Positions 1 to 64,000 of a stretch of DNA of 64,000 nucleotides are shown here, in pieces. Numbering within the stretch: position 1 is the stretch's first letter; the number at the start of each line of letters is the position of its first letter. This stretch comes from an uncultured Bacteroidales bacterium (GTDB lineage Bacteria > Bacteroidota > Bacteroidia > Bacteroidales > UBA932). The stretch is from NCBI GenBank assembly GCA_946410455.1, contig CAMKAJ010000005.1, positions 1 through 64,000 on the forward strand, written 5' to 3'. The position numbers were made by a program, and so were the translations under genes. A model generated the notes under the pieces. It searched no databases. It saw only the letters and a program-made list of their open reading frames with translations, and was not told the origin of the DNA.

Positions 1-74
1 TCCCGAGACGAAGTCGCACCTCCGGCCGCTCCGTTCCGCAGTCGCAGCGGCGGTGCTGCACTGGAATATCCTCC

Positions 75-102
75 GGGATCACCGGGACCCTTCAGTGATC
101 CC
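75..102. repeat. Intergenic hairpin GGGATCAC-12nt-GTGATCCC; the left arm with its context (cctccgggatcac) recurs at 111-123
   Basis: Perfect 8-bp inverted repeat at 75-82/95-102 and direct repeat of cctccgggatcac at 70-82 and 111-123. Confidence 0.7.
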
Positions 103-193
103 AAATCCTTCCTCCGGGATCACCAGAGAGGTCTTTTATTCCCAAAGCTACTCCCACCGCTTCTTACGCTGCCCCTAATGTCTTACATAAAAA

Positions 194-218
194 CGCCCGG
201 GTGAATAATCCTGGGCGA
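194..218. terminator. Probable bidirectional intrinsic terminator
   Basis: cgcccggg-tgaataat-cctgggcg stem flanked by A-rich left side (ataaaaa) and atttt on the right. Confidence 0.55.
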
Positions 219-329
219 TTTTGGGTAAAATGCTGGCATTTAATAACTTGCATTCGACGGGGTGTGATGCAAGTGGCGGTAACGATAATAAAAAGAGGAT
301 GACGAACCGCCACCCTCTTTAAAGATATC

Positions 330-893
330 TTAGAACTTATAGGAAATTCCTATGTTGAGCCAGGAGGGGAGGCTGGCGGAATGAAGCTCGAGGGAGACTC
401 CAAAGTTGGGGCTGAAGTAGTAGCGGGCGCCGACGATTGCGCCGAAGAGGAACTTGAAGCTGGGTTTGCCCGTTATTGTGCCGTCTGTGTGCACCACTCT
501 GTTGGTGAGCCAGCCCAGACCTTCCATAAAGCCGGCGTGTACCTCAAAGCCGCTGCCGAGATTGAGTCCGTAAAGTTCCCTGGTTCCGAACCAGAAAGAG
601 GTCTGAGTCTGAACGCCGGATTCCATGTGGATACCGCCTACAATATGTCCGCCCACGGTGCCTCCGACCGTGAGGTGGCCCTTCCATAAGCTGTCGAACA
701 ATACATAATCGTAGGTGAGATTAGGCGAAACACCAAAATTGAGGCCGGAATATATACCCAAAACAAACTTGGGGCCTACAAAAGCGCTCACGACACTCGT
801 ACCCTTAGGGTCCTGGTCTTCAATTGCGAATGCGGGGGCAGTAAGGCTTGCTGAGACAACGACTGCCAGCAGGAGTGAATAGATTCTCTTCAT
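330..893 (-). CDS. Outer-membrane beta-barrel-like protein with signal peptide
   Basis: MKRIYSLLLAVVVSASLTAPAFA signal peptide, Gly/aromatic alternating strands, terminal F; the upstream Met at 917 overlaps parE so the 893 start is preferred. Confidence 0.7.
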   Translation of the reverse strand: MKRIYSLLLAVVVSASLTAPAFAIEDQDPKGTSVVSAFVGPKFVLGIYSGLNFGVSPNLTYDYVLFDSLWKGHLTVGGTVGGHIVGGIHMESGVQTQTSFWFGTRELYGLNLGSGFEVHAGFMEGLGWLTNRVVHTDGTITGKPSFKFLFGAIVGARYYFSPNFGVSLELHSASLPSWLNIGISYKF

Positions 894-897
894 ATAG

Positions 898-2793
898 TTA
901 GATGTTAATGTCTTCAAGCTCTTCTTCGCTGCGGAGGTTGGCGCGGATGAAGTTCTGGCGGTCGATGGTATTGTCTCCCATGTAGAAGTCCATGATGTCG
1001 GCTATCGACTCTTCCTCGGCCAGCGTTACCTGGTCCAGGCGCATATTCTCGCCAATAAAATCTGAAAATTCGTCCGGGCTGATTTCTCCAAGACCTTTGA
1101 AGCGGGTAATCTCCACTCCGGTCTTGAGCTCTGCCACGGCTTTCTCTTTCTCCTCGGGCGAGTAGCAGTAGCGGTTTTCTTTCTTGTTGCGCACTCGGAA
1201 CAGGGGAGTCTGCAGTATGTGTACGTGCCCCCTTCGGATAAGGTCGGGGTAGTACTTCATGAAGAAAGTGAGCACCAGCATGCGGATGTGCATTCCGTCA
1301 TCATCGGCATCCGTAGCTACTACAATATTATTATAGCGCAGATCGTCCAGATCGTCCTCTACTCCAAGGGCGTTGATGAGCAGGTTGAGCTCCTCGTTCT
1401 CGGCCACTTTCTTGCGGCCTTCCTTGTAGCTGTTGAGCGGCTTGCCTCGCAGGCTGAATACTGCCTGGAAAGCAGCATCGCGAGCCTTGGTGATGGTTCC
1501 GCTTGCAGAATCTCCCTCGGTAATGAAGATGCTGGACTTCTCTATATTCTCCTGCGTCTTGTCTGTGCGCTTGTCGTTGAAGTGGAAACGGCAGTCGCGC
1601 AGCTTCTTGTTGTAGATGTTGCTGCGCTTGTTGCGCTCGCGGGTCTTCTTCTGTATGCCGGAGATTTCTTCCCTTTCTTGCTGTGAAGACTTGATCTTCT
1701 CTTCTATGATGGGCACCAGCTCCTTGTGGATACGCAGGTAGTTGTCCAGCTCGGTAGCTACGAATTTGTTGACGTAGCTGCGTATAGTGTCGCCGGTTTC
1801 CAGCTTGAGCTGCCCATGCTCGTCGCGTACCTGCTTCTCCCACATGTAGTTGGAGCCGAGTTTGGTCTTGGTCTGACCCTCGAAGTTAGGCTCCTGGATC
1901 TGTATGCTGATAGCACCAACGATGCCCTGGCGGCAGTCGGCCGGTTCGTAGTTTTTCTTGAAGAAGTCTTTGAGCGTCTTGGCGATAGCCTCGCGATAAG
2001 CGGCCAGGTGGGTGCCGCCGTCGCGGGTGTTCTGGCCGTTCACAAAGGACGAAATGTTCTCTCCGTAGGAGTTGCCATGGCTCAGCACTATCTCTATGTC
2101 TTCGCCCTCCAGGTGAATGGGCGGATAGAGGGGAGGCTCGCTCAGGTTCTCGTTCACCAGGTCCAGCAGACCGTTCTCTGATTTATAAGAAGTGCCGTTG
2201 AGCACCAGGGTGAGACCCCTCTTGAGGTAGGAGTAGTTCTTCACCATGGTCTCTACGTAGTCCATGTTGTATTGGAACTGGCCGAACATCATGCTGTCCG
2301 GGTAGAAGCGTACCAGGGTGCCGTTCCGTTCTTTGCTGCTGTCTTTGCCGCTCTCTTTGAGGACGCCCCGCTCGAAGAGAGCCCATGAGCACTCGCCGTC
2401 GCGGTACGAACAGACATAGAAACGCTCGCTCAGTGCATTCACGGCCTTGGTGCCAACACCGTTGAGGCCCACCGACTTCTTGAACGCCTTGTCGTCGAAC
2501 TTGCCGCCGGTGTTGAGTATGCTCACCGCCTTAACCACGGAGTCCAGGGGGATACCGCGCCCGAAGTCTCGTACGGACACCTCGTTGTTGTGGATGTTTA
2601 TCTGTATCTGCTTGCCGAAGCCCATGGAGAACTCGTCTATGGAGTTGTCCACTACCTCCTTGAGCAGCACGTATATACCGTCACCTACGTTGTTTCCGTT
2701 GCCCAGGCGGCCGATGTACATACCCGGACGCATCCGGATATGCTCAACGCCTTCCAGGGTGATAATGTTGGCATCTGTATAATTTTGCGTCAT
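898..2793 (-). CDS. parE: DNA topoisomerase IV subunit B (ParE/GyrB family)
   Basis: GHKL ATPase motifs (EVVDNSIDE, GRGIPLD, GLNGVGTKAVNALS), TOPRIM EGDSASG and DADDDGMHIR. Confidence 0.9.
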   Translation of the reverse strand: MTQNYTDANIITLEGVEHIRMRPGMYIGRLGNGNNVGDGIYVLLKEVVDNSIDEFSMGFGKQIQINIHNNEVSVRDFGRGIPLDSVVKAVSILNTGGKFDDKAFKKSVGLNGVGTKAVNALSERFYVCSYRDGECSWALFERGVLKESGKDSSKERNGTLVRFYPDSMMFGQFQYNMDYVETMVKNYSYLKRGLTLVLNGTSYKSENGLLDLVNENLSEPPLYPPIHLEGEDIEIVLSHGNSYGENISSFVNGQNTRDGGTHLAAYREAIAKTLKDFFKKNYEPADCRQGIVGAISIQIQEPNFEGQTKTKLGSNYMWEKQVRDEHGQLKLETGDTIRSYVNKFVATELDNYLRIHKELVPIIEEKIKSSQQEREEISGIQKKTRERNKRSNIYNKKLRDCRFHFNDKRTDKTQENIEKSSIFITEGDSASGTITKARDAAFQAVFSLRGKPLNSYKEGRKKVAENEELNLLINALGVEDDLDDLRYNNIVVATDADDDGMHIRMLVLTFFMKYYPDLIRRGHVHILQTPLFRVRNKKENRYCYSPEEKEKAVAELKTGVEITRFKGLGEISPDEFSDFIGENMRLDQVTLAEEESIADIMDFYMGDNTIDRQNFIRANLRSEEELEDINI

Positions 2794-2818
2794 GACTTAC
2801 AAATATAGCAAAAAAATC

Positions 2819-4909
2819 CTATTGCCGCTTGACTTTGAGCACCTGTTTGAGGATGGTAATCTGAGAAATCACCTTGTCGAGCTCCATAGAGGAGGGCACC
2901 AGGATGCGCATAACAATTTCGTTAGTTCCGTTCCTGTGGTTCTCGTTGACGGTAAGAGAACGGATGGATGCGCGGAACTGCCCTACGACCTCCATGATGC
3001 CTGGCAAAACGGAATGTTCCATTTCTGCCGTGATAGCCAGAGTGGCGAGGAAGCTGCCGGCGGCGGCATTGTCTTGCCAGACAACCTTCTGTATGCGGTA
3101 GGGATACCTTTCTATAAGCCTTGCGGCGTTGGGACAGGAGATGCGGTGTATCTTGATGCCGGCGTTGCGGGTAACGAAGCCGAACACGTCGTCGCCGAAC
3201 ACCGGGTTGCAGCAGGCCGCCATTTTGTAGTCCAAGCCCTTCACGTTCTTGGCGTTTAGCACCAGGATGTCTTCTCCGGTATTGCTGTAGGGCGTAGCTT
3301 TCTCTTTTACGGCATGCTCCTGCACGGCCTCCTCGTGCTGTCCGGAGGCCTTCTCCTGGATGAAAGATTTTATGTCGTTGACGTCTATCTCGCCCTCTGC
3401 GATAGCGGCCATGAAGTTGAGCACGGAACTGAATTTATGCGCCTTCATGAACTCGGTCTGCATCACGTCGGGGAACTCCATTTTCCAGTTCTTGAGACGC
3501 CGCTCCAGCAATTCGCGCCCCTCTGCGGCCTTTTTGCGCTCTTCTGCGTCGAGCTCCAGCTTGATTTTGCTGCGGGCCTTGGAGGTAACTACCCAGCCCA
3601 GCCAGTCGCGGTTGGGCCGCTGGTCTTTGCGGGTGATAATCTCTACGGTGTCGCCGGTCTTGAGCTTCTCTTTGAGCTGCACCGCCTTGCCGTTTACGCG
3701 TCCGCCTATGCAGCGTGCCCCCAGCCCCGAATGTATGTTGAACGCGAAATCCAGCACAGAAGCCCCCGCGCTGAGGATGCGCAGCTCTCCCGTGGGAGTA
3801 AAAACGAAAATCTCTTTGTCCGGAGGGGCAGGGAGGTCTTCTGGCTTGGCGTCGAAGGGATGCTCTAGGGCGTCGCGCACGCTCTGAAGCCAGCGGTCGG
3901 TGGATGCCTCGTGCTTTATGCCTTTGTATGCCCAGTGTGCAGCGTGGCCGTTCTCGGCCTCGTCGTCCATGCGGGCAGTACGTATCTGCACTTCCAGGTA
4001 GCTGCCCTGCTTGTTCTTGACGGTGATATGCAGAGACTCGTAACCGCTGGGGCGGGGAGTGGTGACCCAGTCGCGCAGGCGCTTGGTGTCCGGTTCGTAT
4101 TCTTCTGTAACATAAGAATATACCTTCCAGCAGAGGTCTTTCTCCAGCACCGGGTCGGAAGGGCAGTCTATGATGAAGCGGATGGCGAATACATCAAATA
4201 CCCCCTCGAACGGCACTTTCTGAACCTGCATCTTGCGCCATATAGACCAGGCGCTCTTGGTCCTGACTTTAAGCTTGTATTTGATGCCGGCCTCCGAGAG
4301 CTTGACTTTAAGCGGCTCTATAAACTCTTCTATCAGCCTCTCGCGGTCTTTCTCTGTGGCCTTGAGCTTGTTGGTGATGGCGCGGTACTGCTCGGGCTCT
4401 GCGTGACGGAAGTAAATGTCGCCCAGCTCGCTATTGATTTTGTAAAGCCCCAGCTGATGGGCCAGAGGCATATAGAGCATCAGAGTCTCCAGAAGCTTCT
4501 GGTCTCTGGACATCTTGGGGAACATCTCCAGATGGCGCATTACCTCCAGGCGGTCGGCAATCTTGATAACGCTTACCCTCGGGTCGGCGGAATAACTGAC
4601 TATCAGCTTCTTATATTTCTCTGCCTCAAGACTCGTGTCTTTGGGCTTGATGGTAGAGATCTTGTTGAGACCATCGGCCATCAGCTGTACATCCTGGGGA
4701 AAATCGCTGATATCAAGCCCCGGGGCGACGCGCGAGGCCTCATGCAGATACACCGCAGCCGCGCATGACTCGGGCAGGCCTATCTCGCTGGTTACGATTT
4801 CCGCAACCCCGTCTGCATGGCCGATGAAGGGCGACCCGTCGTAGCGCGTCTGGCCCTCCAGTGCATTCTGGGCCAGTTCTCTGGCTTTCTCTAACATACT
4901 CTTGTCCAT
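2819..4909 (-). CDS. RelA/SpoT bifunctional (p)ppGpp synthetase/hydrolase
   Basis: HD domain, synthetase domain ([12 protein letters not shown]), TGS and ACT domains; start set at [14 protein letters not shown]. Confidence 0.9.
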
Positions 4910-4914
4910 AGACA

Positions 4915-4922
4915 CAAATATA
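4915..4922 (-). promoter_or_regulatory. -7 box TATATTTG for relA/spoT
   Basis: caaatata on + strand, 5 nt from the start codon. Confidence 0.6.
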
Positions 4923-4955
4923 GTAAACTTTTGCTTACAAAGACGGAAAACTTCG

Positions 4956-4963
4956 TATCTTTG
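4956..4963 (+). promoter_or_regulatory. -7 box TATCTTTG for uvrB
   Basis: TAnnTTTG 7 nt before the ATG at 4971. Confidence 0.6.
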
Positions 4964-4970
4964 CTCTCCC

Positions 4971-7145
4971 ATGAAGTTCCATCTCGAATCATCTTACAAG
5001 CCGTCCGGAGACCAGCCGGAGGCTATAGACCAGCTCTGCGCTGCCCTGCGCGAGGGAGTAGGCGACGTTACTCTGCTCGGCGTCACGGGTTCGGGCAAGA
5101 CATTCACCATGGCCAACGTCATCGAGCGCCTCCAGCGCCCGGCGCTGATTCTTAGCCACAACAAGACCCTGGCAGCCCAGCTGTACGGTGAGTTCAAGGC
5201 GTTCTTCCCAGGCAATGCGGTGGAGTACTTCGTGTCTTACTACGACTACTATCAGCCGGAAGCGTATATCCCCACCACCGATACCTATATAGAAAAAGAC
5301 CTCAGCATCAACGACCAGATAGAGAAGCTGCGCCTGTCTGCTGCCTCAGCCCTGATGAGCGGGCGGCGCGACGTGATTGTGGTGTCCAGCGTCAGCTGCC
5401 TGTACGGTATAGGCAACCCCGAGGACTTCCATTCCCAGACCATCGAAGTGTCGAAGGGGGAGCGCCGCAGCCTCACCGGCCTGCTGTACAAGTTGGTAGA
5501 TGCCCTCTACAGCCGCACGGAGATAGACTTCAAGCGCGGTACATTCCGCGTTCACGGCGATATAATAGACGTCTTTCTGGGTGGGGCCGATGAGGCGGTG
5601 CGCATAGAGTTCTTCGGCGACGAGGTAGAGGGGCTCAGCCTCATAGACCCGGTCACTGGAGCTCATATCGAGGAACTGGACCATGTGAGCATCTGCCCCG
5701 CAAATAATTTTGTTACAACCCGTGAGCGCTCCATAGCGGCGGTGAGCGCAATTCAGGACGACCTCGTAAAGCAGATAGCCTGGTTTGAGTCGCAGGACCG
5801 TGCCCTGGAAGCCAAGCGACTCAAGCAGAGGGTGGAGTACGACCTGGAGATGATAAAGGAGATGGGTTACTGCCCCGGAATCGAGAACTATTCGCGCTAC
5901 TTCGACGGCCGCAAAGAGGGGGAGCGTCCCTTCTGCCTGCTGGACTACTTCCCCAAGGACTTCATAACCTTCGTTGACGAGAGCCACGTTACGCTCCCGC
6001 AGGTACGTGCCATGTACGGCGGCGACCACTCCCGCAAGAGCGTGCTCGTAGAATACGGTTTTCGTCTCCCGGCAGCCTCGGATAACCGTCCGCTCAAATT
6101 CGAGGAGTTCGAAGCGCTGACCGGCCAGATGGTGTACGTGAGCGCTACCCCCGCCGACTATGAGTTGCAAAAGTCGGAAGGCCTTGTGGTAGAGCAGGTT
6201 GTGCGTCCCACCGGCCTGCTCGATCCGCCCATCGAGGTGCGCCCGGTAGAGGGACAGGTGGACGATCTTGTGGAGGAGATCCGCAAGCGCTCCGAGGATG
6301 ATGAACGGGTGCTCGTGACCACGCTCACCAAGCGAATGGCGGAAGAGTTGGACGAATACCTGCGCCGCATCGGCGTGCGGGTTCGCTATATACATTCTGA
6401 CGTAGATACCTCCGAGCGCGTGGAGATTATCGAGGATTTCAAGCATGGCCTCTTCGACGTGCTGGTGGGCGTAAACCTGCTCAGAGAGGGACTCGACATT
6501 CCGTCCGTATCGCTAGTGGCCATCTTGGATGCCGACAAGGAGGGCTTCCTTCGCACTGGGCGCGCCCTTACGCAGACAGCCGGCCGTGCCGCCCGCAACG
6601 TGAACGGGCTGGTGATAATGTATGCCGACTCAATCACTCCCTCCATGGCGGAGACCATACGCGAGACCAACCGCCGGCGCAGCAAGCAGATAGAGTACAA
6701 CCAGATGCACGGCATCACGCCTACCCAGGTGCAGGTGCGCAGCAACGTGCTGGCCTCCGAGCTGGGCTCCCTGAAGCCCGTGAACTCGCGGCTCGCCGGA
6801 GGTACTACCGGACGGGTGTCCGCCGCGAATTCTTACGATGCGCCGGTGTATATTCCCAACCCGTCCGACCTTGGCAGGGGAGAGATCAGCGTAGGGCTGG
6901 GCCACGATTCCATGCGCGAGAAGGGCGCCGCCTATTCTGAGGAGGGCTTTGTGAAGGCCGATCTTGCTGCAGTGCTCCAGGATCCCGTCATCCGCTCCAT
7001 GTCGCGCAGCCAGATAGAAAAAATGATTGCCGACGACCGCGAGAGCATGAAAAAATCGGCCGGAGAGCTCGATTTCACTGCTGCGGCGCGATTCAGGGAT
7101 GAAATGTGGGTACTCGAGAAGTACCTGAAAGTCTGGAAAGACTAA
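4971..7145 (+). CDS. uvrB: Excinuclease ABC subunit B
   Basis: [47 protein letters not shown]-terminal UVR domain. Confidence 0.95.
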
Positions 7146-7969
7146 AGCGACTCTATCATACGGCAGAAGAGCTCCGTCATGATGTCGGAAGCAATTCCGG
7201 CCTGCTGTACTACATCGTCTCCGTCGTTGAAGTTCTTGGGCACGTTACGGGAGTTGGCTTCGTTGGTCACCACCGACATTCCGAATACGCGAATGCCGCA
7301 ATGGCGGGCTACTATGACTTCCGGGATGGTGGACATGCCTACCAGGTCGGCGCCGACTTCGCGGAAGAAGCGGATCTCGGCTGGAGTCTCGTAGGTCGGG
7401 CCCGTGCTGCCAAAGTAAACACCTTTGCGGAGATTGAGCCCCATCTGAACCCCGAGTTTCTCTGCAAGCTGCTGCAACTCAATATCATAAGCGCAGGTCA
7501 TATCGGGGAAGCGAGGACCGAATTCCTCCAGGTTGGGCCCGATAAGCGGGTTGGGCATCATGTTGATGTGGTCTTTGATGATTACCAGGTCGCCCACTTT
7601 GTAATCTATGTTCGTGCCGCCGGCAGCGTTGGAAACGAAGAGAATCTTGATGCCGAGCAGGCTCATCACGCGAATGCCCAGGGTGACGAGCTCCATGGGA
7701 TAGCCCTCATAATAATGGAGCCGCCCTTGCATGGCGATGACTTTCTTGCCGCCGAGGTCGCCGTATATGAAATTGCCTTTGTGGCCTATGGCTGTAGACA
7801 TGGGGAATTCAGGGACCTCGCGATAGGGGATAACTACCTGATTCTCGATCTTGTCTGCCAGCTTGCCCAGGCCGCTGCCCAGGACAATGCCTATCGACGG
7901 TGCCTCAGCTCCTATGCATGACTTTACGTATCGTGCTGCGTGGTTGATTTTTTCTGTACTTTCGTTCAT
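7142..7969 (-). CDS. Purine nucleoside phosphorylase
   Basis: [35 protein letters not shown] motifs of trimeric PNP. Confidence 0.9.
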
Positions 7970-7973
7970 GGTT

Positions 7974-9242
7974 CTATAGCATTCTGGTTATTTGTTTTCG
8001 TGCTTCACGAAGAATATCCTGTTCGCCCTCTATTTCTCTGTGGCGCATCACGAACCTGCCTCCGCAGATAACTGAATCTATGCAGTCGGAGTGTGCGGAA
8101 TAGACGAAGTTTGCCAGGAACGGGGCGGGGGACAGGAAGAAGCTGTTGCTGGTATCTACTATGCTGATATCTGCCAGGGCGCCTTCTTCCAGCTTGCCGG
8201 CATTGAGGTTCAGGGCTTTGGCTCCGTTGACCGTAGCCATGGCGAGCAGCTCGTCGAGCGGCAGTGCCTCGGGATCGCCCCTCCAGGCTTTCTGGAACAG
8301 GGCGGCGGTCTTCATGGCTTCCAGGATGTCCAGGTTGTTTGAAGAAGCGCAGCCGTCAGTGCCAATGCAGAGGTTGATTCCAGCATCGCGCATCTCGTTG
8401 TACAGGAACTTGTAGCCGGAAGACAGCTTGGCGTTGGAATTGATATTGTGTATGCAGTGTACACCCCTTGCTGCGAGCAGCTCTATATCGTGCTCGTTCA
8501 CCCATAGAGTATGAGCGGCCAGCAGGTTGGGGCCGAGCACCCCGAGCTCGTCAAGGTACTCCACGGGGGTGAGTCCGCCATGCTGGGCTTTGCAGTCTTC
8601 TACCTCTTTGAGTGTCTCGCACAGGTGGATATGGAGTTTGAGTCCCTTCTGTCGGGCGAAGTCCGATACCCACCGTATCATCCTCTCACTTACAGAATAA
8701 ACGGCGTGGAAAGCCACCTCGTAGATGTTTCCGCTGCCCTGGATTTCTGCCGCCTTCTCGTACCAGCGCTGGCATTGCTCTATTTCGCGCTCGGTCTCGG
8801 CCGGGTCGCCTTTGTCTATTACATCGTAGCCCAGGGCATGGCGCACGCCCAATTCGGTCGCGGCCCTGTGGGTGTCTGGGAAGAACCAGTACTGATCGTT
8901 GAATGTGGTAGTGCCGGTGCGAATCATCTCCAGGCAGGCGACCTTGGCGCTCCAGTACACGAATTCTGCATCGAACTTGTCTTCGATAGCCCAAATCTTT
9001 CGCAGCCAGTCGTGGAACAGCATATCCTCGCCAACGCCTTTCATGAGGGTCATTCCGGCGTGGACGTGCATGTTAATAAAACCAGGGACTGCAACCTTTC
9101 CGCTGCAGTCCATCATTTCCACGTCGCCGGCCAATTCCCAGTGCCGGCTGCTGCCGACGGGCGCTATTCTGGAAATTACGCCTTTATCTATTAGGACGTC
9201 CTTGGGAGAGTCTCCGATAAGAATGTTACGGAGAAGAATCAC
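7974..9242 (-). CDS. Amidohydrolase, MTA/SAH deaminase-like
   Basis: PGFINMHVHAGMTLMKGVGEDMLFHDWL, HIHLCET, GTDGCASSNNLDILEAMK. Confidence 0.85.
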   Translation of the reverse strand: MILLRNILIGDSPKDVLIDKGVISRIAPVGSSRHWELAGDVEMMDCSGKVAVPGFINMHVHAGMTLMKGVGEDMLFHDWLRKIWAIEDKFDAEFVYWSAKVACLEMIRTGTTTFNDQYWFFPDTHRAATELGVRHALGYDVIDKGDPAETEREIEQCQRWYEKAAEIQGSGNIYEVAFHAVYSVSERMIRWVSDFARQKGLKLHIHLCETLKEVEDCKAQHGGLTPVEYLDELGVLGPNLLAAHTLWVNEHDIELLAARGVHCIHNINSNAKLSSGYKFLYNEMRDAGINLCIGTDGCASSNNLDILEAMKTAALFQKAWRGDPEALPLDELLAMATVNGAKALNLNAGKLEEGALADISIVDTSNSFFLSPAPFLANFVYSAHSDCIDSVICGGRFVMRHREIEGEQDILREARKQITRML

Positions 9243-9245
9243 AGC

Positions 9246-9587
9246 CTACAGATCCTCGAATTCAACGCTGCGATCCTCGGGCTCCCGCACGGGGATTACT
9301 CCACCAAAGCAATTGTTGGTGATGTATGCGATTACTTCGTCCAGACCTTCTTTGAACTTCTCGAAGTCTTCTTTATAAAGGAAAATCTTGTGCTTGTCGT
9401 AGGCGTAGGTGCCGTCCGGGTTGTTGCGGCGCTTGCTCTCAGTTATGGTGAGGAAGTAGTCCTTGTTGCCCTTTGTAGATTTTACATCAAAGAAGTAAGT
9501 GCGCTTGCCGGCCCGCACTGGTTTGGAGAAAACATCCTCCGAATTGCGGTCCTGATATCCCGCACTGTCATAATCGTCTCTGTACAT
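9246..9587 (-). CDS. DUF3276 / PUR-alpha-like nucleic-acid-binding protein
   Basis: VRAGKRTYFFDVKSTKGNKDYFLTITESKR. Confidence 0.8.
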   Translation of the reverse strand: MYRDDYDSAGYQDRNSEDVFSKPVRAGKRTYFFDVKSTKGNKDYFLTITESKRRNNPDGTYAYDKHKIFLYKEDFEKFKEGLDEVIAYITNNCFGGVIPVREPEDRSVEFEDL

Positions 9588-9674
9588 ACAATAAAAAATA
9601 TTGATGATTTGTGCAAAAATATAATTTTTTCTCAGATTACGTGTTATCTTTGCAGGAAAATTTGTTTGAAATCT

Positions 9675-10592
9675 ATGCTGAACAGACGAATCCTCAGGAT
9701 AAAGGCTTTCAAAGCTGTATATTCACGTGTTGAGAATCCGGCTATGACCATCAAGGACGCCGAGGCGGAACTTGCCCGTTCTTGTGAGGCCACCAGAGAC
9801 TTATACCTTTATTTACTGTCTGTTGCGGCACCTCTCACCGAGGAGGCGAAATCCCGTGCAGAGGCCGCCAGGTCCAAGTTCAATCCCAGCGCAGAAGAGC
9901 TTAATCCCAAGCTTAAGTTCATTCACAACGGAATAGCTCCGCTGTTGGAAGAGGATCCGGATTTCTCCAAGATAATTAAGAAGAAAAAGCTGTCGTGGGA
10001 AAACGACGATATGTTCCTGCGCCACCTTTATGAATCCGTCCGCGAGAAAGACTGGTTCAAGCAGTATCTTCAGGCTCCCGGGAGTTCCCTTCAGGAAGAC
10101 GCCGCCCTTTTTGCACGTATCTATGAGGAGGAGTTTACAGACAACAAGGAGCTGGAAGCTATTCTCGAAGACCTTTCTATTTATTGGAACGACGAGCTTG
10201 AATATGCCCTGAGCTGGTGCTGCCGTACCATGGATGCCCTGGGCAAGGGGCGCCGCTGGAATCTTCCTGAGCTGTTTATGAGCGATATGCCGGGCTCCGA
10301 GGGCAAGGAAAGCGACAAGGACTTTGTGTATAATCTCACCCGTGCGGCATTCCGCAATTACGACAATTATGCTGCCCGCATTGCGGAAGTGACTCCAAAG
10401 TGGGACTCCAACCGTATCTGCGCCACAGACTTGGCCCTTATTGTATGCGGCCTTGCAGAGGCGGATACCTTTGATAATATAGACTATCGCACAACCATCA
10501 ACGAGTTCGTGGAAATCTCCAAGTACTACAGTACTCCGGAGAGCCGGGGCTTCGTGAACGGAGTATTAGATAAACTGATAAACAAAAAATAA
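9675..10592 (+). CDS. nusB: NusB-family transcription antitermination protein
   Basis: MLNRRILRIKAFKAVYS and C-terminal TTINEFVEISKYYSTPESRGFVNGVLDKL; preceded by TATCTTTG at 9645. Confidence 0.88.
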   Translation: MLNRRILRIKAFKAVYSRVENPAMTIKDAEAELARSCEATRDLYLYLLSVAAPLTEEAKSRAEAARSKFNPSAEELNPKLKFIHNGIAPLLEEDPDFSKIIKKKKLSWENDDMFLRHLYESVREKDWFKQYLQAPGSSLQEDAALFARIYEEEFTDNKELEAILEDLSIYWNDELEYALSWCCRTMDALGKGRRWNLPELFMSDMPGSEGKESDKDFVYNLTRAAFRNYDNYAARIAEVTPKWDSNRICATDLALIVCGLAEADTFDNIDYRTTINEFVEISKYYSTPESRGFVNGVLDKLINKK

Positions 10593-10598
10593 CGCGTT

Positions 10599-11051
10599 AT
10601 GAATTTTCTCTCAATTGTTCTCCAGGCATCTGCCGGAGCTGCCGGCCAGCAGGGCGGCGGCATGTCCATGTGGATAATGCTCATTCTTATTTTTGTGGTG
10701 ATGTGGCTTTTCATGATCCGTCCCCAGCGCAAGCAGCAGAAAGAGATGGAACAGTTCCGCAACAGCCTCAAGAAGGGAGACAAGGTTATTACCGCCGGCG
10801 GTATCTACGGAACCATTGCCGAGGTAAAGGAAAGCGAGCGCTACGTGCTTCTGCGTATAGACAATGATGTGAAGATCCGCGTAGAGAAGAGCTCTTTGCA
10901 GAAGGATCCCAATGCCGCTCCCGCACCCGAGCCCAAGGCAGAGAAAGAAGTAAAGTCCGAGAAGGAGCCCAAGTCCGAGAAGGAGCCCAAGGCAGAGAAA
11001 GAGCACAAGCCTTCGCAGGACGCCAAAGAGCCCAAGGCAGAGAAGTACTAG
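10599..11051 (+). CDS. yajC: Preprotein translocase subunit YajC with Lys/Glu repeat tail
   Basis: MWLFMIRPQRKQQKEMEQFRNSLKKGDKVITAGGIYGTIAEV. Confidence 0.9.
   Translation: MNFLSIVLQASAGAAGQQGGGMSMWIMLILIFVVMWLFMIRPQRKQQKEMEQFRNSLKKGDKVITAGGIYGTIAEVKESERYVLLRIDNDVKIRVEKSSLQKDPNAAPAPEPKAEKEVKSEKEPKSEKEPKAEKEHKPSQDAKEPKAEKY
10928..11046 (+). repeat. Degenerate 18-bp coding tandem repeat (KSEKEP/KAEKEx)
   Basis: aagtccgagaaggagccc units repeated directly. Confidence 0.75.
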
Positions 11052-11054
11052 TCT

Positions 11055-11981
11055 TTGAAACGCTGGCCGCAATTCCTGCTCTGCCTCCTGCTGTCTTCCA
11101 GCATCTGGCTGATTCACAACCTGTCGCAGAACTATGCGGGGGTTGTGAGCGTTTCTGTTGTGGCCAAAAGCGGATTGAAAGGCAGAGCTGCAGTGTCCCG
11201 CACGGCGGTGAGCGTGAGCGCCCGCTGTTCGGCTACAGGCTTCAAACTTCTGCAGCTTAAGCACAACAGGCGCGACGTTCCTGTGGATATCCATGCAGAG
11301 GATCTCGTATGGGCAGGTGACGACCGTTACTATGTGTCGGCCTCCGAGATGGCCAAATACACATCCGATATCTTCGGTGACGGAGTGACGCTCATTACTT
11401 TCCTCAATCAGAGCTACAGCTTCGAGTTTGCTCCGGAGAACAATAAGACGGTGCCTGTTCTGGCCGTGTATTCTGCATCGTTCCGGCCGCAATATATGTC
11501 GGATGGTCCCATGAAGCTTACGCCCGATTCCGTTACGCTTTATGGCGAGGCGTCCAAGCTGGCTGCCGTAGATAAGGTGCTTACCCGCAGCATAAACCTG
11601 CCCGAGTTGAGAAAGAGCCGCAGCGGCGTTGTGAAGCTGGTACCGCCCAGCGGCTTAAGAATGTCTGATCACGATGTAACCTGGTCTCTTGAAGTGTCCC
11701 GTTTCGTGGAGGTGCGCAGCAATGTGCGTATCGAGGTGCGAGGTGTGCCTGCCGGGCAGAGGCTCTCTGTTTATCCGTCTTCTGCAGAGGCGGTCTTCCG
11801 CTGTCATTTCCCGGCAAAGGGCAACCCGGCAGAGTCTTGCGTGTTTTATGTTGACTACGAGGAGTTTGCATCTTCTCTCTCGGGACGCTGCGTTGCTCAC
11901 TGCGACAATCTGCCGGAATCGGTTATAGACTGGAGCCTGGAACCCGAGACCTTCGATTGCATGGTAACGGAGGAGGAATAA
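11055..11981 (+). CDS. YbbR-domain protein (TTG start)
   Basis: N-terminal TM and YbbR-like repeats; lies in the nusB-yajC-ybbR-coaE order. Confidence 0.75.
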   Translation: MKRWPQFLLCLLLSSSIWLIHNLSQNYAGVVSVSVVAKSGLKGRAAVSRTAVSVSARCSATGFKLLQLKHNRRDVPVDIHAEDLVWAGDDRYYVSASEMAKYTSDIFGDGVTLITFLNQSYSFEFAPENNKTVPVLAVYSASFRPQYMSDGPMKLTPDSVTLYGEASKLAAVDKVLTRSINLPELRKSRSGVVKLVPPSGLRMSDHDVTWSLEVSRFVEVRSNVRIEVRGVPAGQRLSVYPSSAEAVFRCHFPAKGNPAESCVFYVDYEEFASSLSGRCVAHCDNLPESVIDWSLEPETFDCMVTEEE

Positions 11982-12502
11982 TGACCACTGTACTCGTAAC
12001 GGGGCCCATAGGGGGTGGAAAATCGACTGTCTGCCGTTATCTGGAGGCTTCCGGATACCCCGTTTACGATTGCGACTCGCGCTGCAAGTCTCTATACGAG
12101 ACAGTGCCGGGCCTCAAGGCCAGGATAGAAAGTGAGCTGGGGATGCCATTCGGTCAGTTAGGACAGGTCTTTGGCTCGGCAGATAAATTGAGCAAGCTGG
12201 AGTCGCTGGTCTATCCTCTGTTGCTGGAAGACCTAAAGCTATGGAAGGATGCACAAAAGGGGAGAGACCTTGTATTTGTAGAATCCGCAGTAGCTCTTGA
12301 CAAGCCGCTTTTCCGGGGGCAGTGGGATAAGGTGCTCATGGTAGACGCTCCCAGGGAGTTGCGTTTGAGCCGTAACGCTCATGCGGACCAGAGGGATTCT
12401 CTTCAGTTTTTTGAGGAGAAACCGATTGATTATAAGATATTTAACGATTCAGATATTGAGTCATTACATAAGAAAGTTGATAAATTTTTAGAACGATTAT
12501 GA
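11981..12502 (+). CDS. coaE: Dephospho-CoA kinase
   Basis: MTTVLVTGPIGGGKSTVCRYLEASGYPVYDCD. Confidence 0.85.
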   Translation: MTTVLVTGPIGGGKSTVCRYLEASGYPVYDCDSRCKSLYETVPGLKARIESELGMPFGQLGQVFGSADKLSKLESLVYPLLLEDLKLWKDAQKGRDLVFVESAVALDKPLFRGQWDKVLMVDAPRELRLSRNAHADQRDSLQFFEEKPIDYKIFNDSDIESLHKKVDKFLERL

Positions 12503-12930
12503 AAACAGATTTAGCCAAGATATTGTCCGTTTCCGGACAGCACGGTCTTTTCCTTTATCTGGCACAGGCCCGCAACGGCGTCATTGCCGAGACTCTGAAA
12601 GACAAGAAGCGCGTGCACTTTGACGCGCACAGCAAGATTTCTACTCTCAACGACATAGCCATCTTCACTTCCGAGGGTGAACTCCGTCTTGCAGAGGTGT
12701 TTACAGCCATGAAGGCTACCGCTGACGCCGGTACAGCAGTACCCAGCTCAAAGGATGCTGCAGATGCCATCAAGGCTTTCTTTGTAAAGGCAGTGCCCAA
12801 TTACGACGAGGATCGCTTCTATGTTTCCCACATGAAGAAGGTGCTTGAGTGGTACGGGGAGATTGAGCAGGGGGCTTCCTTTGATTTCCTGACAGACGAA
12901 GAGCGCGAAAAAGAGCTTGAAAAGGCTTAA
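12499..12930 (+). CDS. DUF5606 family protein
   Basis: MKTDLAKILSVSGQHGLFLYLAQARNGVIAETL. Confidence 0.75.
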   Translation: MKTDLAKILSVSGQHGLFLYLAQARNGVIAETLKDKKRVHFDAHSKISTLNDIAIFTSEGELRLAEVFTAMKATADAGTAVPSSKDAADAIKAFFVKAVPNYDEDRFYVSHMKKVLEWYGEIEQGASFDFLTDEEREKELEKA

Positions 12931-14296
12931 GGTAATAACGCTCGGCTGTTCCAAGAACAGCGTAGATACAGAGCATCTGCTGGCGGCCCTGCCGGCAGAT
13001 GAGTTTGAGTTTTGTGATGAGGGCCCCCTGGACTATCTGCTTTACAACACCTGCGGTTTCATTGGAGACGCAAAAGAGGAGAGTATCCAGGCTATTATCG
13101 AGGGTGTGGAGGCAAAGCGCAGGGGAGAAACCCGCGAGCTGCTTGTTTTTGGTTGTTTGAGCGAGCGTTACGCTACCCAGATGCCGGAACTTATCCCCGA
13201 GGTTGACGCCTGGTTCGGCGCCCGCGACTTAAACCCTATCCTGCGCTATCTTGGGGCTCCCGAATCGCGTTTTGTGCGCCGGCGGCAGGAGCAGCACAGG
13301 GGATACGCGTATCTCAAGATTTCTGAGGGCTGCGACAGGCGTTGCTCATATTGCGCCATCCCGTTTATACGTGGGGCGCATCGCTCTGTTCCTGTAGAAG
13401 ATTTGGTAGAAGAGGCAAGTCAGCTTGCATCGGAGGGTGTGAGCGAGCTTATCCTCATTGCCCAGGATACTACCTTTTACGGACTGGATTTGTACGGCAA
13501 GCGGTCGTTGGCCAGATTGCTCGAGGCTCTCTCAGGCGTTGAGGGGATTGAGCGTTTGAGAATCCATTATTCGTATCCAGCAGATTTTCCTGAAGACGTG
13601 CTTGAGCAGATGGCTTCTAACCCAAAGGTTTGCAAGTACTTGGATATTCCTCTACAGCATATTTCAGACGGTGTTCTGGACTGTATGCACCGGCATATAG
13701 ATGCTGCCGGCACTCGCCGTATAATTAGGCGTTTGCGGGAACAGGTTCCGGGGGTGGTGCTTCGAACCACGATGATAGTGGGGCACCCCGGAGAGGGGGA
13801 GAAGGAGTTTGGGGAATTGCTGGATTTTGTGCGCGAGGCTCGTTTTGAGCGGCTCGGCGCATTTACTTATTCTGAGGAGGAGGGGACCTGGGGAGCTACG
13901 CATCTAGAAGATTCCGTTCCGGAGGAGGAGAAGCGTCGCCGCCTGGATGAGTTGATGGGCCTGCAAGCTTCTATCTCTTTGGAATTCAATCGTTCACGTA
14001 TTGGCTCCGTGGTGCGGGTGATTGTTGATGATGTGGTGGGTAACAATTTTGTTTGCCGCAGCGAGTTCGAGAGTCCGGAGGTTGACGGCGAGATTTTGGT
14101 TCCTTGCAGCAGCCTTGAGGTAGTAGCCGGCAAAGACCATCCGGCTACGTCCGTCCTCGCTGATTCCGCTGTCACGGACAGCGGGCTGCGGCCGAGTAAC
14201 GCCGGACGGTTCTTTGCCGGCTCTTTTATCGGCCGCTACCTCACGGTTCGGATTACCGGGGCTGATGAATACGATCTTACGGCAGAAGTAGTCTAA
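12917..14296 (+). CDS. rimO: Ribosomal protein S12 methylthiotransferase (TTG start), with in-frame palindromic insertion near the C-terminus
   Basis: LGCSKNSVDTE, KISEGCDRRCSYCAIPFIRG radical-SAM motif, TRAM-like tail ITGADEYDL. Confidence 0.92.
   Translation: MKRLKVITLGCSKNSVDTEHLLAALPADEFEFCDEGPLDYLLYNTCGFIGDAKEESIQAIIEGVEAKRRGETRELLVFGCLSERYATQMPELIPEVDAWFGARDLNPILRYLGAPESRFVRRRQEQHRGYAYLKISEGCDRRCSYCAIPFIRGAHRSVPVEDLVEEASQLASEGVSELILIAQDTTFYGLDLYGKRSLARLLEALSGVEGIERLRIHYSYPADFPEDVLEQMASNPKVCKYLDIPLQHISDGVLDCMHRHIDAAGTRRIIRRLREQVPGVVLRTTMIVGHPGEGEKEFGELLDFVREARFERLGAFTYSEEEGTWGATHLEDSVPEEEKRRRLDELMGLQASISLEFNRSRIGSVVRVIVDDVVGNNFVCRSEFESPEVDGEILVPCSSLEVVAGKDHPATSVLADSAVTDSGLRPSNAGRFFAGSFIGRYLTVRITGADEYDLTAEVV
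14125..14222 (+). repeat. In-frame palindromic element, long variant (core 14141-14205) in rimO
   Basis: ccggctacgtcc...gagtaacgccgg termini as in murF; complementary outer arms agccggcaaaga-ccatccggc / gccggacggttctttgccggct; inner hairpin ccgctgtc-acg-gacagcgg. Confidence 0.85.
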
Positions 14297-14311
14297 TTCT
14301 CCGATTTTTTG

Positions 14312-14319
14312 TATATTTG
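14312..14319 (+). promoter_or_regulatory. -7 box TATATTTG upstream of rnpB
   Basis: TAnnTTTG 8 nt before the 5' end of the RNA stem. Confidence 0.6.
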
Positions 14320-14327
14320 CTTGATTT

Positions 14328-14644
14328 AAGGTGGAACGATCTGCCGCGGCAGCGATGCTGAGGAAAGTCCGGACAGAGCAGGGCGCCCTGCTGTGGAAAG
14401 CACAGGTGGGGGTAACCTTACGCCAGCCGTAACAGAGAATAACCGCCATGGGGCTTGTCCCTGCGGCAAGGGTGAAAACGTGAGGCAAGAGCTCACGACG
14501 TTGCGCAGCGATGTGCGGCGGGTACGGCACCAGGGTCTGCAAGACCAAGTATACCGGCAGTTGAGGGCGGCCCGCCTGATGCCGGGGGGTAGGTTGCGAA
14601 GATAAATGGCAGAACCAACAGAAACCGGCTTACGGTTCCACCTT
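14328..14644 (+). ncRNA. rnpB: RNase P RNA (bacterial type A)
   Basis: gaggaaagtccggac (CR-I), cagaaaccggctta (CR-V), terminal pairing aaggtggaacg / cggttccacctt. Confidence 0.92.
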
Positions 14645-14671
14645 TTTATTGATTATTAACACGATAGCTAT

Positions 14672-16300
14672 ATGCCAAACAAGAACGAGTTTGATGTCAT
14701 CGTAATCGGTGGGGGCATCACAGGAGCGGGTACTGCGCGCGATTGCGCGATGCGCGGGCTCAGGGTGCTGCTGATAGAAAGACATGACATCGCTACCGGA
14801 GCTACCGGCCGCAACCACGGCCTGCTTCATTCTGGAGCCAGGTACGCCGTAAAAGACAGCGAATCTGCTGAGGAATGTATACGGGAGAACAAAATCCTGC
14901 GTCGTATAGCCGCCAACTGTGTAGAAGACACGGGCGGCCTTTTTATTACTCTTCCGGAAGACGAGGAGAGTGGCTACGGTCTTGATTATCAGGCAAAATT
15001 CCTTGAGGCCTGCAACAAGGCGGGCATTGAGGCAAGGGCTATCTCGCCCCGCGAGGCCATAGAGATGGAACCTTCTGTGAACCCGTCGCTCATTGGTGCG
15101 GTGGTGGTTCCCGACGGTTCTGTAGATCCCTTCAGGCTATGCAGCGCTAATGTAACAGATGCCGTGCTTCATGGAGCCAAGGTGCTGGTTTACACCGAGT
15201 TCCTCGACTTTATAAGAGAAGGCGACACCATCCTTGGAGTCAAGGTGCTGGATACTCGCAGCGGGCAGACCGCCGAGTATCGTGCAGCAGTTACCGTGAA
15301 TGCCGCAGGTATTTGGGGCCACGGTGTGGCTGCCAAGGCCGGTGTGAATATAGGAATGTATCCCGCCAAGGGCGCTCTGCTCGTATTCGGGCACCGCGTC
15401 AACAACGTGGTAATCAACCGTTGCCGTAAATCTGCAGACGGCGATATCCTGGTTCCGGGCGATTCTGTTACCGTTATTGGTACCACCTCCACAAAGGTGC
15501 CGTTCGAAGAATGTGACCACATGGAGGTAACGCCGGAGGAGGTGAAGCTGCTGCTGCGTGAGGGCTGCGCGCTTTGTCCTTCCCTTGCCAGCACCCGCAT
15601 TCTTCGCGCCTACGCTGGCGTGAGGCCGCTCGTTGCTGACGACAGCGACCCTACCGGACGCAGCATCAGCCGTGGCATCGTTTGCCTCGACCACGAGGCG
15701 CGCGACGGTGTCAAGGGATTCGTGAGCATTACAGGCGGCAAGCTCATGACTTACCGTCTGATGGCGGAGCTCGCCACCGATGCGGTATGCCGTAAGCTTG
15801 GTGTAAACAAGAGCTGCACTACCGCGCAGACGCCGCTTCCCGGCTCCATGGACGGCCGTATCGAGAACGTTAGCAAACGTTTCGAGGGCAAACCTACTGC
15901 CGGCCAGAAAGGCGCCGCTGGCCGCCAGGGAGATATGGTGGGCAAGATTTTGTTCGAGACCGAGGCGGACAAGCAACTGGTCTGCGAATGTGAGAACGTT
16001 ACCCTGGCCGAGATAAAGTACGCCGTGCGCGAGCTCGGGGTAAGCAATCTGGAAGACCTTCGCCGCCGCACGCGTGTGGGCATGGGTACCTGTCAGGGCA
16101 CCCTTTGCATAGGCAAGGCCGCCAAGGCACTTGCCGAGGCCCTGGGTAAGCCCGAGCTCGCCGGCAAACTTGCCGCAGACTACCTGGACGAGCGCTGGAA
16201 AGGCATGCGTGCAGTAGGCTGGGGCGATACGCTCCGCGAAATGGAGTTCATGCAGAGAGTTTACAAGTACCAGAAACCTTTCTCCTACGATGAAGTTTGA
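14672..16300 (+). CDS. glpA: Anaerobic glycerol-3-phosphate dehydrogenase subunit A
   Basis: FAD motif DVIVIGGGITGAGTARDCAMRGLRVLLIER, BFD-like Fe-S CECENVT...GMGTCQGTLC. Confidence 0.9.
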   Translation: MPNKNEFDVIVIGGGITGAGTARDCAMRGLRVLLIERHDIATGATGRNHGLLHSGARYAVKDSESAEECIRENKILRRIAANCVEDTGGLFITLPEDEESGYGLDYQAKFLEACNKAGIEARAISPREAIEMEPSVNPSLIGAVVVPDGSVDPFRLCSANVTDAVLHGAKVLVYTEFLDFIREGDTILGVKVLDTRSGQTAEYRAAVTVNAAGIWGHGVAAKAGVNIGMYPAKGALLVFGHRVNNVVINRCRKSADGDILVPGDSVTVIGTTSTKVPFEECDHMEVTPEEVKLLLREGCALCPSLASTRILRAYAGVRPLVADDSDPTGRSISRGIVCLDHEARDGVKGFVSITGGKLMTYRLMAELATDAVCRKLGVNKSCTTAQTPLPGSMDGRIENVSKRFEGKPTAGQKGAAGRQGDMVGKILFETEADKQLVCECENVTLAEIKYAVRELGVSNLEDLRRRTRVGMGTCQGTLCIGKAAKALAEALGKPELAGKLAADYLDERWKGMRAVGWGDTLREMEFMQRVYKYQKPFSYDEV

Positions 16301-16865
16301 CGTAATTATCATTGGAGGCGGGCTCGCCGGGATGACGGCCGCCACAGAATTGCAGAAATCCGGGCTCAAGTGCGCCGTAGTAGCCGAAGGCCTTTCTCTG
16401 CACAATACTTCCCGCAAGGAATTTGCCGAGGCCGGCGGTACGCTGCTGGCTGGCGACAGAGTGGTTTCCGGTAAACTTTCGTCCGGCAAGCTGCTGAGCG
16501 TACGCACCGAAAAGCTTGGAGACGTAGAACTGGAAGCTGCGGATTTTGTGCTTGCCAGCGGAAAGTATTTCTCAAGGGGCATCGTCGCCGATATGGACAA
16601 GGTTTATGAGCCGCTTTTCGGGCTCGATGTAGAATATGATGCTGATCGTTCTGCGTGGTTCGACGCATCATTTGCCGCACCCCAGAAGTTCCTGGAGTTC
16701 GGAGTAAAGATTTGCAACTGCCATGCGCTCAAGGATGGCGAGGAGATAATCAACCTTTTCCCCGCAGGGGAGGTGCTGGCAGGTATCAGCTGCGCCCAGG
16801 GTGATGCAACAGACCGGATACGCAGCAGTGCGATGGATGCAGTAAGCGCAATAAGGAGGAAATAG
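16290..16865 (+). CDS. glpB: Short GlpB-like subunit (191 aa)
   Basis: N-terminal FDVIIIGGGLAGMTAATELQKSGLKCAVV and C-terminal LASGKYFSRGIVA...PLFGLDV...NLFPAGEVLAG match GlpB ends; between glpA and glpC. Confidence 0.75.
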   Translation: MKFDVIIIGGGLAGMTAATELQKSGLKCAVVAEGLSLHNTSRKEFAEAGGTLLAGDRVVSGKLSSGKLLSVRTEKLGDVELEAADFVLASGKYFSRGIVADMDKVYEPLFGLDVEYDADRSAWFDASFAAPQKFLEFGVKICNCHALKDGEEIINLFPAGEVLAGISCAQGDATDRIRSSAMDAVSAIRRK

Positions 16866-16867
16866 TT

Positions 16868-18109
16868 ATGCAGGAGACCAATATCAGCACCAAGAATTTT
16901 GAGCAGTGCCAGAAGTGCTCGCTCTGCGAGACTGTGTGCCCTGTTATGGCCAACAACCCCAAGTACGGGGGGCCCAAGCGCTCAGGTCCTGACGGCGAAC
17001 GCTACAGGCTCAAGAACGGCATCTTCTTCGATGATTCTCTGAAGTATTGCCTTAACTGCAAGCGCTGTGAAGTGGCTTGCCCTTCGGGAGTCAAGATTGC
17101 CGACCTTATCCAGCAGGCACGCATAGACTTCGGCCACAAGGCTCCCAAGCTCAGGGACGTGATGCTGGCCAGCACAGACCAGGTGGGGCCTCTTGCAAGC
17201 GCCTTTGCGCCCCTGGCCAATTTTGCGCTGGGCCTTTCTCCGGTAAAGGGCTTGATGGACTTAACCATAGGAGTAGATAAGCACCGCACCCTGCCCAAGT
17301 ATTCAGCAGAGACTTTTGTGCACTGGTATAAGAAGAACGCGGAAGGCTCGCAGAACAAGTTCAAGAAGCAGATCAGCTATTATCATGGCTGTTATGCCAA
17401 CTACAACTATCCCCAGCTGGGCAAGGACTTCGTTGCCGTCATGAATGCCTTTGGTATAGGCGTTCAGCTGATAGAAGGGGAGCGCTGCTGCGGAGTTGCC
17501 AAGATTGCAAACGGGATGATTCCTGCAGCTACCCGCGACGCCAAGACCAACGTAGATGCGTTCTACCGTTCGGTAAAGGAGGGCAGGGACATAGTCACCG
17601 TATCTACTACTTGTACCCTGACGCTTCTGGAGGAATATCCCGAGCTGCTTAAAGTAGATAATTCGCTGGTCAAAGACCATATCAGCCTTGTGGAGCAATT
17701 CCTTTACAAGGGAATTGCATCGGGCGAGCTCAAACCGGTGTGGAAGGAGGGCTGGAAGGCTCGCGCCGCTTATCATTGCCCTTGCCACCAGGAGCGCCTG
17801 GGATGGGGCATCTTTACCACCGAGCTGCTGAGGATGATTCCCGGAATGGAGTTGGTGGAGCTGGAGAGCAATTGCTGCGGCATTGCCGGTACTTACGGGT
17901 TCAAGAAAGAAAATTACAAGGTATCCCAGAAGATTGGCAAGCCGCTCTTCGACAATATCGCCGCTGTGGCTCCGGAATTCGTGGCCTGCGAATGCGAGAC
18001 CTGTAAATGGCAGATAGAGATGAGCACCGGAGTGAGCGTGAAGAACCCGGTAAGCATTCTTGCTGAGGCCCTTGACCTCGAGAAGACTGCAGAACTGAAT
18101 TGCAGATGA
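16868..18109 (+). CDS. glpC: Anaerobic glycerol-3-phosphate dehydrogenase subunit C
   Basis: CxxCxxCxxxCP clusters (CQKCSLCETVCP, CLNCKRCEVACP) and two CCG domains. Confidence 0.9.
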   Translation: MQETNISTKNFEQCQKCSLCETVCPVMANNPKYGGPKRSGPDGERYRLKNGIFFDDSLKYCLNCKRCEVACPSGVKIADLIQQARIDFGHKAPKLRDVMLASTDQVGPLASAFAPLANFALGLSPVKGLMDLTIGVDKHRTLPKYSAETFVHWYKKNAEGSQNKFKKQISYYHGCYANYNYPQLGKDFVAVMNAFGIGVQLIEGERCCGVAKIANGMIPAATRDAKTNVDAFYRSVKEGRDIVTVSTTCTLTLLEEYPELLKVDNSLVKDHISLVEQFLYKGIASGELKPVWKEGWKARAAYHCPCHQERLGWGIFTTELLRMIPGMELVELESNCCGIAGTYGFKKENYKVSQKIGKPLFDNIAAVAPEFVACECETCKWQIEMSTGVSVKNPVSILAEALDLEKTAELNCR

Positions 18110-18465
18110 CAGACAAGCGACTGGTAATATTCGAGACTGTGGTGGAGTGCGGTGGCTTTACGGCTGCTGCACGCCGCCTCAAAATGAGCCAGCCGGCAGT
18201 GAGCCAGAGCGTGGCACAGACTGAGGCGGAAGTTGGAGGGGAACTTCTGGTAAGAGGTTCCAATCCTCTGAGACTCACGGATAAAGGTCGGGTTTTTCAT
18301 GCTTACGCAATACGTATTCTATCGTTGTATGATTCATTAAACGCCGAGATCTCCGACTCCTCTGTCTCTGCAGTTGAGAAGGTGCGTCTGGACCTTGGCG
18401 ACGGCCGTGCAGCGGGCATTTCTGTATCAGGAGGAAAAATAGAAATAGAAATCCTCGATTCATAA
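18106..18465 (+). CDS. Stand-alone LysR-type winged-helix regulator (no substrate-binding domain)
   Basis: LVIFETVVECGGFTAAARRLKMSQPAVSQSVAQTEAEVGGELLVRG; ORF ends after ~120 aa; ATGA overlap with glpC. Confidence 0.8.
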   Translation: MTDKRLVIFETVVECGGFTAAARRLKMSQPAVSQSVAQTEAEVGGELLVRGSNPLRLTDKGRVFHAYAIRILSLYDSLNAEISDSSVSAVEKVRLDLGDGRAAGISVSGGKIEIEILDS

Positions 18466-18476
18466 GAAAATATTAG

Positions 18477-18484
18477 TATCTTTG
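18477..18484 (+). promoter_or_regulatory. -7 box TATCTTTG for the porin-pot operon
   Basis: TAnnTTTG 39 nt upstream of ATG 18524. Confidence 0.55.
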
Positions 18485-18523
18485 CCCCCTGAAGTTTTAC
18501 TAATTATTTTTTTATGAGCAGAA

Positions 18524-19606
18524 ATGAAGAAATTGCTTTTACTCTCCGCAGCTTTGCTGCTATGCTCCCTTGCGCATTCGCAAGAGGCTGAGGAAAAAGG
18601 CAGTTATGCCGATTTCCAGTTGATTCCCCGCTTTGAGTTCAACCCTTATTTCACCCCTGGGCAAACGGGCGACGGTTCCAGCGGATATACATTCGGCAAT
18701 TCTTCAATCTATACTCTCATAGAAGGAGCTTTCTCTGAGCACGTTTCTTTTGTACTCAACAACCACTGGTTCGGTATGACGAACTTTGGCTTTGGGGATG
18801 CTGCAGGCCTTTATCGCATAGAGGATGCATCCGGTAAGTATCATCCCAATTTGTTCTATTCCAACAGAGCCAACTGGCTGGATCTGGCGTATTTCAATTT
18901 CAACTTCGGCAACTGGACTTTTACGGTAGGTAAGGACTGCATAGCCTCCGGAGGCTTTGAGTATGACGCTTATGACGTTGAAGTTGACTATCTTACCGCC
19001 CCGGACGGGAAGATTTTGATGGCTTCCAACCTGTGGTATAACCTTCCTTCGTACCAATGGGGCGCAAAGGTGGCCTATGGTATTGGAGAGCACACCACCC
19101 TGGCGCTCCAGATGCTTACTTCTCCGTTTGGCGAGAGGCCTTTCAGCAGCGGTCTTTTCAGCTACTCGCTCAAATGGGACGGCAATTACGGCCCGTTCAG
19201 CAATATGTGGTCTGTAACTGCCCTGCAGAAGGCAGACCGCAGCTTCGACTGGCTCATCGCCCTTGCCCAGCAGGTAGAATTGGGCAACTTTACCCTTGGC
19301 TTCGACTGGTACAACCTCAACGACGTTGAATACGGCGACGACGATACTCCCTGCGCTTTGCTCCCCGGCAATACCTTCCGCCCCAGCGTAGCCTTTGCTC
19401 CGTCAGACAAGTTCAACGTCAAGCTCGTCGGCAACCTCTACACCGAGCCCGGAAGCGGTTTGAGCGATGTAAATGCAGGCCTGTCATTCCATTACCTGCC
19501 CATAGAGATGCTCCAGCTTCATGCTTCTTGCGCATGGGATATGACCACCAAGGCCGTGAGTGCTATGGCCGGAGTTAAAATGAACCTCACCTTTCTTTCG
19601 CTCTAA
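18524..19606 (+). CDS. Outer-membrane porin-like beta-barrel protein
   Basis: Signal peptide and aromatic-rich barrel pattern; 3 nt from potA. Confidence 0.65.
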   Translation: MKKLLLLSAALLLCSLAHSQEAEEKGSYADFQLIPRFEFNPYFTPGQTGDGSSGYTFGNSSIYTLIEGAFSEHVSFVLNNHWFGMTNFGFGDAAGLYRIEDASGKYHPNLFYSNRANWLDLAYFNFNFGNWTFTVGKDCIASGGFEYDAYDVEVDYLTAPDGKILMASNLWYNLPSYQWGAKVAYGIGEHTTLALQMLTSPFGERPFSSGLFSYSLKWDGNYGPFSNMWSVTALQKADRSFDWLIALAQQVELGNFTLGFDWYNLNDVEYGDDDTPCALLPGNTFRPSVAFAPSDKFNVKLVGNLYTEPGSGLSDVNAGLSFHYLPIEMLQLHASCAWDMTTKAVSAMAGVKMNLTFLSL

Positions 19607-19609
19607 GGG

Positions 19610-20995
19610 ATGGCAAAAGACTATATCATCGATATACAGCACCTCAGCAAGTCCTTCGGTGGCGTAAAGGTGCTGGACGACATCAATTTTTACATACGTA
19701 AAGGCGAGTTCATTACGCTGCTCGGACCTTCCGGCTGCGGAAAAACCACCTTGCTGCGCCAGATTGCGGGCTTCATTGCCCCGGACGAGGGCAAGATCCT
19801 GCTCGAGGGCAAGGATATTTCCGGCATACCTCCATACAAGCGGCCGCTGAATACCGTGTTCCAGCGCTATGCCTTGTTCCCGCACCTGGATGTATATGAC
19901 AATATTGCTTTCGGTCTTAAGCTCCAGAAGCTCCCCGCAGACGAGATTCAGAAGCGGGTGAAGAGGATGCTCAAGATGGTCTCTATGACCGACTACGAAG
20001 ACCGGTCCGTGGATTCCCTTTCCGGCGGCCAGCAGCAGAGAGTAGCTATTGCGAGGGCGCTTGTAAACTACCCCAAGGTGCTGCTTCTGGATGAACCCCT
20101 TGCTGCACTTGACCTTAAGATGCGCAAGGATATGCAGCTGGAACTCAAGGAGATACATCGCAAGATGGGTATCACCTTCATCTACGTCACCCACGACCAG
20201 GAGGAGGCTCTCACCCTGTCCGATACCATAGTCGTGCTCAACGAGGGGCGCATCCAACAGATAGGCACTCCTACTGATATTTACAACGAGCCGGTGAATT
20301 GCTTTGTGGCCGATTTTATCGGCGAAAGCAACATCCTCAAGGGGCGCATGATACGCGACCGCCGCGTGGCATTCATCAAGCACGAGTTCGACTGCGTAGA
20401 TGAGGGCTTCGGAGAAGATGTACCGGTAGATGTAGTAGTGCGTCCTGAAGACATATACTTTACCACCGATCCTGCCAAGTGCCAGTTCACAGCCAAGGTC
20501 AACTCCTGCATATTCAAGGGTGTACATTACGAGATGTGGGTAGATACCGACAGTGGATACGAGCTTATGATCCAGGATTACGATCCTTATGCCGTGGGCA
20601 GCGAGGTGATGCTCTACATAGACCCGGACGACATCCAGGTTATGCACAAGGAGCGTACTTGCAATGTATTCGAAGGAAAGATGGTGGACGAAACCCACGT
20701 AGAAATGCTTGGCGCCGAATTCGAGTGCCTGCCGCAAGACGGTTTTGCTGCCGGCGACGAGGTAAGCGTAGAAGTGCGCTTTGAGGATGTGGAGCTGCTC
20801 GATCATCAGGAGGACGGCAAACTGGCCGGAGAGGTGCATTTCTTGCTGTACAAGGGTAACCATTACCACCTTACCGTTCTCACCGAGGACGGCGACCATA
20901 TCTGGGTAGATACCAACGATATCTGGGACAAGGGTGACCTTGTGGGTATTGATATTCCCAAGAAGGGCATAAAACTGAGCAAGCGCAATGGTTAA
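19610..20995 (+). CDS. potA: Spermidine/putrescine ABC transporter ATP-binding protein with two TOBE-like C-terminal repeats
   Basis: Walker [12 protein letters not shown], signature [27 protein letters not shown]; gene order potABCD. Confidence 0.9.
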
Positions 20996-21758
20996 GCGTA
21001 GTACTTGGAGCCTCCCTTACGTCATCTTCCTGGTGGTGTTCGTGGTGCTGCCTCTGTTGCTCATCGTATTGTATGCGTTCCAGGATGGTTCGGGGCACTT
21101 TACCCTGGCCAACATAGGGCGTTTCTTTACCGATTCGGACTCCTTGCAGACATTTGCATTATCAATAGAGGTAGCAATAGAAAACACCTTGATTTGCATA
21201 TTGTTAGGATATCCTGCAGCTTGGATCCTCGCGAATCGGAACCTGAACAAGAGCGCTGTTACGGTGATGCTCTTCATAATGCCCATGTGGATCAACGCCC
21301 TCATGCGTACGCTGGCAACTGCGGAGCTCTTCAACGTGCTCGGAATCACCCTTGGCAAAGGCACCCTTCTCTTCGGTATGGTCTATGACTATATCCCTTT
21401 CATGGTATATCCCATCTACAACATCCTTCTCAAGATGGACAAGTCTTACGCCGAGGCAGCAGAAGACCTGGGCGCCACCCCCTGGAAGGTGTTCTGGAAG
21501 GTTACAGTGCCTCTTTCCATGCCGGGCGTGATGAGCGGCGTGCTGATGGTCTTTATGCCCACGGTGAGCACGTTCGCCATTTCCGAGTTCCTCACCAACA
21601 ACAAGATAAAGCTCTTCGGTACCATCATTCAGGAGAACATCAATTCGTCTATGTGGAACTACGGTGCAGCCCTGGCTTTCATCATGCTGGTGATTATAGG
21701 CATTACCACTTTGTTCGGAAACAATGACCAGGCAGAAGCCGAAGGAGGGCTGATATGA
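20988..21758 (+). CDS. potB: Spermidine/putrescine ABC permease
   Basis: [28 protein letters not shown] motif. Confidence 0.9.
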
Positions 21759-22561
21759 TGAAGAAAGTTCTTGCAAAATGCTACCTCTGGCTGCTGCTGG
21801 CTATGCTTTATGCGCCGCTGCTCTTCATCGCCGTATTTTCATTCACCGAGTCCAAGGTGCTGGGAAGCTGGACAGGCTTCTCTACCAAGCTCTACCAGAA
21901 CCTCTTTACCGGGGGAGTCAGCGGCGGCTCTGCGCTGCTGGCGGCTGTAGAGAATACCCTTCTGATTGCCCTTATTGCTGCGGCTTTCTCTACCGTGCTT
22001 GGTACTGTAGCCGCCATCGGCATCCATAACCTCAAGGGGCGCAAAAAGCAGACTGTGCAGTTTCTCAACAACATCCCGATGATCAACCCGGACATCATAA
22101 CCGGTGTTTCACTGTTCTTGCTCTTTGTGTTCCTGGGTGTGTCGCAGGGATATGCTACGGTAGTGCTTGCGCATATTACCTTCTGCACTCCTTATGTGGT
22201 CCTGAGCGTGCTTCCCAAGCTCTCGCAGATGAATCCCAATATTTATGAAGCTGCGCTCGACCTTGGTGCAACTCCGGCCCAGGCCCTTCGCAAGGTGCTG
22301 ATTCCTGAGCTGCGTCCCGGTATGATTTCTGGCTTTATCCTGGCCTTTACCATGTCGCTGGACGACTTTGCAGTTACCTTCTTTACAAGGGGGACAGTGG
22401 GTCTGGATACGCTTTCTACCTACATTTACACCGATGCACGCAAGGGCGGTCTTACGCCTGAGCTGCGTCCCCTCATGACAATTATTTTCTTGCTTGTACT
22501 TATCCTCCTTGTGGTTATCAACATCAGGCAGGATAGAGCCAATAAAAAAGTAAAACGCTGA
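21755..22561 (+). CDS. potC: Spermidine/putrescine ABC permease
   Basis: EAALDLGATPAQALRKVLIPELRPG EAA motif. Confidence 0.9.
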   Translation: MMKKVLAKCYLWLLLAMLYAPLLFIAVFSFTESKVLGSWTGFSTKLYQNLFTGGVSGGSALLAAVENTLLIALIAAAFSTVLGTVAAIGIHNLKGRKKQTVQFLNNIPMINPDIITGVSLFLLFVFLGVSQGYATVVLAHITFCTPYVVLSVLPKLSQMNPNIYEAALDLGATPAQALRKVLIPELRPGMISGFILAFTMSLDDFAVTFFTRGTVGLDTLSTYIYTDARKGGLTPELRPLMTIIFLLVLILLVVINIRQDRANKKVKR

Positions 22562-23868
22562 TGAAAAGAACATTTGCATTCCTTGCAGCAGCCCTGCTGC
22601 TCTGTGCCTGCGGGCAAGACAGGAGCCAGATTCTCAAAGTGTACAACTGGTCATCCTACATTGATGAATCTGTGATTCCCGAGTTCGAGAGCTGGTACGA
22701 AGAACAGACCGGCGAACCCGTGCACGTGATTTACCAGACTTTCGATGTCAACGAAACCATGCTCGCAAAGATAGAGAAGGGGCACGAAGACTTTGATGTG
22801 GTATGCCCTTCAGATTATATCATCGAGCGCATGCTCCGCAGCGACCTGCTGCTGCCCATAGACCGCGACTTCGGCGCTACCCCCAACTACATAGACGACA
22901 ACCTGTCGCCGTATATCCGCGAGGTGTTCGGCAAGATAGGTGGTAGCGGAAAAGATGCACGCGACTACTCCGTGGGCTATATGTGGGGCACAACAGGTAT
23001 CCTGTACAACGCTAAGTACGTAACGGATGAGGAGGCTTCCAGCTGGGATATTCTGCGCAACCCCAAGTTCGCAGAGAAGATGCTTCTCAAGGATTCTCCG
23101 CGCGATGTTTTCTCCCAGATTATCATCTACCTGCGCCAGGCCGAGCTCGACATGGGAGAAGTCACCCTGGACGAGTTGATGCTTGATTCCTCAGACAAGG
23201 CCCTTGCAGATGTAGAAGCTTATATGAAGCAGGTTAAGCCGCTCGTAGCAGGCTGGGAGGCCGATTTTGGCAAGGAACAGATGACCCAGGAGCGCGCATG
23301 GCTCAACCTAACCTGGAGCGGAGATGCCGTGTGGGCTATAGAGGAGGGCAAAGAGGTTAATGTTGACCTTCGCTTCTCTCTACCCAAGGAAGGCTTTACT
23401 GTATGGTTCGACGGCTGGGTGATCCCCAAGTACGCAAAGAATACCAAGGCTGCCAAGTACTGGATCAACTTCATGAGCCGTCCCGACATTGTAATCCGCA
23501 ACGTGGATGTTACCGGCTATGTGTCCGTGAGCGGTGCTCCCGAGGTTATAGAGGCCTTTACCGACGAGGCATACGAGCCCCTCGACCTTTCCTATTTCTT
23601 CAGCCCTGCCGATACTGCTGTTTGCGCCAATCCTGTGCTCTATCCCGACCGTAAGGACATAGAGCGCAGCACCCTGGAGCACGATTGGGGCGAGCGTACT
23701 CCCCAGCTTGTGGAGATGTGGTCCCGCGTGAAAGGCGAGAGCGCCAACGCCATGACGATAGTGGTTATTGCAGTTGCATTGCTGGCTATCTTGGCTTCAC
23801 TGGTTTACACCAAGTTCTTCTCCCGCAAGGCACGCGGCCGCCAGGCTGTAAAGCGTCACCGCAGATAA
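22561..23868 (+). CDS. potD: Spermidine/putrescine-binding lipoprotein with C-terminal TM segment
   Basis: Lipobox LLLCACGQ, LKVYNWSSYIDESVIPEFE; terminal TM IVVIAVALLAILASLVYTKFF. Confidence 0.88.
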   Translation: MKRTFAFLAAALLLCACGQDRSQILKVYNWSSYIDESVIPEFESWYEEQTGEPVHVIYQTFDVNETMLAKIEKGHEDFDVVCPSDYIIERMLRSDLLLPIDRDFGATPNYIDDNLSPYIREVFGKIGGSGKDARDYSVGYMWGTTGILYNAKYVTDEEASSWDILRNPKFAEKMLLKDSPRDVFSQIIIYLRQAELDMGEVTLDELMLDSSDKALADVEAYMKQVKPLVAGWEADFGKEQMTQERAWLNLTWSGDAVWAIEEGKEVNVDLRFSLPKEGFTVWFDGWVIPKYAKNTKAAKYWINFMSRPDIVIRNVDVTGYVSVSGAPEVIEAFTDEAYEPLDLSYFFSPADTAVCANPVLYPDRKDIERSTLEHDWGERTPQLVEMWSRVKGESANAMTIVVIAVALLAILASLVYTKFFSRKARGRQAVKRHRR

Positions 23869-23871
23869 TTA

Positions 23872-24972
23872 TTACTTCGGGGCCAGCTTGTAGAGTACGG
23901 CGGCGATTGCCATATAAACAAAGTTTGGCAACCACAAGGCCAATCCTGCAGGCAAGGTGCCTGTGAAGACAAACATCTCGCTGAACTTCAGGAACAAGAT
24001 GTAAAGGAAGGCGAGACCAATACCCAGAGCGAGGTTGAATCCTATTCCGCCTCGCTTTTTCTTGCTCGTAAGCGCCACTGCCATAATGGTAAGAATGAAG
24101 GCAGAGAAGGGGAGGGTCATGCGCCGGTTCTTCTCTATCTGGGCGTACATTACATTGGAGTCGCCGCGCATCTTCTGAGTGTCGATGAGGGCATTCAGCT
24201 CGCTGCGGGTCAGGGTCTCAACGGTTTTCTGGTTGCGGTAGAAGTCGCTGAGCTTAAGGGCGATTACGGTATCCATCTGGTCTCCGCAGCGCACCTTGTC
24301 TTCCAGGCCTCCGGTAAACTCGCGCAGGAACCAGCGGCGCAGGTGCCATCCGTCAATGGTGCTGTCCCATACGGCCGATTCGGCAGACAACTTGGAAACC
24401 ATCTGGTTGTTCTCTATGGTTTCCAGGGTGAACTTATACGCAGTGTTGTTGTATGCGCTGAACGACTGTACGAACACGAATTGTCCGGGAGCAATCTGGT
24501 AGTGGACGTTGTTGCGGCTGTACTTCGTATAATTGTAGTGCGTATCCACGTACTTGGTCTCAAAGTCCACCCTGGTTGCGTTGGAACGCGGAATAACATA
24601 CAGGTTGAGACCCAGAGAGAGCAGGGCGATGAAGGCGGCGGATACCACGTACGGAACCATCATCCGGTGGAAGCTCACGCCTCCGGAGAGAATTGCTATG
24701 ATTTCTGAGTTCGCGGCCATCCTGGAGGTGAAGAATATCACCGTGATGAACACGAACAGGGGTGAGAACATGTTGATGAAGTAGGGAATGAAGTTTATGT
24801 AGTAGTCCAGGACGATGGACTTAAGCGAAACTTCATGCTCCACGAAGTTCTCTATCTTTTCTGAAATGTCGAAGATAATCACTATGCCGATGATTATCAG
24901 CAGCGCAATGAAGAATGTCGAGAGGAACTTCGACATTATGTAGCGGTCCAGTATCTTCGGTTTCAGACTCAT
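23872..24972 (-). CDS. LptF/LptG (YjgP/YjgQ) family permease
   Basis: ILDRYIMSKFLSTFFIALLIIIGIVIIFDISEKI and C-terminal TM set. Confidence 0.85.
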   Translation of the reverse strand: MSLKPKILDRYIMSKFLSTFFIALLIIIGIVIIFDISEKIENFVEHEVSLKSIVLDYYINFIPYFINMFSPLFVFITVIFFTSRMAANSEIIAILSGGVSFHRMMVPYVVSAAFIALLSLGLNLYVIPRSNATRVDFETKYVDTHYNYTKYSRNNVHYQIAPGQFVFVQSFSAYNNTAYKFTLETIENNQMVSKLSAESAVWDSTIDGWHLRRWFLREFTGGLEDKVRCGDQMDTVIALKLSDFYRNQKTVETLTRSELNALIDTQKMRGDSNVMYAQIEKNRRMTLPFSAFILTIMAVALTSKKKRGGIGFNLALGIGLAFLYILFLKFSEMFVFTGTLPAGLALWLPNFVYMAIAAVLYKLAPK

Positions 24973-26102
24973 ATCCTTTGGCTAACTCGTTTTACGGCGT
25001 CTTCTTTCCAGGCCGCAAAGTCTCCGGCCTCTATATGGGCGCGTGCCTGTCGCACCACGTCCAGGTAGAAAGCCAGGTTGTGCTCGCTGGCCAGCATTGC
25101 GGCAAACATCTCGCCGGCTACGAACAGGTGGTGCAGGTAAGCCCTGGAGTAGCTGTGGTCTGCAAATGATGTGCCCTTGGGGTCGATGGGGGAGAAATCA
25201 TCCGCCCATTTGGCATTGCGCATGTTCATAATGCCGTCCCAGGTGAAGAGCATTCCGTTGCGCCCGTTGCGGGTAGGCATTACGCAATCGAACATATCAA
25301 CGCCTCTGGCGATACCCTCCAGCAGGTTGGCGGGGGTGCCTACTCCCATGAGGTAGCGGGCTCTGTCTTGCGGTATTACTGGGTCCAGCACCTCCAGCAT
25401 TTCGTACATCACTTCCGTGGGCTCTCCTACTGCCAGTCCGCCGATGGCGATTCCGGCTTCGGAGAATTGCAGGGCATGTTCGGCCGCCTGCACGCGCAGG
25501 TCGGGGTATGTGCAGCCCTGGATTATGGGGAAGAAAGTCTGGGCATGTCCGTACAGGGGCTCGGTCTCCTTGAAGTGGGCGGCGTAGCGCTCCAGCCAGT
25601 CCTGGGTGAGCTTGAGCGACTTTGCAGCGTAGCTGCGGTCTGCATCGCCGGGGCAGCATTCGTCCAGAGCCATCATTATGTCGGCGCCGATAATGCGCTG
25701 GGTGTCAACGTTATTCTCGGGCGTGAACAGGTGCCGGGAACCGTCTATGTGCGACTGGAAGCGGCACCCTTCCGGGGTAATCTTACGTATCTTGCTGAGG
25801 CTGAACACTTGGAATCCTCCGCTGTCGGTAAGAATCGGGCGGTCCCAGTTCTCGAAGCGGTGAAGGCCGCCTGCGCGCCTAAGGATGTCGAGCCCGGGGC
25901 GAAGGTAGAGGTGATAGGTGTTGCCAAGAATGATCTCGGCATTTATGTCTTCTTTTAAGTCCCTGTGCCACACGCCTTTGACGGAACCCACCGTGCCCAC
26001 GGGCATGAAAATGGGGGTGCGTATCTCACCATGGTCGGTGTAGAGTACGCCGGTGCGGGCGGATGAACCGGGATCTTTACTTGTTCTGACGAACTTGAAC
26101 AT
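24969..26102 (-). CDS. tgt: Queuine tRNA-ribosyltransferase
   Basis: FMPVGTVGSVKG, ILTDSGGFQVFSL, VGEPTEVMYEMLE; start set at MFKFVRTSKDPG. Confidence 0.92.
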   Translation of the reverse strand: MFKFVRTSKDPGSSARTGVLYTDHGEIRTPIFMPVGTVGSVKGVWHRDLKEDINAEIILGNTYHLYLRPGLDILRRAGGLHRFENWDRPILTDSGGFQVFSLSKIRKITPEGCRFQSHIDGSRHLFTPENNVDTQRIIGADIMMALDECCPGDADRSYAAKSLKLTQDWLERYAAHFKETEPLYGHAQTFFPIIQGCTYPDLRVQAAEHALQFSEAGIAIGGLAVGEPTEVMYEMLEVLDPVIPQDRARYLMGVGTPANLLEGIARGVDMFDCVMPTRNGRNGMLFTWDGIMNMRNAKWADDFSPIDPKGTSFADHSYSRAYLHHLFVAGEMFAAMLASEHNLAFYLDVVRQARAHIEAGDFAAWKEDAVKRVSQRI

Positions 26103-26126
26103 AGTGCAAAAGTACGGAAAAAATAT

Positions 26127-26134
26127 TATATTTG
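26127..26134 (+). promoter_or_regulatory. -7 box TATATTTG for MFS gene
   Basis: TAnnTTTG. Confidence 0.5.
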
Positions 26135-26173
26135 TGTGTTTGGCCGCATAATAACAATAAAGCATATAGACAA

Positions 26174-27451
26174 ATGAAAAACAAACAGCTCGTTTTCAGG
26201 CTCATCCTGATGCTCTTCCTGGAGTTTGCCGTGTGGGGTGCTTACCTTACTTCCCTTGGCCGCTACCTCGGCAACATAGGCCTCGGCTCCCAGATCAAGT
26301 GGTTCTTTGCAATGCAGGGCATTGTTTCTATCTTCATGCCCACGCTCATGGGTATTCTTGCCGACAAGAAAATGGAGGCCCAGAAAGTGCTTTCCCTATG
26401 TCATGGGATTGCCGGACTTGCAATGGCAGGAGCAGGTGTGTATTGCATGAGCGCAGGAGCAGCAGTACAGTTTGCACCTCTGTTTGTCCTCTACAGCATC
26501 AGCGTGGCCTTCTTCATGCCCACCATCGCACTGGTTAACTCTGTGTCTTACAATGCTATGGCAAAGGCCGGGATGGACCCCGTAAAGGATTTCCCTCCCA
26601 TCCGTGTGTTCGGTACGGTGGGCTTCATCTGCAGCATGCTCTTGACCAACTTCCTGCATATCGGAGGAGTTGCCATGCAGGATTCTTACACCCAGCTATT
26701 TTCTTCAGGTGTCCTTTCGCTTGTGCTCTGCGGATACGCGCTCACAATGCCTGCCTGCCCTGTAGACAAGAGCAAGAAGAGCGAGAGCCTTGCAGAGGCA
26801 TTCGGCCTCAAGGCCTTCAGTCTTTTCAAGAACGGTCAGTTTGCTATTTTCTTCATATTCTCAATGCTGCTGGGTGCATCTCTTCAGATTACTAACGGCT
26901 ATGCAAATACCTTCCTTGGCTCTTTTGCTGCAGATCCTGCGCTTGCAAATACTTTCGCCGTCAAGAATTCCAACGCGCTTATCGCTATTTCGCAGGCTTC
27001 CGAGACCCTTTGTATCTTGCTGATTCCCTTTGCAATGAAGAAATTCGGAATCAAGAAGGTGATGCTTATCGCTATGTTTGCCTGGGTGTTCCGCTTTGCT
27101 TTCTTCGGACTCGGTAATCCCGCAATGCCCGGCGTGCTGCTCTTCGTTCTGAGCTGCATCGTTTACGGTTTTGCATTCGACTTCTTCAATATTTCCGGCT
27201 CCCTTTACGTTGAGCAGAATGCTGCTGAGGATATCCGCTCCAGCGCCCAGGGCCTCTTTATGATGATGACCAACGGCTTCGGTGCAACTATCGGAACCCT
27301 TGCCGCCGGTGCTGTGGTGGATGCATGCGATGTGTTTAATACTCCTTCCAACTGGCCTATGGCGTGGTATATATTCGCCGGCTATGCCTGTGTGGTGGGC
27401 ATTCTCTTTGCCATCCTGTTCAAGGATCCTCAGAAAAAGATTGCAGCGTAA
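26174..27451 (+). CDS. MFS transporter, nucleoside-permease-like
   Basis: 12-TM pattern, [18 protein letters not shown] resembling NupG family. Confidence 0.75.
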
Positions 27452-27885
27452 TGAAGGTCAAGGTTATTAACCGGAGCTGCAATGCGCTCCCGGAGTACGC
27501 TACAGAGCTTTCTGCCGGACTTGACGTGCGGGCTTCAAACGAGGATCCTATCGTTCTTAAACCCCTTGGCAGGGCAATGGTGCCTACCGGGCTGTTTCTT
27601 GAGATTCCTGCCGGGTACGAAGTGCAGGTGCGGCCTCGTAGCGGTCTTGCCGCCAAGAATGGGATTACTGTGTTGAACGCCCCCGGAACGGTAGATGCAG
27701 ACTACAGGGGCGAGGTGTGCGTGATTTTGGTGAACCTTTCCGATGAGCCTTTCGTGATAGAGAAAGGGGAGAGGGTGGCACAGCTGGTGCTTGCCCGTCA
27801 TGAGCGGGTGGAGTGGGAGCCGGTGGATGAGCTGGGCGATACGGCTCGTGGTGCAGGCGGATTTGGCAGTACGGGTGTGAAATGA
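27451..27885 (+). CDS. dut: dUTP diphosphatase
   Basis: [42 protein letters not shown]. Confidence 0.95.
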
Positions 27886-29288
27886 AAGAATTATACGATT
27901 TGTATTGCAGCTGCGGCGGCCGGGTTACTACGGATAGCCGTGCAATCAGCGGCGGGGAGATGTTCTTCGCACTGCGTGGAGAGAACTTCGACGGTAATGA
28001 GTTTGCCGTCAAGGCTTTGGCGGACGGTGCGGTCTGGGCTGTCGTGAACGATGATGCCGATTTGCCTGCCGATGACCGCCTAATACGGGTAGAAGATCCG
28101 CTTACGACTTTGCGCGACCTTGCCGTTTGGCATCGTACGCATGTGCGTGGCGGCAAGTTGCCGGTTATCGGGCTTACGGGCACCAACGGCAAGACTACGA
28201 CCAAGAACCTGATAGAGGCGGTGCTGTCGCGCAAGTTCAAGGTAACTGCTACCAAGGGCAACCTGAACAACGATATCGGTGTGCCTCTGAGCTTGCTCTC
28301 CATTACTCCGGAGACAGAGATTGCGGTTATCGAGATGGGGGCAAACCATCCCGACGATATTGAGAAGCTTGTGCGGGTGTCGCAGCCCGACTACGGACTC
28401 ATTACCAATGTGGGCCGTGCGCATTTGCTTGGCTTCGGTTCCTTTGAGGGCGTGAAGCAGGCCAAGGGGGCGCTCTACCGTTGGCTGGGCTCGCGTCCTG
28501 GAAGCCTTGTCTTTATCAACGAAGACGATGCCGAGCTGCGCGGAATGGCCGCCGGCCTGCCGTGCCATTTCTTTGGCTACGGACTTGATTATCAGAAGGC
28601 CGAGCTGCTGCCTACGACTCCCGAGGCTCCTTTCCTGAGTCTGAAACTGCGTGATTGCGAGGTGCATACTCAGCTTGTAGGGTCTTATAATGCTGCCAAT
28701 GTGCTTGCGGCTTTGGCCGTCGGCGATTATTTTGGTGTTCCTCGTGCAGAGGCTGTTGCTGCGATTGAGGCTTTCGTTCCTGCCAACCAGCGTTCGCAGA
28801 TGGTTCGTACCGAGCGTAATACTCTGATTGTGGATGCTTACAACGCAAACCCTTCGTCGATGAGGGCTGCGCTGGAGAATTTTGCTGCACTTCAGGCGCC
28901 TTGCAAGCTTGCTTTGCTGGGTGATATGCGCGAACTTGGTGCAGAGTCGGTGGCCGAGCATGCGAAGGTGGTGGAGCAGCTGCGCGCTGCCGGCATCCCT
29001 GCCATCCTGGTGGGGGAGGAGTTCGCCAAGGCGCTCGAAGCTTCTGGCAGCGCGGCGCTCGGGCAGCAAGCCTCACCGGCTACGTCCATTCTCGCTTCGC
29101 TCCGCTCGCTGCGGCTGAGTAACGCCGGAGAGGCTTCTGCCACTCGCTCTACGCCACTGCCAGGCGGCTGCTTCCCGGATTCGGCGACACTCGCTGCCTG
29201 GCTCCACGACAACCCCGTCAGCGGCTGCGCCATCCTCGTCAAGGGTTCCCGGGGCATCCAGATGGAAAAAGTCCTCCCGGAACTATAA
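27882..29288 (+). CDS. murF: UDP-MurNAc-tripeptide--D-Ala-D-Ala ligase with C-terminal in-frame palindromic insertion
   Basis: [33 protein letters not shown]-terminal [15 protein letters not shown]. Confidence 0.93.
29062..29141 (+). repeat. In-frame palindromic element (core 29076-29128) in murF
   Basis: Core ccggctacgtccattctcgcttcgctccgctcgctgcggctgagtaacgccgg, identical as reverse complement to 47864-47916; arms ggcagcaagcctca / agaggcttctgcc complementary. Confidence 0.92.
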
Positions 29289-29302
29289 CTAATAGTACAA
29301 CC

Positions 29303-30295
29303 ATGGCAGAATCCAACTTCATAGACTACGTAAAGATATACGCTGCGTCCGGGCACGGGGGCGCGGGGAGCATGCACCTTCACCGGGCTAAGTATATCCC
29401 TAAGGGAGGGCCTGACGGGGGTGACGGGGGCCGTGGTGGGCATATTATCCTTAGGGCCAATGCTCAGTTTTGGACGCTGATACATCTCAAGTACCGCAAA
29501 CACATCAAGGCCGATGACGGAGAGAAAGGGGGCGCTGCACTTTGCAAGGGCAAGAACGGTACCGACATTATCCTGGATGTTCCTGTTGGCACCGTGGTAA
29601 AAAATGCCGATACCGGAGAGCAGCTCTTCGACCTGATGACCGACGGGGAGGAGCGTATTCTCTGCCAGGGCGGCAAGGGGGGATGGGGTAACGACCACTT
29701 CAAGACAGCCACCAATCAGACTCCGCGTTATGCCCAGCCGGGCGAGGATGGAGAAGAAGGGGTATTCGTTCTGGAACTCAAGCTCCTTGCTGACGTGGGG
29801 CTCGTGGGCTTCCCGAACGCGGGTAAGTCTACGCTGCTCAGCACCATCACTTCCGCCAAGCCCAAGATTGCCTCTTATGCGTTCACTACGCTGGAGCCTA
29901 ATCTGGGGATAGTGCGCTATTTCGACGACCGTTCTTTCGTGATGGCCGATATCCCCGGAATTATTGAAGGGGCCCACGAGGGGAAGGGCATTGGTACCCG
30001 ATTCCTGCGGCATATTGAGCGCAATTCTGTGCTTCTCTTCATGGTGAGTTGTGAGGAAGACGACATCAACACCAGCTACAAGACACTGCTATCCGAGCTC
30101 AAGCTGTATAATCCGGAGCTTATGGACAAACAGCGCGTTCTGGCTATCACCAAGTGCGATATAATCGACGAAGAAATCGAGAAAGAGCTCGCAAAGAGTC
30201 TCCCCAAGCGTATCCCTCACGTTTTCATTTCTTCCGCTTCCGGCGAGGGCCTTGATAAGTTGAAAGACGAGCTATGGAAAGCCTTGCAGAAGTAG
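29303..30295 (+). CDS. obg: Obg family GTPase
   Basis: Obg fold Gly-rich N-terminus, [21 protein letters not shown]. Confidence 0.95.
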
Positions 30296-30879
30296 GCGGC
30301 ATCCTGGGCCGGGCCGAGCAGCTCGACCGCGACCTTACGCTTGCAATCAACGCATGGCATAATCCCGTAACGGATGCCGTGTGGCATTTTTTCTCGCAGG
30401 TGCAGATATGGTACGCTATGTACCTGATTATCATTGTGTTTTTCTTTATCCGCCTGGGCTGGAAGAAGGCCCTGGTGGTAACGCTCTCATGCATCCTGTT
30501 CGTGCTAGCCTGTGACCAGTTTGCCAACCTTATTAAACACGGCGTGGCGCGCCTTCGCCCAATGGAAGATGCTGATATGCTTGCCCGTGGATTGCACATG
30601 CTTGAAGAGCACGGCGGGCTGTACGGCTTCTTCTCCGCACATGCAGCCAACAGCCTGGGCTTTGCCGTATGTTCCAGTATGGGATTCAAGAACGACCGTC
30701 GTCGCAGTTACAGGGGGTACAGCTTGTTTATCTATGTTTGGGCTATCCTTGTGGGCGTAAGCAGGGTGTTCGTTGGCAAGCATTTCCTTGGCGATGTGCT
30801 GGTGGGCTTTGCTGTAGGCGCTTTGTTTGGCTGGCTTTTCGGCAGTGTGGCCCGATTGGCCTGCAAAAAAATCGAGTAA
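30274..30879 (+). CDS. PAP2-family membrane phosphatase
   Basis: [38 protein letters not shown]. Confidence 0.85.
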
Positions 30880-30953
30880 ACATTTTTGCGAATTGAGTTT
30901 TTGTTTACGCAATTTGCGCATTGCGCTTGAGTATTAATTGCTAATTTGCGAAC

Positions 30954-33092
30954 ATGAATATCAAGCACTTACTCCTTCTTCTTTTGCTTCCGGCAGTCAT
31001 AGCATGCGAGAAGCCAGATGATCCCAGTGTTACTCCTCCGCCTCCGCCCCCTTCCGGAGAGACCGATCCAGAGAATCCCGGTGGTACAGAAACCCCGGGG
31101 GTTCCTACTTCTTCTGGGGAGTATATAGTGGTAGGTTACGATTATGCAGACAGCGGTGTTCTGCCGAATCCTGAGCTGCTGACACATATAAATTTCTCAT
31201 TTGCCAAGATTCAGGACGATTTTGAGAGTCTGAGCATACGAGAAAAGAAGATCCAGCGCCTGCAGCAGATAGTGGGACTGAAATCCCAGAAGCCGAGTCT
31301 GAAGGTCCTGCTGTCTATAGGTGGATGGGGCGCCGGCAATTTCTCTGAGATGGCTGCCGACGAGACTCACCGCAAGAATTTCTGCAACAACTGCCTTGCC
31401 GCAGTCAATACCTATAAACTCGATGGCATAGACTTGGACTGGGAATATCCAACAAGCTCCGCCGCCGATATTAGTTCGTCGCCTAACGATACCAGGAATT
31501 TCTCTCTGCTCCTTAAGGATTTGCGCGAGGTTCTAGGTAGCGGCAAGCTCATCACCATGGCCTCGGAGGCAAGTGCGCATTACATAGACTGGAGCACTGC
31601 ACTGGAATATCTGGACTTCGTGAATATCATGAGTTACGACATGGGTAAGCCGCCGTATCACAATGCGGCCCTGTACAAGTCTCCCAACTCCAAGAATAGT
31701 TGCGAGGAAGCTGTGGAAAAGCATTTTGCAAAGGGCGTCCCGTACGAGAAGATGACACTCGGGCTGGCTTTCTTCGGGCGTTCAGATAGTAAAGTCTTCG
31801 GCAAAGATGAGCTCGACTATAACAAGATTATCAGCCTCAGCGGTTACAACAAGTGCTGGGACGACCAGGCCAAGGTCCCTTATCTTACAGATGGCACCGG
31901 AACTATGGTGGTCAGCTTCGACGATGAAAGCTCCATAAGCCTCAAGGCGGAATTCATTAAGCAGAAGGGCCTGCTGGGCGGAATGTACTGGGATATCGAA
32001 GGAGACGACGCCGACTGGAGCCTCGGAAAGACTGTCGCTGCCTCGCTTCTGGGATGGAAAGACGCAGAAGCTCAGAGCAAGGCTTTTCTGGCAACAAATT
32101 CCTATGTCCAGAAGTACATGGAAGAGGTGGATTACGGCGATTCCGATTACACCTATTCAAAGGTTATCGGATATCCCGGCGGCGGCCCTAGCGTCAACAA
32201 CGAAGAGCTCCCTCCTACCTATACAATCACTTGGAAAGCCTTTAACCTGGGCTCTCAGAAGCTGACAGTCTGGGAACAGGACTGGAGCCGTGAGTATGAG
32301 CTTGCGGCCGGCGTTGGCAAGCAAGACATTACCAATCTCGTTCCTGGCACAACCTATTATTGGCACGTAAGCTCAGGTAGCGCGTTCGTGGCCAGCGGCA
32401 AGTTCGAAACAAGGGGACTGCTGCATCAGGTCTATTATGCCCCCAACGTACGCAACGGCCGCGACCTTGGCGGTTGGAAGGGCCTGGGCGGCAAGACATT
32501 GGCCTATCATAAACTCTATCGCGGCGGTGCTATTCATGGTTCGCGCTGCAGTAAGGAGGGCCGTCAGGAGATGCTTGCAGAAGGAATAAGGGCGGAGGTG
32601 GACCTGCGTGAGTCTTCCGACGTGCCTTCGGAATCTCCTCTCGGCAGCCAGGTGGCTTTTTATGCTCCCGGTTTCGACAGCGGTTACAACCACATGATCA
32701 GGGACAACAAGCCCAAGATGAGAGATACCTTCATGTGGGTGGTAGCACGCCTGCGCGAGAACAAGCCCGTGTATTTCCATTGTGCCGCTGGCCGCGACCG
32801 CACCGCCACCCTCGCCCTCCTTCTGGAAGGCGCCCTGGGCGTGAGCGAGAGCGATATGGCCAAGGATTACGAGCTTACTTATTTTACTCCTGCAGACTGG
32901 GGTATGTCTACCGAGGATGGAAATCCGGTGTACAAGCATACCAGAGATAATTACAGCTATGGCTCTATCCGTAAGACCATATACAGTGAAACTCAGTCCG
33001 GCACCTACCAGGAGAGAATAGTAGAGTATCTCTTGAGCATCGGTGTCCCGCAGAAAGACATCGACGACCTGAGGGCCATAATGCTGCGATAA
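30954..33092 (+). CDS. Lipoprotein fusion: GH18 chitinase-like domain + FN3-like linker + C-terminal protein tyrosine phosphatase domain
   Basis: Lipobox LLPAVIAC; GH18 DGIDLDWE; SIGGWG; PTP signature HCAAGRDRT and NVRNGRDLGGWKGLGG. Confidence 0.88.
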   Translation: MNIKHLLLLLLLPAVIACEKPDDPSVTPPPPPPSGETDPENPGGTETPGVPTSSGEYIVVGYDYADSGVLPNPELLTHINFSFAKIQDDFESLSIREKKIQRLQQIVGLKSQKPSLKVLLSIGGWGAGNFSEMAADETHRKNFCNNCLAAVNTYKLDGIDLDWEYPTSSAADISSSPNDTRNFSLLLKDLREVLGSGKLITMASEASAHYIDWSTALEYLDFVNIMSYDMGKPPYHNAALYKSPNSKNSCEEAVEKHFAKGVPYEKMTLGLAFFGRSDSKVFGKDELDYNKIISLSGYNKCWDDQAKVPYLTDGTGTMVVSFDDESSISLKAEFIKQKGLLGGMYWDIEGDDADWSLGKTVAASLLGWKDAEAQSKAFLATNSYVQKYMEEVDYGDSDYTYSKVIGYPGGGPSVNNEELPPTYTITWKAFNLGSQKLTVWEQDWSREYELAAGVGKQDITNLVPGTTYYWHVSSGSAFVASGKFETRGLLHQVYYAPNVRNGRDLGGWKGLGGKTLAYHKLYRGGAIHGSRCSKEGRQEMLAEGIRAEVDLRESSDVPSESPLGSQVAFYAPGFDSGYNHMIRDNKPKMRDTFMWVVARLRENKPVYFHCAAGRDRTATLALLLEGALGVSESDMAKDYELTYFTPADWGMSTEDGNPVYKHTRDNYSYGSIRKTIYSETQSGTYQERIVEYLLSIGVPQKDIDDLRAIMLR

Positions 33093-33191
33093 TTGCCGAT
33101 TACTGAATAAACTATTCTTTGACAGACAGATGCTAGTCTTGTATTATTCGCGCAATTTGCGTATATTGCGAGGATTAATAACCCAAGACTA

Positions 33192-33866
33192 ATGGACGGA
33201 GTCAAAGTAATAGAAATCAAGAAAAGCATTTTTGCAGACAATAATGAGGATGCAGATAAGTTGCGCGCCGAATTAAAGGAGCACGGAACTTATCTGCTTA
33301 ATCTTATGTCATCACCCGGCAGTGGCAAGACTACTACCCTCATACGCACTCTGAACCTCCTGAAGGACAAGCTGAATATTGCAGTGATGGAGGCTGACAT
33401 TGACTCCGACGTGGATGCTATTAAGATTAAGGATGCAACCGGAATAGAGTCTATACAGCTGCATACCGGAGGCATGTGCCATCTGGATGCGGAGATGACC
33501 CGCCAGGGGTTGGACAACGTTCAACTGCAGGGCAAGGACCTGGTAATCCTTGAGAATGTGGGCAATCTCGTGTGCCCGGCGGAATTCGATACCGGTGCGG
33601 TTCGCAACGCCATGATACTGAGCGTTCCGGAGGGGTATGACAAGCCTCTCAAATACCCCCTGATGTTTTCCGTCTGCGACCTTGTGATTGTGAACAAGAT
33701 AGATGTGATGCCGTATTTCGACTTCGATCTTGATAAATGTACGGAATACGTGCACATGCGTAATCCAAAGGCCCAGATCATCCCAATCTGTGCAAAGACA
33801 GGGGAGGGTGTGGACAAGGTAGCCGAATGGCTCCTGGATGAAGTCAAGAATTGGAAAAACAAATAA
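33192..33866 (+). CDS. hypB: Hydrogenase/urease nickel incorporation GTPase HypB
   Basis: SSPGSGKTTTLIRTL, EADIDSDVDAIKI, HTGGMCHLDAEM, ENVGNLVCPAEFDTG. Confidence 0.92.
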   Translation: MDGVKVIEIKKSIFADNNEDADKLRAELKEHGTYLLNLMSSPGSGKTTTLIRTLNLLKDKLNIAVMEADIDSDVDAIKIKDATGIESIQLHTGGMCHLDAEMTRQGLDNVQLQGKDLVILENVGNLVCPAEFDTGAVRNAMILSVPEGYDKPLKYPLMFSVCDLVIVNKIDVMPYFDFDLDKCTEYVHMRNPKAQIIPICAKTGEGVDKVAEWLLDEVKNWKNK

Positions 33867-33878
33867 CACTGGAACAAT

Positions 33879-36704
33879 ATGCCTGAAATGTCTAAAAAGT
33901 TTGTCCCCAAGTATTTTGGCGACAAGAACCCCAACCCGAAGCTGATCCGCCTTGTGCGCAAGATTACGGACCGCATCCCCGGCAAGATCAAGATGACAAC
34001 CGAGGCTCCCGAGTACTGGGGCTATGCCTGCCTCTTCTACGACGAGATGGACGAGAAGACCAGGGAGGCTGCTCTGGATTTCCTCTGGGACCTCATCAGC
34101 AAGAAGCCTTTCACCGTGCGTGAACATCATCCATACCCGGAGCTTCTTGAGTGGAACCGCAAAAAGCATTATGTAGAGAGCGATGAGGCATTTGCTGAAT
34201 TCATCGATAAACTCTCTTATCTCGGACTCATAGAGTACGATTACGGCGACAAATATACCAAGGACGGCCCCATCCCCGGCACAACCTACAATAGGGAAGA
34301 CCGCATCTACTGGGTGCCTCTGTTCGTGCCCGGCAGCGCCGAGTACACCAATATGAACGTGGAACTGATGGACCGTCATCCCGAGCTTGCGATGTTCTTC
34401 GAGCGCATGACCTTCCTGCCACTGGAGAAGATTACTCCTATGGTGCCTATGGGCGGCAGCGGAATCGGTATGCATGTCATCCCGGTAGAGAAGGCCATCA
34501 GCATGGAGAACCAGACTGCAGACATCGAGCATCTCTCGTACTGGCTCAAGCGTTATGAGGGCCATCTCAGCGTGGGTATTTGCTCCTGTCGTTACGGCCG
34601 CAAGAAGATGGATGAGGGCTGCGCCGACGATTACCGCGACTGGTGCATTGGAGTTGGCGATATGGCCGACTACTGCCGCGAGACCGGCCGTGGCCACGAC
34701 ATTACTTACGATGAGGCGATGGCCATACTCAAGAAGGCCGAGGACCACGGATTCGTGCACCAGATTACCAATATCGACGGCGAGGGAAAGATCTTCGCAA
34801 TCTGCAACTGCAACGTGAAGATTTGCAACGCTCTGCGTACCAGCCAGCTCTTCAATACCCCTAACATGAGCCGTAGCGCTTATGTTGCCAAGGTGGATCC
34901 CAAGAACTGCGTGGCCTGCGGCCGTTGCGTGGAGTATTGCCCCGCAGGTGCAGTGAAGCTCGGGCAGAAACTCTGCACCAAGCACGGAGAGCAGACTTAT
35001 CCCAAGCAGGAACTGCCCGATGCTGCAAAGTGGGGCCCGCACAAATGGAACGAGGACTACCGCGACCGCAACCGCATCAACTGCTATCCTACCGGTACCG
35101 CTCCCTGCAAGACCGCCTGCCCGGCTCATATCGCCGTTCAGGGTTATCTCAAGAAGGCTGCCGAGGGCAAGTACACCGAGGCTCTGGAGCTCATCAAGCG
35201 TGAGAATCCGTTCCCGGCAGTCTGCGGACGCGTATGCAACCGCCGTTGCGAGGACGCCTGTACCCGTGGAACCATCGACAAGCCCATTGCAATCGATGCG
35301 GTGAAGAAGTTCCTTGCAGACCGCGACCTCAAGGCAGAGACCCGCTTCATACCCGAGGTGAACATCTGCTCCAACATCAACGAGCGCTGGCCGGAGAAGA
35401 TCGCCATCATCGGCGGCGGCCCTGCCGGTATGAGCTGCGCCAACTATCTGGCCACCATGGGCTATCTGCCCACCGTGTTCGAGAAGAACGAGGAGCCCGG
35501 CGGAATGCTTCGCTACGGCATCCCTTCGTACAAGCTGGACAAGGAAGTCATCAAGGCCGAAATCGATATCATGAAGGAGATTGGCGTAGAGGTGCGCACC
35601 GGCGTAGAGGTAGGCACGGACATCACTATCGCCCAGCTGCGTGAGCAGGGCTACAAGGCCTTCTACGTGGCTATCGGTTGCCAGGGCGGACGCCTGCCCG
35701 GCATCCCCGGAGAGACTCTGGCCGGCACTACCACCGCCATCGACTTCTTGCACGACGCTAACTGCGGCAAGGTGAAGGTGAGCGGCAAGGTGGTTGTCGT
35801 GGGCGGCGGTAACGTTGCCATTGATGCCGCCCGCGTGGCAAAGCGCAGCGGCGCCTCCGAGGTTACAATGCTCTCGCTCGAGACAGAAGACATCATGCCT
35901 GCATCGCTCGAAGAGCGCGCAGAGGCACGTGAGGACGGAGTCGTGATCAATCCCGGCTGGGGCCCGAAGGAGGTTCTCGGCGAGGGCAAGGTCAGCGGCA
36001 TCACCTTCAAGAAGTGCACTTCCGTTTTCAACGCAGATCACAAGTTCGCACCCGAGTACGATGAGAACGAGCTCATCACTCTGGATGCTGATATGGTTAT
36101 CTTCGCAATCGGCCAGACCGTGATTCTGAAGGACCTTCTCAAGGATACCAAGGTAGAGTTCTTCCGTGGCGTTTATCCAGTGGCAGACAAGCTTACTTAT
36201 CAGACCGCAGAACCCGATATCTTCGTGGGCGGCGACTGCTTCACCGGTCCTAAATTTGCGATTGACGCTATTGCCGCCGGCAAGGAGGCAGCAGAGAGCC
36301 TGCATCGCTATGTGCAGAACGGCCACATGACCATTGGCCGCAACAGGCGCGATTTCATTGAGCTTGACAAGCAGGATATCTTGGTAGAAAGCTACGACAA
36401 CGGCTCCCGCCAGGCCCCGGAAGATTACAATCCTGAGAACAAGTTCCTGGAGTATCACGGCACGCTTACAGAGGAGCAGGTTAAGAAAGAGACCGCCAGG
36501 TGCCTTAGCTGCGGCGCTTCCGTTGTGGATGAAAACCGCTGCATCGGCTGCGGCGTCTGTACAACCAAGTGTGCCTTCGATGCCATACATCTGCATCGTG
36601 AGCATCCTGAGTGCTCCGTCATGCGCACTTCTGAAGACAAATTCAGCGGTATCCTGCCGTATATGATCAAGCGTACCGGCAAGATATTGTTTAAGAAGAA
36701 ATAG
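33879..36704 (+). CDS. Multidomain Fe-S/FAD oxidoreductase: N-terminal Cys-rich/ferredoxin region + GltD-like NAD(P)-FAD domain + C-terminal ferredoxin
   Basis: CVACGRCVEYCPAGAV, CKTACPAHIAVQGYL, CGRVCNRRCEDAC, IIGGGPAGMSCANYL, VVVGGGNVAIDAARVA, CIGCGVCTTKCAFDAI. Confidence 0.88.
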   Translation: MPEMSKKFVPKYFGDKNPNPKLIRLVRKITDRIPGKIKMTTEAPEYWGYACLFYDEMDEKTREAALDFLWDLISKKPFTVREHHPYPELLEWNRKKHYVESDEAFAEFIDKLSYLGLIEYDYGDKYTKDGPIPGTTYNREDRIYWVPLFVPGSAEYTNMNVELMDRHPELAMFFERMTFLPLEKITPMVPMGGSGIGMHVIPVEKAISMENQTADIEHLSYWLKRYEGHLSVGICSCRYGRKKMDEGCADDYRDWCIGVGDMADYCRETGRGHDITYDEAMAILKKAEDHGFVHQITNIDGEGKIFAICNCNVKICNALRTSQLFNTPNMSRSAYVAKVDPKNCVACGRCVEYCPAGAVKLGQKLCTKHGEQTYPKQELPDAAKWGPHKWNEDYRDRNRINCYPTGTAPCKTACPAHIAVQGYLKKAAEGKYTEALELIKRENPFPAVCGRVCNRRCEDACTRGTIDKPIAIDAVKKFLADRDLKAETRFIPEVNICSNINERWPEKIAIIGGGPAGMSCANYLATMGYLPTVFEKNEEPGGMLRYGIPSYKLDKEVIKAEIDIMKEIGVEVRTGVEVGTDITIAQLREQGYKAFYVAIGCQGGRLPGIPGETLAGTTTAIDFLHDANCGKVKVSGKVVVVGGGNVAIDAARVAKRSGASEVTMLSLETEDIMPASLEERAEAREDGVVINPGWGPKEVLGEGKVSGITFKKCTSVFNADHKFAPEYDENELITLDADMVIFAIGQTVILKDLLKDTKVEFFRGVYPVADKLTYQTAEPDIFVGGDCFTGPKFAIDAIAAGKEAAESLHRYVQNGHMTIGRNRRDFIELDKQDILVESYDNGSRQAPEDYNPENKFLEYHGTLTEEQVKKETARCLSCGASVVDENRCIGCGVCTTKCAFDAIHLHREHPECSVMRTSEDKFSGILPYMIKRTGKILFKKK

Positions 36705-36705
36705 T

Positions 36706-37047
36706 GTGCACGAACTAGGAATAGTCTTCTACATCATTCGTGATGTAAAGAAGGTTGCAGAAGAGAATAATGTGGAACACGTCTCCGGTGTTGTAATGAA
36801 CATCGGAGAGGTGTCCACAATAGTTCCGGAATACCTTCAGGACTGCTGGCGCTGGGCCGCCGACAGGGAAGAGATGCTAAGGGGCTGCGAGCTCAAGTGC
36901 AACATCATTCCGGCAGTCACTCATTGCGACGATTGCGGTGCGGATTACGAGACTGTAAAGTACGGAAAAACTTGCCCGCACTGCAAAGGGCCTAATACTT
37001 GGCTGCTAAGGGGCAATGAGGTGGAAATCAAAGAAATAGAGGTTTAG
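36706..37047 (+). CDS. hypA: Hydrogenase nickel incorporation protein HypA (GTG start)
   Basis: N-terminal MHEL, zinc site CDDC-x13-CPHC. Confidence 0.88.
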   Translation: MHELGIVFYIIRDVKKVAEENNVEHVSGVVMNIGEVSTIVPEYLQDCWRWAADREEMLRGCELKCNIIPAVTHCDDCGADYETVKYGKTCPHCKGPNTWLLRGNEVEIKEIEV

Positions 37048-37526
37048 TCCTCCTTCCAGTTCTTATACGGATTGAGTAGTAGCCGGGAGTTGGAGTAGCG
37101 GTGTATACCTGTGACTTCTTCTCCCAGCCATTCCGGGCGGTCGAAGCTGTCGTCTTCTGAGCTGAGCTCAATCTCTGCAACAGTGAGCCCTTCGTTGTCG
37201 CCGTAGAATTCATCAACCTCCCAGGTGTGAACTCCGTCGGTGTTTTTTACTAGATAGCGTGTTTTGTCTATCATCCCCGGGCCGGCAAGTTCCAGCAGGG
37301 AATTGAAGTCGTCTATCCCGATTTCTTTTTCCCATTCAAAGCGGCTCATGCCGGAGGCGTTGCTTCTTCCTTTGATGGTAAGGTATGCCTTGTCGTCTGC
37401 GCGGCGTATGCGTAGTGTCGTGCCCGGTAGAGTGCTCAGATAGGCCTGAGTGATGTGTACGGCCTTGTAAGCGTGCTTCTTGAAGTCGCCCTTTACCAGG
37501 AATTTCTTTTCTATTTCCAGTCCCAT
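37044..37526 (-). CDS. CYTH-domain protein (triphosphate tunnel metalloenzyme-like)
   Basis: MGLEIEKKFLVKGDF, TLRIRRADDKAYLTIKG, WEVDEFYGDNEGLTVAEIEL. Confidence 0.88.
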   Translation of the reverse strand: MGLEIEKKFLVKGDFKKHAYKAVHITQAYLSTLPGTTLRIRRADDKAYLTIKGRSNASGMSRFEWEKEIGIDDFNSLLELAGPGMIDKTRYLVKNTDGVHTWEVDEFYGDNEGLTVAEIELSSEDDSFDRPEWLGEEVTGIHRYSNSRLLLNPYKNWKED

Positions 37527-37560
37527 AAGCGTTTGCATCCCAAAGATGCAAAATATTCCG

Positions 37561-37568
37561 TATATTTG
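37561..37568 (+). promoter_or_regulatory. -7 box TATATTTG for mscS-type gene
   Basis: 5 nt before ATG 37574. Confidence 0.6.
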
Positions 37569-37573
37569 CAATT

Positions 37574-38503
37574 ATGACATTGCTACAAACTATCCCCATA
37601 GTCCCTTCTGCGGACGAGATTTCCAGTAAAGTAGATTCTGCCAGGATTGCAGCGGCTGATTTTGCTACAACCCTTTCTACAGACCCTTCAGCTGCACTTC
37701 ATAAGCTTGGCCAGGATGCCATCCACTTCGGGATCAAGGTCCTGATCGCTATCCTTATATATATAGTAGGTGCTTGGCTTATCAAGATTGTCAAGAAGTC
37801 TCTTGTTAAGTACTTCGAGAAGCGTAAGACAGATAAGACCGTGGCGTCTTTCGTTACCAGTTTTGCTTCGGTCTTGTTGACCATTATGCTGGCAATCCTG
37901 GTGATCAGCACTTTGGGGGTTAATACTACTTCTGTAGCAGCCTTGCTGGCGGGTGGTGGTGTTGCCATAGGTATGGCCTTGAGCGGCACCCTTCAGAATT
38001 TCTCCGGAGGCTTGATTCTGCTTGCTTTCAAACCTTTCAAGGTGGGCGACTTTATTGAGGCCCAGGGCTATGCCGGAACCGTTATGGAGATGTCTATCGT
38101 GAGTACCCGGCTCAATCTTCCCGACAACAGGAGCGTGGTAATTCCGCATGGAACCCTTGCTAACGGCAATATCAACAACTACACCCGCAATCCGGTCCGA
38201 CGTCTGGAATGGAAAGTTGCTCTGGAGTACGGCACCGATGCTGCAGCCTGCGAGGCCAAGCTTCTGGAGATAGCCAAGACCGACCCTCGGATTCTGGATT
38301 CCAGCACGCCCGGCGCAGCAGCCCCCATGGCCGCCCTTTTCTCTCTGGACGACAGCTCAGTCACCTTTGTACTTCGCGGATGGGTGCGGGGCGCCGACTA
38401 CTGGGACGTGTACTTTGCCATCAACGACGCAATCTACAAACAGCTCCCCGAATCCGGCTTCAGCTTCCCCTTCCCCCAGCTCGACGTTCACGTGCGGCAG
38501 TAG
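37574..38503 (+). CDS. MscS-type small-conductance mechanosensitive channel
   Basis: ALLAGGGVAIGMALSGTLQNFSGGLILLAFKPFKVGDFIEAQG. Confidence 0.9.
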   Translation: MTLLQTIPIVPSADEISSKVDSARIAAADFATTLSTDPSAALHKLGQDAIHFGIKVLIAILIYIVGAWLIKIVKKSLVKYFEKRKTDKTVASFVTSFASVLLTIMLAILVISTLGVNTTSVAALLAGGGVAIGMALSGTLQNFSGGLILLAFKPFKVGDFIEAQGYAGTVMEMSIVSTRLNLPDNRSVVIPHGTLANGNINNYTRNPVRRLEWKVALEYGTDAAACEAKLLEIAKTDPRILDSSTPGAAAPMAALFSLDDSSVTFVLRGWVRGADYWDVYFAINDAIYKQLPESGFSFPFPQLDVHVRQ

Positions 38504-38520
38504 GAGTCAAAACGGTTTTT

Positions 38521-39117
38521 TTACCTGCCGTAGCGGGCGGAGATTACGTGCCAGTCGATAATCTGCCAGAGGGCGGCGAGGTGATCGGGACGGCGGTTCT
38601 GGTAATCGAGGTAGTAGGCGTGCTCCCACACGTCGAAGGTGAGAAGGGGAGTGAGGCCGCGCGAAACGGGGTTCCCGGCGTTGCTCTCCTGGGTGATGTG
38701 GAGCTTGCCGTCGGTATCTGCTGCGAGCCATACCCAGCCTGAGCCGAAGAGGCCGGCGCCCTTTTTCTGGAACTCGGCTTTGAATTCCTCAAAACTACCA
38801 AAGTCGCGAGCAATAGCATCTGCAAGAGCTCCTTCGGGAGCAGAAACGTCGCCGGCGGGCTTGAATTGGGTAAAATAGAGAGTGTGATTGAGTACCTGGC
38901 CGGCGTTGTTGAAAATACCTCCTTCTGCTTTGCGGACTATATCTTCGAGAGACAGACCTTCGAATCCGCTGCCGGGAAGAGCCGCATTAAGGTTGTTGAT
39001 ATAGGCCTGGAGATGCTTGCCGTAGTGGAAAGCTATTGTTTCTGCGCTGATTACTGGTGCAAGGGCGTCCTGCGCATAGGGCAGGGCGACGGGAGAAAAG
39101 CTAAAGTTGTTGGTCAT
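38521..39117 (-). CDS. Fe/Mn superoxide dismutase
   Basis: FHYGKHLQAYINNLN, AGQVLNHTLYF, DVWEHAYYLDYQNRRPDHLAALWQIIDW. Confidence 0.95.
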   Translation of the reverse strand: MTNNFSFSPVALPYAQDALAPVISAETIAFHYGKHLQAYINNLNAALPGSGFEGLSLEDIVRKAEGGIFNNAGQVLNHTLYFTQFKPAGDVSAPEGALADAIARDFGSFEEFKAEFQKKGAGLFGSGWVWLAADTDGKLHITQESNAGNPVSRGLTPLLTFDVWEHAYYLDYQNRRPDHLAALWQIIDWHVISARYGR

Positions 39118-39194
39118 AATTATGTGAATAAAAACGCGACAAGTGCTGCAAATTTCATGCCCTCAAGATTGTTTGCATATTAGAAAATTATCAC

Positions 39195-39202
39195 TATATT
39201 TG
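39195..39202 (+). promoter_or_regulatory. -7 box TATATTTG for tRNA
   Basis: TAnnTTTG upstream of the tRNA. Confidence 0.5.
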
Positions 39203-39219
39203 CAGTCCCGAATCAAGTC

Positions 39220-39294
39220 AGGGGCGTAGCTCAGCTGGTTTAGAGCGCTTCAGTCACATTGAAGAGGTCGTCGGTTCGAATCCGACCGTCCCTA
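39220..39294 (+). tRNA. tRNA-Val (anticodon CAC)
   Basis: Acceptor aggggcg/cgtccct, D-arm gctc..gagc, anticodon arm cttca-gtcacat-tgaag, T-arm gtcgg-ttcgaat-ccgac. Confidence 0.85.
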
Positions 39295-39311
39295 CAACAA
39301 ATTTTCCCCTT

Positions 39312-39791
39312 ATGAAAAAAGCTGTTATGTTCATCGTCATTGCCTGCATGGTACTGGCAATGTCCGCAAATGTTTCTGCCCAGAAGAGGCAGAGTGTTCC
39401 TTATGCATCTATCGGTGCGTTGGCCAATTTCTCCGCTAGTAATTATGGTGTAGGCGTGGGCTTCGGTTTCCGCAACTACAATCGTGAGGCTTTTGTGTCT
39501 TTTGCTCCTTCAATCGAGCTGCTCGGATACTTTTTCCCTGCTGATAAGGTGTTCGGCGCTTTCATCAACCCTGAGATTGGCGTTGCAATAGGCCCCAGAG
39601 GATTCAAAATCTATCCTCATACTGGTTTTATGCTCGGTTACGACAATCAGACCAATGCATTTGCCTGGGGAGGAAAGAACGGTTTTGCCCTCGACTTTGG
39701 AAAGCACTTCACCATTGATTTCGTTACCTACATCCCCAAGTACGACTTTAAAGCTACCACTGTGGGTACCAATCTTGTCTGGCGCTTCTAA
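39312..39791 (+). CDS. Small outer-membrane beta-barrel-like protein
   Basis: Signal peptide MKKAVMFIVIACMVLAMSANVSAQ, barrel-like, terminal WRF. Confidence 0.6.
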   Translation: MKKAVMFIVIACMVLAMSANVSAQKRQSVPYASIGALANFSASNYGVGVGFGFRNYNREAFVSFAPSIELLGYFFPADKVFGAFINPEIGVAIGPRGFKIYPHTGFMLGYDNQTNAFAWGGKNGFALDFGKHFTIDFVTYIPKYDFKATTVGTNLVWRF

Positions 39792-39794
39792 AAG

Positions 39795-40532
39795 CTAGCG
39801 CAGAAGGGTACTGCAGATTCTCTCGGCCTCCGGAAGGCTGTCGAACTTGCCCACATCTACAAGGCTAAGATCCTTGCAAACAACACCATAGATATTATAC
39901 CTCAAGCACGCCTTGAGGTATAATTCTATTATAGAGAAGCGTTCCGGGCAGTCGAACTCATCAAAGACTCCAAAGATCTCCGGCGACATAATATGTATGC
40001 CGCCAAAGGCGTATTTGCGACATTCTTCAACGCAAAGCTCAGGATATGGGCTGATGGTCTCGCCGCTTGCAAGATTGGTCCAGCCGCACAGGCGCATGTC
40101 GTCGTCGAAGAGCAGGTAGCGCTGGGTGCTGCGCTCGCTAACCAGAAGCGTTGAGAGCGCTCCCGGCCGAACAAGTGAGCGGAACCATTCCAGGTCCAGG
40201 TTGGAAATAATATCAACGTTGTGCACCAGAAACGGCTCTCCCTCAAGAAAAGGGCGGGCATGCTTGATGCCGCCTCCGGTCTCGAGAAGCTGTGCGCTCT
40301 CGTCGGAAATATGAATGTCGGCGCCAAAGTCGTGAGAAGCCAGATAATCTTTTATCTGCTCAGCAAAGTGGTGTACATTTACCGTAATGTCGTCGTATCC
40401 GGCAGCGCAGAGCTTACTCAGCACATGATAAATCAGTGGCTGCCCGTACACCGGAACAAGCGCCTTTGGCATAGTGTCGGTGAGCGGTTTGAGCCTTGTG
40501 CCAAGCCCGGCGGCGAATACCATTGCCTTCAT
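39795..40532 (-). CDS. Sugar-1-phosphate nucleotidyltransferase, MurU-like
   Basis: MKAMVFAAGLGTRLKPLTDTMPKALVPVYGQPLIYHVL. Confidence 0.85.
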   Translation of the reverse strand: MKAMVFAAGLGTRLKPLTDTMPKALVPVYGQPLIYHVLSKLCAAGYDDITVNVHHFAEQIKDYLASHDFGADIHISDESAQLLETGGGIKHARPFLEGEPFLVHNVDIISNLDLEWFRSLVRPGALSTLLVSERSTQRYLLFDDDMRLCGWTNLASGETISPYPELCVEECRKYAFGGIHIMSPEIFGVFDEFDCPERFSIIELYLKACLRYNIYGVVCKDLSLVDVGKFDSLPEAERICSTLLR

Positions 40533-40533
40533 C

Positions 40534-41955
40534 TCAGAGCGTCTTTTCTATATCGAGTTCGCGATGTGTGAGCTTGACACGTACTCCGTACTTCCCGGAA
40601 AGGTGAGAGGCCAGGTGCTCGGCACAGAACACAGAACGGTGCTGCCCTCCGGTGCAGCCGAAGCTCACTTGCAGGTGCGTGAATTTTCGCTCCATAAAAC
40701 GCTCTACGTGAGAGTCCACCAGTTTGTATACGCTCTCCAGGAACACGTTTACCTCGCCGTCGTCTTCCAGGAACTTGATTACCTCCGGGTCGTTGCCGGT
40801 AAACTGGCGATAGTGCTCGTATTTGCCGGGGTTATTGATTGAGCGACAGTCGAATACATATCCTCCGCCGTTGCCGGAATTGTCTGCAGGAATGCCTTTC
40901 TTATACGCAAAGCTGTACACTTGCACCTCCAGCCTGCGGTCTTCTTCGTTACCGTAGAACTGGGGCATCTTGGTGAGCTTGTCCAGAATCGAGTTCAGGT
41001 AGGGATAGTCGGCAAAGGGCGTTTTGAGTAGGGCCCTCAGGTTGTCGAGCGCATAGGGCACGCTGGCCAGGAAGTGGGGCTTCTTCTCAAAGTAGCCCCT
41101 GTATCCGTACGCGCCGAGCACCTGAAGGGTGCGGAAGAGCACAAAGAGACGAAGGCGCTCGTTGAAGAACTCTTCGTCCACCTCCATATAGCTGCGGAGC
41201 GCACGCAGATAGCTGCGAATGAGCTCTTGTTTGAGGTCGTCGGGGAAGCGCGAGCGTGCCTGCCAGATAAACGAAGCCACATCGTAGTAGATTGGACCTC
41301 TGCGGCCCCCCTGGTAATCGATGAAGTAGGGCTCGCCGTCTTTCATTATTACGTTGCGGGCCTGGAAGTCGCGGTAGAGGAAGGTGTCTGTGTTTTCCCG
41401 GAGCAGGTCTGTCTTGAATCGCTCAAAGTCATCCTGGAGATGTATCTCGTTGAATTCCAGGCCGGTAGCCTTGAGGAAACAGTATTTGAAGTAGTTCAGG
41501 TCGAAGTCAACCATGCGGGCGTCGAATTCCTTCTGCGGATAGCAGACGTCCCAGTCGAGCCCCTCTGCGCCCTTGAACTGAAGCTTCGGGAGCTTCTCTA
41601 TGGCCTTGCAGAGCAGACCGGCCTCATACGAACTGTAGCGCCCGCTTTCCCGTCCCTGGCTCACCTGGTCGAAGAGCATCTTGTCTCCGAGATCTTCCTG
41701 GATGTAGCTCATGCCGTCTTCCGATACAGCCAGCACCGTGGGGACGTTGATGCCTTTTTCTTTGAAATGCCGGGAGAGAGTAATGAACGCCCGGTTCTCG
41801 TCGAAGTCGGTGCCCAGCACGCCGATAATGGAGATGTTTCCTCCTGTGAGGCGGAAGTAGCGCCTGTGGCTTCCGGAGGTAGGAAGCTCGGTTTTAAGAG
41901 AGAGCTTACGGCCGCTGTACGACTCAAAAAGCTCCTGAAGTATATCGTTACTCAT
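40534..41955 (-). CDS. Fusion: aminoglycoside-phosphotransferase/AmgK-like kinase + RapZ C-terminal-like domain
   Basis: Kinase motifs FLYRDFQARNVIMKDGEPYFIDYQGGRRGPIYYDVAS; RapZ-C DCRSINNPGKYEHYRQFTGNDPEVIKFLE...HLQVSFGCTGGQHRSVFCAEHLA. Confidence 0.88.
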   Translation of the reverse strand: MSNDILQELFESYSGRKLSLKTELPTSGSHRRYFRLTGGNISIIGVLGTDFDENRAFITLSRHFKEKGINVPTVLAVSEDGMSYIQEDLGDKMLFDQVSQGRESGRYSSYEAGLLCKAIEKLPKLQFKGAEGLDWDVCYPQKEFDARMVDFDLNYFKYCFLKATGLEFNEIHLQDDFERFKTDLLRENTDTFLYRDFQARNVIMKDGEPYFIDYQGGRRGPIYYDVASFIWQARSRFPDDLKQELIRSYLRALRSYMEVDEEFFNERLRLFVLFRTLQVLGAYGYRGYFEKKPHFLASVPYALDNLRALLKTPFADYPYLNSILDKLTKMPQFYGNEEDRRLEVQVYSFAYKKGIPADNSGNGGGYVFDCRSINNPGKYEHYRQFTGNDPEVIKFLEDDGEVNVFLESVYKLVDSHVERFMERKFTHLQVSFGCTGGQHRSVFCAEHLASHLSGKYGVRVKLTHRELDIEKTL

Positions 41956-41979
41956 ATCGATGTCGAATTATGCACACGG

Positions 41980-43179
41980 CTATATGCCGAGCAGTTTCTT
42001 GCGGGACAGGAAGCAGTCGCCGATTGCTATAGCCTTGCGCCCAAGGGTAGAGAGGCGGATCTTGGTGTCGGCGGTAACCCTCTCCATTGAGAGACGGTTC
42101 ACGGCCGTGCGGATGGGCAGGATAAGGTAATCCTTTCCCACGATAAGACGGCCGCCGATAATCACCAGGCCGGGATTGAAGATATTGATGATGCCGGAAA
42201 TCCCGCGTCCGAGCGTCTCTCCGATTTGTCCTATGCATTCAATGGCGAGCACGTCGCCGTCTTGTACGGCCTTAAGAATCTCGGAGAGGTCCAGTTCTCC
42301 GTGCTCCTTGAAACTGCGCGACAGCGATGAGCGTCGGCCGGCCTTTAGTTTCTCAATAATCATGCGCTGTAGCGCCGAGCCGGACGCGCCGGTCTCCAGG
42401 CAGCCGACCTTGCCGCAGCGGCACATTATGTCGTTGTCGAGCAGAGGGAAGTGGCCAATCTCTCCGGAGAAACCGGATTTGCCGTAGTAGAGCTGGCCGT
42501 CCAGAATCATTCCCATACCCAGGCCCCAGCTCAGGTTTATGGCAATCATGTCTTTGACGGAACCCCTGTCGAGGTTCATATACTCTCCGTACGTAAGTGC
42601 GCGGGAGTCGTTCTCTATGCTCACGGGTACGTTCAACTCACGCTGGAACAAGTCTTTAAGAGGAAGGTCGTCGCTCACGAAGAAAGAGAGCGAATAGCCC
42701 TTTTCCGGGTTGACCCTTCCATACAAACTCACGCCTGCAGAAAGGACCTTGATCCAGGGTATGCCAGCGGCTACGACTCGGTCTTTGATCATCCTGCAAA
42801 TCTCCCTGAAGGAACTGCCGTTGGACTCGAGTACAAATTCTATATCTTCTATATAGTGCAGCAGGTTGCCCTTGAAGTCGGTAATGGCAATGTGGAAGTG
42901 GTGCCGGGCAATGTCTATGCCCACAAAGAAGCCGGCGTTTGGATTGAGTCCGAAGATGCTGGGCCTCCGGCCACCGGAGGTGCCTATTTTGCCCTCGTCC
43001 AGAAGGAAGCCTTCATCTATAAGCTCTCCTATGAGTTTGGTGATTGTGGGGACGCTGATCCCAAGATTCTTGCTGAAAAAAGAGATGCTCGATTCTTCGT
43101 GGCTAATGCAGAGGCGGAGAATATCCCTTTTGATTTGGGCGTTCTTGCCGGATTTGTCGTTCAGGAAGCTATTGGTCAT
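41980..43179 (-). CDS. ROK-family transcriptional regulator/kinase-like protein
   Basis: N-terminal wHTH, GFSGEIGHFPLLDNDIMCRCGKVGCLETGASGSAL. Confidence 0.88.
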   Translation of the reverse strand: MTNSFLNDKSGKNAQIKRDILRLCISHEESSISFFSKNLGISVPTITKLIGELIDEGFLLDEGKIGTSGGRRPSIFGLNPNAGFFVGIDIARHHFHIAITDFKGNLLHYIEDIEFVLESNGSSFREICRMIKDRVVAAGIPWIKVLSAGVSLYGRVNPEKGYSLSFFVSDDLPLKDLFQRELNVPVSIENDSRALTYGEYMNLDRGSVKDMIAINLSWGLGMGMILDGQLYYGKSGFSGEIGHFPLLDNDIMCRCGKVGCLETGASGSALQRMIIEKLKAGRRSSLSRSFKEHGELDLSEILKAVQDGDVLAIECIGQIGETLGRGISGIINIFNPGLVIIGGRLIVGKDYLILPIRTAVNRLSMERVTADTKIRLSTLGRKAIAIGDCFLSRKKLLGI

Positions 43180-43219
43180 CGTGTGCGCGTGTTCTTATGC
43201 AAAAGTACCAATTATTTCG

Positions 43220-43227
43220 TATATTTG
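43220..43227 (+). promoter_or_regulatory. -7 box TATATTTG
   Basis: TAnnTTTG 26 nt upstream of ATG 43254. Confidence 0.5.
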
Positions 43228-43253
43228 CGAGGATTTTGTAAAAAAAATTAAAA

Positions 43254-44066
43254 ATGAAGCTGTCGATAAAGGCAAAATTGACTTTGAGTCTCTCGGCAAT
43301 AGCGGCGATTTTGTTAATATCCGCAACTATATCGGTGCTGGAGTATTCCAAAATGAGCACCTATGTGTCGGATTTGATTGCGGATGATATTAAGAGTCTG
43401 AATACCGCCCATAAGCTGGCGGACCTTAGCAATAAGTACAATCTGGATATCCTGGCAGCTATTGGAAACGACGCCAGCGGCGAGCTGCCTGTCTTTGACC
43501 AGGAGTATTTCCTGTCTCACTGCGACACTCTTCGCGCCTCTCTGGAATCTAATGTAATTCAGCCGCTTACAGATTCTGTGGTGTATTCCTGCGCGGCCTA
43601 CGTGCTCACTTCGCTGGAGCTGGAGAATGTGCTGGATTCATATTTCATAGATTCCCGCAGCTGGTATTTCAATCGCTTGCAGCCCAGCTTCGTCATTCTT
43701 GATGCCGACATTGACGCTCTTCAGAAAGCTATCTACCGCGACCTGGAGAAGAACTCCAAGACTTTCGAGCGAGGCTTCTATCGAAGCATCATCCCCGGAA
43801 TTGTTGCAGTAGCGGGTGGACTTCTGCTGGTTGTTATGCTGCTCCTTTTTACCCTGGCGTACTACGTTAATCCGCTGTACAAGATGCTGGAAGCCATGGA
43901 TGGCTATCGCTCTTACGGCAAAAAATACACCTACACCTTCGATGGCGACGACCAGCTCGTGCGCCTGAATGAGGGCCTGACCGAGGTGGCGAATGAGAAC
44001 CTGCAGCTTCGCAAGCGTATAAAAGACCTCAAAGCAAGAGTTTCTGATGAATTGGAAAGCAATTAG
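43254..44066 (+). CDS. Two-TM sensor-like protein (periplasmic helical domain, HAMP-like/coiled coil end, no output domain)
   Basis: N-terminal TM, ~165 aa helical loop, second TM IIPGIVAVAGGLLLVVMLLLFTLAYYVNPLYKMLEAM, C-terminal coiled coil. Confidence 0.7.
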   Translation: MKLSIKAKLTLSLSAIAAILLISATISVLEYSKMSTYVSDLIADDIKSLNTAHKLADLSNKYNLDILAAIGNDASGELPVFDQEYFLSHCDTLRASLESNVIQPLTDSVVYSCAAYVLTSLELENVLDSYFIDSRSWYFNRLQPSFVILDADIDALQKAIYRDLEKNSKTFERGFYRSIIPGIVAVAGGLLLVVMLLLFTLAYYVNPLYKMLEAMDGYRSYGKKYTYTFDGDDQLVRLNEGLTEVANENLQLRKRIKDLKARVSDELESN

Positions 44067-45501
44067 CCGTAACGTCGGTCTTGCGCTCCTGGTGAGCTCG
44101 CTGTTTATGTTGCTTTCGGTGCTGGTATCGGTGCTGAACGGCAACGACAGTGCCCTCGCCGCCCTTATCATCAGCTTTACCATCACTTTCCTTGTAGGCG
44201 TTTTCCCCTTCATTTTTGTACGCCGTACGCATGCTATCACGCTTAAAGAAGGGTATGTAACCATAACCCTTTCGTGGTTGCTGTCGTTTATATTCGGAAT
44301 GTTGCCTTACGCTTTGTGGGGTGGCCCTTTCTCTATCGAGAACGCATGGTTCGAGAGCGTCTCGGGCTTTACTACTACGGGAGCTACAATTCTGGATAAT
44401 GTGGAATCGCTGCCCAGGAGCTTGCTGTTCTGGCGCAGCAGCACGCATTTCATAGGTGGTTTGGGCGTAGTGGTATTCCTGCTCCTTATTATCCCGGATT
44501 CCAGCCCTGTGAAACTGCGTCTGGTCAATATGGAGATAAGTTCCTTGTCCAGAGGGTCTTATGCAATGAGGGCCAATCGTACGGTGTACATCTTTGCGTA
44601 CGTGTACCTTGCCATTTTCGTGTTGGCGCTGGTGCTTTATGTGATTGCCGGAATGCCGGTGTTCGATGCTCTCTGCCATGCTATGAGCGTCTGCGCAACC
44701 GGAGGCTTCAGTACCCGCAACGCCTCCATTGGCGCTTTTGGCTCCCGCTGGATAGAGGCGGCTACTATGCTTTGTATGTATTTGTCTTCCTTGCATTTCG
44801 GCCTCTTGTTCCTGACTGTGATAAGCCGCAGTCTCAAGCCCATGAAGAACGCCGTAGTCACTTATTATACCGGTTCGCTTCTGCTCTTTTCCCTGCTTGT
44901 TGGAATAGGACTTAAAGCGGGCGGCTTCTGCAAGGGCTGGAGCGACTCTCTCTGGAACGGTCTTTTTGAGGTGATGTGCATTTCTTCCACCACCGGCTTT
45001 GCTATTATGGATAATTCTGCATGGCCTCCGGTGCTTGGCGGCCTGATAATACTGGCGGCTGTGGTATGCGGATGCGCAGGCTCGACTTCCGGTGGTTTAA
45101 AGATAGACCGTGTTGTCCTGCTGTTTAAAGCTACGGGGCGGCAGATCAACCGTATTCTCCATCCATCGTCCGTAAATGAAGTCAAGTTCGGCGGCAGGGT
45201 GCTTAAAGACGAAGACGTGGCTCCTCATCTGCTGTACATAGCGTTATATGCCGTGCTGCTCGGAGTTTCCGCCGTGCTCTGCCTGCTTATAGGAGTGGGC
45301 TGGCAGAATTCCCTCGCAGCATCTATTACGAGCATCAGCAATGTTGGTCCGGCTTTGGGAGAAATGGGTTCCATGGGCTCGTTCAATTGTGCTCCGGCTG
45401 CTGCCAAGATGGTGTTTACGATGGATATGTTCCTGGGCCGTATAGAGATTTATCCCGTCCTTGCAGTTGTTGCAATGGTCTTTGACAGGCACAACCGCTA
45501 A
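44047..45501 (+). CDS. trkH: Trk/Ktr-type potassium uptake membrane subunit
   Basis: ESVSGFTTTGATIL, CATGGFSTRN, SSTTGFAI, SNVGPAL pore repeats. Confidence 0.9.
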   Translation: MNWKAISRNVGLALLVSSLFMLLSVLVSVLNGNDSALAALIISFTITFLVGVFPFIFVRRTHAITLKEGYVTITLSWLLSFIFGMLPYALWGGPFSIENAWFESVSGFTTTGATILDNVESLPRSLLFWRSSTHFIGGLGVVVFLLLIIPDSSPVKLRLVNMEISSLSRGSYAMRANRTVYIFAYVYLAIFVLALVLYVIAGMPVFDALCHAMSVCATGGFSTRNASIGAFGSRWIEAATMLCMYLSSLHFGLLFLTVISRSLKPMKNAVVTYYTGSLLLFSLLVGIGLKAGGFCKGWSDSLWNGLFEVMCISSTTGFAIMDNSAWPPVLGGLIILAAVVCGCAGSTSGGLKIDRVVLLFKATGRQINRILHPSSVNEVKFGGRVLKDEDVAPHLLYIALYAVLLGVSAVLCLLIGVGWQNSLAASITSISNVGPALGEMGSMGSFNCAPAAAKMVFTMDMFLGRIEIYPVLAVVAMVFDRHNR

Positions 45502-46931
45502 TGGATGCTGGCAGGCTTTACAAGGGTTTCCTTACGGCCATGGCGTACGAGCCGACGGCCTGTCAGGATTCGTTGTTCCGCAGTCTCGCGGAGTTCTTTA
45601 CAACAGACGAGGGCGATATTTTCGTGATTAACGGCTACGCCGGCACAGGCAAGACAACTGCTCTGTCGGCAGTCATCAACGCCCTCAAGCGAATTGGCAT
45701 CCCTTCCGTCCTGCTTGCTCCCACCGGCCGCGCCGCCAAGGTGCTGTCTTATGTTTCCGGGAGACCGGCATTCACCGTACACAAGCATATTTATCGTCAG
45801 AAATCTGTGGGAAGCGATGGCTGGGGCCGTTTTTCGTTATCTCCCAACAAGTCCAAGAACACTCTTTTCGTTGTGGACGAGGCGTCGCTGATTGGGGTTG
45901 ATACCCAGAACCAGCAGGCGCAGTCTGTCTTTGGCTCCGGAGACCTGCTGCACGATCTTGTGGAGTTTGTGCGTTCCGGTAACGGCTGCCGCCTGATACT
46001 GATGGGCGACTCTGCACAGCTGCCTCCTGTGGGGAATATTGAATCTCCTGCACTGAGCCAGGCTTATCTTGAGCAGTTCGGGGGAGTGCATTATGCTGTG
46101 CTGTCTGAGGTGGTAAGGCAGGCTCGCGAGTCGATGATACTTTCTGACGCAACACTAATTCGCAAGATGATAGAAACCGCATCTCCGGATGAGGTTTTTG
46201 ATGCTCTCTGCCTGCAGGCCGGGGCAGATTGCGAGGTGCAGAGAATCGGCGGGGGAGAGTTGTTGGAGGCTCTTGGCGATGCGTACGGCCGTTATGGCTC
46301 AGACGATACTGTGGTGCTCTGCCGCTCCAACAAGAGGGCGATACGTTACAATCTTGGGATTCGCGCGCAGGTGCTCTTCAAGGAGGAGGAACTCTCCAGG
46401 GGCGACCGATTTATGATAGTGAAGAACTGCTACCAGTTTGTGGAAGATGTTGATTCTATGGATTATATTGCCAACGGCGATGTTGCGCAGTTGCAAAAAA
46501 TCTGGAATTACGAAGACCGCTATGGACTGCGCTTTGCCGACGCACTGTTGCGCTTCCCCGATTACGATGATGCCGAAATCCGCGCCAAGGTGTGTCTGGA
46601 TACTCTTACGTCCGAATCTGCGTCGCTTACTTATGAGCAGCAGAATGCTTTGTACGCCGGGGTGAGTGCCGATTATGCAGAACTGGGAACAAAGAAGAAG
46701 ATTTGGGAGGCGGTGCGTGAGGATCCGTATTTTAATGCGCTGCAGCTTAAGTATGCCGATGCTATTACCTGCCACAAGGCGCAGGGTGGGCAGTGGAGCT
46801 GCGTTTTTATTGATTTCCCATTCTGGGAGGGGCATCTTAACGTGGAGGATCTGAAGTGGCTGTATACTGCCATGTCGAGGGCGGTGGAGAAGCTGTATCT
46901 GGTGAATTTTAAGGATTGGCTTTTTGCATGA
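45501..46931 (+). CDS. RecD-like ATP-dependent helicase/exonuclease
   Basis: GYAGTGKTTALSAVINAL, LLAPTGRAAKVLS, VVDEASLIG, C-terminal CHKAQGGQW...LYTAMSRAVEKLYLV. Confidence 0.88.
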   Translation: MDAGRLYKGFLTAMAYEPTACQDSLFRSLAEFFTTDEGDIFVINGYAGTGKTTALSAVINALKRIGIPSVLLAPTGRAAKVLSYVSGRPAFTVHKHIYRQKSVGSDGWGRFSLSPNKSKNTLFVVDEASLIGVDTQNQQAQSVFGSGDLLHDLVEFVRSGNGCRLILMGDSAQLPPVGNIESPALSQAYLEQFGGVHYAVLSEVVRQARESMILSDATLIRKMIETASPDEVFDALCLQAGADCEVQRIGGGELLEALGDAYGRYGSDDTVVLCRSNKRAIRYNLGIRAQVLFKEEELSRGDRFMIVKNCYQFVEDVDSMDYIANGDVAQLQKIWNYEDRYGLRFADALLRFPDYDDAEIRAKVCLDTLTSESASLTYEQQNALYAGVSADYAELGTKKKIWEAVREDPYFNALQLKYADAITCHKAQGGQWSCVFIDFPFWEGHLNVEDLKWLYTAMSRAVEKLYLVNFKDWLFA

Positions 46932-48283
46932 GTTTTGCCGATATTCTTCAGAAGCTTGAGAGCGATTCGGCGTCCCGGCTTGCGGCTAAGTTGCCGTCTT
47001 GGGCGGGGCTTCCTGTTGAAGTGCCTGCGGCTATTAATTTGCAGCAGTGTTCGGGGGAGAGTGCGGCGCGCTACAAGGCTTCGCTGATTCCGGAGGGCTC
47101 TCGCGTGACCGATCTTACCGGCGGGTTGGGAGTTGACTCCTGGGCGTTTAGCCGGCGTGCTTCTGCTGTGTGGTATAATGAGAGGGATGTTGTGCTGCGT
47201 GATGCAGTGAGACGGAATTTTGTGGCGCTGGGTGTTTCTGGTGTGGAGTTTAATTCTTTTGATATCAGTCCGGCGTCTGATGATTGGCTGGCTGCTTTGC
47301 GGGAGTTCGGGCCGGTTGTTATTTATCTTGATCCGGCGCGGCGGGATGCTGCGGGGCGTAAGGTTTTCCTGCTTGAGGATTGTAGTCCGGATGTTGTGGC
47401 TTTGATGCCGCTGCTGCTGGATATTGCGCCGCTTGTTATGGTTAAGGTGTCGCCTATGGCGGATCTTACTATGTTGCAGCGGCGGCTTGCTCCGTATCTT
47501 TCTGAGATTCACGTTGTAGGCTCTGACGGCGAGTGTAAAGAGATTCTCTGCCTCCTGTACGCTTCCGGCTCCTCTCCGCTGGAGTCGCCTCCGAAGGACT
47601 TCGCTTCGCTCATCCCTCCCACAGATGTCCATTGTTCGTCAGTGAGCGAGCTCACTTCCTCCAATCGTCCATCTGCGGGCCCCTCCCGTTCACGCGGCCA
47701 CGGGCGGCCACGGTCCTCGGAGGCGACTCCAGCCTTCGCTTCGCCGGAAACAAGTTCAGAGAGTGGAGTGATTATCCGCCTCGCAGAAGATGGAATAGTC
47801 TTTGACTCTAAAAGAATCGGCTTGGTGGAGTCGGATGATAAAGCGGGAGACGGGGATGAGGGGCCGGCGTTACTCAGCCGCAGCGAGCGGAGCGAAGCGA
47901 GAATGGACGTAGCCGGGCCCTCAGTCCCCGCGAAAGCATCATCCGACGGAGTGGAGACGGAAGGAGGGGAGAGGTTGCTGTTTGTGCCGTCGGCGGCGAT
48001 GGTGAAGGCGGGACTGGGGCCGGGATTGTGCAGGATGGGCTACGACGAGCATCTGAGCCACTTTGGGAAGTTCTACAGAGTACTCGAAGAACATCCGTTC
48101 TCATCGTCCGTCATAAAGGAACTGAACCGCCGCTACCCGCAGGCGGAAGTAACGGCAAAGGGATTGCCGCTGAGCTCGGAGGATCTGCGCACCAAAATGA
48201 AAATCAAGCCCGGCGGCCCAATACACATATTCGCCTGCATCCTGGAAGGGGAGAGGCGAATACTAATCTGCAAAAAATACTAA
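46928..48283 (+). CDS. Class I SAM-dependent methyltransferase (THUMP-like C-terminus) carrying two in-frame palindromic insertions
   Basis: VTDLTGGLGVDSWAFSRRA SAM motif, VIYLDPARRD, C-terminal AKGLPLSSEDLRTKMKIKPGGPIHIFACIL. Confidence 0.82.
   Translation: MSFADILQKLESDSASRLAAKLPSWAGLPVEVPAAINLQQCSGESAARYKASLIPEGSRVTDLTGGLGVDSWAFSRRASAVWYNERDVVLRDAVRRNFVALGVSGVEFNSFDISPASDDWLAALREFGPVVIYLDPARRDAAGRKVFLLEDCSPDVVALMPLLLDIAPLVMVKVSPMADLTMLQRRLAPYLSEIHVVGSDGECKEILCLLYASGSSPLESPPKDFASLIPPTDVHCSSVSELTSSNRPSAGPSRSRGHGRPRSSEATPAFASPETSSESGVIIRLAEDGIVFDSKRIGLVESDDKAGDGDEGPALLSRSERSEARMDVAGPSVPAKASSDGVETEGGERLLFVPSAAMVKAGLGPGLCRMGYDEHLSHFGKFYRVLEEHPFSSSVIKELNRRYPQAEVTAKGLPLSSEDLRTKMKIKPGGPIHIFACILEGERRILICKKY
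47581..47730. repeat. Large nested palindromic insertion inside the methyltransferase gene
   Basis: Perfect outer 14-bp IR ggagtcgcctccga / tcggaggcgactcc; nested cagatg..attg / caat..catctg and gtgag-cgag-ctcac. Confidence 0.8.
47851..47930 (-). repeat. In-frame palindromic element (core 47864-47916) in methyltransferase gene, opposite orientation to murF copy
   Basis: 53/53 identity to reverse complement of 29076-29128; arms cggggatgagggg / ggccctcagtccccg complementary. Confidence 0.92.
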
Positions 48284-48304
48284 GACAAATAGCCTTAGAA
48301 CCGT

Positions 48305-50131
48305 CTACTTTAGCAGGTGGCGGGACCAGAAGAGGTGGTCGGAGGCTTTGTCGTGCTCATGCTGGGCGCCACGGTAGCCATGCATTCCGTCGGGGTAAAT
48401 CATGAGCTCGAACTGGATGCCGGCATGCTGCAGGGCGTCTATAAGCTGCAAGGTGTTCTGGAAGTGGACGTTGTCGTCGCCGGTGCCGTGGGTGAGCTTG
48501 AGGGCAGGAGTGCCGTGATGCAGGCCCTGGCGCTCCTTGAGTGCGCATGAATCTACCCAACTCAGTACGCTGGCCTCTTTGTAGCCCTCCGGGTTGGCCT
48601 GCGGCGTATCCATGAAGCGCTCTGTGTAGTGGGAGTCGTATAGCTTCCAGTCGTAAACGCCTCCGCCTGCAACTCCGCAGCAGAAATATTCGGGATAGCG
48701 GAGGACCAGCATGGCGGTAGTGGTGCCGCCGAAGGAGAATCCTTCTACGCCAATGCGCGTGGCGTCTACATAGGGGAGACCCTGGAGCCACTTTGCCCAA
48801 TGGATGTAGTCTTGCAACTCAATCACAGTCATACGCTTGAATGCCTGGTCCATGCCGGCGCGGCCGTTCTCGCCGGAAGAGCGGGGGTCGACCACTATAT
48901 AGATGATCCCGTTCTCCCAGCACCAACGGTCCTGGGAGTCGCGGTTGCGCCACCAGTCGCGCACGTATGGGGTGCCGGGGCCGCCGTAAAGTTGCATCAC
49001 TACGGGGTATTTGGCAGCGGGGTCGAAACCGCGCGGCAGGGACATGAGTCCGTAAAGCTCAAATCCGTCGTTTTGCAGCGTTATTATTTCCGGCTTCGGA
49101 CCCTCTTCCTCGCTCATCGGAGCGCTGGCCAAAGTCTTGACTTTCAGTGCGCTGCCCTCCGCCTTGAACCAGGGAGTCCGCACATTGGAAAGGCGTGCGC
49201 TGAAGGTCTTGAAGTCGTCGGAAATCTCGGCCGACGCGCAGTAGTACTGAGGGTCGGTGAGGGTGTAGATACGCCCTTTCTTGTCCATGCGGTAAAGTGC
49301 GGGGTGGATGCGGGAGTCGCGTTTGGCGGTAAACCAAAGGTCGCCCTTCGAGGGGTTGTACTTGAGCAGCTGAATATCCCAGTTCTGCCCGTCTGTAAGT
49401 CGCTTGAAGGAACCGTCGTATCCGAGGAAGTAAATCTGCTCCCAGCCGCTCTCGAAGTTGCGGGCCATGAAGAGCCCCTTGTCGGTGAACAACATCCCCT
49501 CTATCCAAGTTACCCAAGTGGGGTAGTTCTCGCTGTACACTGCGCGCTTGCTGCCGTTGTCGGCGCTCACTGCAAATACCTCCAGAAGACTCTGGCGCCT
49601 GGGCATACGGCTCACGAAGAGCTCGTCCGACGCAGGCCCCCAGAAAGGAGTGCCGAAGTACTGCTCTGGGTCGTCGGAGAAGTCGGCCCAAGTAGTGCCG
49701 CTGCCGTCTGCCTGGGTGATGCCTATCTTTACGGGAGGATTACATTCACCGGCCTTAGGGTAGCGGGTAAGCGATAGTCTGCCATCTTGCCCGAAGGGGG
49801 AGTATATAGGAAACATGGGCACTGTGCTGTTGTCGAAGCGGTAGAACGCCAGCTTGCGGGAATCGGGACTCCACCAAAATGCACGGTAGCGGGAGGCCCT
49901 GCCGAATATCTCTTCGTAATACACCCATGAAGCGTATCCGTTAAGCACCAGTTCGCTGCCGTCGAATGTAAGACGGGTTTCGGTTCCGCTGGCAATATCT
50001 TTGACCCACAGGTCGTTAGCTCTGGTAAAAGCGATTTTGGTAGAATCCGGAGAGGGGGTAGGATTGATTTCCTGTGCCGCAGCGGCGCCGCCGGCAAGCA
50101 CAATAGCAAGGATTATCAGTATTCGTTTCAT
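48305..50131 (-). CDS. Dipeptidyl-peptidase IV-like serine peptidase (S9)
   Basis: Signal peptide, DPPIV N-terminal repeats, GVEGFSFGGTTTAM nucleophile, GTGDDNVHFQNT, GMHGY. Confidence 0.9.
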   Translation of the reverse strand: MKRILIILAIVLAGGAAAAQEINPTPSPDSTKIAFTRANDLWVKDIASGTETRLTFDGSELVLNGYASWVYYEEIFGRASRYRAFWWSPDSRKLAFYRFDNSTVPMFPIYSPFGQDGRLSLTRYPKAGECNPPVKIGITQADGSGTTWADFSDDPEQYFGTPFWGPASDELFVSRMPRRQSLLEVFAVSADNGSKRAVYSENYPTWVTWIEGMLFTDKGLFMARNFESGWEQIYFLGYDGSFKRLTDGQNWDIQLLKYNPSKGDLWFTAKRDSRIHPALYRMDKKGRIYTLTDPQYYCASAEISDDFKTFSARLSNVRTPWFKAEGSALKVKTLASAPMSEEEGPKPEIITLQNDGFELYGLMSLPRGFDPAAKYPVVMQLYGGPGTPYVRDWWRNRDSQDRWCWENGIIYIVVDPRSSGENGRAGMDQAFKRMTVIELQDYIHWAKWLQGLPYVDATRIGVEGFSFGGTTTAMLVLRYPEYFCCGVAGGGVYDWKLYDSHYTERFMDTPQANPEGYKEASVLSWVDSCALKERQGLHHGTPALKLTHGTGDDNVHFQNTLQLIDALQHAGIQFELMIYPDGMHGYRGAQHEHDKASDHLFWSRHLLK

Positions 50132-50136
50132 CACCA

Positions 50137-50144
50137 CAAAAATA
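50137..50144 (-). promoter_or_regulatory. -7 box TATTTTTG for S9 peptidase
   Basis: 5 nt before the start codon. Confidence 0.5.
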
Positions 50145-50167
50145 GTTAATATCCGCCAAAATATTCC

Positions 50168-50175
50168 TATATTTG
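50168..50175 (+). promoter_or_regulatory. -7 box TATATTTG for ABC transporter operon
   Basis: TAnnTTTG 25 nt before ATG 50201. Confidence 0.5.
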
Positions 50176-50200
50176 AAGGATTAAAACTTATTAAAGAGAT

Positions 50201-51055
50201 ATGGCAATAATCCAATGTAAGGAAGTCTGCAAAAGCTTCGGCGAGAAGGTGGCTCTGGACCATGTGAGCCTGGATATCCCCGAAGGGAAGATTTTCGGTC
50301 TTCTGGGGCCGAACGGTGCAGGCAAGACTACTCTTATCAGAATCATCAACAGAATAACCATTCCCAATTCCGGCGAGGTGTTCTTCAACGGCGCTCCCAT
50401 TACGCAGCGCGACGTTGAGCGTATCGGCTACATGCCGGAGGAGCGCGGACTCTACCGCAAGATGAAGGTAGGCGACCAGGCCATGTACCTGGCCCGGCTC
50501 AAGGGTATGAGCAGCACCGAAGCGCGCAAGGCACTTAAAGACTGGTTCGTACGCTTCGGCATTCAAGATTGGTGGGACAAGAAAGTTGAAGAGCTCTCAA
50601 AGGGTATGGCCCAGAAGCTCCAGTTCATCACGACCGTGGTACATAAGCCCTCTCTGATGATACTGGACGAGCCTTTTTCCGGCTTCGATCCTGTGAATGC
50701 AGAAATCGTACGCCAGGAAATTCTCCGCCTCAAAGAAGAAGGCGCCACCATCATCCTTTCTACTCACAACATGGAATCCGTAGAGGAGCTTTGCGACAAT
50801 ATCGCACTGATAAACAAGGCCCATCTGGTCATCACCGGAGGCGTGGAGCAGATACGCCGCGAGCATGGCAACAACAATGTGGAGCTGGTTTATACCGACG
50901 CCGACGGCCGCCATACAGAGGTGCTTCCTAAAGAAGTGGACGGCACTTCCACTCTGCAGTCTTATCTCAACAAGGGCGTAACCATCAATTCCTACAAGGA
51001 ACTGATGCCCCGCATGAACGACATTTTCATTAAACTCGTAACAGAAAAGCAATGA
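50201..51055 (+). CDS. ABC transporter ATP-binding protein (NatA-like)
   Basis: GPNGAGKTTLIRIIN, LSKGMAQKLQFI, LDEPFSGFDPVN. Confidence 0.9.
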   Translation: MAIIQCKEVCKSFGEKVALDHVSLDIPEGKIFGLLGPNGAGKTTLIRIINRITIPNSGEVFFNGAPITQRDVERIGYMPEERGLYRKMKVGDQAMYLARLKGMSSTEARKALKDWFVRFGIQDWWDKKVEELSKGMAQKLQFITTVVHKPSLMILDEPFSGFDPVNAEIVRQEILRLKEEGATIILSTHNMESVEELCDNIALINKAHLVITGGVEQIRREHGNNNVELVYTDADGRHTEVLPKEVDGTSTLQSYLNKGVTINSYKELMPRMNDIFIKLVTEKQ

Positions 51056-52407
51056 ACCTGCATACTACTGGTATTATCATCAGCAGGGAATACCTCAATA
51101 AGGTAAAGAAGAAGAGTTTCCTGCTCACCACCTTCCTGGTGCCAATTCTGTTTGCCGCTATGTGCGTGCTCCCTACCATTATTATGATGGGGACCAAGGA
51201 GAGCGCAAAAAAGATTGCAGTAATAGACCGTTCCGGAATCGTAGCTCCCACGCTAGAGGACAGCGAGACTGCGAGCTATGTCGTGCTGTCTGATGCAGAT
51301 CCCGAGCAGATAAAGCTTGAGCTCTCAGCTCTGGGTTACGATGCCCTGCTGAGCATCTCCGAGCTTGATGCCGAGGCTCGTACCGTGAGTGCCGACGTGT
51401 ATTCCAACAAGCCTCTTGGCTTGGACCTCAGCGAGAACCTCGGAGGCAAAATCAACTCTGCAGTTGAGGCTTACCGCATAGACCAGTCTGGAGTAGATAA
51501 TCTCAAGGAGATAATGAAGGACGTTAAGTCCAATGTTAAGCTGCACGCATACACCCTCGACGAGGAAGGACGCGAAAAGGTTTCTGAATCAGGCGTTTAC
51601 ATGATTGTTTCTATGCTGCTCGGCATGATTATCTACATGTTTATTGCCCTCTTCGGCGGCATGGTTATGTCTTCTGTAATAGAAGAGAAGGCCAGCCGTG
51701 TAGTAGAGGTGCTGGTGAGCTCCGTCAAGGCAACCGAGCTTATGTTCGGAAAGATAATCGGCGTGGCGCTGGTGGCCCTCACCCAGTTCTTCTTGTGGAT
51801 AGTACTTACAGTTGCCATTGTGGGTATAGTTGGAGCAGTCTCCGGCCAGAGCCTTTTTGCCGGGGCAGATGCCACTGAGATGGTGCAGACCATGGGCGGA
51901 GTCTCCGCAGACCAGGCCGAGGCCGTCACCCAGGCCCTCTCGGACGAGAGCGAGATGAACGTCATCCTCTCTACTGTAGGCAACCTTCCATTCGGAAAGA
52001 TTATCCTTTGCTTCGTGCTCTTCTTTGTCTTCGGCTACATGCTTTACGCCTCTCTCTTTGCGGCTATAGGCTCTGCCGTTGAGAACGAAGGAGACACCCA
52101 GCAGCTCCAGATTCCTATCACCATTCCGCTGCTTCTCGGATTCTTTATTGCCATTTATGCCTTCAAGGCACCCGACAGCGCTCTGGTGTTCTGGGGCTCC
52201 ATGATACCGTTTACATCGCCTATAGTGATGCTTGCAAGGTTGCCGTTCGGCGTGGCTAACTGGGAAATCATCCTTTCTATCGCCCTGTTGGTTGCAACCT
52301 TCGCTGCCTGCGCATGGGTGTCTGCAAAGATTTACAAGGTGGGCATCCTGATGTTCGGCAAGAAGTCCACATGGAAGGACCTTTGGAAATGGCTTAAACA
52401 GAGTTAA
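51052..52407 (+). CDS. ABC transporter permease (NatB/ABC-2 type)
   Basis: ABC-2 topology, EEKASRVVEVLVSSVKATELMFGKIIG. Confidence 0.88.
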   Translation: MNLHTTGIIISREYLNKVKKKSFLLTTFLVPILFAAMCVLPTIIMMGTKESAKKIAVIDRSGIVAPTLEDSETASYVVLSDADPEQIKLELSALGYDALLSISELDAEARTVSADVYSNKPLGLDLSENLGGKINSAVEAYRIDQSGVDNLKEIMKDVKSNVKLHAYTLDEEGREKVSESGVYMIVSMLLGMIIYMFIALFGGMVMSSVIEEKASRVVEVLVSSVKATELMFGKIIGVALVALTQFFLWIVLTVAIVGIVGAVSGQSLFAGADATEMVQTMGGVSADQAEAVTQALSDESEMNVILSTVGNLPFGKIILCFVLFFVFGYMLYASLFAAIGSAVENEGDTQQLQIPITIPLLLGFFIAIYAFKAPDSALVFWGSMIPFTSPIVMLARLPFGVANWEIILSIALLVATFAACAWVSAKIYKVGILMFGKKSTWKDLWKWLKQS

Positions 52408-52408
52408 T

Positions 52409-53233
52409 ATGCGAAAAGTACTGAGTTTGTTATCGTTGGCCCTCCTGCTTACCGGCTGCCAGTCTGGCTTTGTGTGGGAGAAAGTGCCTATAGACAGTCA
52501 CCGCACGGGCGTTACTGCTCCTACTGCGTCCAATATCGATGAGGCTTTGGGCGTTGTGGATACTCTAACCGGAGTCTATACAGCTCCTAACGGTAAGGTG
52601 TTTACCGACGGCAGCACCCCTCAGGTTGCGGCCCTTCTGATAGGCGCCCAGCCTGCCATGGCGGAGGTCAAAGAGATTATCGGCAGCTCCCAAAAATTTA
52701 TGCGGGCGCATGCTCCCGAGAGCGAGCTGAGCAATATGATTGTAGATTTGCTGCGCAGCGAGACGTCACGTCTTGTCAAGCGCCCTGTAGATTTTGCAAT
52801 CACCAACTTCGGCGGAATCCGCGTAGAGATGCCCGAGGGCGACGTTACTCTGGACGATATTCGTTCTATGCTGCCCTTCAATAATAAACTGGTGTATCTG
52901 GAACTGCCCGGCGAAGAACTGCTTAGCATTGCCAATCAGCTGGCAAGCAAGAAGATGCAGTGTATCAGCGGGGCCCGTATAGTGGTTAACGAACATAAAC
53001 TGGAGAGCTTCGAGATAGGCGGCAAGCCCATCAACCCCAAGAAGACCTACGGAGTTGCAACTGTAGACTTCCTGCTCGATGGCGGCGACTCGCTTTATGT
53101 GGCCAGGGGCGCCCGCAAGCTCATACAGACCGACCTGCTGATTGGAAAGGCCATGGAAGAGTATGTGCGCAAACTGACTGCTGAAGGGAAGGCTATTGAT
53201 TATTCGACCGACGGGAGGGTCGTAGTAAAGTGA
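52409..53233 (+). CDS. Lipoprotein, 5'-nucleotidase C-terminal domain only
   Basis: Lipobox LLLTGCQ; VDFAITNFGGIRVEMPEGDVTLDDIRSMLPFNNKLV; GYGVATVDFLLDGGDS-type motif. Confidence 0.85.
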   Translation: MRKVLSLLSLALLLTGCQSGFVWEKVPIDSHRTGVTAPTASNIDEALGVVDTLTGVYTAPNGKVFTDGSTPQVAALLIGAQPAMAEVKEIIGSSQKFMRAHAPESELSNMIVDLLRSETSRLVKRPVDFAITNFGGIRVEMPEGDVTLDDIRSMLPFNNKLVYLELPGEELLSIANQLASKKMQCISGARIVVNEHKLESFEIGGKPINPKKTYGVATVDFLLDGGDSLYVARGARKLIQTDLLIGKAMEEYVRKLTAEGKAIDYSTDGRVVVK

Positions 53234-54024
53234 TGAAAAAGATAGTTCTAATCATAGCGGCAGCTGCCGCTCTCTGCTCTTGCGGCCCAAAACTCGTAAT
53301 CCTGCACTGTAACGATACCCATAGCCATCTGGATCCTCTTCGCGACGGCCGTGGCGGAATAATCGAGCGCGCAGCGTTCGTGGATTCTGTGCGTAAGGCG
53401 GAAGGGGCAGACAAGGTGTTGCTGCTCCATGCCGGGGACTTCAACCAGGGCTCGTCTTATTATACCCAATTGCATGGCAGCCTGGAGGTTGACATGATTA
53501 ATGCAATGGGCTACGATGCCATTACCCTCGGAAATCATGAGTTTGATGACGGCATAGAAAGCCTGACCGAGAGGGTGCGCCGTATCAAATGCCCTGTAGT
53601 ATGCGCCAACCTTGACCTTAGTTCCTTCGAGCTCGGCAAGTACGTTACTCCTTATACTATCCTTTATAAGGGTGGCATGAAGATAGGTGTCATTGGTCTT
53701 GAGGCAGATATCTCTACCTGCGTGGCCAAGCCCATCGCTTCCCGCATCCCTCAGATGGATCCTGTAGAGGTTACCAACAAATGGTCCGACTATCTGAACA
53801 ATGAAGAAAAGTGCGACCTTGTGATTGTGCTGTCGCACCAAGGGTATGTGCCGGAAGACCAGGAGAACATGACCAAGATGAAGGGAATAGACCTGCTGGT
53901 AGGCGGACATTCACACACTTTTGTGGACGATTTTGTGTATGTTAACGATGCCGACAACAAGCCGGTTCCTATCATTACAGATGGGTGCTGGGGCCTGGAA
54001 ATGGGCATAATCAAGCTTTATTGA
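53230..54024 (+). CDS. Lipoprotein, 5'-nucleotidase-type metallophosphoesterase domain only
   Basis: Lipobox AALCSCG; LHCNDTHSHLDP, LHAGDFNQGS, LGNHEFDDG, GGHSHTFVD. Confidence 0.88.
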   Translation: MMKKIVLIIAAAAALCSCGPKLVILHCNDTHSHLDPLRDGRGGIIERAAFVDSVRKAEGADKVLLLHAGDFNQGSSYYTQLHGSLEVDMINAMGYDAITLGNHEFDDGIESLTERVRRIKCPVVCANLDLSSFELGKYVTPYTILYKGGMKIGVIGLEADISTCVAKPIASRIPQMDPVEVTNKWSDYLNNEEKCDLVIVLSHQGYVPEDQENMTKMKGIDLLVGGHSHTFVDDFVYVNDADNKPVPIITDGCWGLEMGIIKLY

Positions 54025-54025
54025 G

Positions 54026-54913
54026 ATGGTACAGTCGATGACTGGATACGGCAGGGCGGAAGTCGTGCTCGACAGCGGCAAGCTTTGTGTAGAGATACGT
54101 TCCGTCAATAGCAAGAACGCAGATATAAGCATTAAAACTTCGCTGCTTCCCAAAGACAAGGAGATGCAGATCCGCAAGCTCCTTGCAGACCGCCTGCAGC
54201 GCGGCACCATAGATTTGTTCATCAGCTGGGAGCCGAATGCAAGCGCCTCGGTCCGCAAGATCAATACGGAGCTGGCCCTGGAGTATTACCGTCAGCTCAA
54301 GGAACTCGGAGAAGAGATTGGCGCCGTGAATCTTCCGCTCCATGAGCCCAACTACCTCGTGGCCACCCTTATGCGTATGCCGGACGTAATAGACAGCGGC
54401 CGGCACGACGTAATAACCGAGGAAAACTGGCCTCTGGTAGAAGAAGCCCTGAACAAGGCCATAGATGCAATATGTGATTATCGCGCCAGGGAAGGCGCAG
54501 CCCTGTATAAGGACGTGACTTCCAGGGTGCAGAATATCCTTGCTCTGGAAGACGAAGTGGAGTCTTACGAGCAGGAAAGGATAGATGCGGTCAAGGAAAA
54601 GCTGAACAAGGCCCTTGCCGACCTCATCATTAGTTATGATTCTTCCCGCTTCGAGCAGGAGATGGTATATTATTTGGAAAAATACGACATCAACGAGGAA
54701 AAAGTGCGCCTGCGCCAGCATTGCCGATATTTTCTCGATACCATTGACTCCGAACCATATCCCGGGAAGAAGCTTGGGTTCATCATTCAGGAAATGGGGC
54801 GGGAGATCAATACCACCGGCTCGAAGGCCAACCATGCGGGGATCCAGAGGGCGGTGGTGAGGATGAAAGATGAACTAGAAAAAATCAGGGAGCAGTCCCT
54901 GAACATATTGTGA
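54026..54913 (+). CDS. YicC family protein
   Basis: MVQSMTGYGRAEV, C-terminal KLGFIIQEMGREINTTGSKAN. Confidence 0.92.
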   Translation: MVQSMTGYGRAEVVLDSGKLCVEIRSVNSKNADISIKTSLLPKDKEMQIRKLLADRLQRGTIDLFISWEPNASASVRKINTELALEYYRQLKELGEEIGAVNLPLHEPNYLVATLMRMPDVIDSGRHDVITEENWPLVEEALNKAIDAICDYRAREGAALYKDVTSRVQNILALEDEVESYEQERIDAVKEKLNKALADLIISYDSSRFEQEMVYYLEKYDINEEKVRLRQHCRYFLDTIDSEPYPGKKLGFIIQEMGREINTTGSKANHAGIQRAVVRMKDELEKIREQSLNIL

Positions 54914-56976
54914 AAAGGCTTTTTTTATTACTTACAATTCTTCTTGCAATTCCTGCATACGCGCAGATGCCTGACACTACAGGTATTTACGGTGAACGCA
55001 AAGACACTTTGAGCGCTTCGGTGTTCACAGCTGCAGGCAATGGTAACTTCCTCTCCAAAGGTAAAGACATACGCACGGAAGTGATTACTGCAGCAGGCCT
55101 CTGTAAGATGGCCTGCTGTAATCTTGCAGAGAGCTTCGAGAACTCAGCAAGCGTAACCGTAGGGTACAGCGATGCCGTGACCGGCGCCCGCCAGATACGG
55201 CTCCTGGGCCAGAGCGGTATTTACGTGCAGATGTTAGACGAGAACCGCCCGGTGATGCGCGGCCTTTCTGCGCCATGGGGCCTCAATTATGTGCCCTCGC
55301 AGTGGCTGGAGAGCATCCAGGTGGCAAAAGGCGTGACTTCGGTGATCAACGGAGTAGAGTCTATGACGGGGCAGATTAACATGGAACACCGTAAGCCCAC
55401 AGACGAGATTCCTCTGTTTGTACAGGCATCCGTGATGAACGATACTAGGAGCGACCTGAACCTGGCAAGCTCTCTCCAACTGGACGAGATGGGGAAGTGG
55501 AGTACAGTGATCCTGGCTCATGCTGACGGCAACTTTATGGATATGGACCATAACGGCGACGGTTTCCTGGACGACCCGCGCGGGGGTATGCTTTCGCTTG
55601 CCAACCGTTGGCTCTACTACGACCCCAGCGGTCTTCAGGTGCGTTTTGGTGTGAGGGGTATTTATGATACCAGAAACGGTGGTCAGGCGGCTTCTGCAGC
55701 TGTGAACGGCACGCGCTGGGAGGCCGGCGTAGGCAACAAGAGCCTGGACGGCTACGTAAAGCTTGGTGTTCCGCTAAACGATGATAACAGCCGCAACTTT
55801 GCTGTAGTTGCCGATTTCTGTTACGACAAGCTCGACTCGCGTTTTGGACGCAGCCCTTATCAGGCCGACCAGAGTTCTGCCTTTGTCAACCTCCTTTACC
55901 AGGACCAGCAGCTTGAGAACCACCATTTTACGCTTGGCCTGTCGGAAACGCTGGACCTATACAACGAAAAGCTTGTCCTTGTCCGCCCCGGGATTCATTC
56001 TACCATAAGTACCGAGGGACCCATTACGCTCAGCGACCTGGGTGCTTTTGCGGAATATACCTATCATTACGAGGATATGCTTTCTGCAATCGCAAGCCTG
56101 CGCGGCGATTGGTTCTATGGCTACGGGGTACGCTTGTCTCCGCGTCTTACCCTTAAATGGACGCCGGTAGAGCAGCTGGTCTTCCGTGCCAACGGCGGCA
56201 GGGGACTGCGCCATAGCACTCCGCTGATAGACAATATTGGCGTGCTCTCTACGGGCAAGAATATTCCCATTGCCTCTCACGGCCTGCTGCTCATGCACCC
56301 TCTGGAGGATTCATGGACTTATGGCGGAAACGTGAGTTGGTACCTGCCCTTCGACGAGAGCGGGAAGACCTGCCTGAGCCTTGATTACTTTGGTACGCGC
56401 TTTACTGAGCAGATGTTGGTAGATTATAGCGCCAAGACCATAGATTTCTATCTTTTGAGCAGCCTGCCGGGTGGCTACTCTTACACAAACAACTTCCAGC
56501 TGGATTTCTCTGCGGAGCCGTTCCGGGGTTTTACCATGACCCTGACAGGCCGCTATACAGACGCCAGGCAGACGCTTATATCCCAGAGCAGCGATATCAA
56601 ACCCATGGCCAGCCGCTACAAGGCCGTGCTCAATCTCCAGTATGCCACAAATCTGAACAAGTGGATATTCGACTTTACCGCCTCTCTCAACGGGCCGGTG
56701 AAGGTCTGGGACTTTATGGCAGCCGACCCTATGTACAAAGACGGCTACACCCCTGCCTATCCCTTGCTTTATGCCCAGGTAACCAAGCGCTTCAAGGGCT
56801 TTGACATTTATCTAGGGGGCGAGAACCTTACGAATTTTACTCAGCCCAACCCGATTATTGGAGCAGATAACCCTTGGGCTGAAACCTTTGACGCCAGCTG
56901 CATCTGGGGCCCTCTTTTGGGAATCAAGGTGTATGCCGGCGTGCGTGTAACGATTTGGAAAACAGAAAAAATATGA
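54910..56976 (+). CDS. TonB-dependent outer-membrane receptor (GTG start)
   Basis: Plug motifs QIRLLGQSGIYVQMLDENRPVMRGL, IQVAKGVTSVINGVESMTGQIN, barrel-type C-terminus. Confidence 0.88.
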   Translation: MKRLFLLLTILLAIPAYAQMPDTTGIYGERKDTLSASVFTAAGNGNFLSKGKDIRTEVITAAGLCKMACCNLAESFENSASVTVGYSDAVTGARQIRLLGQSGIYVQMLDENRPVMRGLSAPWGLNYVPSQWLESIQVAKGVTSVINGVESMTGQINMEHRKPTDEIPLFVQASVMNDTRSDLNLASSLQLDEMGKWSTVILAHADGNFMDMDHNGDGFLDDPRGGMLSLANRWLYYDPSGLQVRFGVRGIYDTRNGGQAASAAVNGTRWEAGVGNKSLDGYVKLGVPLNDDNSRNFAVVADFCYDKLDSRFGRSPYQADQSSAFVNLLYQDQQLENHHFTLGLSETLDLYNEKLVLVRPGIHSTISTEGPITLSDLGAFAEYTYHYEDMLSAIASLRGDWFYGYGVRLSPRLTLKWTPVEQLVFRANGGRGLRHSTPLIDNIGVLSTGKNIPIASHGLLLMHPLEDSWTYGGNVSWYLPFDESGKTCLSLDYFGTRFTEQMLVDYSAKTIDFYLLSSLPGGYSYTNNFQLDFSAEPFRGFTMTLTGRYTDARQTLISQSSDIKPMASRYKAVLNLQYATNLNKWIFDFTASLNGPVKVWDFMAADPMYKDGYTPAYPLLYAQVTKRFKGFDIYLGGENLTNFTQPNPIIGADNPWAETFDASCIWGPLLGIKVYAGVRVTIWKTEKI

Positions 56977-57227
56977 GAAATATCACAATTCTTCTGGCCC
57001 TGGTGCAGGTGGTTTTTGCAACCAGCATCCATTGCGCCAACTGCGGCCGCAAAGTACAAGAGAACATCTCCTTCGAGAAAGGGGTAAAGGATCTTAAGGT
57101 GGACGTGCCCAGCAAGCAGGTTACAGTTACCTTCAATCCTGCCAAGACCGATACGGTCAAGCTCAAGAAGGCGCTTAAGAAGCTGGGCTACGATGCAGTA
57201 GTTGTAGACTACAAAGACCTCCAGTAG
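56973..57227 (+). CDS. Exported heavy-metal-associated (HMA) domain protein
   Basis: Signal peptide then IHCANCGRKVQENI, ferredoxin-like HMA fold residues. Confidence 0.82.
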   Translation: MRNITILLALVQVVFATSIHCANCGRKVQENISFEKGVKDLKVDVPSKQVTVTFNPAKTDTVKLKKALKKLGYDAVVVDYKDLQ

Positions 57228-58588
57228 TTCTCTATCTCTTCCAGGCTCTTACCTGTTGTCTCTGGGACGAACTTCCACATTATGAACAGGTAAGGCAGGC
57301 ACATGAAGGCAAAGAGGAAGAAGGTTCCCGCCGGAGTGAGAGTCTGCAGCATCCAGGGCGTAAGCTGGCCAATGAGGTAGGTTCCTACCCAGAGAGCAAG
57401 TCCGGCGATGGACATTGCGCGGCCGCGTACGCGGTTGGGATACATCTCGCTGAGCAGAACGAACACCACTGCGCTGATTGAGATTGCGGTGCAGAATACG
57501 TAGAGCAGGAAGAAGGTCAGCAGGAAGTAGGTGCCGAGTCCGAGCTGGCTGCCCCAGGCAAAGTAAACGCCAATACACAGGAGGCACACTATCATTCCTC
57601 CGACTCCCCACCACACAAGCTGTTTGCGCCCTACTTTATCGATGATGAGCAGGGCGATGACGGTGGTGAGCATATTCACTACGCCTACGAGTACAGTGGA
57701 GAGCAGGGAGCCCTCACCGCTGAGACCTGCGTCCTGGAAAATCTTGGGACCGTAGTACAGAACGGCATTCACACCCATAAACTGGCCAAGGATGGCAATG
57801 GCTGAACCTATAAGCACCGCCTTGCGTATTCCGGGCTCGAGCAGGGCTTTCCAGTCTGTCTTGACTTCTCCGGCAAGGGATGCAAAAGTAGCAGCAAGCT
57901 GAGAATCAACAGCTTCCGGCGTGGTGTATATGCGGCTCAGGACCTTGCGGGCATTGGCCTCGCGCCCCTTGACTACCAGCCAGCGAGGACTCTCCGGAAT
58001 AAGGAAGATTACCGCCAGGAAGAGCAGGTCTGGAATGGTCTCGCAGCCCAGCATGCCACGCCAGTACTCGGCGTTGAACATGCCCGGCTCGTCTGCGCGA
58101 GCTCCCTTGAGTATCAAGAAGTTGACCAGGTATGCCAGCAAGAATCCTACGGTGATTGCGAGCTGGTAAAGCGACACCAGCATGCCGCGTTTCTCGGGAA
58201 CGGCAACCTCGGAAATATAAACCGGACTCACAATAGATACCACACCGATTCCAAATCCGCCAATCATGCGGTAAACCACCAGCTGCGAGAAGTCTTTGCA
58301 AAGTGCGCAGCCAATTGCGGAAATGCTGAACATCACTGCAGAGATGAGCATGGTTTTCTTGCGCCCCAGGCTGTCGCTCATCTGGCCGGCAAGAAGCACT
58401 CCAATGATTGAACCTATTAGTGCGCATCCTACGTACCAGCCCTCCAGGCCTACGGAAAGCCCGAACTGGGCCTTGACTATCTCGGTGGTGCCGGAAATAA
58501 CGGCTGTGTCATATCCGAACAGTATTCCTCCTATCGCGGCGACGGCCGAGAGGAATACCACGTATCCCATATTTACTGGTTTATTCAT
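57209..58588 (-). CDS. Sugar:proton symporter, MFS SP family
   Basis: GGILFGYDTAVISG, SDSLGRKKTML, PESPRWLVVKGR, PETTGKSLEEIE. Confidence 0.92.
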   Translation of the reverse strand: MNKPVNMGYVVFLSAVAAIGGILFGYDTAVISGTTEIVKAQFGLSVGLEGWYVGCALIGSIIGVLLAGQMSDSLGRKKTMLISAVMFSISAIGCALCKDFSQLVVYRMIGGFGIGVVSIVSPVYISEVAVPEKRGMLVSLYQLAITVGFLLAYLVNFLILKGARADEPGMFNAEYWRGMLGCETIPDLLFLAVIFLIPESPRWLVVKGREANARKVLSRIYTTPEAVDSQLAATFASLAGEVKTDWKALLEPGIRKAVLIGSAIAILGQFMGVNAVLYYGPKIFQDAGLSGEGSLLSTVLVGVVNMLTTVIALLIIDKVGRKQLVWWGVGGMIVCLLCIGVYFAWGSQLGLGTYFLLTFFLLYVFCTAISISAVVFVLLSEMYPNRVRGRAMSIAGLALWVGTYLIGQLTPWMLQTLTPAGTFFLFAFMCLPYLFIMWKFVPETTGKSLEEIENYWRSL

Positions 58589-59673
58589 ATCTCAAAGTAT
58601 TCACGGTATCTGTCGTAGAGGTGCCCGGCCTGGGCGTAAGCGCTCTGCGGGCTCATGAAGTGGCTGAACTCGAATGTGATTGCCTTGTCGTATCCGCAGC
58701 GCCTGGCAGCCTCCAGCTTGAGGCGGAGCTTGTCGAATTTGATGGGCAGGAAACGTATTGGCATGTCGCGGTCGAAGCTCTCTGCATTTGTCCAGCACTG
58801 CATCCCGTAGCGGTCTGCCAGCTTCTTGTTTACAGAGAAGAAAGCGTCCAGTTCGTCGTAGTCGATGTGGCCGTCCTGGAAGGCGCAGGCGTCAACATAT
58901 TCGTGAATGCCGTCGAAGATCTCGTTCCACTCGCGCTCGTGCTGCTCAATTCCAACTGCCTGCTCCTTGGTGAGATTGCCGCCGGCTGCATCCACTGCCT
59001 TTTTGCCGTCTATCCAGGGAGAGATGAAGGTGGGGAGTCCGCCGGATACCTCCTTGCACTGGCGCCCCATTACCCTGAAACTCTCGATGGCGCCTCTGGT
59101 GGCGCGGGAAATCTCGCCGGATATGTACCATCCGCCGAAACTCTTGTACTTGCTGCCGTAGCGCTCCCAAATCTCGTCTATCACGAATTTGTTGGCCTCT
59201 ACCTCATAAGACATGTCTCCGGTGTCCCAGTATTTCCCGCTGTCGTAAAGGCCCAGCCAGAACTTCATTCCGTATTTCTGCGCAAGGCGGCAGAACATGT
59301 CTATCAAATCCACTGAAGGCATGTAACAGCCTTTTTTGAGCAGATAGGGCGAGGGGTAAGTGATGAACTTGCGATAGCCGCAGCGTATATCGATCACAGT
59401 ATCGATTCCCATGTCTTTCATGTATCGGAAATCTCTGTCCCACTCGCGCTCTCCCCAGTTCTGATGAGGGATATCGTGCGATATTTCGTCCAGGAAGGTG
59501 CCCGTGATAGGCAGGGCGTTTGACTTGGGGACGATAAGGGTGCTTTCTATTGAAAGATCAGGTTCGATGCCGTATTTGTCGGCACTCTGTGAGGGCCTGC
59601 ATCCGGTGGCCAGCAGGGGAGCGGCGGCTGCCGTGGCAAGACCTTTTTTCAAGAAACTACGACGGTTTTCCAT
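58585..59673 (-). CDS. Exported protein, DUF4434-like TIM-barrel (putative glycoside hydrolase)
   Basis: MENRRSFLKKGLATAAAAPLLATGC signal; ITGTFLDEISHDIPHQNWGEREWDRDFRYMKDMGIDTVI. Confidence 0.75.
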   Translation of the reverse strand: MENRRSFLKKGLATAAAAPLLATGCRPSQSADKYGIEPDLSIESTLIVPKSNALPITGTFLDEISHDIPHQNWGEREWDRDFRYMKDMGIDTVIDIRCGYRKFITYPSPYLLKKGCYMPSVDLIDMFCRLAQKYGMKFWLGLYDSGKYWDTGDMSYEVEANKFVIDEIWERYGSKYKSFGGWYISGEISRATRGAIESFRVMGRQCKEVSGGLPTFISPWIDGKKAVDAAGGNLTKEQAVGIEQHEREWNEIFDGIHEYVDACAFQDGHIDYDELDAFFSVNKKLADRYGMQCWTNAESFDRDMPIRFLPIKFDKLRLKLEAARRCGYDKAITFEFSHFMSPQSAYAQAGHLYDRYREYFEI

Positions 59674-59733
59674 GATTATGCGGTATTGATAGTGCAAAAA
59701 TAAAGAATTATTGGAATTATTCTTCGAAATTCC

Positions 59734-59741
59734 TAAATTTG
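59734..59741 (+). promoter_or_regulatory. -7 box TAAATTTG for AGE epimerase gene
   Basis: TAnnTTTG 28 nt before ATG 59770. Confidence 0.5.
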
Positions 59742-59769
59742 TAAGACTATACCACAATTTACGAAAACA

Positions 59770-60948
59770 ATGAACCAAAACGATTTTGCTAAGCTCGCAC
59801 AAAAGTACGGTGATGAATTGTACAATAGTGTGTTGCCTTTCTGGCTCGATAAATCTCAAGACAAAGAATTCGGAGGCTATTTTACCTGTTTAAACAGGGA
59901 TGGAAGCGTCTTTGATACAGATAAATTCGTATGGCTGCAAGGCCGCGAGGTCTGGATGTTTGCAATGCTCTACAACAAAGTGGCGAAGAACCCGGAGTGG
60001 CTCGACTGCGCCAAACAGGGTGCGGAATTCCTCGAAAAATATGGCCACGATGGCAATTATGATTTCTACTTCTCGCTCACAAGGGAAGGCAAGCCTATCA
60101 TAGCTCCCTACAATATTTTCTCTAACACTTTTGCTTGTATGGCCTTCGCTCAACTGGCCGTAGCAACTGGAGAAGAACACTACGCAGACATTGCACGCAA
60201 GACTTTCCAGCGCATTCTGGACCGCCGCACCAATCCCAAGGGCAAATGGAGCAAAGGAGTGCCCGGAACCCGCCCCATGAAAGATTTCGCCCTGCCTATG
60301 ATTATCTGCAACATGGCCCTTGAGGTGGAGCCTATCATAGAAGACAAGTCATTGCTGGATAAGACTATAGACGAGGCTCTTCACGAGGTGTTCGATGTGT
60401 TCTACCAGCCCGGTTTGGGTGTGATGGTAGAGAACCTGGCCCCGGACGGCAGCCTGATAGATTGCTTTGAGGGACGCAAGGTGAATCCGGGACACGACCT
60501 CGAGGCCCTATGGTTCATGATGAATCTTGGATTGAGACTCAGCCGTCAGGATATCATAGAAAAGAGCGTAGAAATTGCTCTGCGTGTGATTGATTACGGT
60601 TGGGATAAAGAATTCGGAGGCATCTTCTATTTTATGGACCGCAAGGGTTATCCTACCCAGGAGCTGGAGTGGGACCAGAAGCTTTGGTGGGTGCATATAG
60701 AGGCGGCCATCTGCATGATCAAGGGCTACCAGCTTACAGGCAATGAGAAGGCCTTGGAGTGGTTCCTCAAGCTCGACGAATATCTCTGGAACAACTTCAA
60801 AGATAAGGAGTTCCCCGAGTGGTACGGCTATCTGAACCGCAGAGGAGAAGTGCTCCTGCCCCTGAAGGGGGGCAAGTGGAAGGGCTGCTTCCATGTGCCG
60901 CGCGGACTGTATCAGATAAGCACCATCCTTAAAGAAATAGCTGAATAA
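59770..60948 (+). CDS. AGE-family (N-acylglucosamine 2-epimerase-like) epimerase/isomerase
   Basis: FWLDKSQDKEFGGYFTCLNRDG, VWLQGREVWMFAMLY, NPGHDLEALWFM, LWWVHIEAAICMIKGY. Confidence 0.88.
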   Translation: MNQNDFAKLAQKYGDELYNSVLPFWLDKSQDKEFGGYFTCLNRDGSVFDTDKFVWLQGREVWMFAMLYNKVAKNPEWLDCAKQGAEFLEKYGHDGNYDFYFSLTREGKPIIAPYNIFSNTFACMAFAQLAVATGEEHYADIARKTFQRILDRRTNPKGKWSKGVPGTRPMKDFALPMIICNMALEVEPIIEDKSLLDKTIDEALHEVFDVFYQPGLGVMVENLAPDGSLIDCFEGRKVNPGHDLEALWFMMNLGLRLSRQDIIEKSVEIALRVIDYGWDKEFGGIFYFMDRKGYPTQELEWDQKLWWVHIEAAICMIKGYQLTGNEKALEWFLKLDEYLWNNFKDKEFPEWYGYLNRRGEVLLPLKGGKWKGCFHVPRGLYQISTILKEIAE

Positions 60949-60964
60949 TAATAACACTAGAATA

Positions 60965-63900
60965 ATGAAACGTTTAATCCGTTTTTCGCTTTTTCTCCTG
61001 ACGGCCCTTATGCTGTCCGGAGTTGCCGCGTGGGCACAATCTGCTTTGCGCGGTACCGTGAGCGACAGTTCCGGGGCTCCTGTACCTGGAGCTACGGTTA
61101 TGGTGAAGGGTACGTCTAACGGCACACTTACAGCCACAGATGGTAGTTATACCCTCCGTGCACGCAAGGGAGACGTAATCCAGTTCTCATTCCTTGGCTT
61201 CGAGGCGCAGGAGCATACATTCGACGGCTCTTCGCCCATCAATGTAGTGCTAAAAGACGATGCCATGTTCCTCGACGATGTTGTGGTAGTTGGTTACGGT
61301 ACTGCAAAGAAAGAAACTATGACTGCAGCAGTTTCTGCCATCAAGGGTGATGAACTGCTCAAGTCTCCTTCTACCAGTGTTTCGCAGGTGCTTGCGGGTA
61401 AGCTTACAGGTATTTCCTCCGTCCAGGAATCTGGTGAGCCCGGCCTGGACCAGGCTTCGCTGCGTATCCGTGGCTCCGTATATGGGGTAGCGTATGTGGT
61501 AGATGGTTTCCCCGTCGATAACATCAATGATATTGACCCTGCTGATATTGAGAGCGTCTCTGTGCTCAAGGATGGCGCTTCTGCTGCCGTGTACGGCCTT
61601 CAGGCTGCCGGCGGCGTGATTATCATTACCACTCGCAAAGGCGACAAAGGGGACACTCGCATTACGTATAATGCATCGGTTGGTGCAAGTATGAATGCAA
61701 ACTTCCCCCGCTTCATGAACGGACCGCAGTTCGCATACTACTACAATGTGGCTCAGATGATGGACCAGCTGGCGAACGGCGAGATTTCTTCTGTCCAAGA
61801 GTATGTGCCATACTTCACGCAGAAGAATATCCAAGCCATGCGCGACGGTGTGGAAGGATGGGCGAATGTAGATTATGTGGATAAGGTTTTCGGCACCGGC
61901 TTCAACCAGAAGCACAATGTCACAGTACAGGGCGGATCGGACAAGGCGCGGTTTTTTACCTCTTTTGGCCTATTAAGCCAGAAGGGTAATATAGACCGCT
62001 TCAATTATCGTCGCTATAACGTGCGAGCCAATATCGAGGGCGACCTTTCCAAGCAGCTAAGTTACAAGGTTGGTCTGTCCGGCGTGATAGGGGACCGCTC
62101 TACGCCGGCATTCCTCTCTGGAGGTACCGACGGCGGCTATACCGAGGTAGGCTGGTTCTCCATTGCCCGTCAGGTGGTGCAGATGCATCCTTATCTGCCC
62201 GAAACATACGACGGCTACTATACCGGCGCGGTGCAGGATAACCAGAGTTTTCTTGTGAGCCCTCTGGCGGCAATCTATCAGTCCGGCTACAAGAAGACCC
62301 GCAGCGCACAGGGCAGTGCCAATGCCTCCCTGGTCTGGAATATTCCCTTCGTGCCAGGGCTTTCGCTCAAGGCTTCCGGATCTTACGACTTTTCAGTGAG
62401 CTACAACAAAAACCTCAGCACCCCTTATACCATGATGCAGAGGGTCAGGACTGCTGACGGATGGATATGGCAGCAGCGCACAGACAATCCTCATATAAGC
62501 GAGAACGTCAACAACCTCGGTGAGGGCGCTGTGTTCTCGAGGCAGATAGTGGGGCAGGGAGGACTGAATTACGTACAGACCTTCGGCGTCAACCACCTCG
62601 ACTTGATGGCGCTTGCCGAGTATCGCGATTACACCGGCAACGGTCTGGCTGCTTATGCCATGGCACTGCCCTTCGATTCTCTGCCTGAACTCTCAAACGG
62701 CGTGGCCACTAACAGTCCTGTAAGCGGCTGGAGCGGCGCCTCGCGCAGCCTGGGCTTTGTCTTCCGTGCCAGATATGACTATGATGAGAAATATCTTGCA
62801 GAAATCACCGGACGCTATGACGGTTCTTACAAATTTGCCGGCATGAGCAAGACTCGCTGGGGTTTCTTCCCCTCGGCTTCCGTTGGCTGGAGACTGTCTA
62901 AAGAAGATTTCCTCAAAGATGTAAGCTGGCTGGACGACCTTAAGATTCGCGCGAGCGTGGGCCTTCTGGGTAATGACAGCGTAAGTGAATACGCATTCCT
63001 AAGCACTTACGTACAGGGAAGCAACATTGCTCTGGGCCAGAAAGGTGGAGCAACGCTCATAGTGCCTGCTTACTATACCGCCGGAGTGCCGAATACAGAA
63101 CTCACATGGGAAAAGACCCGCAGCTGGAACGTCGGCGTAGATTACTCTTTGTGGAACGGTTTGCTGGGTATGGAAATCGATGCCTTCTACAATTATACTT
63201 ACGATATGCTAACATATCAATCCACCGGCTTCCCTTCATCCATGGGAGGATATTATCCCACCTGGGTGAACAAGAATGCTCTGGATGCCAGGGGTATTGA
63301 TATCATGATACGCCACCGAAACCGCGTAACTCTGGGCGGCGAGCCGCTGTTCTACGAAGTCACGGGAAGCCTTACCCGCAGCAAGACCCGCTGGCTGGTG
63401 TACAACGATGATCCCAATATCGTTGAATGGCGCAAGATGGTAGGCACAACTGTCGGCAGCATCTTGTGCTGGCAGTCTGACGGACTCTTCATGAGCGAAG
63501 ACGAGATAGACCGCGCATCATGGTACGGAACGCGTCCTAATGTGGGCGATATCAGGTACGTAGATTTGAACGGAGACGGCAAGATTGACGAGGACGACAA
63601 GGGCTACTTCGGCCGTTCCAACCGCCCCGAGCTTACCTTCGGCCTCAATCTCAACGTGTCGTGGAAGGGCTTCGACCTGAATGCCCAGTTTACCGGCGGC
63701 GCTCTCTTTGACGTGTCGCTTACCGGAACATATTACAACGATAACGACGACAACACCATCTGGACGCAGACGTTCAAAGAAGGAGGAAATTCTCCTTTGT
63801 TCCTTGTCCAGAATGCTTACAGCGCCTTTAACACCCAGGGAACCTTCCCCCGTCTCACTCTTGCCAAGACCAGCCACGGAGGCGATAATGGCCTGAGTTC

Positions 63901-64000
63901 CACTTTCTGGATCCGCGACGGCAAGTATGTGCGTCTGAAGACTGCCCAGCTCGGATATACCTTCCCTAAGAAGTGGACGTCCGGTATTGGCGTACAGGCT
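60965..64000 (+). CDS. SusC/RagA-type TonB-dependent receptor, truncated by window end
   Basis: Signal peptide, carboxypeptidase-like domain LRGTVSDSSGAPVPGATVMVKGTSNGT, VVVGYGTAKKETMTAAVSAIKG, SVLKDGASAAVYGLQAAGGVIIITTRKG; open through 64000 in frame, absent from supplied ORF list. Confidence 0.95.
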   Translation, partial: MKRLIRFSLFLLTALMLSGVAAWAQSALRGTVSDSSGAPVPGATVMVKGTSNGTLTATDGSYTLRARKGDVIQFSFLGFEAQEHTFDGSSPINVVLKDDAMFLDDVVVVGYGTAKKETMTAAVSAIKGDELLKSPSTSVSQVLAGKLTGISSVQESGEPGLDQASLRIRGSVYGVAYVVDGFPVDNINDIDPADIESVSVLKDGASAAVYGLQAAGGVIIITTRKGDKGDTRITYNASVGASMNANFPRFMNGPQFAYYYNVAQMMDQLANGEISSVQEYVPYFTQKNIQAMRDGVEGWANVDYVDKVFGTGFNQKHNVTVQGGSDKARFFTSFGLLSQKGNIDRFNYRRYNVRANIEGDLSKQLSYKVGLSGVIGDRSTPAFLSGGTDGGYTEVGWFSIARQVVQMHPYLPETYDGYYTGAVQDNQSFLVSPLAAIYQSGYKKTRSAQGSANASLVWNIPFVPGLSLKASGSYDFSVSYNKNLSTPYTMMQRVRTADGWIWQQRTDNPHISENVNNLGEGAVFSRQIVGQGGLNYVQTFGVNHLDLMALAEYRDYTGNGLAAYAMALPFDSLPELSNGVATNSPVSGWSGASRSLGFVFRARYDYDEKYLAEITGRYDGSYKFAGMSKTRWGFFPSASVGWRLSKEDFLKDVSWLDDLKIRASVGLLGNDSVSEYAFLSTYVQGSNIALGQKGGATLIVPAYYTAGVPNTELTWEKTRSWNVGVDYSLWNGLLGMEIDAFYNYTYDMLTYQSTGFPSSMGGYYPTWVNKNALDARGIDIMIRHRNRVTLGGEPLFYEVTGSLTRSKTRWLVYNDDPNIVEWRKMVGTTVGSILCWQSDGLFMSEDEIDRASWYGTRPNVGDIRYVDLNGDGKIDEDDKGYFGRSNRPELTFGLNLNVSWKGFDLNAQFTGGALFDVSLTGTYYNDNDDNTIWTQTFKEGGNSPLFLVQNAYSAFNTQGTFPRLTLAKTSHGGDNGLSSTFWIRDGKYVRLKTAQLGYTFPKKWTSGIGVQA

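Follow-up and report, generated by a model that had tools for sequence, protein, structure and literature searches.

The window analysed here, a stretch of 64,000 nucleotides from an uncultured Bacteroidales bacterium (contig CAMKAJ010000005.1), carries in its rimO gene a palindromic insert that is probably one copy of a selfish insertion element of about 85-135 bp, similar to the Rickettsia palindromic elements (RPE) and surviving in permissive loops of proteins. The element is dispersed within and between the genomes of one Bacteroidales genus, where it lies in frame in conserved genes and in either orientation; its core is conserved, and its arms differ between copies yet stay complementary to each other.

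The host gene (12917-14296, + strand) encodes a protein matching the RimO family far above the cut-off, and its frame stays open across the insert. The whole imperfect palindrome, arms and core together, spans about 98 bp (14125-14222, + strand). The copy-specific left arm (14125-14140, + strand) and right arm (14206-14222, + strand) are complementary and pair in the fold, the own right arm being the best partner of the left arm among the 13 right arms of the genome. Between them lies a conserved core of 65 bp (14141-14205, + strand), whose ends are about 91% identical among the copies in the genome and whose two end motifs, at 14141-14161 and 14186-14205, are present with zero mismatch. The variable apex of the core, read directly from the letters, is the perfect hairpin CCGCTGTC-ACG-GACAGCGG (14166-14184, + strand). 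A sequence-only reading of this DNA had described this hairpin, the end motifs shared with a copy in murF and a core 12 bp longer than the murF one, and all three are borne out (65 versus 53 bp). Each end motif occurs three times and no more in the window, where 0.05-0.11 occurrences would be expected by chance, and none of 100 shuffled sequences reached three. Folding of the segment 14112-14244 gave -71 kcal/mol as RNA (z = -6.9) and -38.6 as DNA (z = -6.0), each value beating all 200 shuffled controls.

Comparison with relatives delimits the insert. At the insert site the closest relative of the window's RimO is that of G011, which is 33 codons shorter. The insert peptide, whose presence in orthologs of distant taxa had been named as a refutation of the proposed family, was found in none of 29 further genomes of the genus whose RimO was aligned over the site. 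Thus, the span 14125-14222 proposed by the sequence-only reading lies close to the true insert. Among more distant proteins one solved RimO structure was compared, and its match stops before the insert site. A search for a plasmid source of the rimO stretch found no match.

The proposal that the rimO copy belongs to a repeat family, for which a genome-wide search had been set beforehand as the refuting test, stood up well: a pattern search allowing up to two mismatches found 13 copies on 10 contigs of the 2.13-Mb genome, the window accounting for three, and the reversed control pattern gave 0 matches in the same genome. A covariance model built from 24 copies matched the rimO copy at 14129-14217 (86 bits), and scoring of the window with the filters off gave three strong matches and nothing else convincing. 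The second copy (29064-29140, core 29076-29128 of 53 bp, + strand; 79 bits) lies in a gene with a MurF family match. The third (47852-47928, core 47864-47916 of 53 bp, - strand; 83 bits) lies in an open reading frame of about 456 codons (46916-48283, + strand), which remains open through the element and whose product has no NCBIfam match. Open frames hold 12 of the 13 copies in the genome, the remaining one (L009) being intergenic. A family scan covering 10 of the 12 host proteins, all but those of L001 and L011, matched DnaG, dihydropteroate synthase (folP), RimO, TsaB, DnaX and MurF; the match for IspE fell just under the cut-off. The host protein of L012 is NapH-like, that of L010 resembles rRNA methyltransferases, that of L004 gave no match in the scan, and that of L011 looks like HemW by eye.

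A common reading frame and a constraint on it had been proposed as well, and both are supported in this genome. The codon phase at the left end is equal in all three copies of the window, which are read as PATS... in rimO and murF and as PALLSRS... (reverse strand) in the third gene. The apical segment is the source of the length differences among cores, and all 13 core lengths (50, 53, 62, 65 and 71 bp) equal 2 modulo 3, with 12 of these copies in open frames. Five intergenic or doubtful core-A copies have cores of 65, 50, 50, 45 and 64 bp, three of which equal 2 modulo 3; cores of 45 bp inside open frames also occur in a few genic copies of relatives.

The covariance model was positive in 11 of 101 genomes of the genus. 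A core subtype with GGCTACGTCC occurs in G000, G027, G072 and G095, another with GGCCGCGTCC or close variants in G017, G066, G114, G073, G096 and G033, and G068 has one divergent model match. Named genomes were scanned with the pattern as well, and all the matches listed came from Bacteroidales or Bacteroidia records, the majority bearing titles of rumen or ruminant-stomach assemblies. Of 162 distinct copies 134 (83%) fall in frames of at least 200 codons; for random positions of equal size the share is 91%, so the element scarcely avoids genes. Such a share is by itself no proof of translation, for which better evidence comes from the named genes, where homology extends to either side of the insert. 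The murF site is empty in G072, G071, G023, G011 and G004, and the methyltransferase site is empty in G023, no arms being present at either. The empty sites are variable and no target-site duplication was definable from them. Two copies lie close together in L022 (G027, at a contig end; starts 81 bp apart) and in L077 (G095; starts 210 bp apart).

The arms and the core of the element evolve very differently, identity among the 13 copies of the genome being 38-42% in the arms and 91% in the core ends. Despite this divergence, the own right arm is the best partner for 11 of the 13 left arms. The conserved ends and variable centre of the sequence-only reading must be amended in this respect: the core is indeed conserved and its apical segment does vary, but the supposed ends are the inner part of a longer hairpin with variable, complementary outer arms, by which the unit measures 85-135 bp in the other copies. 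Over 86 distinct copies 88.6% of the cells are paired, and double-changed cells number 265 versus 76 ± 7 in shuffled controls. The covariation score is 0.377 versus 0.115 shuffled, none of 500 shuffles being as high, and it falls to about 0.10 or less when the partners are slid by 1-3 columns; kinship among the 86 copies inflates these counts to some degree.

Palindromic inserts of other families are found in the same genus. In truB of many of its species, inserts with other cores and matched arms lie in frame at or near the same place; unrelated cores were seen in the loop inserts of L194, L197, L199, L207, L210, L211 and L204, and several inserts (e.g. L194, L197, L207 and L211) have perfect arms of 22-26 bases. 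Several truB stretches showed no repeat above shuffled controls. The sequence TGTCATTTCGAGCG...GAGTCGAGAAATCT, which resembles a CGTC-type repetitive extragenic palindrome (REP), lies inside the truB inserts of L196, L206 and L209. At the methyltransferase site G000 and G027 have the element, and G004, G011, G071 and G072 have other sequence, with long matched arms in the inserts of G011 and G071. In murF of G027 (L250) a different in-frame insert with GCCCTGAGCTCGTCGAAGGGC occupies the place where G000 has the element.

Copies at the same site in different species were grouped by comparing the proteins flanking each copy, and the intergenic site and the methyltransferase site of L010 and L088 were added by reading the DNA. 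The tandem copies L022/L086 and L077/L085 were left out, as was L007 with L092, which share a short match only. Sixteen groups resulted, and in nine of them the unit is reversed in at least one species. The clearest case of inversion is the intergenic site, where G000, G027 and G072 share orthologous neighbouring genes (one of these genes 97% identical) and the element has one orientation in G000 and G072 and the opposite one in G027; core and inner arms are nearly identical between G027 and G072 despite the opposite orientation. At the paired arm positions of 12 same-site pairs we counted compensatory changes on both sides in 32 cases and changes on one side in 36; pairing survives 12 of these single changes and is broken by 24, of which 10 come from one pair with a register slip (14 without that pair). 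The frequency of reversal alone is indecisive, because independent insertions in random orientation would also give about one half. Furthermore, the copies at one site might have arrived separately at an insertion hot spot, since unrelated families occupy the same sites in truB and in the methyltransferase gene.

From these data a course of events may be proposed in which copies land widely and the survivors are those that keep the frame in tolerant loops. Each host protein would thereby acquire an added linker, about 30-35 residues long in the measured cases. When the DNA is replicated, template switching at the hairpin would then probably copy one arm onto the other and sometimes invert the unit, and the arms would stay matched because one is rewritten from the other. 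In yeast genes template switching is reported to homogenise the arms of inverted repeats and to invert their spacers (PMC8604942), and in RNA genes it is reported to maintain stems (PMC8794818). Concerted arm change and inversion are both seen in the rimO family, as in yeast, although the yeast arms measure 7-16 bp, the inverted spacers 2-5 bp and no mobile core is involved (PMC8604942); the spacers of at least 43 bp found here are a real weakness of the comparison, and hence of template switching as the explanation. We regard it as possible, with the balance somewhat against it, that the stem stays paired without selection through such rewriting: the arms would diverge freely around a retained core, the unit would turn over at its site, and the unrelated families of the genus would act in the same way and return to the same permissive loops. 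If this is true, a given site furnishes the host protein with either of two linker peptides.

The chief alternative to template switching is selection on structure, as covariation would also follow from selection on folded RNA or DNA. The element would in that case be a functional structured RNA or a protein-binding site in the mRNA, and its compensatory changes the mark of selection on the fold, as the strong covariation, the conserved unpaired positions and the very stable fold could suggest. However, the element sits in unrelated genes, in both orientations and in several frames, and an inversion at the same site between species would turn such an RNA into its complement. In ten loci nothing in Rfam matched the element, and most genomes of the genus are without it. 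Same-site reversal and the unrelated host genes thus speak against a functional RNA, which we consider improbable.

It is also unlikely that a core cassette of 50-70 bp inserts into pre-existing palindromes or swaps between them. The conserved core with its copy-specific arms fits such a cassette, as do the unrelated cores found at one site in different species and the report of some REP dimers within longer palindromes (PMC3733652). Nevertheless, the orthologous sites in rimO (29 genomes) and murF are cleanly empty, with no arms present, and recognisable arm types (GCCGGACAGCCGCTCGAGCC or close variants) recur in several different genes of G017, G066, G073 and G114, which indicates that the arms travel with the core. 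The same recurrence and the same empty sites speak against a copying of the arms from the target gene.

Mobilisation of the element, as a repeat of the REP type, by a RAYT (Y1) transposase seems to us quite improbable, even though the element forms a hairpin and has CGTC in its core, inside the hairpin. Y1_Tnp genes are present in 78 of 101 genomes of the genus, including all 11 carriers; because 67 of the 90 non-carriers have them too, this overlap carries little weight. The core motif was absent near Y1_Tnp in 13 regions from carrier genomes, bar one weak partial match (L384), so that in these regions the element is not seen to flank a RAYT gene as a REP does. Eight of the 13 regions showed no strong inverted repeat at the scan threshold. 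In L378 (1163-2300) and L384 (653-1880) a Y1_Tnp gene lies between two matching hairpins (GAAAAACGTGTAGC..GCTACACGTTTTTC and CAGAAAACGCATAGAC.., respectively), which differ from the rimO element. Near Y1_Tnp of L376 and L387 there is a single strong hairpin, and L385 has a long one downstream. Involvement of RAYT in the spread of the element is therefore unsupported, and no mobilising enzyme was found for it.

An assembly artefact or chance palindromes can be dismissed as hardly credible, for although all genomes compared are draft assemblies, many of them from metagenomes, the same inserts with intact frames occur in many independent assemblies and the motifs would be expected by chance only 0.05-0.11 times per window.

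Among known systems the RPE (Ogata 2000, 2002) are nearest in behaviour to the selfish element proposed here, a likeness drawn from their published description. They are palindromic repeats of about 100-150 bp, found in frame in unrelated genes, with several families and with orthologs carrying inserts at the same locus (PMC10969869, PMC3767692), and RPE-1 has been reported in truB of R. conorii (PMC3733652). The rimO unit is likewise palindromic (about 98 bp, and 85-135 bp in other copies), and its family lies in frame in protein-coding genes in 12 of 13 copies. The Bacteroidales element differs in coming from another phylum. Furthermore, Rickettsia elements are said to lose the identity of their arms over time (PMC6649704), whereas the arms described here remain complementary through an almost complete turnover, and the unit is found reversed at its site.

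Other systems may be compared too. REPs measure 20-40 bp, are mostly intergenic and have a tag unpaired at one end (PMC3733652), whereas the element measures 85-135 bp, is mostly genic and has its CGTC inside the hairpin, so that neither size nor tag agrees. GTAG- and CGTC-tagged REPs have nonetheless been reported inside open reading frames in several phyla, the CGTC type also from Bacteroidetes, with truB among the targets (PMC3733652). A classical MITE has terminal inverted repeats shared with an insertion sequence and a target duplication; in the present element the arms differ between copies. The coding palindromes of Nematomorpha mitochondrial genes resemble the present element in that they are inverted repeats within coding DNA and keep their arms matched as their letters change. 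They overlie conserved protein regions with no added insert (PMC6649704), and a shared dispersed core is not described in the part of the article consulted.

In-frame palindromic inserts are best known from Rickettsia, with scattered intragenic REPs elsewhere, and we found no earlier report of them in Bacteroidales in the open-licence literature searched. Here they lie in housekeeping genes of a large genus of gut bacteria, in several unrelated families that share sites. They offer many natural replicates for testing the spread of the element, the tolerance of loops and the covariation of stems from mutation alone versus selection on RNA structure.

Two further features of the window may be mentioned. 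A simple scan for inverted repeats, which misses bulged arms, gave only one above its threshold in the window, a perfect 13-bp repeat (ATTATACCTCAAG..CTTGAGGTATAAT) at 39894-39924. Just downstream of rimO lies the RNase P RNA gene (14328-14648; Rfam RF00010, 188 bits).

Follow-up and report, generated by a model that had tools for sequence, protein, structure and literature searches.

The gene at positions 30954 to 33092 of the window (the whole 64,000-nucleotide stretch of DNA analysed, from an uncultured Bacteroidales bacterium) raises two questions: whether a GH18 glycosidase and a phosphatase are truly joined in one protein and, if so, what substrate the two might share.

Domain architecture of the fusion lipoprotein

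The open reading frame runs on the forward strand from an ATG to a TAA codon with no internal stops. It, its features and its upstream neighbour are as follows.

30274..30879, +: PAP2-type membrane phosphatase (by eye), the upstream neighbour, 74 bp before the fusion; linkage to the fusion is not implied
30954..33092, +: GH18 + FN3 + Y_phosphatase3 fusion lipoprotein, 712 aa (open reading frame, Pfam, 38 distinct fusion proteins)
30954..31007, +: lipoprotein signal peptide with lipobox VIAC (Cys18), read by eye
31008..31121, +: Pro/Gly/Glu-rich tether (low confidence in the model)
31164..32006, +: GH18 catalytic domain, residues 71-351 (Pfam PF00704, 1e-65; Foldseek chitinases)
31422..31445, +: GH18 active site DGIDLDWE, residues 157-164, invariant except for Leu/Ile at residue 161
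32082..32438, +: N-terminal part of the FN3-phosphatase module, with the FN3 sandwich at about residues 420-488 (model pLDDT 91; FN3 matches)
32442..33086, +: Y_phosphatase3 domain, residues 497-711 (Pfam PF13350, 1.7e-24; Foldseek PtpB, 4e-9)
32778..32804, +: phosphatase P-loop HCAAGRDRT, residues 609-617 (HC[AS]AGRDRT in every fusion covering the P-loop)

The Glyco_hydro_18 profile of Pfam matched residues 71-351 with 223 bits against a curated cut-off of 29.6, and the Y_phosphatase3 profile matched with 87.5 bits against a curated cut-off of 22.2. The DxxDxDxE signature of GH18, here DGIDLDWE, is conserved among the fusion homologues together with the YD of the family (in MSYD) and its terminal Trp (in MYW), and an NVRNGRDLGG motif is also present in the window protein. 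The N-terminus, MNIKHLLLLLLLPAVIAC, was read by eye as a lipobox, of which Cys18 is kept in at least 90% of the aligned homologues. An AlphaFold2 model of the whole fusion had a mean pLDDT of 79.5, and residues 377-712 modelled alone reached 91.2; Foldseek matched the whole model to chitinases and the FN3 part of the C-terminal module to the fibronectin type III structures 4m6a and 2h41. What the original prediction had termed an 'FN3-like linker' is therefore a genuine domain, and the FN3-phosphatase module to which it belongs also occurs without GH18, in stand-alone proteins.

Conservation and distribution

Scanning a collection of 84,980 species genomes and searching 101 genomes from the genus to which the window belongs brought to light 38 distinct fusion proteins, of which 35 are full-length. 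Wherever the relevant region is covered, the GH18 motif reads DGID[LI]DWEYP and the P-loop HC[AS]AGRDRT[AG], and every full-length member keeps both catalytic motifs, at identities that fall to 46-78% in the two halves. Chance joining is excluded, because the 38 fusions come from different genomes and both active sites are conserved; an assembly or frameshift fusion of neighbouring genes, the outcome that would have undone the original prediction, is likewise ruled out by the 35 full-length homologues, and the gene is a single intact one. The claim that GH18 and a CX5R phosphatase reside on one secreted lipoprotein was thus correct, the combination being both conserved and unusual, and we regard the architecture and its conservation as virtually certain.

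The fusion is carried by 14 of the 101 genomes in the genus sample, and only single-half matches, with no fusion, were found outside the genus among 393 order-wide or 396 phylum-wide genomes (the window's own genome excluded). Public records with the fusion are mostly metagenome-assembled genomes (MAGs) of rumen or gut Bacteroidales, and a plasmid collection gave partial matches only, with no record covering most of the protein. The architecture thus appears to be restricted to a single genus, possibly Cryptobacteroides, whose members are uncultured Bacteroidales mostly from the rumen. Open-licence papers yielded nothing relevant on a GH18-phosphatase fusion, which is weak evidence of novelty.

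Class of the phosphatase half

The closest Foldseek matches of the modelled C-terminal module were 2oz5, 8dhi and 1ywf (E about 4e-9 to 2e-8, TM 0.4-0.6), the nearest folds being those of Mycobacterium tuberculosis PtpB and a Clostridioides difficile PTP. The translated sequence lacks the WPD loop that a classical protein tyrosine phosphatase would have. Atypical lipid phosphatases (ALPs) also lack this loop; they carry the motif HCXXGKDR[TA]G, in which the P-loop Asp is probably the general acid, and MptpB and its characterised ALP relatives act on phosphoinositides (PMC3091653), while the environmental ALP Pho16B combines broad phosphatase activity with that of a phytase (PMC6409689). The window protein resembles MptpB, Listeria LipA and Pho16B in its fold, in a CX5R loop with Asp before Arg and in the Y_phosphatase3 profile, but differs from them in the FN3 domain in front, in the fused GH18 and in the P-loop itself (HCAAGRDRTA), where Lys is replaced by Arg and the last Gly by Ala. 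Because of this Arg, we class the phosphatase half on its sequence as PtpB-like rather than as a strict ALP member, within a PtpB/atypical-lipid-phosphatase branch whose known substrate range is broad and includes inositol phosphates. Of the earlier description as a protein tyrosine phosphatase, the CX5R phosphatase stands; the more specific label does not, given the PtpB-like fold, the P-loop Asp and the missing WPD loop.

Affinities of the GH18 half

The best NCBIfam model for the fusion was the chitinase ChiD, below its equivalog cut-off. Models of endoglycosidases stayed below cut-off: the EndoH-type Endoglyc_H model of NCBIfam scored 34 bits, far below its cut-off of 300, and the EndoS barrel of Pfam 21.1 against 27. 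In Foldseek the window GH18 was 34% identical to the CotE chitinase domain and 33% to PbNag39. It shares the fold and the DxxDxDxE site with the group formed by CotE, PbNag39, ChiW and ChiD, although no member of that group joined to a phosphatase was found; the CotE chitinase domain is joined to a peroxiredoxin (PMC7278498). The GH18 domain would cut beta-1,4 amino-sugar chains containing GlcNAc.

Gene context in related genomes

The genes around the fusion in the window look, by eye, like housekeeping genes (Obg-like, PAP2-like and HypB-like), and no recognised PUL neighbour was found there, nor at roughly half the loci that carry the fusion. A SusC/SusD pair is absent from the window locus, but four relatives (G026, G056, G057 and G037) have one in the gene cluster of the fusion, and the window's own genome has one on another contig. 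In G056 (L148) a single strand encodes, in order, an AraC-type regulator, GH18, SusC, SusD, SusC, SusD, two BACON proteins, the fusion, an alkaline phosphatase and GH18. The fusion also lies inside a PUL in G026 (L160/L161), where GH20, alkaline phosphatase and GH2 genes adjoin it, and in G057 (L168/L169) and G037 (L166/L167), where about 35 kb comprise GH20, a ROK kinase, GH2, alkaline phosphatase, SusC, SusD, BACON, a GH18 with a propeller, MINPP and the fusion. An unfused arrangement occurs in G021 (L147), with SusC, a SusD-like protein (by eye), an FSU-domain protein, alkaline phosphatase, an FN3-phosphatase, a propeller and GH18 on one strand. The corresponding PUL of the window's own genome lies at about 88-119 kb on contig C1, of which the window gene would be a detached satellite. 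The fusion is, very probably, linked to a chitin/chitosan PUL.

Several further proteins were seen in these regions. GH18-beta-propeller fusions recur beside the GH18-phosphatase gene (L018, L020, L027, L012 and L008); for the propeller, the matches, of phytase-like and SdiA-regulated type, were weak and did not reach the cut-off in the fused proteins, and a PDB search was uninformative. Exo_endo_phos family proteins lie near the fusion in L018 (Pfam match) and L016 (sequence similarity). One protein cluster (cluster '0') was rejected as a GH18 array: shared fimbrillin-like domains had misled the grouping, and Pfam and domain-wise BLAST identified only some members as GH18.

The PUL GH2 that was tested, from G026, is closest to the exo-beta-D-glucosaminidase CsxA (2vzs; E 3e-122), which rules out a beta-mannosidase acting on the N-glycan core. 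A CsxA-like enzyme suggests chitosan, or chitin that has lost part of its acetyl groups, as the predicted substrate. The GH2-type gene was found in all 14 fusion genomes compared with 20 of the 87 others (Fisher p 2.7e-8, uncorrected for relatedness). In the window's own genome, unlike in CsxA, the GH2 is itself fused to a phosphatase: an open reading frame of 1196 aa (G000:C1:113596-117183, minus strand; L157:9596-13183) combines an exo-beta-glucosaminidase-like GH2 with an alkaline phosphatase. Among the 101 genus genomes, this fusion is uninterrupted in eight, one frame with a stop in three more and represented by adjacent genes in 11. The Ser and metal-site motifs of the alkaline phosphatase look intact, by eye, in the own-genome protein.

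These loci resemble the chitin loci of Flavobacterium johnsoniae and Chitinophaga pinensis in having GH18 with SusC/D, and that of F. johnsoniae also in GH20 and two SusC/D pairs, but add alkaline phosphatase, MINPP, Y_phosphatase3 and the GH2 exo-beta-glucosaminidase. The papers on the two chitin PULs mention no phosphatase (PMC5127042, PMC10449523), and the fusion-associated PUL therefore looks like a distinct variant of the chitin PUL; for the same reason, phosphate removal is evidently unneeded for ordinary chitin.

Other phosphatases associated with the fusion

A MINPP-type phosphatase adjoins the fusion in seven of about 36 loci, where chance would give about 0.4 (relatedness uncorrected); the gap is 3-21 bp in six loci, two of them with MINPP on the opposite strand, and 1.3 kb in the seventh. 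The one such neighbour tested matches the Bacteroides thetaiotaomicron MINPP BT_4744 (E 3e-43), a similar histidine phosphatase, although here it is encoded beside a chitinase-phosphatase fusion. A single amino-sugar PUL is thus repeatedly accompanied by three phosphatases whose folds are unrelated, and two of the three are joined to glycosidases.

Where FN3-phosphatases stand alone, in other genomes, they adjoin SIS, GatZ/KbaZ, PfkB, DeoR and melibiase or melibiase-like genes, a set that looks like galactosamine catabolism. FN3-phosphatase lipoproteins beside such genes, often in tandem pairs, were observed in L141, L142, L143, L144, L149 and L155.

Proposed function

The architecture, its conservation, the intact active-site motifs and the gene context in relatives are observations; from here we infer that the two halves are catalytically active, that they share a substrate and that this substrate is laden with phosphate. 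The explanation that we favour, and consider probable as a whole, is a surface- or periplasm-facing lipoprotein of a chitin/chitosan system, with two predicted working enzymes that cut an amino-sugar glycan and strip off the phosphate that the glycan binds or holds in a complex. The PtpB-like phosphatase, joined by FN3, would take phosphate off the polymer cut by the GH18, whether the polymer carries that phosphate or forms a complex with it; the phosphate might be a phosphomonoester, polyphosphate or phytate, and the oligosaccharides would then be importable through SusC/D and the phosphate recovered. The recurrence of three phosphatases of unrelated fold around the PUL, two fused to glycosidases, is most simply accounted for by a polymer that bears phosphate or binds it. 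Our working hypothesis, for which we judge the chances to be about even, is that phosphate is removed from the glycan or from its counter-ions. Alkali-insoluble wall material of zygomycetes is at least 17% phosphate and also contains chitosan, and a chitosan-phosphate complex was discussed by the authors (PMC2996746); such a wall would be a phosphate-laden substrate by analogy, an encounter of these bacteria with it being hypothetical. The original prediction had proposed phosphoesters of either host or polysaccharide as the target. The polysaccharide reading gains from the phosphatase-rich chitin/chitosan PULs of the relatives, whereas the host glycan and phosphoprotein reading gains nothing, given endoglycosidase scores below cut-off and the chitosan-type GH2.

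Extracellular phosphatases could, however, serve general phosphate scavenging, and the statistics above overstate independence, as relatives share ancestry. The phosphatase half might be a phytase or inositol-phosphate phosphatase that serves phosphorus nutrition and is attached to GH18 only because both act on the same particles of plant or fungal debris, with no chemical link between glycan and phosphate. The MINPP neighbours, the phytase-like propellers that in these arrays either adjoin a GH18 or are fused to one, and the precedent of Pho16B (PMC6409689) agree with this, but the propeller matches are weak and below cut-off in the fused proteins, and general scavenging would predict neither phosphatase-glycosidase fusions in two separate genes nor phosphatases that turn up repeatedly beside amino-sugar genes, in each of two pathways; we consider it unlikely. 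Very unlikely, in our view, is an effector-like enzyme that works on the surface of a host or a ciliate, removing glycans from glycoproteins and phosphate from phosphotyrosine or phosphoinositides: PtpB and the C. difficile PTP belong to a family with virulence roles, but the endoglycosidase models stay below cut-off, the linked genes are catabolic and the WPD motif is absent. That one half is a non-catalytic relic serving in binding is extremely unlikely, since the general point that pseudo-enzymes are common among multi-domain proteins is all that favours it, and both halves keep their catalytic motifs in every full-length member despite 46-78% identity.

If the polymer is indeed laden with phosphate, the fusion may, more tentatively, represent an undescribed PUL class for such amino-sugar polymers, in which phosphatases of unrelated fold are repeatedly joined to glycosidases (GH18-Y_phosphatase3, GH2-alkaline phosphatase) and both bonds need to be broken jointly; the polymers could be fungal walls with chitosan-phosphate or polyphosphate and, judging from the parallel galactosamine-type clusters, others. 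Phosphate on or in amino-sugar polymers is rarely considered in glycan-utilization biology, and two glycosidase-phosphatase fusions in one genome point at a substrate that can be named experimentally. It would link the release of carbon, nitrogen and phosphorus, perhaps from rumen fungal walls.

Origin of the two halves

In trees made by quick searches, with no bootstrap, the GH18 halves of the fusions formed essentially one clade (SH-aLRT 96), which includes one stand-alone GH18 and a frame-broken fusion, and the phosphatase halves intermingled with stand-alone FN3-phosphatase lipoproteins. The GH18 halves of L025 and L026 fall with that of the window protein but their phosphatase halves elsewhere, so that halves seem, from these trees, to have been exchanged between fusion genes. 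Two members of unusual form were also seen: in one MAG the fusion gene is split over two reading frames (L033:5629-8170), by assembly error or decay, and in another locus (L007:4888-8022) the fusion carries an extra N-terminal region, fimbrillin-like and BACON-like by eye, for a total of 1045 aa.
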